DNA of 34,698 nt from Gemmatimonadota bacterium (GTDB lineage: Bacteria > Gemmatimonadota > Gemmatimonadetes > Longimicrobiales > RSA9): the NCBI GenBank assembly GCA_016207445.1, contig JACQPS010000220.1, forward strand, positions 1 to 34,698. The letters run 5' to 3'. How positions within the stretch are numbered: position 1 is the stretch's first letter; each line of letters begins with the position of its first letter. Position numbers and translations under genes: made by a program. This document shows, piece after piece, positions 1-34,698 of this stretch. The notes below the pieces were generated by a model that did not search any database, was not told where the DNA came from, and saw nothing but the letters and a program-made list of their open reading frames with translations.

Positions 1-37
1 CTGGCCTAGGGCGCGGCCAACGTGGTGCGCGAAAGGA

Positions 38-71
38 GAACCGCGGCGCCGCGCGAGCGGCGCCGCGGTTC
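38..71. terminator. Terminator-like hairpin downstream of the PilJ-N/HAMP gene
   Basis: Perfect 14-bp inverted repeat GAACCGCGGCGCCG - cgcgag - CGGCGCCGCGGTTC; only a weak T-rich tail on either strand. Confidence 0.5.
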
Positions 72-135
72 GTTCCTGCCGACGCGGCGGGGAACCCGAA
101 TGCCACCCGGGCGGGTGGCGGCATCGCACCTGCGG

Positions 136-951
136 TTAGTGGGTAAGTCGATGCTCCGTGGACCCCCCGCCGCGGATGGACCTCTGCGCAGCCGCGAGAC
201 GGCCGCGCAACACATCGAGGGAATCGGCCAGCTGGCCCAGCTCGTTGCGGACCGGTAGCCGGATGGGGGAATCCAGCTTGCCGGCGGTCAGCCCCTCCAC
301 GGCCTCTTCCAGCGAGCGCAGCGGCCGGAAAAGCTGGAGCAGGATCAGCCAGTAGCCGAGCACGAGCACGACGACGCCGGCGGCGAGGAATCCCAGTTGC
401 GCGAGCTTGAGTCGTGCGACCCGGCCCTCCGCAGCCGACTCGTATATCCGGACCGCTTCATCCACCTTGTTCAAAATCGTCGCGGACAGGGTCTCGAGAT
501 CCTCGAGCCCCTGTGTGAACGCAGGGGTGCCTGCTGCCTGCTCCAGCACTGCGTGTGCGCTGCGGTGCAGCGGCTCCCAGTAGTCTCGAACCTCTTCCAG
601 GGCCGCACGGAAATGGCGGTCGGTCGCCGGTGGGAGCTCGACCACATCGCCGCCGTAGGGCACGGACCCACCCTCGATGAGTGCGCGCAGGTCCAGGGCG
701 AACTCGTGCGCCGTGTCGTGCATGCGCTCCAGGTACTGCGGCTCCTGCCCGTGCGCGAGCCCGAGCGCCGCCTCCTTGGCCATTTTCTGGCTGAGCATGC
801 GCTCGCGTCCCGCGAGATTGAGCACGCGCGCGTCGTGCTCCTGCGTGCGCGAGTTCCAGACGCTGGTGGTTACCGATAGCGCACCCACCAGCACCACGTC
901 GACCAGCACGAGGCCGATCGTGAAGCGCAGCGTCAGCCGGGGGACCGCCAC
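136..951 (-). CDS. Membrane sensor with PilJ-type (type IV pili methyl-accepting N-terminal) domain and HAMP, no output domain
   Basis: 271 aa, GTG start; N-terminal TM, 'LNLAGRERMLSQKMAKE' P-box-like motif, second TM, HAMP-like 'FRPLRSLEEAVEGLTAGKLD..NELGQLADSLD', ends shortly after. Confidence 0.75.
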   Translation of the reverse strand: MAVPRLTLRFTIGLVLVDVVLVGALSVTTSVWNSRTQEHDARVLNLAGRERMLSQKMAKEAALGLAHGQEPQYLERMHDTAHEFALDLRALIEGGSVPYGGDVVELPPATDRHFRAALEEVRDYWEPLHRSAHAVLEQAAGTPAFTQGLEDLETLSATILNKVDEAVRIYESAAEGRVARLKLAQLGFLAAGVVVLVLGYWLILLQLFRPLRSLEEAVEGLTAGKLDSPIRLPVRNELGQLADSLDVLRGRLAAAQRSIRGGGSTEHRLTH

Positions 952-955
952 TGCG

Positions 956-1609
956 TTACCAGGCCAGCAAGGACACGAGCAGGATCAACAGGATCAGCAG
1001 GGCGATGCCACCCAGCTCCAGCAACGAGATCGCGATGGTCTCAGCCGCCTTTACGTCCATGAACCCCGCCGCCGCGCCCGTGCCCTTCACCAGAAGCACG
1101 CTCCACGTCAGGATCGTGGCCAGCTCGAGCCCGCGGATCCCCCAGACGACGAGCCCCGGCGCCTGCGGCCGGTCCGCGGAGAAGAGGGCCGACCCGTAGA
1201 AGGCGAGCTCCGTGGGAATCACGATGGCGAGCAGCGGCAGGAACAGCCACGTGGAGTAGCCGAACACGGCGTACATGCGCTCGGTGTCGCCCTCACCGCC
1301 CAGTGCGTCCGCGCTCCAGGAGAGCAGCCCCCCGGCGAAGTAGAGCGCCAGGAAGCCCAGCACCCCGCCCAGCAGCAGCACACCGACCGTGGCGGGCGCG
1401 AAACCGACCCGATCGCCGAGCGCCAGCCACTTGGCGCCGATATACGCGACGAAGATCCCCGAGAGCGCCGAGAAGAAGAGCTCCGGCGCAGCCTCCCGCT
1501 CCGCGCGGCGGAACAACACGGGGAACAGCGCCTTCGGGTGCGGGACCAGCTCCAGGAGATCGACGACGAGTGGCGGCGAGCTCGCAGTAAAACGGCTGTC
1601 GGAGGACAT
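956..1609 (-). CDS. Yip1-like polytopic membrane protein
   Basis: 217 aa from MSSDSRF; multiple hydrophobic segments; RBS-like GGAGGT upstream of the ATG at 1609; 4-bp gap to the next gene. Confidence 0.6.
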   Translation of the reverse strand: MSSDSRFTASSPPLVVDLLELVPHPKALFPVLFRRAEREAAPELFFSALSGIFVAYIGAKWLALGDRVGFAPATVGVLLLGGVLGFLALYFAGGLLSWSADALGGEGDTERMYAVFGYSTWLFLPLLAIVIPTELAFYGSALFSADRPQAPGLVVWGIRGLELATILTWSVLLVKGTGAAAGFMDVKAAETIAISLLELGGIALLILLILLVSLLAW

Positions 1610-1798
1610 CGTCGCACCTCCTGTCGGACACGGAAGCCTCGCTGAAACAGTAGCCCGGGGCAAAGCGCGAATCTGTCGGGCAGCGGTGGAATCCGGGTAG
1701 GGGAATGCCCGACCGGAGTGTTGCGCCGCGCCCGCTCGGCCTCTTTGCCGAAAGAACCCGCACACGCCGGGGCTACGCCCGGTTGTCGGGCCGGAGGG

Positions 1799-1812
1799 CC
1801 ACGTGCACGTGG
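1799..1812. promoter_or_regulatory. Perfect 14-bp palindrome CCACGTGCACGTGG (possible operator)
   Basis: Self-complementary sequence in the intergenic region upstream of the Yip1-like gene. Confidence 0.35.
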
Positions 1813-1909
1813 AGCAAGGGAGAGGCCCGATGGCGGGGGTGCACGGAAATGCGGGACCGACGGGCGACAGCGAAAAAGGCGCGTGGTTGCGCGATGTTTC
1901 CAGTGGGGC

Positions 1910-1960
1910 AAAAGCGCCAGCCGTGGGGGGTCGGGCGACCCGGCTGCCGCTGGCGCAAAA
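1910..1960 (-). terminator. Compound hairpin/terminator downstream of the cupredoxin gene
   Basis: GCGCCAGC (1914-1921) pairs with GCTGGCGC (1949-1956), inner GGGTCG/CGACCC stem; followed by TTTTGCC on the minus strand. Confidence 0.55.
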
Positions 1961-2034
1961 ACGCCCACCCCGGCCGGCCGGAGCCGGTCAAAATGTCCTA
2001 CCGGGGCCTATTAGAGTCGGCCGGTGATCGGAGC

Positions 2035-2724
2035 TCAGGAGCCGAATACGAAGTCGAGCGACGCGATCTGCCCGTCCTGGATCACGATCTCCCGCCGCAA
2101 CTCGCCGAGCTGGGCGTGCCAGGAGTGCAGCACGTAGCGCCCGGGGGGGACGTCTCTGATCTCGAACACGCCGTCGGGCGCGGTCAGGGCGTAATACGGG
2201 TGGTCGAAGACCCAGATGGCGGCGCGCATCCACTCGTGCGCGTCGCACTCGACTTCGATCAGACCCGGTCTTGCCAGGGCACGACGGTTCTTCACCTCTA
2301 CGCCGCGGCCGGGAAGGCCGAAATTACCCACCGTGCGCCGCGTGTGGTACAGATGCACGTTGTGCATGAGGGGGTCGAGGTTGCGCAGCGTGAGGACCGC
2401 TCCGGCCTCGGCCACCTGAACGGGCGGATCGAAGTCGCACCGAACGTTGGCGAGGGTTACAGCGCTCGAGCGGGTAGCCACCGGGATCGGTCCTTCCAGG
2501 AACACCACGCTGTTGGCGACCCGGCTATTGCGTACGAGCAGGTGGCGCGATGGCACCGTTGCGCCACATACGTCCGCGTCGGTCGTGACCTTGAGCTGCT
2601 CGGGCGTCGGCGCCGGGCCGCGGTAACTGACCGTACCCTTGACCGCGCCGCGCTGCCCGGCCGCGGACGTGGCGGTCGACAGAAGCACGAGCAAGCCAAG
2701 CGCAAGCTTGGTGGGCGTTGTCAT
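2035..2724 (-). CDS. Secreted cupredoxin/carboxypeptidase-regulatory-like protein (methylamine-utilization-protein type)
   Basis: 229 aa, signal peptide; 'DPLMHNVHLYHT' and 'VECDAHEWM' (H...C-x2-H-x2-M) plus C-terminal 'GVFEIRDVPPGRYVLHSWHAQLGE'. Confidence 0.7.
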   Translation of the reverse strand: MTTPTKLALGLLVLLSTATSAAGQRGAVKGTVSYRGPAPTPEQLKVTTDADVCGATVPSRHLLVRNSRVANSVVFLEGPIPVATRSSAVTLANVRCDFDPPVQVAEAGAVLTLRNLDPLMHNVHLYHTRRTVGNFGLPGRGVEVKNRRALARPGLIEVECDAHEWMRAAIWVFDHPYYALTAPDGVFEIRDVPPGRYVLHSWHAQLGELRREIVIQDGQIASLDFVFGS

Positions 2725-2738
2725 TCTAGCCTCAGGGA

Positions 2739-3833
2739 TCAGAAGTACGCGTGCATTTCCAGGCTGACGCGGTCCACGTCCGTGCGGGCCTGCGGGATGT
2801 CCTGGAGCAACGTGTAGAACGCGGAGAGCTGGAGGAAAGCCACCGGGAACGCTTCCACGCCGAAGCGCGCGCGAACGCGGGCGTTCTCCGCGATTTCGGT
2901 GTCGGGGTCGAGGAAGCCGTAGGTGAGTTTCACGTTGAGCCCGCGGCGGAGCAGGACGTCGCCTTCCACGTACGCGGCGAGGCGCTCGACGCGCCCGCTG
3001 GCGGCGCCGTCGTCTCGCACGAGGTCGGCCTCGCCGAGCAGCGTGATCCGCCCCGTGCTCACGCCCGCGTATCCGCCCAGCACGGTCCGGCGACTGCCGC
3101 CGCCCTCGTTGCGCGACGCCGAGGCACCCAGCCGGAGGCGACGAAGGGCGAGCGCCACGCTGCCGGTGATTTGCTTCGCATCGTCGGCCTCCGCCGCGCC
3201 CTGGCTGCCATTGGACAGGGCCACCACGATCGTGAGTGACCCTGGCTCGATTCCCAGCTCGAGCCCCTGGTCGGGCGTATCGTAGGTAAAGCCGGTCTGC
3301 TCGCGTATGAACTCGCGGTCATCGGGCAAGCGTAGCCCGTACGGGAGCAGGAACTTTCCGGCTTTTACGTAGCCGTTCGCCGGCAGCCCTTCCAGCAGCA
3401 CGAAGGCTTCGCGGGCCGATGCGCCCGCGGGGCCGAGCGTCTCGTCGAAGTAGACGGTCAGGCGATCGGCCACGGGGCGGAGCTCGAGTTGCACGTTGGA
3501 CTCGTCGATCTCCACGGCGGCCCGTGGTGTGCTCCGTCCGATCGTGCCGAATGCCGCGACCCGAAGGTTGCCGCCGACCGCGGCAAAATCGTTGAGCGAG
3601 CGACCGCGGAACCCCGTCGGACGTAATGGGAGTCGCGTCTGCCCGTAAATATTCCCGAAGGCGTTGCGCCCGCCGCCGCCCGTGCGGTTCGTGTGGCATT
3701 GGGAGCATTGAAGCCCGGTTCGCACGGCCAGGTACGGCTCGGCCGCGGCCGCCGTTGGAATCCATTCGAGGAGGAGGGCGGCGGCGGAGAGAGTGCAGGG
3801 AATGCGCAGCCACATCGTCGTCCTCCGTTTCAA
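2739..3833 (-). CDS. N-terminal single-heme (CSQCH) protein with beta-barrel-like C-terminal region
   Basis: 364 aa (or from MWLRIPC at +6); signal peptide, 'RTGLQCSQCHTNRTGGGGRNAFGNIYGQ', then alternating amphipathic beta-rich sequence ending in '...LEMHAYF' (terminal aromatic). Confidence 0.7.
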   Translation of the reverse strand: MKRRTTMWLRIPCTLSAAALLLEWIPTAAAAEPYLAVRTGLQCSQCHTNRTGGGGRNAFGNIYGQTRLPLRPTGFRGRSLNDFAAVGGNLRVAAFGTIGRSTPRAAVEIDESNVQLELRPVADRLTVYFDETLGPAGASAREAFVLLEGLPANGYVKAGKFLLPYGLRLPDDREFIREQTGFTYDTPDQGLELGIEPGSLTIVVALSNGSQGAAEADDAKQITGSVALALRRLRLGASASRNEGGGSRRTVLGGYAGVSTGRITLLGEADLVRDDGAASGRVERLAAYVEGDVLLRRGLNVKLTYGFLDPDTEIAENARVRARFGVEAFPVAFLQLSAFYTLLQDIPQARTDVDRVSLEMHAYF

Positions 3834-4264
3834 TCAGGAGCGCCGGCCGCGATCCACTGCCGAATCGCGTTCAGCTCCTCCGCCGTGAGCGGCGCCAGTC
3901 CGAGCGGCATACGGCCGCCGGTGATCCCGGCACGACCCTCCAGCTTCCAGATGAGGTAGCTGGAGTCCGGCTGGCTGGGTCGGACGCGCAGCATTGCGGG
4001 TTGCTCCACGCTCGCGACGCCCACGAGGTTTGCGCGTGCCACGCCCGCGTCCAGCGCGAGGCCGAGCGGGGCCGATGCGCCCGTATGACACGCGGCGGCG
4101 CAGATCGGCGAGAAGATCCGTTCCTGGATCGAGGACAGTGTGGGCGCGAGTGGACCGGCCGGCGTCCGGACGGGCCGGCCGAACTCGTCGAGCCCGGTGC
4201 CGTCGCCGACGCAGCCGCCGACCAAGGCGAACGCGAGCAGTGGCCAGCGATGTTCCACCCTCAT
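3830..4264 (-). CDS. Small lipoprotein with CX3CH (CAAACH) putative heme site
   Basis: 144 aa, lipobox-like 'FALVGGC'; 'ERIFSPICAAACHTG...SYLIWKLEGRAGITGGRMPLG..LTAEELNAIRQWIAAGAPD' is typical of cytochrome c-like lipoproteins; overlaps neighbours at both ends. Confidence 0.7.
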   Translation of the reverse strand: MRVEHRWPLLAFALVGGCVGDGTGLDEFGRPVRTPAGPLAPTLSSIQERIFSPICAAACHTGASAPLGLALDAGVARANLVGVASVEQPAMLRVRPSQPDSSYLIWKLEGRAGITGGRMPLGLAPLTAEELNAIRQWIAAGAPD

Positions 4265-5274
4265 GGCTTCCCCGCCGCAGTGCGCGCCGCGCCGACTGCA
4301 GCCTCCGCATCCTCCCGCAACAGGCGGTACGGTAGCGAAGGGCGTCGCTCGAGGGATTGGATGTAGTAGACGAGCGCCCACAACCGCCGTTCGACGAGCG
4401 CGTCCAACGCGGCTGGCGACATGGCGGCCAGCTCGGCGGCGTTGGGTTCCCGCGTCAAGTAGGTCGCGGCGCCATCGAACTCTGCCGGCGGGAGCCGGCG
4501 CCGCAGCCCCGCCACATCGGCGTTCGCTCCCCCGGCGTACGCCAGCACGCTCGGCTCCAGCGCCGGCATCGGTGTACCGCTCAGCCCGGTGCGCAGTGTG
4601 CGGTAGAGTGCCTCGGGCGAGCCGCCGTTCTTGTAGGCACCCCGCGTGAAGTCGTAAGGGCGGATGGGGTCCCCGTAGTCGTCCGAGAGTCGCCGCGCCG
4701 AAGGTCCGTTTCCGCGCCCGCGCTCCCCATGGCACTGGGCACAGCCCAGCACCGCATAGACCCAGGGCCCTTCCGAAATCAGCTCCCGCGACCGGCCTGG
4801 AGGAGAGGGAAGGGGTACCGGAGGGTCGGGGGCTTCGGTCCGAAACGTCGGCGCGAAGCTCTTGATATAGCGGACGAGCGCCCAACACTCGGCCTCGGTC
4901 AGCCGAGTGCCCCATGCGGGCATCCAGGTTCCGGCAACGCCCTGTGAGATCGTGCGGAACAGGTCCTGGTCGCTCGGCAGCGATCCCGACGGCGTCGTCC
5001 GGAACTTGAAAACACCGGCCGTGAAGTCGCGTGGTCGAGGCAGGCCGAGGCCCCGTGCGGCGGGCCCGCGGCCGTCGCCCCGCGCGCCGTGGCACGCGGC
5101 GCAGGCATCCGCGTACAGCCGCGCCGCGTCCACGGCCGAGACCAGGTCAGGCACAGCGCTGGGGGGCGCTTGGGCGGAGCAGACGGGAACCGGCCCTCCC
5201 AGCGCGAGCAGGACGAGCACGCCCACGTGCCCGGGTAGCTGGGCCGGTCGTGCTCGCCCGCGATGCTCAGCCAC
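4261..5274 (-). CDS. Diheme c-type cytochrome
   Basis: 337 aa, signal peptide; CAACH and CAQCH motifs each with downstream Met-containing segment (GTWMPAWG, GTPMPALE). Confidence 0.85.
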   Translation of the reverse strand: MAEHRGRARPAQLPGHVGVLVLLALGGPVPVCSAQAPPSAVPDLVSAVDAARLYADACAACHGARGDGRGPAARGLGLPRPRDFTAGVFKFRTTPSGSLPSDQDLFRTISQGVAGTWMPAWGTRLTEAECWALVRYIKSFAPTFRTEAPDPPVPLPSPPGRSRELISEGPWVYAVLGCAQCHGERGRGNGPSARRLSDDYGDPIRPYDFTRGAYKNGGSPEALYRTLRTGLSGTPMPALEPSVLAYAGGANADVAGLRRRLPPAEFDGAATYLTREPNAAELAAMSPAALDALVERRLWALVYYIQSLERRPSLPYRLLREDAEAAVGAARTAAGKP

Positions 5275-5280
5275 GGGCGC

Positions 5281-6243
5281 TCACCCCGCGCTGACGGCGA
5301 TGCTGCCGATCATCCCCTTCTCGGCATGCTGAGGAAGGGTGCAGCGCGTCTCGTACGTGCCGGTCTTCGTGGGTACAACGAACAGGTAGGTGGCCCCCCC
5401 TACCATGAGCTCCACCGCCTTCAGGTACGGCGCCTTGATCTCCGCCTGCGTGTCTTCCGCCTTCCGCCACACCGTGGTCTTGAAGAACTCGGCCGCCGTC
5501 CAGTAGTGCTTCTCCACGTTGCCAGCGGCGCTCTCCAGCCGGATGCGGTAGCCGGTACCCTGCAGCAACGTGAGGTCCTTCGGCACGAAGGTGAAGGTGG
5601 GCGTTTCCTGCACGCTAATGGTCAGGTCCACCCGCGTCTGCCAGACCGTGTGCGAGCTCGACCGCCGGCCATCGCTCAGCAGCGTCGCGTCGAAGTCCGT
5701 CGCGATCTCCAGGTCCAGCTTGTTGTCCTCGCCTCCCGTGATCACGAACTGCGCGGTCATGCCCGCTTCCTTGTGCCCCGGAATCGTGCACACGATGTCG
5801 TACGTTCCCGGCAGGACCGGCACGAAGTACAGGTCCAGCGCGCCCCCGACCATCAGCTCCACTTCGCTGAAGTACGGCGCCTTGTACTCGGCCTGTGACG
5901 TCTCGATCTTCCGCGTCGCGATCGCCTGGTAGAAGTTGCCCAGGCCCGTCGGCGAGACATAGTGCTTCAGCACGTTCGGCGATCCGTTCAGGATGCGCAG
6001 CACGTACGGCTTCCCGGCCTCGAACGTCAGCCGGTTCGGCGAGAACGACAGGGCCCCCGTGGGCGACTCCACCATCGTCAGGGTCACCACGGTCTTCTGG
6101 TCCCAGTTTACCGACGCCAGCCAGTCGGTAACGGTGACCGGTCCCGCGAGCTCCGGCTCGGTGCCGTTGTCGTCGCACGCTCCGGCCACGGCCCCGAACA
6201 GGACGAGCCACAATCCTGTTCCCTTCCAGCGCCTTGCCGACAT
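5281..6243 (-). CDS. Lipoprotein with two tandem azurin-like cupredoxin domains
   Basis: 320 aa; lipobox-like 'GAVAGAC'; duplicated pattern KHY...AE(Y/I)KAPY..(V/A)VELMVGGA...GTY...CT(I/L)P(G/Q)H..(A/K)GM, i.e. H, C-x4-H-x4-M in both halves. Confidence 0.8.
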   Translation of the reverse strand: MSARRWKGTGLWLVLFGAVAGACDDNGTEPELAGPVTVTDWLASVNWDQKTVVTLTMVESPTGALSFSPNRLTFEAGKPYVLRILNGSPNVLKHYVSPTGLGNFYQAIATRKIETSQAEYKAPYFSEVELMVGGALDLYFVPVLPGTYDIVCTIPGHKEAGMTAQFVITGGEDNKLDLEIATDFDATLLSDGRRSSSHTVWQTRVDLTISVQETPTFTFVPKDLTLLQGTGYRIRLESAAGNVEKHYWTAAEFFKTTVWRKAEDTQAEIKAPYLKAVELMVGGATYLFVVPTKTGTYETRCTLPQHAEKGMIGSIAVSAG

Positions 6244-6296
6244 GTTCGCCTCCCGTTGACGGCCAGCTCCGGCCCGCGTTTACCTGGCGACGTCAC

Positions 6297-6319
6297 CCGG
6301 GCCCGCCCCCCGGGCCCGG
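6297..6319. repeat. Perfect 9-bp inverted repeat (leader hairpin)
   Basis: CCGGGCCCG-CCCCC-CGGGCCCGG, 54-76 bp upstream of the double-cupredoxin start codon. Confidence 0.55.
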
Positions 6320-6332
6320 CATCATGCGTCGA

Positions 6333-6382
6333 GTGCCTTGTCTCCAGGGCAGGAAGCGCACCGGAGACACTCGGCCTGGCAC
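6333..6382 (-). other. Second leader hairpin upstream of the double-cupredoxin gene
   Basis: Minus strand GUGCC-(AGGCCGAG)-UGUCUCC-17 nt-GGAGACA-A-GGCAC. Confidence 0.4.
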
Positions 6383-6539
6383 TTCGCGCCACAACAGCAT
6401 GTCTGGTAACGAGTTAAAGCGAAGAGCCGGCCGCGCCGTTGCGCTGCCGTCGGCCCGGCAGTGCGACGTGGCTTGTCACAGGTGCGTCAGCGCGTGACGC
6501 CAGTCGCCAGCGGCGATGCGCAGCTCGTGGAGTGGTGAT

Positions 6540-7970
6540 TCAGAACGCCACGTCCAGGCGGATCCAGAGGGAATGCGGTCGGCGGGAGTCGCGCTGCGGT
6601 GGGGGCGCGTCGGAGGCGTACAGATCGCCCTCGACCACGGCACGTACGTTCTGGCGCACGAGCAGCACCAGGCCTGGAAGCACGCGTGTCTGATCGGCGT
6701 CGGTCACGGTGAAATCGCTTTCCGCGGACGCGTCGGTAGTGAAGTAATCGAGCTTGAGTGAGCCGATGAGCCACGGTAGAAAGAGCACCTCGGCCTTGCC
6801 GAAGAGGCTCGACCAGCTCAGGGCGCCCGGTGAATCGGGTCCCCAGGGGTTCTCGTTGCGGGCTGCCATCCACCCGAAGCCGAGGTCCAGGGGACCGTAG
6901 AGCGTCCGCGCGTTGACGCCGAAGGCGCGGTGTCGGTCCTGGCTGCCTCGGGCCACGGGCTCGGCCCCGGCGTAGCCGAAATGCTCGAGGATGATGCTGC
7001 GATCCATGAGCTGGCCGCGACCGCCGGTAACGGGCCGGCCACCGGGCGGATAGGTCCCGTCCAGCCGGAGCCCGCCGAGCTTGTAACGCAGCTTGTAGTA
7101 GATGTCCTTGTGATTGTTGTTGTCGGCTGTCTGCGCGCCGGCGCCCTGGGCGAGGCCGACCGCGTAGAAGAGGCGACCCGCCGCGGCCAGGCCATTCAGC
7201 TCCAGCGCGGGCTGGCTCTGCCGTAACTGGAATTCATTGGCCGAGCGCGCGCCGCGCCCTGCTCCGCCGAGCTCCAGGTCGGACGCCCGGAACTGCTGCC
7301 ACAGGAAATTCTCCCGGGCGGCCCGATCGATCTGACGGTCCGCGAACGTGAAGAGATAGAGGTTCTGGAGGCCGACCCACAGGTTGAGCGCACGCGGAGG
7401 CAAGATGGGCAGGAAGTCCTGAAACTCGAGCTTGGCCTGGACGAGCTGGGTGCCGCGCTCCCGGCTCCATTCGAGCTCCAGGAACGCGGCCACACCCTCG
7501 CCGAGCGTGGTGCCGGCCAGGAGATAGATCTCGTGGGGGAAGCGGTAGCTCCAGCTCCGGCCCCCCGCCGCGCCGCGGCTTACCTGCACGTCGTTCTGAA
7601 TGCGTAGTGCCAGTGGCACGGCCGCAGGGAGCTCGCCCGGCCAGATCGCGCGCGGCCACAGGTCCTTCCAGGGGTCCTCGCCGAGCGGCACGGGCTCGTC
7701 GCGGCGCAGCAAGGCATCGTTTTCCGGAAAGCGGTAGCCATTCAGGCGGAACGCCTCGCCGAGCACGTTCAGCTTCGGCGCGGCCGTGTGGCAGGTCGAG
7801 CACGTGGTGCGGTACTTCCGCGAGAACGCCGGGATCGGGGCTTCCGGTGCAGGTCGTAGCGCGTGAGGTGTGGTGGCCGCCGTCGTCGCGGAACAGGCCA
7901 GGATGCTTGCCGCGATCAGAAGCCGGCTGTGCGCCCGGGTGTGGCGCCGTGGACGGGAGCGCCCGCTCAT
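6540..7970 (-). CDS. N-terminal single-heme (CSTCH) protein with porin-like C-terminal region
   Basis: 476 aa from MSGRSRP; 'FSRKYRTTCSTCHTAAPKLNVLGEAFRLNGYRFPE' then long beta-rich region ending 'RRPHSLWIRLDVAF' (terminal Phe). ATGA overlap with the upstream gene. Confidence 0.75.
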   Translation of the reverse strand: MSGRSRPRRHTRAHSRLLIAASILACSATTAATTPHALRPAPEAPIPAFSRKYRTTCSTCHTAAPKLNVLGEAFRLNGYRFPENDALLRRDEPVPLGEDPWKDLWPRAIWPGELPAAVPLALRIQNDVQVSRGAAGGRSWSYRFPHEIYLLAGTTLGEGVAAFLELEWSRERGTQLVQAKLEFQDFLPILPPRALNLWVGLQNLYLFTFADRQIDRAARENFLWQQFRASDLELGGAGRGARSANEFQLRQSQPALELNGLAAAGRLFYAVGLAQGAGAQTADNNNHKDIYYKLRYKLGGLRLDGTYPPGGRPVTGGRGQLMDRSIILEHFGYAGAEPVARGSQDRHRAFGVNARTLYGPLDLGFGWMAARNENPWGPDSPGALSWSSLFGKAEVLFLPWLIGSLKLDYFTTDASAESDFTVTDADQTRVLPGLVLLVRQNVRAVVEGDLYASDAPPPQRDSRRPHSLWIRLDVAF

Positions 7971-8605
7971 GACCGGGTCGACTTCGCGTGCCGCCGGTCC
8001 GACGCGGCTTCGAGCTCGACTTCCAGGCGGATGCTGGTGCCGTCGCGCACGAGCAGCGGCCGCTCGTACGGCCGGGTGCGCGGGTGCCAGACGTGTAGCG
8101 CGTAGCGCCCGGCCGGCAGCTGCAACCGGAACCGCCCATCGCGATCCACCACGCTGTGGTAAGGCGTTGGAATAACCAGCACGTAAGCCACCATCTCGGG
8201 GTGGACGTGGCAAAGGATAACGTGGGCACCCGGCTCGGCGAAGGTGTGTTCCCGCCGCTCTCCGCGCGGATACGTGCCCAGATCGAAGCCGCTGCCGGGG
8301 CCTGCCGGCCCGAACACGTTGTGCAGGATTGGATCGCTGTTCCGGAATTGGACACGGCTGCCAGGCAGAACCGGGAGAACACGCGGGACGAAGCGGAGGT
8401 TCACCTGGTCGATCAGATGCGACGTCGGTGGGGGGCGGAGCGCCTCGGCTGCGCCAGTGGGTTCGGCCGGGACCAGGAAGACGACGGCCCCCGTCAGGCG
8501 CACGTTCAACGCGCTGAGCGTGCCCTCGAGCTGCGCCTGCGCGGCAACCCAGCCGGGGAGTGCGAGCAGCCACGCGGCCGATAGAACGACGATGCGCGCT
8601 CGCAT
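7967..8605 (-). CDS. Secreted cupredoxin/carboxypeptidase-regulatory-like protein
   Basis: 212 aa, signal peptide; 'DPILHNVFG...VILCHVHPEMVAYVLV' and C-terminal 'RFRLQLPAGRYALHVWHPRTRPYERP'. Confidence 0.75.
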   Translation of the reverse strand: MRARIVVLSAAWLLALPGWVAAQAQLEGTLSALNVRLTGAVVFLVPAEPTGAAEALRPPPTSHLIDQVNLRFVPRVLPVLPGSRVQFRNSDPILHNVFGPAGPGSGFDLGTYPRGERREHTFAEPGAHVILCHVHPEMVAYVLVIPTPYHSVVDRDGRFRLQLPAGRYALHVWHPRTRPYERPLLVRDGTSIRLEVELEAASDRRHAKSTRS

Positions 8606-10002
8606 TATGCCGAGTCGGCGCGTGGCGGCTCGCGCAGCTGGGCGAGCCAGCGGTGAAGTGTGCGTCGGCTCAGACCGGCCGCGCGGGCCGCACGCGTGAC
8701 GTTGCCCCCGTGCTCTTCGAGCAACCGCGTGAGGTACGACGCGTGGAATGCCCGGAGTGCCGCCCCCCGCGCCGCTTCGTACTCTAGGCTCGTCGCCGCC
8801 GCGGGAGCGGATCCGGGCGCGGCCGAGAGCGGGAACCGCAACGTCTCCGGAAGATCGGAGCGCGTGATCCGGCCATCTTCGTCCAGCACGACCAGGCGCT
8901 GGGCCAGGTTCTTCAGCTCCCGAATGTTGCCTGGCCAGGCGTAGCGTTCGAGCAGCTCCCAGACGTCCGGCGACACCTCGGGAACCTCCTTCCCGTGGAG
9001 CTGACCGAACTGGCGCAGAAACGTCTGCAACAGCAACGGGATGTCGCCCCGCCGCTCGCGCAGCGGCGGTACCCGCAGCGGCACGACATTGAGGCGATAG
9101 TAAAGGTCCTGTCGGAAATCTCCCGTCGCCACAGCAGCTTCTAGCTCGATGTTGGTGGCCGCGACCAGCCGGATATCGAGGTCGATCAGCTGAGTGGCGC
9201 CCAGCCGCCGGACCTGCCGCTGCTCGAGCGCCCGAAGCAGCTTCGACTGGAGCGCTGGGGGCAGCTCCGTGAACTCATCGAGGAACACGGTGCCCCCATT
9301 CGCTTCCACCAGGAGACCCTCCTTGCGCGCGACCGCTCCAGTGAAGGCGCCCCGCTCGTAGCCGAACAGTTCACTCTCGAGAAGGCCCTCGGGGAGCGCT
9401 GCGCAGTCCACCGCTATGAACGCGCGGCCCTTGCGCGCGCTATTCGCATGCACGCAGCGTGCGATCAGCTCCTTGCCCGTGCCGCTTTCGCCCGAAATCA
9501 AGACATTCGCGTCCGTGGGCGCCACCTTCCGGACGCGGTCCATGAGCCGGACCATCATAGGGCTCGTCGAGCCGATCACCCCGTCGAAGCTGAGCGTTTG
9601 GCCTACCTGCTCCCGCAGAGCCCGATTCTCGACCCGCAGCCCGCGGTAGCGAACGGCGCGCTCGACGGCCACGGCCAGCTGCTCGCCCGCGAACGGTTTG
9701 GCCAGGTAATCAAAAGCCCCTTCGCGCATCGCCTGCACCGCGGAAGCGAGGCTCGCGTATGCCGTGATGACGACAACGGGCAAGTCCGGGTCGTCGGCCA
9801 GCGCCACGGCCAGCAGGGTCATACCGTCGACATCAGGGAGGCGGAGATCGAGAAGCAGGACGTCGGGGCGCGAATCCGCCAGCACCGCGCGGAGCTGCTT
9901 CGCTTCGGCAAGGCCGACGCAGACATGCCCCTCGCGCTCGAGCAGCCTCCGGCAATTCTCGAGCATCGCGGGCTCGTCGTCTACAATCAGGATATGCGCC
10001 AT
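8605..10002 (-). CDS. NtrC-family sigma54-dependent response regulator
   Basis: 465 aa: receiver (VDDEP, DVLLLDLRLPD, KPFA), AAA+ with GESGTGKE, GAFTGA, and C-terminal Fis-type HTH. Confidence 0.95.
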   Translation of the reverse strand: MAHILIVDDEPAMLENCRRLLEREGHVCVGLAEAKQLRAVLADSRPDVLLLDLRLPDVDGMTLLAVALADDPDLPVVVITAYASLASAVQAMREGAFDYLAKPFAGEQLAVAVERAVRYRGLRVENRALREQVGQTLSFDGVIGSTSPMMVRLMDRVRKVAPTDANVLISGESGTGKELIARCVHANSARKGRAFIAVDCAALPEGLLESELFGYERGAFTGAVARKEGLLVEANGGTVFLDEFTELPPALQSKLLRALEQRQVRRLGATQLIDLDIRLVAATNIELEAAVATGDFRQDLYYRLNVVPLRVPPLRERRGDIPLLLQTFLRQFGQLHGKEVPEVSPDVWELLERYAWPGNIRELKNLAQRLVVLDEDGRITRSDLPETLRFPLSAAPGSAPAAATSLEYEAARGAALRAFHASYLTRLLEEHGGNVTRAARAAGLSRRTLHRWLAQLREPPRADSA

Positions 10003-12278
10003 GCCGCCTCGAAGGAGGTCGCGGGGAATTCCACGGTGAACCGACTGCCGGTCGGGCCGCTGTCCACCCGAATTTGCCCGTGGTACCGCTCCACGATGCT
10101 GCGGCAGACGGCCAGACCCAGGCCGGTCCCGCCCCTCGGCCCCTTGGTCGTGAAGAACGGTTCGAAGATCCTCCCTCGCAGCTCGAGCGGAATTCCCGAA
10201 CCGCGGTCCTGGACCTCGAGCTCCACCGCCTGGGCACCGCGTGCGGCGCAGACGCGGAGAGCCACCGTCGCCCCCGTAGGGCTGGCATCCGCGGCGTTGA
10301 GCAGGAGGTTCATGCAAACGGTTTCGAGGGCGTTCGCGCTGCCGTGCATGGTCGGGACCGCGCCATCGGTGAACACCTCGAGCGCCAGACCCCGGGCGGC
10401 GAATGTCCGCTCGAGGAGGGCAGAGACTTTCCTGGCGACCTCGGCGAGGTCGATGGGCCCCGCCTCGTCGGGAGTCTCGTCGGCGAAGCGCAGCAGGTCC
10501 TCTGTCAGCGACCGAAGCCGGGCGATGTGGTCCCGCAGGACGGCCAGGTCGGCGTCTAGGATGCACTCGCCGCACCGCTCCCGGGCATCGCGCTCCATGC
10601 ACTCGACCCGGTTGGTCAGGATGGCCAGCGGGTTGTTCAACTCATGGGCGAGGCCCGCGGCCATGACGCTCGTCGCCGCAAGGCGCTCCGATCGGCGCAG
10701 CTGCTCCTCCAGCCTGGCGTGGAGCGTGTTGTCGCGCACGATCAGCGACGAGCCCAGCAGCTGCCCGTCATCACTTCGAATGACGGTCTGCGTCAGGCTC
10801 ACGGCGATCTGCCGGCCATCCTTTCGCCGCCGTGTCGTCTGGTAGTTCGCCACGGCGCCCTTTCGCGCGAGCTCGCGCGTGAGCCACGCCTGCTCCCGCG
10901 TCATTTCGCCCGTGGTCGACTGGAGAAGCTCGGCCGCTTCACGTCCGAGTACCTCCGCGGCCGAGTACCCGAACAGGTCCTCGGCGCCCCGGTTCCACAC
11001 GCGAACACGACCATTGACATCCAGCCCCACGATCGCATCCGCTGAATGCGCGAGCAGGTCGGCCAGCTCAGCGTGCTTCTCGCGCAGCGCGCGCGTCCGC
11101 TCCTGCACGAGGTCTTCCAGCCGTTTCCGGTAGGCCGTGAGCGCTTCGGCCATCGCCGAGAAATCGGTCGCCAGGTCTTCCAGCTCGTCGTTCGTGGCCA
11201 CGTGAAGTGGTTCGGCGGCGCCTTCGCGCTCGAGGCGTCGCGCGGCCTGCTGGATCTGGTAGATGGGGCGAGTGAACTGCCGCGCGGCCAGCACCGCCAA
11301 TCCCAGCACCAGCACGAGCAAGCTGACGCCCACGACCGCCACCCAGCGGAGGTATCTGTTCACCGGGGCCTGAACGACGCGTAGGGGCAACGCTCGGTAC
11401 AGCGTCATCGGCCCGATGGCCGGATTGTCCAGCGCGAGCCGGGCGTAGCTCACGATCCGGCCATCCTCGAGGGACAGCGTTCCGCTACCGGCGAGCACGG
11501 CCGCGGCGGCCTCGGCCGGAAGATCTCGGCGCAGGTTCGCCTCGGCCCGCATCGCGAGCAAGCTCGACCAGTCCCGCTTGCGCGTCGAGTGGTAGAGGTA
11601 ACGCCCAGCGGAATCCACCAGCCCCGTTGCGCTGGGCATGTGTGGTGAGGCGACCTCCAGACCCGCGAAGAGGGCCGATGCGCGCGCCTCGCCGACCACG
11701 GCGCCGCGCAACGATTCCGCCTCCCACACCGGAATCAGAATCGCGATCGCCGGGAGGCGGGCTGCGGGATCGAGCTGCGTGTCTGCCCGAAGCTCCACCG
11801 GGATGATCAGCCGTCGCCCCGGCTTCGTCGAGCGGGCGCGCCAGAGGTAGTATGCCCCTTCCGCTTCGCTGGGCTCGGCGAGGGTGTCGGCGGACGAGGC
11901 GCGGCCCCGGAAGAGCACGTTCCCGGTGGCATCGACGAGTTTGACCTGGTAGAGGTGCCGCTTCTGACCGAGGAGCCCCGAGACGAATCCGCGGGTCTCC
12001 GACCAGCGCGACTCGCCGGGTGAATCGAGCAATGGCGCCAGCAGCGCCGCCAGGTAGGCTACGTCCTGCTCGGTCTGTTCCAGCGCGCGCTCGGTCTGCG
12101 TGCGGGCCAGCTCCAGATCATGCACCAGCGTCGCCTCCGCAGTTGCGCGCAGGTGCCCCACCGTGGCTCGCGTGACAATGGCGCCGGCAATGGCGAGAGG
12201 GCCGAGCGCCAGCAACGCGAACGCGATCGCCAGCTTGGTGGCGATCGTGAGGCGGGGAAACAGCTTATTGAGGTTCAC
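9987..12278 (-). CDS. Membrane sensor histidine kinase (periplasmic sensor domain-HAMP-PAS-HisKA-HATPase), NtrB-like
   Basis: 763 aa; two TMs around a ~270-aa extracytoplasmic region, HAMP, PAS ('DAIVGLDVNGRVRVWNRGAEDLFGYSAAEVLG'), H-box 'AAGLAHELNNPLAIL', N/G boxes. Confidence 0.93.
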   Translation of the reverse strand: MNLNKLFPRLTIATKLAIAFALLALGPLAIAGAIVTRATVGHLRATAEATLVHDLELARTQTERALEQTEQDVAYLAALLAPLLDSPGESRWSETRGFVSGLLGQKRHLYQVKLVDATGNVLFRGRASSADTLAEPSEAEGAYYLWRARSTKPGRRLIIPVELRADTQLDPAARLPAIAILIPVWEAESLRGAVVGEARASALFAGLEVASPHMPSATGLVDSAGRYLYHSTRKRDWSSLLAMRAEANLRRDLPAEAAAAVLAGSGTLSLEDGRIVSYARLALDNPAIGPMTLYRALPLRVVQAPVNRYLRWVAVVGVSLLVLVLGLAVLAARQFTRPIYQIQQAARRLEREGAAEPLHVATNDELEDLATDFSAMAEALTAYRKRLEDLVQERTRALREKHAELADLLAHSADAIVGLDVNGRVRVWNRGAEDLFGYSAAEVLGREAAELLQSTTGEMTREQAWLTRELARKGAVANYQTTRRRKDGRQIAVSLTQTVIRSDDGQLLGSSLIVRDNTLHARLEEQLRRSERLAATSVMAAGLAHELNNPLAILTNRVECMERDARERCGECILDADLAVLRDHIARLRSLTEDLLRFADETPDEAGPIDLAEVARKVSALLERTFAARGLALEVFTDGAVPTMHGSANALETVCMNLLLNAADASPTGATVALRVCAARGAQAVELEVQDRGSGIPLELRGRIFEPFFTTKGPRGGTGLGLAVCRSIVERYHGQIRVDSGPTGSRFTVEFPATSFEAAWRIS

Positions 12279-12367
12279 GGCCCCACCGAGTCAAGGACGA
12301 GGCAATGCGACCGGCCCTCGAGGGGCCGCGAGGCCCGACCGAGGGCTTTCCACTGTCGCCCGGCCAG

Positions 12368-12892
12368 CTACGTGCGCGGGACGATCGCTTCGAGTTCCTC
12401 CAGCCGATCCTGGCGGCGAACCTCTTCGCGCAGGCGCGGGTGCACGAACCAGAGATATCCCCCCATGCCCACGGCCGCCAGGAGGTTCGCGCCGCCGACC
12501 GCCCACCAGGGGAATGCGCTGGCGATGGGCGTGGCCAGGGCGAGCAGCATGCCGTACGTCAGCAAGACGAAGGCGAGCGCCAGGAAGAAGACCGCGTAAA
12601 AGAGCTGAGGGTGGTGCTCGATCTCGAATACGAGCGCGGCCGCGACGGTGCCGAGCAGCAGGAACGCGATCAGATGCACGCCGTTGTAGGCCAGGATGGG
12701 ACCGGGCTCGATCACCACCTGCGTCGGATCCGCGAGGCCGTAGAAGAGCGCCTCGCCGAGCAGCGCCGGCGTGTAAAAGGGGGAATGGCCCGCGATCACG
12801 TTGACCGCGGCAAAGAAAAGGGCGACGCCGGCGTACCCGATGGCGCCGGCGATGAGCCCCTCCACGAAGATGCGTTCGCGTTCCGGCTTCAT
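12368..12892 (-). CDS. Polytopic membrane protein of unknown function
   Basis: 174 aa, four to five hydrophobic segments, RBS-like GGAGGGGAGC upstream; co-directional with neighbours. Confidence 0.65.
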   Translation of the reverse strand: MKPERERIFVEGLIAGAIGYAGVALFFAAVNVIAGHSPFYTPALLGEALFYGLADPTQVVIEPGPILAYNGVHLIAFLLLGTVAAALVFEIEHHPQLFYAVFFLALAFVLLTYGMLLALATPIASAFPWWAVGGANLLAAVGMGGYLWFVHPRLREEVRRQDRLEELEAIVPRT

Positions 12893-12928
12893 GCTCCCCT
12901 CCGGTGCAGGTGGCCGAGTCTGTGCCGC

Positions 12929-13720
12929 TCAGAGAGGCTTGAACGTGACGGGAAGCGCGACCCACACGGGGACGCGGCGATCGCGGTTCTGGGCCGGGCT
13001 GAAGCGCATGATCTCGGCGACGCCGAGCGCGGCCCGATCCAGCGCTTCGAAACCGCTGCTCGTGTGGACTCGCGCGTTCTTCACTCGGCCCGTCTCGTCG
13101 ATGAAGAACCAGACCACGACCTGCCCGCCGATGCCCGCATCACGCAGTACCGGCGGATAGGATCTCTGCAGCGCGGCCTGCGTTTCCTTCCGGTTGAGCA
13201 GCTCGGGCGCGACCGTATAAGGCGTGAAGACCGGTGCCGCCGAGAGGTCCTCGCCCGGGACGGGCGGCGGCGGCAGGTTCTCGATGGGGTTTTCCTCGAA
13301 TGTCGTCGGCGCGATGGTGATGTCTTCCTCGATTGCGGCCTCCGCCACGATGGGGGTGGCCGGCCGCGCGACGTGCTCGGGCGGCGGCGGGATCTCGATC
13401 TCGGGCGGCAGCTCCACCGTCTCCAGCTCGGAGGCCGCGAACGAGATGTCGGCTGCCCGCATCTCCGGCCAGTAGCGGAACAGCAGGAAGTGCAGCAGGG
13501 CGGCGATCGCGATCGAGATCCAGAAGAAGCTCTCCGCGCGCTGCTTGAACCGGTCGTGCGCGGTCACCGGCTGCGCGGCACGCACCGCGATCGGGGGAGT
13601 CGACGTCGTCGTCGCCGCGATCCCGGCAAGCGCAGGCGCCGCCGCCGTCTCGGTATACGGAGGCGCTGCTGCGCCCTGCGGCGGGGCGTCCTTCTGGGCT
13701 CTGGCAGCAGTCGCAGGCAT
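12929..13720 (-). CDS. TonB-family energy transducer-like protein (start may be 13792)
   Basis: Single N-terminal TM, Pro/Glu-rich linker, C-terminal TonB fold 'YPPVLRDAGIGGQVVVWFFIDETGRVKNARVHTSSGFEALDRAALGVAEIMRFSPAQ'. Confidence 0.85.
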   Translation of the reverse strand: MPATAARAQKDAPPQGAAAPPYTETAAAPALAGIAATTTSTPPIAVRAAQPVTAHDRFKQRAESFFWISIAIAALLHFLLFRYWPEMRAADISFAASELETVELPPEIEIPPPPEHVARPATPIVAEAAIEEDITIAPTTFEENPIENLPPPPVPGEDLSAAPVFTPYTVAPELLNRKETQAALQRSYPPVLRDAGIGGQVVVWFFIDETGRVKNARVHTSSGFEALDRAALGVAEIMRFSPAQNRDRRVPVWVALPVTFKPL

Positions 13721-13801
13721 GTCGGCTACCGGACCGGCCTTGCCAATCCGCCCGCGAGCGCCGGGCGGCCCAAGGAGGGGGCCGCCCGGCACTGGCCGTG
13801 A

Positions 13802-15151
13802 TTACGATACGCCATACGTGTCCTTCAGCGCCTGAATGGAGGCATTCAGCAACGCCTCCAGCAGGAACGGATTGTGAACCCCGCGCGAGCCATCTTCGGC
13901 CAGCAAGCTGGCGTTGAATTTGGCGCCCTCGCCCACGGTGATCTTGCCGTCATTCGTCTTGAACTCGGTGGCGGGCACCTTCGCCACCAAACGGTTCACC
14001 TCGGCCGTGAGCGCCTGCATGCGGGATTCCAGGGTCAGCGTGGCCGACCGCGCAGCAGCCTCCGAGCCGTGGCAACCGCCGACGGCGCAGGAGCGGAAGC
14101 TGCGCTGGCTCACCTCGCAGTCGCCCGGCGTCGGTTTCCCCTCGGCATCGAGGCAGGGGATCGCCTTGAAGAGGTGTCCCGTGGCCTGAAAGGCGAAATT
14201 GCCCGTCGCCTGGTCCGTCACCGTGAAGCCGTCGACGTGGCAGCCCGCGCACAGCTTGGCGTTCCGCTCGCTGCCGTGAGTCGCGATTAGCCTGGTGGTA
14301 TCGAAGACGAAGTTGGGCGGCCGCCAGCCGGCGTCGCCCAGCAGCATGGGGCCCTGCGGCGAGTGGGCGCCGCGCGGGGTGGTCGGATCCGGCTCGGAGC
14401 GCTTGTGATGGCAACGGATGCAAAGGTTCTGCTCCGGGTCCGGCGCATCGATGGCGAAGCGGAGCTGCCCCGCGTTGGCCGAGCCGTGCGGGTCGTGGCA
14501 AACCGAGCAGGTGATGCCGTACAGCTTGCCGTCGGACTTCTCCAGGTACTCGGCCGTCTCGCCGAAGGCCTGGAGGGCCGTCTTGCCTTCGTGGCAGCTC
14601 AGGCAGGCTGCGGAGGTGGCGTGCTCGTTGAACCTCGCGTGCGCTGACTGGGACCACTCCTCCACGAAGCGGTGCGTGTCCTGGTGGCACTCGCCGCACC
14701 CGGTCGCGGTGTCCACGGCGAAGCCCGCCAGCGGCTGCGTCGCGTCCGGGTTCTGCACGTGCGTCAGCCCCGCGCCGTGGCAGCTCTCGCACTGCACATC
14801 GTGGTAGCGGGTGTCGCCGGTCGCCGTGTAGGCGACGGACGTCGTCGCCGCGTTCCCCCGCTGACTCACCGTGTGGCAGTCGTTGCACAACGGCTGGGCG
14901 CTGCCGCTGGCCTGGAGATCAGCCCAAGCCTGAGCGTGCGCCGATTCCTGCCACCAGCTCTGCTGCCCGACGTGGCAGTTGCCGCACACCGCCAGTTTTT
15001 CCTCCTGCTTGCTGTAGCCCAGGAAGCCTGCCGCCGCATCGGGCGGATCCTCGTATGCGGGGAAGTCCCGGTAGATGATGTCCTCATCGACGCAGCCAAC
15101 CAGGACCCCAGCCGCCACGAGCAGGCCCAGGGCCCGAATCTCTCGACGCAT
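13802..15151 (-). CDS. Multiheme c-type cytochrome lipoprotein (8 CXXCH + 1 CX4CH)
   Basis: 449 aa from MRREIRA; lipobox-like 'GVLVGC'; CGNCH, CNDCH, CESCH, CGECH, CLSCH, CSVCH, CIRCH, CAGCH and CAVGGCH; RBS GAGGAGGG. Confidence 0.92.
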   Translation of the reverse strand: MRREIRALGLLVAAGVLVGCVDEDIIYRDFPAYEDPPDAAAGFLGYSKQEEKLAVCGNCHVGQQSWWQESAHAQAWADLQASGSAQPLCNDCHTVSQRGNAATTSVAYTATGDTRYHDVQCESCHGAGLTHVQNPDATQPLAGFAVDTATGCGECHQDTHRFVEEWSQSAHARFNEHATSAACLSCHEGKTALQAFGETAEYLEKSDGKLYGITCSVCHDPHGSANAGQLRFAIDAPDPEQNLCIRCHHKRSEPDPTTPRGAHSPQGPMLLGDAGWRPPNFVFDTTRLIATHGSERNAKLCAGCHVDGFTVTDQATGNFAFQATGHLFKAIPCLDAEGKPTPGDCEVSQRSFRSCAVGGCHGSEAAARSATLTLESRMQALTAEVNRLVAKVPATEFKTNDGKITVGEGAKFNASLLAEDGSRGVHNPFLLEALLNASIQALKDTYGVS

Positions 15152-15247
15152 CTCCACCCTCCTCAGTGGACGCGCCCGCGCTCTCGCATCGACTCCACAC
15201 GCCGCAACGGCGCTGGCCACTCGCTCGCGTTCGGGTTCTTACCGACT

Positions 15248-15266
15248 GCCGGGCGACGCGCCCGGC
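15248..15266. repeat. Perfect 8-bp hairpin between the CopD-like and multiheme genes
   Basis: GCCGGGCG-ACG-CGCCCGGC. Confidence 0.5.
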
Positions 15267-15499
15267 TGCCGCCCATTAAGAAGGTGAAGGAGGGGGCTAC
15301 TTTCGGGCCGGGGCGCCCGCGCAGTGCCGCGGGGGCCGCAATGCTCGCAACGCTCAACGGGGCAATGAGTTAGCTCGTGTGGACGCGCGCACGGGCGCGG
15401 GGACCTTCCCGCCGCCTGGGGCAACGTGTCCCAGGCGTGTGGCGCTTGTGTGCCGGAGCGCGCGCTCCGCGCCGGCCGGTCCGCCCTCGAGAGCGGCCT

Positions 15500-15994
15500 T
15501 CAGCCGCCGCGTGCCAGGCGGGCGGCCGCGATGGCGATGACCAGGCCCAGGAGCGCGCTCATGCGCGCGAGCCAGGCAGCACGGCCGCGGAGGCGGAGCG
15601 CCTCTGGACTGTCCGGCACGGCCCGACCGGCGGCGGGCCCCCAGCGGAAGTCGTGCAACGCCTGAATCACGAGCATGCCGCCGACCGCGCCGAGCTTCCA
15701 GGCAAGGGCCCGACCATAGGGCGTGGCCCAGAAGGCGGCGCTGCCCAACACTTCCGTGCTCAGCAGTCCGCGGAAATGGAGGTTGGCCGTGCCGGTCGCG
15801 AGCAGCACGGCGAGCGCGATCCAGCCGACCAGCCGGAACCGTTCCCCCAGCCGCTTGAACAGCTCGGCGCGGAGCGCAGGGGGTTCGACCCTGCGGAGCA
15901 CGGGCGCGCCCACGAGGGCCAGGAAGAAGAGGCCGCCCAGCCACAGCAGCGCGGCCAGCAGATGGAGCGTCACATTCGCATGATAGAGCGACAT
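15500..15994 (-). CDS. CopD-like integral membrane protein
   Basis: 164 aa, four TM segments, N-terminal 'MSLYHANVTLHLLAALLWLGGLFFLALVGAPVLRR', 'LATGTANLHFRG'. Confidence 0.65.
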   Translation of the reverse strand: MSLYHANVTLHLLAALLWLGGLFFLALVGAPVLRRVEPPALRAELFKRLGERFRLVGWIALAVLLATGTANLHFRGLLSTEVLGSAAFWATPYGRALAWKLGAVGGMLVIQALHDFRWGPAAGRAVPDSPEALRLRGRAAWLARMSALLGLVIAIAAARLARGG

Positions 15995-16065
15995 GGTTTT
16001 CGGTCCGCGGTTCAGGATTCGACTGGCCCACCCATCGCACGCGCCGCGATCCGCCCCGCGCCGCT

Positions 16066-17887
<1,822 letters not shown>

Positions 17888-17952
17888 CGGGCCGACAGGT
17901 AGATAGTTGCGTGCACTTCAACTGACTTCGAGCACGCGGCCGCACAGGGGGA

Positions 17953-17981
17953 TTGACGCTCCCCGAGGGGCGCGTTAGCGT
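17953..17981 (+). promoter_or_regulatory. Candidate sigma70 promoter
   Basis: TTGACG-N17-TAGCGT upstream of the zinc-ribbon gene. Confidence 0.5.
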
Positions 17982-18087
17982 CCATCCGGTGCCCCCCGCA
18001 GCTCGCATGCGCGGGGCGGACGGCCGGGTCGGCGCGAGGAAGGGCCGGCGGCTGCGCAGGTCGCTCATCCCGAACGGGAGGAGTGCC

Positions 18088-18288
18088 ATGGCCGACTACA
18101 GAGAAACGCAGTACGGCACGTACCGCTGTCCCGTGTGCGGCCACCGGGATGGAGCAGAGGTGAGGGGGGACGAGCCGCACGCGCTGGTGGTCTGCAGCTA
18201 CTGTGAGACGCCGCTCGAGGTCTGGGCGCGTGGCCCGGATTCCGTGCGCTTTTCGGTGCAGGTCGCGGAAGGGTCGGCGGCGAGGTAA
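18088..18288 (+). CDS. Small zinc-ribbon protein
   Basis: 66 aa; 'YRCPVCGHRDG...VVCSYCETPLEV'; RBS GGGAGGAG. Confidence 0.75.
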   Translation: MADYRETQYGTYRCPVCGHRDGAEVRGDEPHALVVCSYCETPLEVWARGPDSVRFSVQVAEGSAAR

Positions 18289-18322
18289 TGGGTGCGGTGG
18301 CGGAGCCCGCGGCAGGGCGCGG

Positions 18323-18356
18323 CGGCCACGGTGCGGGTCGGCACCGTGGCCGTTTT
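18323..18356 (+). terminator. Rho-independent terminator
   Basis: Perfect 12-bp stem CGGCCACGGTGC-gggtcg-GCACCGTGGCCG followed by TTTT. Confidence 0.85.
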
Positions 18357-18431
18357 GCATCATTGACTACAGAAGGCGACGCCGCGGCGGCCGCGCCGCC
18401 CGGCGGCACCACTTCGCCGGTCGCGGCCGCG

Positions 18432-19295
18432 ATGCGGCGGCTGCTCGCGCTCGGTGGAGTGGAGGCGAAGAGCCGCTTTGCGTATGTCGCCGGGGCCAGG
18501 CTGCACTACCTGGAAGCGGGCGCCGGCGAGCCGCTGGTGCTGCTTCAGGGTGCGAGCGGCGGCGCAGCGAACTGGTACCGCGTCCTCGGGCCGCTCGCCG
18601 CGCACTTCCGCGTCCTGGCGCTGGACCTTCCCGGCTTCGGGCTCTCGGACCCGCTCAACGTGGAGGCGCCTCTCGGCGCGGGCGGCGCCGAGGTCGTGAG
18701 CGCCTGGTTGGGCGCGGCCGCCATCGAGCGCTGCGCCCTGGTCGGCACGTCGCTGGGCGGCCTGCTCGCCCTGCGCCTCGCGCAACGCGAGCCCGGGCGG
18801 GTGCGCCGGCTCGTGCTCCTCGACGCCGTGGGCCTGGGGCGAGAGCTCCCCTTGCTGGTGCGGTGCGCCGGGCTCCCCGGCCTCGGGCGGCTGCTGCTGC
18901 GGCCGACCCGCTCTGGAACCGCCTGGCTCTTCCGCAGGCTGCTCACCAGTGATCGTTCGCGCCTCGACGCCGCGCACCAGGCGGCGCTCATCGACTACCT
19001 CTGGAGCTCGGCGCGCGCGGGCGACGCCCGGGGCATGGCGCGCGCGGTCCGGCGCTTCGCCGACCCGGGCGGGCAGCGTGAGGTGCTCACGGACGCCGAG
19101 CTGGAAGCGCTGCGCGTTCCGGTGCTCGTCGTCTGGGGCGAGCGCGACCGCTTCGTCCCCCTCGCGCACGCGCTGCGCGCCGCGGCGCGCATCCCCGGAG
19201 CGGAGCTGCGGATCCTGGCTGGCGTCGGGCACTCGCCCAACTGGGAAGCGCCGGAGGCGTTCTTGGCCGCCGCATTGGCGTTTACTCGCTCATGA
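18432..19295 (+). CDS. Alpha/beta hydrolase
   Basis: Hydrolase fold motifs 'GASGGAANWYRVLGPLAAHFRVLALDLPGFGLS', nucleophile elbow 'GTSLGG', 'GVGHSPNWEAPEAF'. ORF-track start (18288) precedes the terminator, so 18432 is preferred. Confidence 0.85.
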   Translation: MRRLLALGGVEAKSRFAYVAGARLHYLEAGAGEPLVLLQGASGGAANWYRVLGPLAAHFRVLALDLPGFGLSDPLNVEAPLGAGGAEVVSAWLGAAAIERCALVGTSLGGLLALRLAQREPGRVRRLVLLDAVGLGRELPLLVRCAGLPGLGRLLLRPTRSGTAWLFRRLLTSDRSRLDAAHQAALIDYLWSSARAGDARGMARAVRRFADPGGQREVLTDAELEALRVPVLVVWGERDRFVPLAHALRAAARIPGAELRILAGVGHSPNWEAPEAFLAAALAFTRS

Positions 19296-20515
19296 ACAAA
19301 CGGACGCTGCGCGATCTTCCAGACTCCGCCCTGCGCGGCCAGCGCGTGCTCGTGCGCGTAGACTACAACGTGCCGCTCGAGGGCGGCCGGGTCACGGACG
19401 ACACCCGCATCCGCGCCACGCTGCCCACCCTGCGCTACCTGCTCGAGCGCGACGCCCGCGTCATCCTGGTCTCGCACCTGGGCCGCCCCAAGGGCAAGTG
19501 GGATGCGGCCTACTCGCTGCGCCCGGTCGCGCAGCGGCTGCGCGAGCTGGTCGAGGCGCCGGTGAGCTTCGTGGCCGACGTCGTCGGCGCGGAAGCGCAT
19601 GCCACAGCCGACAGGCTGAAGCCCGGAGAGATCTTGCTGCTGGAAAACGTGCGCTTTCTGCCGGAGGAGGAGACCAACGATGCGGCGCTGGGCGAGGCGC
19701 TCGCCGCGCTGGGCGATGTTTACGTGAACGACGCCTTCGGCGCCGCGCACCGGGCGCACGCGTCCACGGCGGGCGTGGCGGAGGTCATGCGGGAAGAGGG
19801 TCGGCCCGCGGTGGCCGGCCTGTTGCTCGAGGCGGAGCTTCGCTTCCTGGGCGGCGCGCTGCAATCCCCGGAGCGGCCGTTTCTGGCGATCCTGGGCGGC
19901 GCCAAGATCTCGGGCAAGATCGATGTGATCGAGAACCTGCTGCCGCGCGTGGACCGGCTGCTCATCGGCGGGGCCATGGCCAACACCTTCCTTCGGGCCC
20001 TCGGCCTCGAAACGGGCCTGTCGCTGGTGGAGGAGGACCGGCTCGCGGTCGCGCGCGAGCTGCTCGAGCGGGCCGGCCCGCGGCTCGTGCTCCCCGTGGA
20101 CTGCGTGGTCGCCGCCGAGGCGAAGGCCGGCGCCGCCACGCGCGTGGTCGACCGGGATGCCGTGCCCAGCGACGCGCGCATCCTCGACGTTGGCCCGAAG
20201 AGCGTGGGGATGTTTCGGGAGCTGCTGAGCGGCGCCCGCACGGTTCTGTGGAACGGCCCCGTGGGAATGTTCGAGGTGCGCGAGTTCGCAGCCGGCACCG
20301 AAGCGGTCGCGCGTGCGCTCGCCGAGGCGGCGGCAGCGGGCGCGACCACTATTGTCGGCGGAGGAGACACGGCCGCGGCGGTCGAAGCCGCCGGCGTCGC
20401 CGACCGGATGACGCACGTGTCGACCGGCGGCGGCGCCTCGCTCGAGCTCCTGGAGGGGCGCGTGCTGCCGGGCGTGGCCGCCCTGGATGACCGCGCCGGG
20501 ACGGGGGCGACATGA
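19292..20515 (+). CDS. pgk: Phosphoglycerate kinase
   Basis: 'RVLVRVDYNVPL', 'VSHLGRPKG', 'GGAKISGKIDVIENL', 'VGGGDTAAAVEAAGV'. Confidence 0.98.
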   Translation: MNKRTLRDLPDSALRGQRVLVRVDYNVPLEGGRVTDDTRIRATLPTLRYLLERDARVILVSHLGRPKGKWDAAYSLRPVAQRLRELVEAPVSFVADVVGAEAHATADRLKPGEILLLENVRFLPEEETNDAALGEALAALGDVYVNDAFGAAHRAHASTAGVAEVMREEGRPAVAGLLLEAELRFLGGALQSPERPFLAILGGAKISGKIDVIENLLPRVDRLLIGGAMANTFLRALGLETGLSLVEEDRLAVARELLERAGPRLVLPVDCVVAAEAKAGAATRVVDRDAVPSDARILDVGPKSVGMFRELLSGARTVLWNGPVGMFEVREFAAGTEAVARALAEAAAAGATTIVGGGDTAAAVEAAGVADRMTHVSTGGGASLELLEGRVLPGVAALDDRAGTGAT

Positions 20516-21291
20516 CGCCGCTGCGCCGGCCGGTGATCGCCGGAAACTGGAAGATGAACAAAGGGCCGGCGGCCACCCGCGAGTTCTTCCGACAGTTCAA
20601 GCCGCGCTGCCCGGCACGGACCGACCGCACGCTCGCGTTCTTCCCGCCCGCCGTGTCGCTCATGGCCGCGGCCGAGATGGCACGCGACCGGCCGGACCTC
20701 TTGCTGGGCGTGCAGAACATCTACTGGAAGCCGGAGGGCGCCTTCACCGGCGAGCTGAGCGGCGCCATGGCGCGCGAGGCCGGCGCCCGCTTCACGCTCG
20801 TCGGCCACTCCGAGCGCCGCCACGTCTTCGGGGAATCGGACGATGACGTGCGCCGCAAGGTCGCCGCCGCCTTCGAGGCCGACCTGGTTCCGGTGCTCTG
20901 TCTCGGCGAAAAGCTGGAGGAGCGCAAGGCGGGGCAGGTGGAGGCGGTAATCCTGAGACAGCTCGATGCGGCCGTTTCGGGGCTCCCCGAAGCGCACATC
21001 GCGGGGCTGCTCATCGCGTACGAGCCCGTCTGGGCCATCGGCACGGGCGTCAATGCCACGCCCGCGGACGCTGCGGCCGCTCACGCCGTGCTCCGCCGCC
21101 GCCTCGCGGAGCACGCGGGGGAGGACGCCGCCCGGAGCATCCCCATCCTCTACGGCGGCTCGGTCAAGCCGGAGAACGCGACCGAGCTGCTGGCTGCGGC
21201 TGACGTGGACGGCCTGTTGGTCGGCGGCGCGAGCCTGGACCCTGGGGGATTTGCACGGATCGCGCTGAGCGAGGTGCGCGCATCCGGTTGA
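20512..21291 (+). CDS. tpiA: Triosephosphate isomerase
   Basis: 'VIAGNWKMNK', 'VGHSERR', 'AYEPVWAIGTG', 'YGGSVKPEN'. Confidence 0.98.
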   Translation: MTPLRRPVIAGNWKMNKGPAATREFFRQFKPRCPARTDRTLAFFPPAVSLMAAAEMARDRPDLLLGVQNIYWKPEGAFTGELSGAMAREAGARFTLVGHSERRHVFGESDDDVRRKVAAAFEADLVPVLCLGEKLEERKAGQVEAVILRQLDAAVSGLPEAHIAGLLIAYEPVWAIGTGVNATPADAAAAHAVLRRRLAEHAGEDAARSIPILYGGSVKPENATELLAAADVDGLLVGGASLDPGGFARIALSEVRASG

Positions 21292-21359
21292 CAGGATGCC
21301 GTCTTTCTACGACGTTTCTTACTTCGCGCGCGGCCCACTTTTCCGGAGAGTGTGCATTC

Positions 21360-21752
21360 GTGTTTACGTTGTTCTTGAGCCTGCTCATTCTGGATGGCTT
21401 GCTGCTCATGGTCATCGTGCTGCTCCAGTCGGGGAAGGGCGGCGGCCTAGCCGCCATGGGTGGGGGCGCCGGCACGGAGGCCTTCATCGGCGGGCGGCAG
21501 GCGGCCACGCTGCTCACCAAGGCGACCTGGGTGACGGGCGGTCTCTTCCTGGGTATCGCCCTCATGCTGGCGGTGCTGTCTTCGCGAGAGCAGCGCCCCG
21601 AGTCCATCCTGCGCGAGGAGTTCCAGCAGACGGCGCCGGCCGCGCCGCAGCCGATACTGCCGGGCGTGCAGCCCGCGGAGCCGCAGGAGGGTGGTCAGAC
21701 CGGCGAGCAGCCGTCCCCGCCGCCGACGCAGCCGGCTCCGTCCCAGCCCTGA
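21360..21752 (+). CDS. secG: Preprotein translocase subunit SecG (GTG start)
   Basis: Two TM segments with 'VIVLLQSGKGGGLAAMGGG' and Pro-rich tail; follows tpiA. Confidence 0.88.
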   Translation: MFTLFLSLLILDGLLLMVIVLLQSGKGGGLAAMGGGAGTEAFIGGRQAATLLTKATWVTGGLFLGIALMLAVLSSREQRPESILREEFQQTAPAAPQPILPGVQPAEPQEGGQTGEQPSPPPTQPAPSQP

Positions 21753-21876
21753 TTCACCGCAGAGCACGCCGAGAACGCGGAGCACAAATGTCAGGGGTCA
21801 GGGGGCCGCACGCGGCCCCCTGACCCCTGACGCATCTGTGTCCTCGGCGTTCTTCAGCGGTCTCCGCGGTGAATCA
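21750..21876. repeat. Large (~127 bp) imperfect inverted-repeat element with a perfect 19-bp core hairpin
   Basis: Arms TGATTCACCGC..GAG..CGCCGAG.. on both ends; core TCAGGGGTCAGGGGGCCGC (21791-21809) / GCGGCCCCCTGACCCCTGA (21812-21830). Confidence 0.85.
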
Positions 21877-22088
21877 GGGCCGGATCACCTGCCGCCCGTT
21901 CGGGTAGCCGCGCGTGACGTCGTACTGCACCTCGTAGGGCCCAAGGTGCTGCCCGTTGGCATCGTGCGGCGTGAGAGAGCGCGGCGCGGCCGCAGCGCGG
22001 AGCGCGGCCGCATGTGCGCCCGAGTCGTGGCGCGACCGGTCGCGGGGCGTGCGGCGCCGTCGGATCATACTGCGGCGGTCCTGCATGC
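21874..22088 (-). CDS. Possible small hypothetical protein
   Basis: 71 aa from MQDRRSM; C-terminus 'DANGQHLGPYEVQYDVTRGYPNGRQVIRP' looks protein-like; purine-rich AGGGGGA upstream; stop abuts the inverted repeat symmetrically to the secG stop. Confidence 0.4.
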
Positions 22089-22204
22089 TGCGTCCCCCTA
22101 AGACAAAAAGGCGGCGCCGGCCGCAGGGGCGGGCGCCTTCGCTACCTCCCGCAAACCCGGTTGCGGCAGGACGGTACGGGATGCGTGCAAGAGGCGCGCC
22201 GCGC

Positions 22205-22233
22205 TTGACGCTCTCCGCACGAGCCCGCATTTT
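22205..22233 (+). promoter_or_regulatory. Candidate promoter for the pdh operon
   Basis: TTGACG-N17-CATTTT. Confidence 0.35.
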
Positions 22234-22313
22234 TGCCCGGCTGTGGGACGCAAGTGCTTTCACGACCGGCGTGAGCACGGCCCCGGGCGGTGCCTCTTTC
22301 TCAGCAGAACGGT

Positions 22314-23384
22314 ATGATCAACGACAGCGCGGTCGCGGCGGGCGTGTCGGCGGGCGGCCTCGGGCGCGCGCAGCTCCACGAGCTCTACCACTATCTCCAG
22401 CTCACGCGTCAGGTCGAGCAGGCCCTCACCAACCTGTACCGGCAGAACAAGGTGATCGGCGGGCTCTACCGCTCGCTCGGGCAGGAGGCGACCGCGGTCG
22501 GGGCGGTTTATGCGCTGCGACGCCGCACCGACGGCACCGGCGACGTTCTCGCCCCCGCCATCCGCAACCTGGGCTCGCTGCTGCTGATGGGTGCCCCGCC
22601 CGCGGAGGTCTTGCGGCAGTACATGGCGAAAGGGAACTCGCCCACGGCCGGCCGGGAGCAGAACGTCCACATCACCGACTACCAGCGCGGCTACCTCGCC
22701 CCTATCTCGCACCTCGGCACCATGATCGAGATCCTGGCCGGCGTGGCGCTCTCGTTCAGGATGCGGGGCGAGCGCCGCGTCGCACTCGGCTTCAGCGGCG
22801 ACGGCGCCACCTCCACTGGCGCCTTCCACGAAGGCTTCAACTTCGCCGCGGTGCAGCGCGCGCCGCTCGTCGTTATCATCGAGAACAACCGCTACGCCTA
22901 CTCGACGCCGATCGAGCGCCAGACCGCGTGCGAGTCGTTCATCGAGAAGGCGGGCGGGTACGGCGTCTGGAGCGAGTGTTGCGACGGCAACGATGTCCTC
23001 GCCGTCTTCGGGATGACCCGGCGCGCGGTCGAGCGCGCGCGCGCCGGCGAGGGTGCCGCGCTGCTGGAAGTCATCACCTATCGCCGCAAAGGACATGCGG
23101 AGCACGATCCCCAGCACTACGTCCCGGCCGAGGAGCTGAAGCACTGGCAGGAGCGGGATCCCGTCGATGCCTTCGAGCGGCGGCTACTGGCCGAGGGGTG
23201 GGCCACACCCGACGAGCTGGAAACGATCCGCGCCCGTGTGGCCGAGCAGGTCGAACGCGCGCGCGACCAGGCGGAGAGTTCGCCCATGCCCGAACCCGAG
23301 GGCGCGCTCTACCCCGTCTACGGGGACGCCGAGATCGCACGGCCCTGGACCCGGCTCTCGCTGCCCGACCCGCATCTCGCGTGA
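22314..23384 (+). CDS. pdhA: Pyruvate/2-oxoacid dehydrogenase E1 alpha subunit (start could be 22290)
   Basis: TPP motif 'GFSGDGATSTGAFHEGFNFAAVQRAPLVVIIENNRYAYSTP'. Confidence 0.93.
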   Translation: MINDSAVAAGVSAGGLGRAQLHELYHYLQLTRQVEQALTNLYRQNKVIGGLYRSLGQEATAVGAVYALRRRTDGTGDVLAPAIRNLGSLLLMGAPPAEVLRQYMAKGNSPTAGREQNVHITDYQRGYLAPISHLGTMIEILAGVALSFRMRGERRVALGFSGDGATSTGAFHEGFNFAAVQRAPLVVIIENNRYAYSTPIERQTACESFIEKAGGYGVWSECCDGNDVLAVFGMTRRAVERARAGEGAALLEVITYRRKGHAEHDPQHYVPAEELKHWQERDPVDAFERRLLAEGWATPDELETIRARVAEQVERARDQAESSPMPEPEGALYPVYGDAEIARPWTRLSLPDPHLA

Positions 23385-23389
23385 GAACG

Positions 23390-24442
23390 ATGGCGACGGT
23401 GAAGGAACAGACGGTCCGCCCGCGCGAGAAGCCGGAGCACGTGCGGCACACGGAGCTCGGCAAGCCGGTCACGCTGCTCGAGGCGATTCGTGAGGCGCTC
23501 TGGGAGGAGATGGAACGCGATCCCACCGTCTTTCTGCTGGGCGAGGACATCGGCAGCTACGGCGGCGCCTTCAAGGTGACCGAAGGCTTCCTCGACTATT
23601 TCGGCGCAGACCGTGTCATGGACACGCCGATCAGCGAGGCCGGCTTCACCGGCGCGGCCGCCGGCGCGGCCCACATGGGCATGCGCCCCATCGTGGAGAT
23701 GCAGTTCATGGACTTCGTCTCCTGCGCGTACGAGCCGCTCACCAATTACGTCGCGACCTCGCGCTGGCGCGGCAGCGGGCCGGTGCCCCTGGTGGTACGC
23801 GGCCCGGTCGGCGGCGGCGTGCGAGGTGGGCCGTTCCACTCGCAGAACCCGGAGATGGCCTTCTTCCACACGCCCGGGCTCAAGATCGTGTACCCCGCGA
23901 CGGCGCACGACGCGAAGGGGCTGCTCAAGGCCGCGATTCGCGACGACGACCCCGTCCTCTACTTCGAGCACAAGAAGCTGTACCGCTTGCCGGCGCTGCG
24001 CGAGACGCTGCCGAACGAAGATTTCGTGGTGCCCTTGGGTCAGGCACGCGTGCACCGCGAGGGCAAAGACATCACCGTCGTGGCCTACGGCATGATGGTG
24101 CACGAGAGCCAGCGCGCGGCGGAGCAGCTCGAGCAGGAAGATGGCCTCCAGATCGAGATCCTGGACCTGCGCACGCTGCTCCCGCTCGACGACGATGCGA
24201 TCGTGCAGAGCGTGAGGAAGACGAACCGGCTGCTGGTGGTGCACGAGGACACGCGCACCGGCGGGATCGCGGGCGAGATCGCGCTGCGCGTGAGCGAGCG
24301 CGCCTTCGAGTGGCTGGACGCACCCATCTTGCGCGTTACCGCGATCGACACGCCCGTGCCCTACTCGCCGCCGCTGGAGGACTACTTCCTGCCGCAGGTG
24401 AGCGACATTGTGACGGCCTGCAGGTACTTGGCGAAATACTGA
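23390..24442 (+). CDS. pdhB: Pyruvate/2-oxoacid dehydrogenase E1 beta subunit
   Basis: 'LGEDIGSYGGAFKVTEGF', 'DTPISEAGFTGAAAGAA', 'YPATAHDAKGLLKAAIRDDDPVLYFEHK'. Confidence 0.95.
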   Translation: MATVKEQTVRPREKPEHVRHTELGKPVTLLEAIREALWEEMERDPTVFLLGEDIGSYGGAFKVTEGFLDYFGADRVMDTPISEAGFTGAAAGAAHMGMRPIVEMQFMDFVSCAYEPLTNYVATSRWRGSGPVPLVVRGPVGGGVRGGPFHSQNPEMAFFHTPGLKIVYPATAHDAKGLLKAAIRDDDPVLYFEHKKLYRLPALRETLPNEDFVVPLGQARVHREGKDITVVAYGMMVHESQRAAEQLEQEDGLQIEILDLRTLLPLDDDAIVQSVRKTNRLLVVHEDTRTGGIAGEIALRVSERAFEWLDAPILRVTAIDTPVPYSPPLEDYFLPQVSDIVTACRYLAKY

Positions 24443-24467
24443 CGGGCGCTGGCCCGGGCGCGGCAGT

Positions 24468-24494
24468 CCGAGCCCGAGCCCGAGCCCGAGCCCG
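24468..24494 (+). repeat. Hexanucleotide tandem repeat (CCGAGC)x4.5
   Basis: CCGAGCCCGAGCCCGAGCCCGAGCCCG read directly. Confidence 0.85.
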
Positions 24495-24503
24495 GAGCTA
24501 CCC

Positions 24504-25964
24504 ATGGCCCGCATCGACGTCCCCATGCCCCAGATGGGCGAGTCCATCGCCGAAGGCACCGTCTCGAAGTGGCTGAAGCAGGTGGGCGACGCCGTCGCCC
24601 GCGATGAGCCGCTGCTCGAGATCTCGACCGACAAGGTGGACGCGGAGATCCCCGCGCCGGCCGCGGGCACGCTGGCCGAGATCGTGGTGGGCGAGGGGAA
24701 GACGGTCGAGGTCGGCACTGTGCTCGCTTACATCGAGACCGAGAAGGGCGCGGCCGCGAAGCCGGAGGCGAAAGCGCCCGCACCCCCGACTGCGGAGGCG
24801 CCGAAGCCCGAGGCTCCGAAAGGGGAGCCGAAGGTCGCCCCGCCGCCGGCTGCTGCGGCACAGCCGCCAGCGCCGGCCAGGCCGGTCCGGGAAGCAGCTC
24901 CCGTCGAGGCGGCGCGCCCCGCTGCGCGCCCGGCCGTCGTGGCGGCGCGCGCGGAGCCGGAGCCTCGAGGAGACGGCCGCACGGAAACCGCGGAGGAACG
25001 GCTGCGCCGCCGCTCGACGCCGCTGGTGCGCCGGATCGCCGCCGAGCACGGCGTCGACCTGACCGAGATCGAGGGCACCGGCTACGCGGGGCGTGTGACC
25101 AAGCAGGACATCCTGTCCTACCTGGAGCAGCGCGCGCGTGCGCCCGTCGTGCCGGCCCGCGCCGCGGCGCCCGCCGCCGCGCCCGTCGAGGGCGTGATCC
25201 TGGCGGATCACTTCTGGGAGATCTTCCACGGACAGGTTCGCCACCCGGAGTTCCCGGCGCGGCCGGCCGATCGGCTCGAGCCCATGGACCGCATCCGCCG
25301 GCTGACGGCGGACCACATGGTGCGCGCGAAGCGCGTGGCGCCGCACGTCCATTCCTTCATCGAGGTGGACTTCACGCAGATCGACCGCATTCGCCAGAAG
25401 AACCGCTCGAAGTGGGAGCAGCAGGGCGTGAAGGTGAGCTACACCGCCTTCGTAGCCTGGGCCGCCGCGCAGACGCTGCTCGAGTTCCCGCGCGTGAACG
25501 CGACCATCTCGGGCGAGAGTGTTCTCTTCCGCGGCGAGATCAACGTGGGCATCGCCGTGGACCTCGACCCCGGACTCATCGTGCCGGTCGTGCGCAACGC
25601 GGACGAGCTGAACGTGGTCGGGATTGCCAAACGCATCAACGACCTGGCGCAGCGCGCGCGCGAACGCAAGCTCAAGCCGGAAGAGATCCAGGGGGCGACG
25701 TTCTCCATCACGAACCCCGGCGTGCTCGGTACCCTCGTCGGCATGCCCATTATTCCGGAGGGCACGGCTGCCATTCTGGGCACGGGCGCCATCGAGAAGA
25801 AGCCGGTCGTGATGGAGCTGGACGGGACCGATGTCATCGCCATCCGCAAGCGGGCCCTCTTCTCGCTCGGCTACGACCATCGGCTGGTCGACGGCGCCGA
25901 CGCGGCCCGCTTTCTCGCGCGCCTCAAGCACGTGCTGGAGGGCTTCCCCGAGGATGGCATCTAG
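24504..25964 (+). CDS. pdhC: Dihydrolipoamide acyltransferase (E2)
   Basis: Lipoyl domain 'EISTDKVDAEIPAPAAGTL', Ala/Pro linker, E3-binding 'RRRSTPLVRRIAAEHGVDLTEIEGTGYAGRVTKQD', catalytic 'SLGYDHRLVDGADAARFL'. Confidence 0.95.
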   Translation: MARIDVPMPQMGESIAEGTVSKWLKQVGDAVARDEPLLEISTDKVDAEIPAPAAGTLAEIVVGEGKTVEVGTVLAYIETEKGAAAKPEAKAPAPPTAEAPKPEAPKGEPKVAPPPAAAAQPPAPARPVREAAPVEAARPAARPAVVAARAEPEPRGDGRTETAEERLRRRSTPLVRRIAAEHGVDLTEIEGTGYAGRVTKQDILSYLEQRARAPVVPARAAAPAAAPVEGVILADHFWEIFHGQVRHPEFPARPADRLEPMDRIRRLTADHMVRAKRVAPHVHSFIEVDFTQIDRIRQKNRSKWEQQGVKVSYTAFVAWAAAQTLLEFPRVNATISGESVLFRGEINVGIAVDLDPGLIVPVVRNADELNVVGIAKRINDLAQRARERKLKPEEIQGATFSITNPGVLGTLVGMPIIPEGTAAILGTGAIEKKPVVMELDGTDVIAIRKRALFSLGYDHRLVDGADAARFLARLKHVLEGFPEDGI

Positions 25965-26649
25965 GCAGTCCGATTCCACCAGAAGGGACGCGGGTCCCGC
26001 GCGGCTCCTGGAAGTACAACGACTGGGCCTCGTCCCTTATGGCGTGGCGCTCCAGCTCCAGGCCCGCCTGGTCGAGCAGCGCCGGGCCGGTCTCGTCCCC
26101 GACCAGTTGCTCCTGCTCGAGCACCCGCACGTCATCACGCTCGGCAGCTCGGCCCGGCAAGAGCACGTGCTGGTGGACGAGACGGAACGCCGGCTGCTGG
26201 GCATCGAGCTGCACGAGGCCGGGCGCGGCGGCGACGTCACCTACCACGGTCCTGGGCAGCTCGTCGGCTACCCGATCCTCGACCTCAAGCCCGACCGCTG
26301 CGACCTGCACCGCTACATGCGCGACCTCGAGGAGGTACTGCTACGCGCGCTCGCCGCCTTCGCCATCCGCGCCCGGCGTCGCGCAGGCTTCACCGGCGTC
26401 TGGGTCGACCACCAGAAGATCGCCGCGATCGGCGTGCGCGTCTCGAGCGGCTGGATCACCTCGCACGGCTTCGCGCTCAACGTGGCTCCACGCCTGGAGT
26501 ATTTCGGCGCCATCGTGCCGTGCGGCATCACCGACCACGGCGTCACGTCGATGGCACGCGTGCTCGGTGGACCCGTGTCGCTCGCCGAGGTCGCCGATGC
26601 ACTGGCGGAGTCCATGCTGCAAGTTTTTGATTACGGCTCGATTGCGTGA
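25954..26649 (+). CDS. lipB: Lipoyl(octanoyl) transferase LipB
   Basis: 'LLLLEHPHVITLGSSA', 'AGRGGDVTYHGPGQLVGYPILDL', 'KIAAIGVRVSSGWITSHGFALNV', 'PCGITDHGVTSM'. Confidence 0.96.
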   Translation: MASRQSDSTRRDAGPARLLEVQRLGLVPYGVALQLQARLVEQRRAGLVPDQLLLLEHPHVITLGSSARQEHVLVDETERRLLGIELHEAGRGGDVTYHGPGQLVGYPILDLKPDRCDLHRYMRDLEEVLLRALAAFAIRARRRAGFTGVWVDHQKIAAIGVRVSSGWITSHGFALNVAPRLEYFGAIVPCGITDHGVTSMARVLGGPVSLAEVADALAESMLQVFDYGSIA

Positions 26650-26667
26650 TGGTTCGCGAATGCGTCC

Positions 26668-26717
26668 CGAAGACGGTCGAAAGAAGGCCGAAGACGGTCG
26701 AACGAAGGCCGAAAGAC
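26668..26717 (+). repeat. 21-bp direct tandem repeat, about 2.4 copies
   Basis: CGAAGACGGTCGAA(A/C)GAAGGC twice, then CGAAAGAC. Confidence 0.8.
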
Positions 26718-26847
26718 TTGCTGGCATTTTTCGACGCGATTACTTTCGTCCCGGATGCTTGAGCAAGCGGTCGAAACTCGAGCGTCCGGCCGACCGGCAA
26801 AGGGGACGCCCGCCGGGAGGCAGCTCGCAGGGTGTTCGGCCCGTGTG

Positions 26848-27063
26848 AGCCGGTTGCGGGGGTCGCTGGCCGCAACCGAAAGCCCCGAGAAAGCGCGAGA
26901 GCGCGAGAGAGCTCCGGGGCACCTGAGTCGTCGACCGCACGACGAGGGCAAGGGATTCGATCCGGTCACCGCACGTGGTGACGCCGAAACGACGGAACGA
27001 GTCCCGCCAGCGGGGAAAGCCCCTGAGGACGCAAGCGTGCGGCCCTCAGGGGCTTTCTTTTTC
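26848..27063 (+). ncRNA. Candidate structured noncoding RNA ending in a terminator (family not recognised)
   Basis: Successive stems: CGGTTGCGG/CCGCAACCG, GCCCCG/CGGGGC, CGTCG/CGACG, GTCACC/GGTGAC, terminator hairpin; no credible ORF. Confidence 0.35.
27015..27063 (+). terminator. Strong rho-independent terminator
   Basis: GAAAGCCCCTGAGG / CCTCAGGGGCTTTC perfect 14-bp stem followed by TTTTTC. Confidence 0.9.
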
Positions 27064-27119
27064 TTGTACTCTGCTGGCTGTGGGGCTGGCCGAACCGGCG
27101 CGCCGCGAGCGCGCCCGCC

Positions 27120-27713
27120 TCAGGGCAGCGGCGCCGTCGCCTGGAAGTCCTGCGCGGGCGGGGGCGCGAACTCGTAGAAATCCACGTACCGTTCCTGCTC
27201 CCGCTGCTTCTCCAGCCATTTCTCGAACCCCGAGTCCCTGAGGCCGTCCGAGCGGCTCTGCTTCTTGGCGGCGCGCACCGCCAGCCAGTTCGCGTACTCG
27301 TTCTGCGGGTGCCCCGCGTGCCCCCGGATCCAGCGCCAGTCCACCTGGTGGCGCCGCGTCGTTGCCACCAGCTCCTGCCACAGCTCCGTGTTCTCGACCG
27401 GGCCGCCCTTCCGCTTCCACCCCCGGCGGATCCACGCCGGCACCCACTCGCGCATCCCCTTGATCAGGTACTCGGAATCGGAGGTGAAGATGACGCGGCA
27501 CGGCGTCTTGAGCAGGCGCAGGCCTTCGCTCGCGCTCTGGAGCGCCATGCGGTTGTTGGTGGTGGCCGGCTCGCAGACACAGTAGTCGCGGCGCAGCCAG
27601 CGGCCGTCCTTCCAGTGCTCGATGAGTCCCGCCGCGCCGCCCGGCGAGTCGCGGTCGGTGAACTGCACGCCCAGGCACGATTCGTCGGCGTAGATCCAGA
27701 CGAGAGGGTTCAT
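27120..27713 (-). CDS. RNase H family protein with atypical active-site residues
   Basis: 'IYADESC', 'TTNNRMALQSASEGL', 'FTSDSEYLIKGMREW', 'VDWRWIRGHAGHPQNEYANWLA' plus ~50-aa C-terminal extension. Confidence 0.85.
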   Translation of the reverse strand: MNPLVWIYADESCLGVQFTDRDSPGGAAGLIEHWKDGRWLRRDYCVCEPATTNNRMALQSASEGLRLLKTPCRVIFTSDSEYLIKGMREWVPAWIRRGWKRKGGPVENTELWQELVATTRRHQVDWRWIRGHAGHPQNEYANWLAVRAAKKQSRSDGLRDSGFEKWLEKQREQERYVDFYEFAPPPAQDFQATAPLP

Positions 27714-27759
27714 GTCGGGCAAAGGTCGACGCGTGGGTCCAGAAGCGCAAGCCGCGATC

Positions 27760-27788
27760 TTGCAGCGTCTGTGCAGCCAACGTAAATT
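27760..27788 (+). promoter_or_regulatory. Candidate carA promoter
   Basis: TTGCAG-N17-TAAATT between divergent rnh-like and carA genes. Confidence 0.5.
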
Positions 27789-27823
27789 GGCATCGGACTT
27801 TCGACTACAGAATCGGAGGCAGG

Positions 27824-28939
27824 TTGGCCGAAGCCGGCTACGTTCTCCTGGAAGACGGTCGGCAGCTCGGGGGCGAGTGCATGGGCGCGCCCGGGCTGGC
27901 GCTGGGCGAAGTCGTCTTCAACACCTCAATGACCGGCTACCAGGAGGTCCTGACCGATCCGTCCTACGCGGGACAGATCGTGACCATGACCTACCCGCTC
28001 ATCGGCAACTACGGCGTGAACGATCGGGACCAGGAGTCTGCCAAGCCGCAGGTCGCCGGGCTACTGGTCCGGGAGCTGGCGCGGCGCCACAGCAACTGGC
28101 GGGCGCAGGAGTCGCTGGAGGCCTACCTCACGCGCCACGGCGTCGTTGGACTGACGGGACTCGACACGCGCACGCTCACGCGCCACATCCGCTCCGCGGG
28201 TGCGATGCGGGCGGCGATCGCACCGGCCGAGCTGGCGCGCGACCAGGTCCTTGCGAGGATCCTCGACCACCCGCGCATGGAGGGCCTGGACCTCACGGGC
28301 CAGGTCACGACGCCGGAAGTCTACGAGGTCGCCGCGGTCGGCCCCGAGCGCTTCCAAGTCCTGGCTTACGACTTCGGCGTGAAGCACCACTCGCTCGAGC
28401 TGCTCGCCGCCCGCGGCTGCCGGGTCACGACGCTGCCGGCGCGCACGCCGGCGCGGGCGGTTCTGGAACAGGAGCCGGACGGATTGTTCCTGTCCAACGG
28501 CCCGGGCGACCCGGAGGCGGTCGAGCACGCGCTCGAGACGATCCGGCTGGCGGCGGGGCAGGGGATTCCGGTCTTCGGCATCTGCCTGGGGCACCAGCTC
28601 GTGGCCCGCGCCTTCGGCGGCGGCACCTTCAAGCTGCTGTACGGGCACCGGGGCGGGAACCACCCGGTCCGGCGACTCGAGGACGGCGCGGTGGAGATCA
28701 CGTCACAGAACCACGGCTTTGCCGTGCGCGCGGGGGCGGGCACTTCCGTCGAGGGAGCGCCCAGCCTCGAGGTCACGCACCTGAACCTGAACGACGGCAC
28801 CATCGAGGGGCTCGCCCACCGCGAGCTGCCCGTCTTCAGCGTCCAGTATCACCCGGAGGCCGCACCCGGGCCTCACGATTCACGTTACCTCTTCGACCGT
28901 TTCGTGAGCGCGCTGAAAAAGGCCGGCGGAGAGTCTTGA
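27824..28939 (+). CDS. carA: Carbamoyl-phosphate synthase small subunit (TTG start)
   Basis: 'EVVFNTSMTGYQEVLTDPSYAGQIVTMTYPLIGNYGV', 'VFGICLGHQLVARAFGG', 'QYHPEAAPGPHDS'. Confidence 0.97.
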   Translation: MAEAGYVLLEDGRQLGGECMGAPGLALGEVVFNTSMTGYQEVLTDPSYAGQIVTMTYPLIGNYGVNDRDQESAKPQVAGLLVRELARRHSNWRAQESLEAYLTRHGVVGLTGLDTRTLTRHIRSAGAMRAAIAPAELARDQVLARILDHPRMEGLDLTGQVTTPEVYEVAAVGPERFQVLAYDFGVKHHSLELLAARGCRVTTLPARTPARAVLEQEPDGLFLSNGPGDPEAVEHALETIRLAAGQGIPVFGICLGHQLVARAFGGGTFKLLYGHRGGNHPVRRLEDGAVEITSQNHGFAVRAGAGTSVEGAPSLEVTHLNLNDGTIEGLAHRELPVFSVQYHPEAAPGPHDSRYLFDRFVSALKKAGGES

Positions 28940-28964
28940 CTTACCAGAACGCGCGGCGTAAGCT
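28936..28964 (+). promoter_or_regulatory. Candidate sppA promoter overlapping the carA stop codon
   Basis: TTGACT-N17-TAAGCT. Confidence 0.55.
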
Positions 28965-29013
28965 ATACCCCCGTCACTTATCGAGATAGACCGATACACG
29001 GCGGTGACTTCGC

Positions 29014-29916
29014 GTGTCCCGGCGTACCCTCCTCGTTGCGCTCGCGGTAGGCGCGGCTGCACTTATGACGTTGGCGGGCCTGATCTTGGCCGTCATCGTC
29101 TCCCTCGGCGATACCGACCGGTTCGCTTTCGGGGGTCGCGTCGCACTGCTCAAGGTCGAGGGTCTGATCGCGGACGACGAAGAGTTCCTGGAGCAGCTCC
29201 GGCGCTTCCGCCGCGATGCCTCCGTCAAAGGGTTCGTCCTCGCGATCAATTCGCCGGGTGGCGTCGTCGGGCCGTCTCAGAGCCTGTACCGGGAGGTCAG
29301 AAAGCTGCGCGAGGAGGACGACCGCCCGATCATCGCCTCGATCGGCGCCGTCGGTGCCTCGGGCGGTTACTATGTGGCGCTGGCCGCCGACTCGATCTTC
29401 GCGCTGCCGGGCTCGATCACCGGTTCCATCGGCGTGATCATGGAGTTCCCGGACGTGAGCGGTCTGCTCGGCAAAGTAGGGGTTGAGGTCGCGGTGGTTA
29501 AGAGCGCGGAGCACAAGGACATAGGCTCTCCGTTCCGCCACCTCTCGCCGGAGGACCGGCAGATCATCGGCGCGCTGGTCGAAGACGTCTACCAGCAGTT
29601 CGTCGAGGTGGTGGTGCAGGAGCGCCGCCTCCCACCCGCCGAGGTGCAGTCGATCGCTGACGGGCGGATCCTGTCGGGGCGGCAGGCGTTGCAGCACGGA
29701 CTGGTGGACCGCATCGGGAACGTGCAGGACGCCGTGGCGGCGGTGGGGCGGATGACCGGGCTGGGTGAAGACCCGCGCGTGGTGCGCCCGAAGGAAGAGG
29801 AGTTCACGCTGTTGGATCTGCTGCTGGGCCGCGGCGCGGCGGCGGTGCTGTCCCGGGTCGCGCAGCCGCTGGAGGAACACGCGGGCCCTCGGTTGAAGTT
29901 CGTCGTTCCTCACTGA
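29014..29916 (+). CDS. sppA: Signal peptide peptidase SppA (GTG start)
   Basis: N-terminal TM; 'FVLAINSPGGVVGPSQSLYREV', 'IGAVGASGGYYVALAADSIFALPGSITGSIGVIM'. Confidence 0.94.
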   Translation: MSRRTLLVALAVGAAALMTLAGLILAVIVSLGDTDRFAFGGRVALLKVEGLIADDEEFLEQLRRFRRDASVKGFVLAINSPGGVVGPSQSLYREVRKLREEDDRPIIASIGAVGASGGYYVALAADSIFALPGSITGSIGVIMEFPDVSGLLGKVGVEVAVVKSAEHKDIGSPFRHLSPEDRQIIGALVEDVYQQFVEVVVQERRLPPAEVQSIADGRILSGRQALQHGLVDRIGNVQDAVAAVGRMTGLGEDPRVVRPKEEEFTLLDLLLGRGAAAVLSRVAQPLEEHAGPRLKFVVPH

Positions 29917-29975
29917 GATCGCGGGAGCGCAGCTCCCAACAAACCAAACCCAGAGTTGCACTGGATGGAGGCGTC

Positions 29976-30275
29976 ATGACCAAAGCCGACCTCGTCGAGC
30001 AAGTGGCCAGCGCGATCGGCCCGGGGATCACGAAGAAGGACTGCGCTCTCGTAGTCGACGGACTTCTCAACGCGGTCAAGAACGCGCTTTCGGATCACCA
30101 CAACATCGAGATCCGCGGCTTCGGCACGTTCAAGGTGCGCAGGCGCAAGTCGCGCATGGCCCGGAATCCTCGCACCGGGGACGCGGTGGAAGTCCCCGCG
30201 CGCGCGGTTCCGATCTTCAAGCCATCCAAGGACCTGCGCGTCCAGGTCTCGGATCGCAAGAAGGTCAGGGTCTGA
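29976..30275 (+). CDS. HU/IHF-family DNA-binding protein
   Basis: 'MTKADLVEQVA', 'IEIRGFGTFKVRRRKSRMARNPRTGDAVEVPARAVPIFKPSKDLR'. Confidence 0.96.
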   Translation: MTKADLVEQVASAIGPGITKKDCALVVDGLLNAVKNALSDHHNIEIRGFGTFKVRRRKSRMARNPRTGDAVEVPARAVPIFKPSKDLRVQVSDRKKVRV

Positions 30276-30297
30276 GCCTCCGTCACAATCCGGGCAG

Positions 30298-30342
30298 GCG
30301 CCCCACCCCGATCCGTCGGGGCTCGGGGCGCTTTGCGTTTTC
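30298..30342 (+). terminator. Rho-independent terminator after the HU/IHF gene
   Basis: GCGCCCC..CCCCGA-tccg-TCGGGG..GGGGCGC followed by TTTGCGTTTTC. Confidence 0.8.
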
Positions 30343-30520
30343 TTAAACGTTGGTTCTACAGGAAATGGAGTGGGTCGATGTGGCTTCTGAGGACCGAGCC
30401 GAGGGTTCACTGCGGGCGCAGGCGCGGGCGCGGGCGTGGGCATGAGCCTTAACGTTTGTTCCGCCCGCAGCGTCTGAGTCGGTGGTGAGCGGATTGGCTA
30501 TTCCTGGGGCGGGCCGCCCG

Positions 30521-31054
30521 ATGCCCGAGGAGGACGCAGAGGTTCTGGCCCGCGCCCGCGCCGGTGACCCCGCCGCACTCGAGGTTCTGGTCGCGCGTCA
30601 CCTGAGCGACGTCTACGACGTGGCAGCGCGAGTGCTGGGCGACCGCGATCTGGCGCGGGACGCGGCGCAAGACGCCTTCGTCAACGCGCTGGGCGCACTG
30701 GACCGCTTCCGCGGCGACGCGAGCTTCCGGACCTGGCTGTTGCGGATCGCCGTGAACGCGGCCCGCTCGCTCGCCCGCCGCGAGGCGCGCCGGCGCGAGG
30801 TCTCGTTGCTTGCGGTGGATGGGCTGCCGGACGGCGGCCCGGACCCGGCAGCGCAGACGTCGCTGCGAGCCGAAGCGGGTCGGGTCGAGGCAGTGCTGGC
30901 TCGACTGCCGGAAAAGCAGCGCCTTGCAGTCACGCTGCGGGTGTACCAGGGATTGAGCTTTCGGGATGTCGGTGAGGCGATCGGGTGCTCGGAAGGCGCG
31001 GCACGCGTGAACTACCACCACGGGATCAAGCGGCTGAGGGAGCTGCTCCGATGA
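30521..31054 (+). CDS. ECF-family RNA polymerase sigma factor (start may be 30482)
   Basis: Sigma2 'DLARDAAQDAFVNALGALDRFRGDASFRTWLLRIAVNAA' and sigma4 'LPEKQRLAVTLRVYQGLSFRDVGEAIGCSEGAARVNYHHGIKRLR'. Confidence 0.94.
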   Translation: MPEEDAEVLARARAGDPAALEVLVARHLSDVYDVAARVLGDRDLARDAAQDAFVNALGALDRFRGDASFRTWLLRIAVNAARSLARREARRREVSLLAVDGLPDGGPDPAAQTSLRAEAGRVEAVLARLPEKQRLAVTLRVYQGLSFRDVGEAIGCSEGAARVNYHHGIKRLRELLR

Positions 31055-31515
31055 AGCGACCCTGCGACGAAATTCGTGACGTCCTGCCCACTGTCGTGTC
31101 GGGCCGGGCCGAACCCGCTACCGAGCAGGCGGTGCAGGCGCACCTGGCAGGCTGTGAGGCGTGCCGAGCCGAGGCCGAGCTGATCGCGCTGCTGCGCCGA
31201 CACCCTGTCGCGGTCCCCAACGGGCTCGAAGAGCAGGTGCTGCTCGCGGCCGCGGGGCCGCGCCAGCGGCGCGCTAGCCGCGGGTTCCTGCCGCAGCTCG
31301 TGGCGGTCGCGGCGGCCGTCGTGCTGACCGTGCTCGGCATTCGCCTCGTGCGCGTGGCGGAGCCCGAACCCTCGCCCGTGGCCGGGTTCATGGACACGCC
31401 CTTCCAGGCCTTCGGGCCGTGGGCGGGTTCCGGCGCCTTCACCCCCGGCAGTGTCGTTCTGGAGGAGTTGACGGAGGAGCAACTCGAGTTGCTTCTGGCG
31501 GAGATGGAATCATGA
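31051..31515 (+). CDS. Anti-sigma factor with zinc-finger motif and one TM
   Basis: 'VQAHLAGCEACRAEAEL' (H-x3-C-x2-C), TM 'LVAVAAAVVLTVLGIRLV'; ATGA overlap with the sigma gene. Confidence 0.85.
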   Translation: MKRPCDEIRDVLPTVVSGRAEPATEQAVQAHLAGCEACRAEAELIALLRRHPVAVPNGLEEQVLLAAAGPRQRRASRGFLPQLVAVAAAVVLTVLGIRLVRVAEPEPSPVAGFMDTPFQAFGPWAGSGAFTPGSVVLEELTEEQLELLLAEMES

Positions 31516-32042
31516 CGCGCAGCGCACCGGTGTTCTTGCTTGCCCTCGGTTTTCTGCTGCCGGCCCCCGTGCGGGCGCAGGATCCGGAGGCCCGACGCGC
31601 GCAGCTCGAGGCGGAGGTCTTCGAGCGTTTCCTGAATCGCACCGCCGAAGAGCTGCAGCTCGACGAGTCCGGCCGGGCGCGGCTGGAGAAGACGCTGCGC
31701 CAGGCGGGGCAGCGGCGCCGCGAGCTGGGCGGCCAGTGGCGCGACCTGCGCCAGCACCTGATCGAAGCCGTGCGCGACTCCTCTACCAGCGAGGCCGAGT
31801 TTGCCCGGCTACTCAACGAGCTGACCGCGCTGCGCGCGCGCGACTACGAGCTGTGGCGCGACGAGCAGAAAGCGCTCGCCGACGTGCTGAATCCGCGCCA
31901 GCGCGCACAGTTCGCCGTGCTGTTCCTGCGCTTCAACGAGCGACTTCAGGAGATGCGGTTTCGCCGCGCCGGGCCGGGAGACCGGCCTGTGGCGCCGTTC
32001 CGCCGCCCGGACGGCCTTCAGCGGCCGCCGCGGCGCCCGTGA
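31512..32042 (+). CDS. Periplasmic Spy/CpxP/CnrR-like helical protein
   Basis: Signal peptide; charged helical sequence '..ELQLDESGRARLEKTLRQAGQRRRELGGQWRDLRQHL..'; coupled to the anti-sigma gene. Confidence 0.6.
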   Translation: MTRSAPVFLLALGFLLPAPVRAQDPEARRAQLEAEVFERFLNRTAEELQLDESGRARLEKTLRQAGQRRRELGGQWRDLRQHLIEAVRDSSTSEAEFARLLNELTALRARDYELWRDEQKALADVLNPRQRAQFAVLFLRFNERLQEMRFRRAGPGDRPVAPFRRPDGLQRPPRRP

Positions 32043-32081
32043 CGAGAGGACCATTCGCAGCGAGGGCATGGCCAGACGAAT

Positions 32082-32168
32082 CTCACGCGGAGGCGCGGAG
32101 CTGAACGGCGAGAACACTCTTTGAATTTGTTCTCGATTTCCTCCGCGTTCTCCGCGTCTCTGTGTGAA
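32082..32168. repeat. Second copy of the GCGGAG-type inverted repeat element
   Basis: Left TCACGCGGAGGCGCGGAGCTGAACGGCGAGAACA; right arm reverse complement TCACACAGAGACGCGGAGAACGCGGAGGAAATCGAGAACA. Confidence 0.75.
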
Positions 32169-32241
32169 TAGAAGTGCCAGAGCCAACGCACGGCCCGCCA
32201 GCAGCTTGCTCCTCCCGAGTTCCGCTCCTACTTTGCGCCAC

Positions 32242-32487
32242 ATGCGGATCCGCCTTCTCCTCTTCGCGCTCTACCGTGACCTGGCCGGTGCGGGCGAGCT
32301 CGAACTCGAGCTGCCCGCGGGCGCGACCGCGGCCACGCTGGTCGACGCGGTTCGGCGCCGTGGCGGCGGGCTCGGCCGGCTGCCGGAGACGCCCGTCGTC
32401 GCCGTGAATCAGGAGTACGCGCCGCTCGAGACGCCGCTGCGGGAAGGCGACGAGGTCGCGCTGCTGCCGCCGGTCGCCGGAGGCTGA
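32242..32487 (+). CDS. moaD: Molybdopterin synthase sulfur-carrier subunit
   Basis: 81 aa, beta-grasp with 'LREGDEVALLPPVAGG' C-terminal GG. Confidence 0.93.
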   Translation: MRIRLLLFALYRDLAGAGELELELPAGATAATLVDAVRRRGGGLGRLPETPVVAVNQEYAPLETPLREGDEVALLPPVAGG

Positions 32488-32516
32488 TCACGCGGAGCCG
32501 CGGAGGCACGGAGAAC
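32488..32516. repeat. Half-copy of the GCGGAG-type repeat
   Basis: TCACGCGGAGCCGCGGAGGCACGGAGAAC immediately after the moaD stop. Confidence 0.65.
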
Positions 32517-32518
32517 CC

Positions 32519-32962
32519 ATGCACGTCTCGCTCACGCAGTCGCCCATCGACCCCTCCGCCGTGCTGGAGCTCGTGGGCAGTCCGGCCGATGGCGCGGTGC
32601 TGCTCTTCCTGGGCACCGTGCGCGAGCAGAACCAGGGGCAACCCGTGTCGGGGCTGCGCTACGAAGCCTACGAGAAGATGGCCGAGGACGTGCTGCGCGC
32701 GATCGTCGAGGAGGCCGCCGGAAAGCTGGGCACGCGGCGCATCGCGGTGGTGCACCGCACGGGAGAGCTCGCCATTGGCGACGTCAGCGTCGCCATCGCC
32801 GTCTCCAGCCCGCACCGCGCCGAGGCGTTCGACGCCTGCCGCTACCTCATCGAGGAGCTGAAGGTGCGCCTTCCCATCTGGAAGCACGAGCAGTACGTGG
32901 ACGGGGAGGCGAGATGGCTGGAAGGGAAGGCGCCACCCATGCCGCAATCCGCAGGTCCGTAG
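32519..32962 (+). CDS. moaE: Molybdopterin synthase catalytic subunit
   Basis: 'GAVLLFLGTVREQNQGQPVSGLRYEAYEKMAEDVL', 'HRTGELAIGDVSVAIAVSSPHRAEAFDACRYLIEELKVRLPIWKHE'. Confidence 0.95.
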   Translation: MHVSLTQSPIDPSAVLELVGSPADGAVLLFLGTVREQNQGQPVSGLRYEAYEKMAEDVLRAIVEEAAGKLGTRRIAVVHRTGELAIGDVSVAIAVSSPHRAEAFDACRYLIEELKVRLPIWKHEQYVDGEARWLEGKAPPMPQSAGP

Positions 32963-33033
32963 CCCCGATCCTCCTCACGCCGCCCCCTCACCGCAGACCC
33001 CTCGCCCTTGCCCCCGCGGATCGCCCGCCGTAA

Positions 33034-33055
33034 CATTCGCACGTGCGTGCGAATG
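33034..33055. promoter_or_regulatory. Candidate metalloregulator operator (9-4-9 inverted repeat)
   Basis: CATTCGCAC-GTGC-GTGCGAATG at the start of the ArsR-family gene. Confidence 0.6.
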
Positions 33056-33060
33056 AAACC

Positions 33061-33450
33061 GTGAGCGCGCGACCCGGGCTGGAGGTCTGCACCGCCCCCT
33101 GCTTCAACCAGGAGCTGGTGAGGCGGCTGCGCGCGCACCTGCCGGCGGAAGACGAGCTGGAGCGGGCGCGGGCAGTGTTCGCGGGTCTGGCCGATCCCTG
33201 GCGTCTGAGGATCGTGCGGGCGCTGGCGATGGCCGAGGAGCTGTGTGTGTGCGATGTGGCGCACGTGCTGGGTACGACCGTGTCCACGGCCTCGCATCAC
33301 CTGCGGCGGCTTCGGCGGCTGGGTCTGCTGCGCTACCGGAGTGACGGGAAGATGGTCTACTACTCGCTGCGCGACGGTCTGGCCGCGGAGCTCGTGCGGC
33401 AGGTCCTGGCCCTGGAGGGGAGGCGCGGGCATGCCCGGAGGGGAGCGTAG
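33061..33450 (+). CDS. ArsR/SmtB (CadC-like) metal-responsive repressor (start could be 33043)
   Basis: Metal-site-like 'ELCVCDVAHVLGTTVSTASHHLRRLRRLGLLRYRSDGKMVYYSL' and N-terminal 'CTAPC'. Confidence 0.9.
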   Translation: MSARPGLEVCTAPCFNQELVRRLRAHLPAEDELERARAVFAGLADPWRLRIVRALAMAEELCVCDVAHVLGTTVSTASHHLRRLRRLGLLRYRSDGKMVYYSLRDGLAAELVRQVLALEGRRGHARRGA

Positions 33451-33757
33451 GCTGCCTGCTCTCGCGTGCAGCCTCCACGGCCCGGCGGACGTGGCTCTTC
33501 GGCGCAGCTTGATTCGCGAGCTACGCCACGCTGCGGACCGAGTCGAGGAACTCGGGGACGGTTACGCGCTGCGGCTCTCGGGCGATGTCGCGTCGTGCCG
33601 GAAGGCCATGGAATTCATCCTATTCGAGCGGGGCTGCTGTCCGTTTCTGCGCTTCGAGCTGGAGTTCGAGCCCGGCGGTCCACTCTGGTTGCGGATCCGA
33701 GGCCCCGAGGGCGCGAAGGAGTTCATCGCGGCGGAAGCGAGGGCGGCCGAGCAGTGA
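33431..33757 (+). CDS. Small conserved-looking protein of the metal-resistance locus
   Basis: 108 aa; 'ILFERGCCPFLRFELEFEPGGPLWLRIRGPEGAKEFI'; overlaps the arsR-like gene and the permease gene. Confidence 0.65.
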   Translation: MPGGERRLPALACSLHGPADVALRRSLIRELRHAADRVEELGDGYALRLSGDVASCRKAMEFILFERGCCPFLRFELEFEPGGPLWLRIRGPEGAKEFIAAEARAAEQ

Positions 33758-34698
33758 GCGCCACGGGTTGGCTCCTCGAGGTCGTCAGCGGCGCGCGCGA
33801 GTTCGTCCATCTGCTGCTCGAGGTGGCCCCGTTCTTCTTGCTGGGGGCGCTCGCGGGCGCGGCCGTGCAGGTATTCGTACCCGAGCAGCGGGCGGCGCGT
33901 CTGCTCGGAGGCAGCAACCCCCGCGCTCTCTTCACCGCCGTGGCCGCGGGCGCGATGCTGCCCGGCTGCTCGTGTGCGACCATCCCGATGGCTGCCGGAT
34001 TGAGCAGCGCCGGCAGTCCGCGGCTGGGCACGGTCGCGGCGTTCATCTTGGTGTCGCCGCTCCTGAGCCCCGTCACGGTGGTGCTGACCTGGGGGATGAT
34101 CGGCTGGGAGATGACGGTCGCCCGGACGGCGGCCGCGTTGACCGGAAGCGTCGTGCTCGGCGTCGTCATCAACCGGTACGAGCGCTGGTTCCGGGTTGGG
34201 CTGTCTCGGCGCGTGAGCTCCGCGCCAGTCGCGGCGGGGCGAAACGGTCGCGACGTGTGCCGGCCGGAGCATGACTGCGCGTGCTCCGAGCCGAGGCCTC
34301 GCTTCTGGCCTGCATTGCGCTCCCTGCTGCGCCAGATCACGCCGTATTTCCTGCTCGGTCTCTTCATTGCCGCCGCGCTGTCGGCCATGCTCCCGGCGAA
34401 TGCGCTCCCGCAGGTGCTGGGCGGATCGGCGGGTGCGGCCGCCTACGCATTGGCCGCCCTGGTCGGCATTCCGTTGTATGTATGCGAGGGCGAGGAGGTG
34501 CCGATCACGTTCGCGCTGCTCGGCCGAGGCCTCGGGCCGGGCCCCTCGCTTACTTTCCTCCTGGGATCGGTAGGCACGTGCATCCCCACGATGCTCATGG
34601 CGCGCGACATCCTGGGCCAGCGCGCGACCGTATTCTATCTCGCCTACTGGTCCGTGTTCGCCATCGGGTCGGGTGTGCTGTTGCAGCTCCTGCTCGGC
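33754..34698 (+). CDS. DUF318/ArsP-like permease (metal or metalloid efflux), truncated by the window edge
   Basis: GTG start overlapping the previous stop; open to the window end; 'AGAMLPGCSCATIPMAAGL', 'VGIPLYVCEGEEVPITFALLGRGLGPGPSLTFLLGS', Cys/His loop 'VCRPEHDCACSE'. Confidence 0.85.
   Translation, partial: MSATGWLLEVVSGAREFVHLLLEVAPFFLLGALAGAAVQVFVPEQRAARLLGGSNPRALFTAVAAGAMLPGCSCATIPMAAGLSSAGSPRLGTVAAFILVSPLLSPVTVVLTWGMIGWEMTVARTAAALTGSVVLGVVINRYERWFRVGLSRRVSSAPVAAGRNGRDVCRPEHDCACSEPRPRFWPALRSLLRQITPYFLLGLFIAAALSAMLPANALPQVLGGSAGAAAYALAALVGIPLYVCEGEEVPITFALLGRGLGPGPSLTFLLGSVGTCIPTMLMARDILGQRATVFYLAYWSVFAIGSGVLLQLLLG

Follow-up and report, generated by a model that had tools for sequence, protein, structure and literature searches.

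A putative, divergent Cyc2-type cytochrome-porin encoded with lipoprotein and diheme cytochromes in Gemmatimonadota

We analyzed the gene at positions 2739-3833 of a 34,698-nucleotide stretch of DNA from a Gemmatimonadota bacterium, hereafter the window, which is one entire contig of a 2.83-Mb, 388-contig assembly. The gene, here called BB1, is present in a single copy in that assembly and lies on the minus strand among the following features.

1967-1984, minus strand: terminator-like hairpin with a T-run, just past the MauL2 gene; such sites occur in the region at chance level
2035-2724, minus strand: MauL2, a secreted MauL-like protein with an HN...C-x2-H-x2-M copper pattern and a carboxypeptidase-regulatory-like domain (domain search)
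2739-3833, minus strand: BB1, a real open reading frame for a 364-aa secreted single-heme (CSQCH) protein, classed from family alignment and profile homology as a divergent Cyc2-type fused cytochrome-porin
3693-3707, minus strand: predicted heme c attachment motif CSQCH of BB1 (residues 43-47), invariant in 20 relatives
3830-4264, minus strand: lipoprotein-type cytochrome c of 144 aa with a CX3CH motif (CAAACH), within the frame 3830-5095, sharing a few bases with both the BB1 gene and the diheme gene
4261-5274, minus strand: diheme cytochrome c; closest structure 6h5l_B ("conserved hypothetical cytochrome protein"), E 7.7e-52
5281-6243, minus strand: double-domain cupredoxin with two type-1 copper patterns (C-x4-H-x4-M) and distant rusticyanin/sulfocyanin-like scores
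6540-7970, minus strand: P0002, the CSTCH protein, a Cyc2-like fused cytochrome-porin reading PxF(S)RKY-CxxCH-PxL (signature definition, PMC8406198)
7788-7802, minus strand: heme motif CSTCH of P0002 (residues 57-61), from the sequence
7967-8605, minus strand: MauL1, of the same kind as MauL2 (HN...C-x2-H-x2-M read from the sequence), partner of the Cyc2-like gene
8605-10002, minus strand: NtrC-type sigma-54 response regulator, a member of module A (see below), with its start placed from a domain boundary
9987-12278, minus strand: sensor histidine kinase, conserved in module A

Along the minus strand, the order is kinase, NtrC, MauL1, P0002, a 300-bp gap, double cupredoxin, diheme cytochrome c, lipoprotein cytochrome, BB1, MauL2, and the hairpin, which from its placement alone is likely to mark the operon end. 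The double cupredoxin has no PDB chain match by sequence, and a literature search found no paper describing structure 6h5l. The window contains nine matches to the sigma-54 promoter consensus, a number reached in 86 of 100 shuffles; since these sites do not exceed chance, control of the BB1 operon by NtrC is without sequence support. The inverted repeat TGTCTCC/GGAGACA at 6339-6369, ahead of the cupredoxin gene, was set aside, as it is not conserved in the related locus L019. Elsewhere in the window, a lipoprotein-type multiheme cytochrome with eight CXXCH motifs and one CX4CH motif (13802-15220, minus strand) is followed by a TonB-like protein (12929-13792), and an ArsR-like regulator (33043-33450, plus strand) lies upstream of a permease-like membrane protein frame that is cut off by the end of the contig.

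The BB1 gene has 364 codons from a TTG start at 3833, where four bases (TTGA) are shared with the end of the preceding gene; an ATG at 3815 is a possible alternative start. The protein opens with a clear signal peptide, read from the sequence as MKRRTTMWLRIPCTLSAAALLL...AAAA/EPYL, and from residue 43 onward it runs as CSQCHTNRTGGGGRNAFGNIYGQTRLP, the presence of which we verified. About 300 residues follow the heme motif, and the C-terminal residue is Phe. The original prediction of a single heme agrees with the one CSQCH motif in BB1, whose C43, C46, and H47 are invariant across 20 aligned relatives from two phyla; because of this invariance, we regard the CxxCH motif as not arising by chance. 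Among the 11 closest relatives, N49, G52-G54, R56, F59, G60, and the C-terminal Phe are also invariant. His361 in the last strand is His in 18 of 20 sequences, would point into the barrel judging from strand alternation, and is a candidate distal heme ligand, and the family alignment shows about 20 invariant charged residues within the barrel part. The beta-barrel had been put forward as a guess. BB1 is indeed predicted to form an outer-membrane beta-barrel, judging from its alternating hydrophobicity (18 candidate amphipathic strands), weak Porin_4 matches in three of the 11 family members (best E 0.003), and the C-terminal aromatic residue, and AlphaFold2 models of the lone sequence, built with no family alignment, were uninformative for both BB1 (pLDDT 31) and P0002 (pLDDT 30). 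Searches of Pfam, NCBIfam, and the PDB returned no entry matching BB1, and relatives were found neither in a viral collection nor on plasmids.

We compared BB1 with P0002, the CSTCH protein of this locus. The two were said to differ clearly, and they do: their identity in the family alignment is 15%, and the best BLASTP match, 21 bits over 23 residues, is not meaningful. A tandem duplication is rejected on the basis of this low identity and the lack of a usable BLASTP alignment. The BB1-type and Cyc2-like groups (20 and 25 sequences) of a 45-sequence tree are reciprocally monophyletic with support of 0.97 and 1.0 and a long branch between them, which bears out the earlier view that no recent duplication is involved. 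Profile comparison nevertheless links the two. An hhalign comparison of 11 BB1 proteins with 28 Cyc2-like proteins, a target set that includes no experimentally studied Cyc2 sequence, gives a probability of 97.2 and a score of 86 over 269 columns, with an E-value of 2.8e-11 that applies to this single comparison only. Thirty column-shuffled controls score 11.7-19.4, and the reversed alignment likewise reaches at most 19.4. With the heme part removed, the barrel part of BB1 still matches the Cyc2-like proteins with a score of 57.6 (probability 94; shuffled controls at most 18.6), whereas other barrels, namely a heme-less porin-like protein and three other outer-membrane-type proteins, score 14-20. 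A diheme cytochrome control scores 31.8 over the CxxCH motif, about as high as the BB1 heme part, so similarity of the heme part was set aside as sole proof of homology. The residues preceding the heme motif of BB1 are in register with the Cyc2 motif (P at -10, L/F at -8, A at -7, R/K at -5, and T/Y at -4). Judged from these profile comparisons, BB1 and P0002 are distant members of one superfamily, the Cyc2-type fused cytochrome-porins, and the BB1 clade can be placed as a new branch of that known superfamily, one that has no model in the libraries searched.

The published Cyc2 signature consists of AXPXFAR[Q/K][T/Y] before CXXCH and PXL after it, with a length filter of at least 365 aa (PMC8406198). 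BB1 has a single CXXCH near the N-terminus behind a signal peptide, and the controlled hhalign comparison points to homology with Cyc2-like sequences. Before the heme, it reads AEPYLAVRTG, in which A, P, A, the basic residue, and T agree with the signature, while F is replaced by L and the R after A by V. Four residues past CXXCH, NRTGGG is found in place of PXL, and at 364 aa the protein is one residue short of the filter. P0002 reads PAFSRKY..CSTCH..PKL, the Cyc2 signature with one substitution (A to S), and its orthologs have PAFARKY or PAFARRY/RQY, most of them carrying the exact signature. Because BB1 fails the PXFAR-type motif and the 365-residue filter and has no Pfam or NCBIfam model, its clade would be passed over by Cyc2 searches. 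Two distant BB1-type members (L126 and L127) read CHVNPSGGG where the BB1 family proper has NRTGGG.

BB1 shares with Cyc2 (Mariprofundus Cyc2-PV1, Acidithiobacillus Cyc2, and Leptospirillum Cyt572) the signal peptide and the single N-terminal CXXCH, followed in BB1 by a predicted fused barrel, and both are accompanied by a diheme cytochrome c and cupredoxins. For the Cyc2 barrel, 16 strands are predicted; BB1 has 18 amphipathic candidates. BB1 differs in having CHxNRTGGG instead of PXL, an incomplete AXPXFAR[Q/K][T/Y], and a length of 364 aa. The Cyc2-like proteins of the window's phylum, including P0002, have the architecture and superfamily in common with BB1 but show 15% identity, form a separate clade, and have an operon of their own (kinase-NtrC-MauL1-Cyc2-like). 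Among other systems, the closest known gene set is the rus operon of Acidithiobacillus, cyc2-cyc1-cup-cox-rus, which encodes Cyc2, the diheme Cyc1, a cupredoxin, and an aa3 oxidase (PMC10654088); as in the window, a cytochrome-porin, a diheme cytochrome, and a cupredoxin are encoded together. The window adds the lipoprotein cytochrome, the MauL-type proteins, and a second cytochrome-porin, its cupredoxin has two domains, and no oxidase gene was seen in its operon. The MtrAB, MtoAB, and PioAB systems, in which a separate multiheme cytochrome sits in a 26-strand barrel (PMC8406198), would by analogy share with BB1 the purpose of moving electrons across the outer membrane, but BB1 is one chain with one CXXCH and a small predicted barrel.

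The genes surrounding BB1 fall into two modules: module A contains the histidine kinase, NtrC, the MauL-like cupredoxin, and the Cyc2-like protein, and module B contains the lipoprotein cytochrome and BB1. In the window's phylum, BB1 is present in 12 of 298 genomes, and the lipoprotein cytochrome gene adjoins it at 11 of the 12 loci. Most of these loci are two-gene units with no other electron-transfer genes, often beside a gene for pyrroline-5-carboxylate dehydrogenase. The NtrC-MauL1-Cyc2-like set, with the kinase where the contig reaches that far, recurs as a conserved unit in seven further genomes of the phylum. Of the loci examined, only those of the window's family contain both modules together. 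In another genus of this family (genome G084, locus L019), gene order matches that of the window from the end of the Cyc2-like gene through MauL2, and the cupredoxin at the same position is 71% identical to that of the window; MauL homologs near BB1 are found in L019 and also in L002, L122, and L123. A Cyc2-like gene is present in 8/12 genomes with BB1 and 85/286 others (Fisher p 0.011), and the P0002 subfamily in 3/12 and 7/286 (p 0.005), both values ignoring shared ancestry. From gene order and sequence, the window locus is best read as two usually separate modules that have been joined. Thus, the proposal of two distinct families at one locus holds in so far as separately travelling modules have come together, but the families are not unrelated, since profile comparison places them in one Cyc2-type superfamily.

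The original prediction depended on BB1 being linked to electron-transfer genes elsewhere, and such links are found in other genomes, where BB1 lies beside cytochromes, a bc-type complex, or an NxrA-type enzyme. A single-sequence search of genome contigs with BB1 found only L002, a contig of a Myxococcaceae metagenome-assembled genome, and strong matches occur in 7 of the 195 genomes of that phylum. In L002, the gene next to BB1 encodes the lipoprotein cytochrome, as it does at each of the five close Myxococcota-side loci for which upstream sequence is available. The diheme cytochrome c gene adjoins BB1 or lies within 0.5 kb of it in the window, in L019, and at 8/8 Myxococcota-side loci that include the downstream side. 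A Rieske/cytochrome b/octaheme complex is encoded within 6 kb of BB1 in L122, L123, and L125, and reading of the encoded sequences points to an alternative complex III near BB1 in L121. The L002 neighborhood of BB1 also encodes a MauL protein and a molybdoenzyme whose N-terminus is of the export type (281-3724, minus strand); this enzyme matches Kuenenia nitrite oxidoreductase subunit A (7b04_B) over its full length with 1720 bits. It is 64% identical to an NxrA-type enzyme (L073, 14681-18130, minus strand) of G003, which belongs to the window's phylum but not to its class; there, the gene lies within 10 kb of MauL and Cyc2-like genes. These Kuenenia-type enzymes of L002 and L073 were assigned by sequence and could carry out either nitrite oxidation or nitrate reduction. 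An NxrA-type gene is present at one of 21 BB1 loci, and a search of the window's genome for such a nitrite oxidoreductase was negative; a literature search found no paper joining a cytochrome-porin, a single heme, and nitrite oxidoreductase. Since both neighbor MauL and a bc-type complex, the BB1 and Cyc2-like branches keep the same company. A conserved cluster at L086, L087, and L088 (genomes G005, G007, and a second locus of G003) encodes a Cyc2-like protein, MauL, a large oxidoreductase-like protein, a Rieske protein, a split cytochrome b, and an eight-heme cytochrome, with an adjoining kinase-NtrC pair.

The conserved operon partners, the invariant heme motif, and the homology to the Cyc2-like superfamily lead us to propose, with a probability of roughly 0.6, that BB1 is a divergent Cyc2-type outer-membrane cytochrome-porin that, together with the lipoprotein and diheme cytochromes, forms an inward single-electron path from a small donor. 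The model put forward for Cyc2 (PMC8406198) has the cytochrome closing the barrel at its periplasmic mouth, with soluble Fe(II) entering the pore. The N-terminal plug domain of BB1 would similarly face the periplasm and hold one heme c in a barrel presumed to lie in the outer membrane, with a strand number and heme loading that we predict from the sequence features above. A small soluble extracellular donor, most plausibly Fe(II) if Cyc2 is taken as the model, would reduce BB1; electrons may then pass on the periplasmic side to the lipoprotein cytochrome and the diheme cytochrome c, and from these through the MauL-type and double cupredoxins to a bc-type complex, alternative complex III, or a terminal oxidase, the order of carriers and the inward direction being the most plausible arrangement. 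In the window organism, BB1 is paired with a second Cyc2-like protein, nearer the published signature and encoded beside an NtrC-type two-component system. The genome contains four heme-copper oxidase subunit I genes as possible electron sinks and nitrate-reductase-like narG/narH genes, and no RuBisCO was found in it; autotrophy and a mixed or heterotrophic lifestyle are therefore equally likely. Several observations count against the proposed reading: PxL is absent from BB1, the AlphaFold2 models give no direct view of a barrel or plug, the two-gene unit stands without other electron-transfer genes at most loci of the window's phylum, and the RuBisCO marker does not indicate autotrophic growth on Fe(II).

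The same gene content of porin-cytochrome, periplasmic cytochromes, and bc-type complex or alternative complex III is neutral as to direction, and the window also encodes the multiheme lipoprotein-type cytochrome at 13802-15220, as might be expected if BB1 exported respiratory electrons through the barrel, lipoprotein, and diheme chain to extracellular acceptors. We consider such an outward function unlikely, because the Cyc2 proteins, the characterized examples of this architecture, are Fe(II) oxidizers (PMC8406198), one heme would conduct poorly to bulky acceptors, and the copper carriers suggest a high potential. BB1 could instead act mainly as a pore selective for nitrite/nitrate or a metal ion, with a heme plug that gates or senses, and so serve neighboring enzymes instead of carrying electrons. 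The invariant charged residues of the barrel would suit an ion pore, and L002 has the NxrA-type enzyme nearby; this is quite unlikely given that cytochromes are the constant company of BB1, while NxrA-type genes are rare at its loci and missing from the window genome. Recruitment of two unrelated heme-barrel families to one locus would fit the low identity, the deep split in the tree, and the weakness of heme-part similarity as evidence by itself, but the barrel match well above shuffled and other-barrel controls and the pre-heme motif in register make it very unlikely. That BB1 is a plain heme-less porin whose CxxCH arose by chance, as the weak Porin_4 matches might suggest, is scarcely credible given a motif invariant across two phyla and a conserved operon with cytochromes.

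If BB1, read as a Cyc2-type cytochrome-porin, has the electron-transfer function of its relatives, extracellular electron uptake is commoner than present counts suggest. In the window, genes for two divergent cytochrome-porins and for copper carriers lie next to a single two-component system, and the recurring three-gene set of lipoprotein cytochrome, BB1, and diheme cytochrome is small. More tentatively, BB1 may represent a second, uncatalogued clade of single-heme outer-membrane electron-uptake proteins (CxxCHxN[RP][ST]GGG) that has dedicated lipoprotein and diheme cytochrome partners, spans at least two phyla, and in some myxobacteria is coupled to a nitrite-oxidoreductase-type enzyme; lithotrophy based on cytochrome-porins could then extend beyond what Cyc2 filters detect.

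The heme motif of the lipoprotein cytochrome that partners BB1 varies among the loci compared, L021, L024, and L121 among them: it is CX3CH (CAAACH) in the window, CX4CH in many relatives (e.g., CAFSGCH), and CXXCH in L121. One genome (G401) carries two BB1-type genes at separate loci (L126 and L121), each with its own downstream diheme cytochrome c gene.
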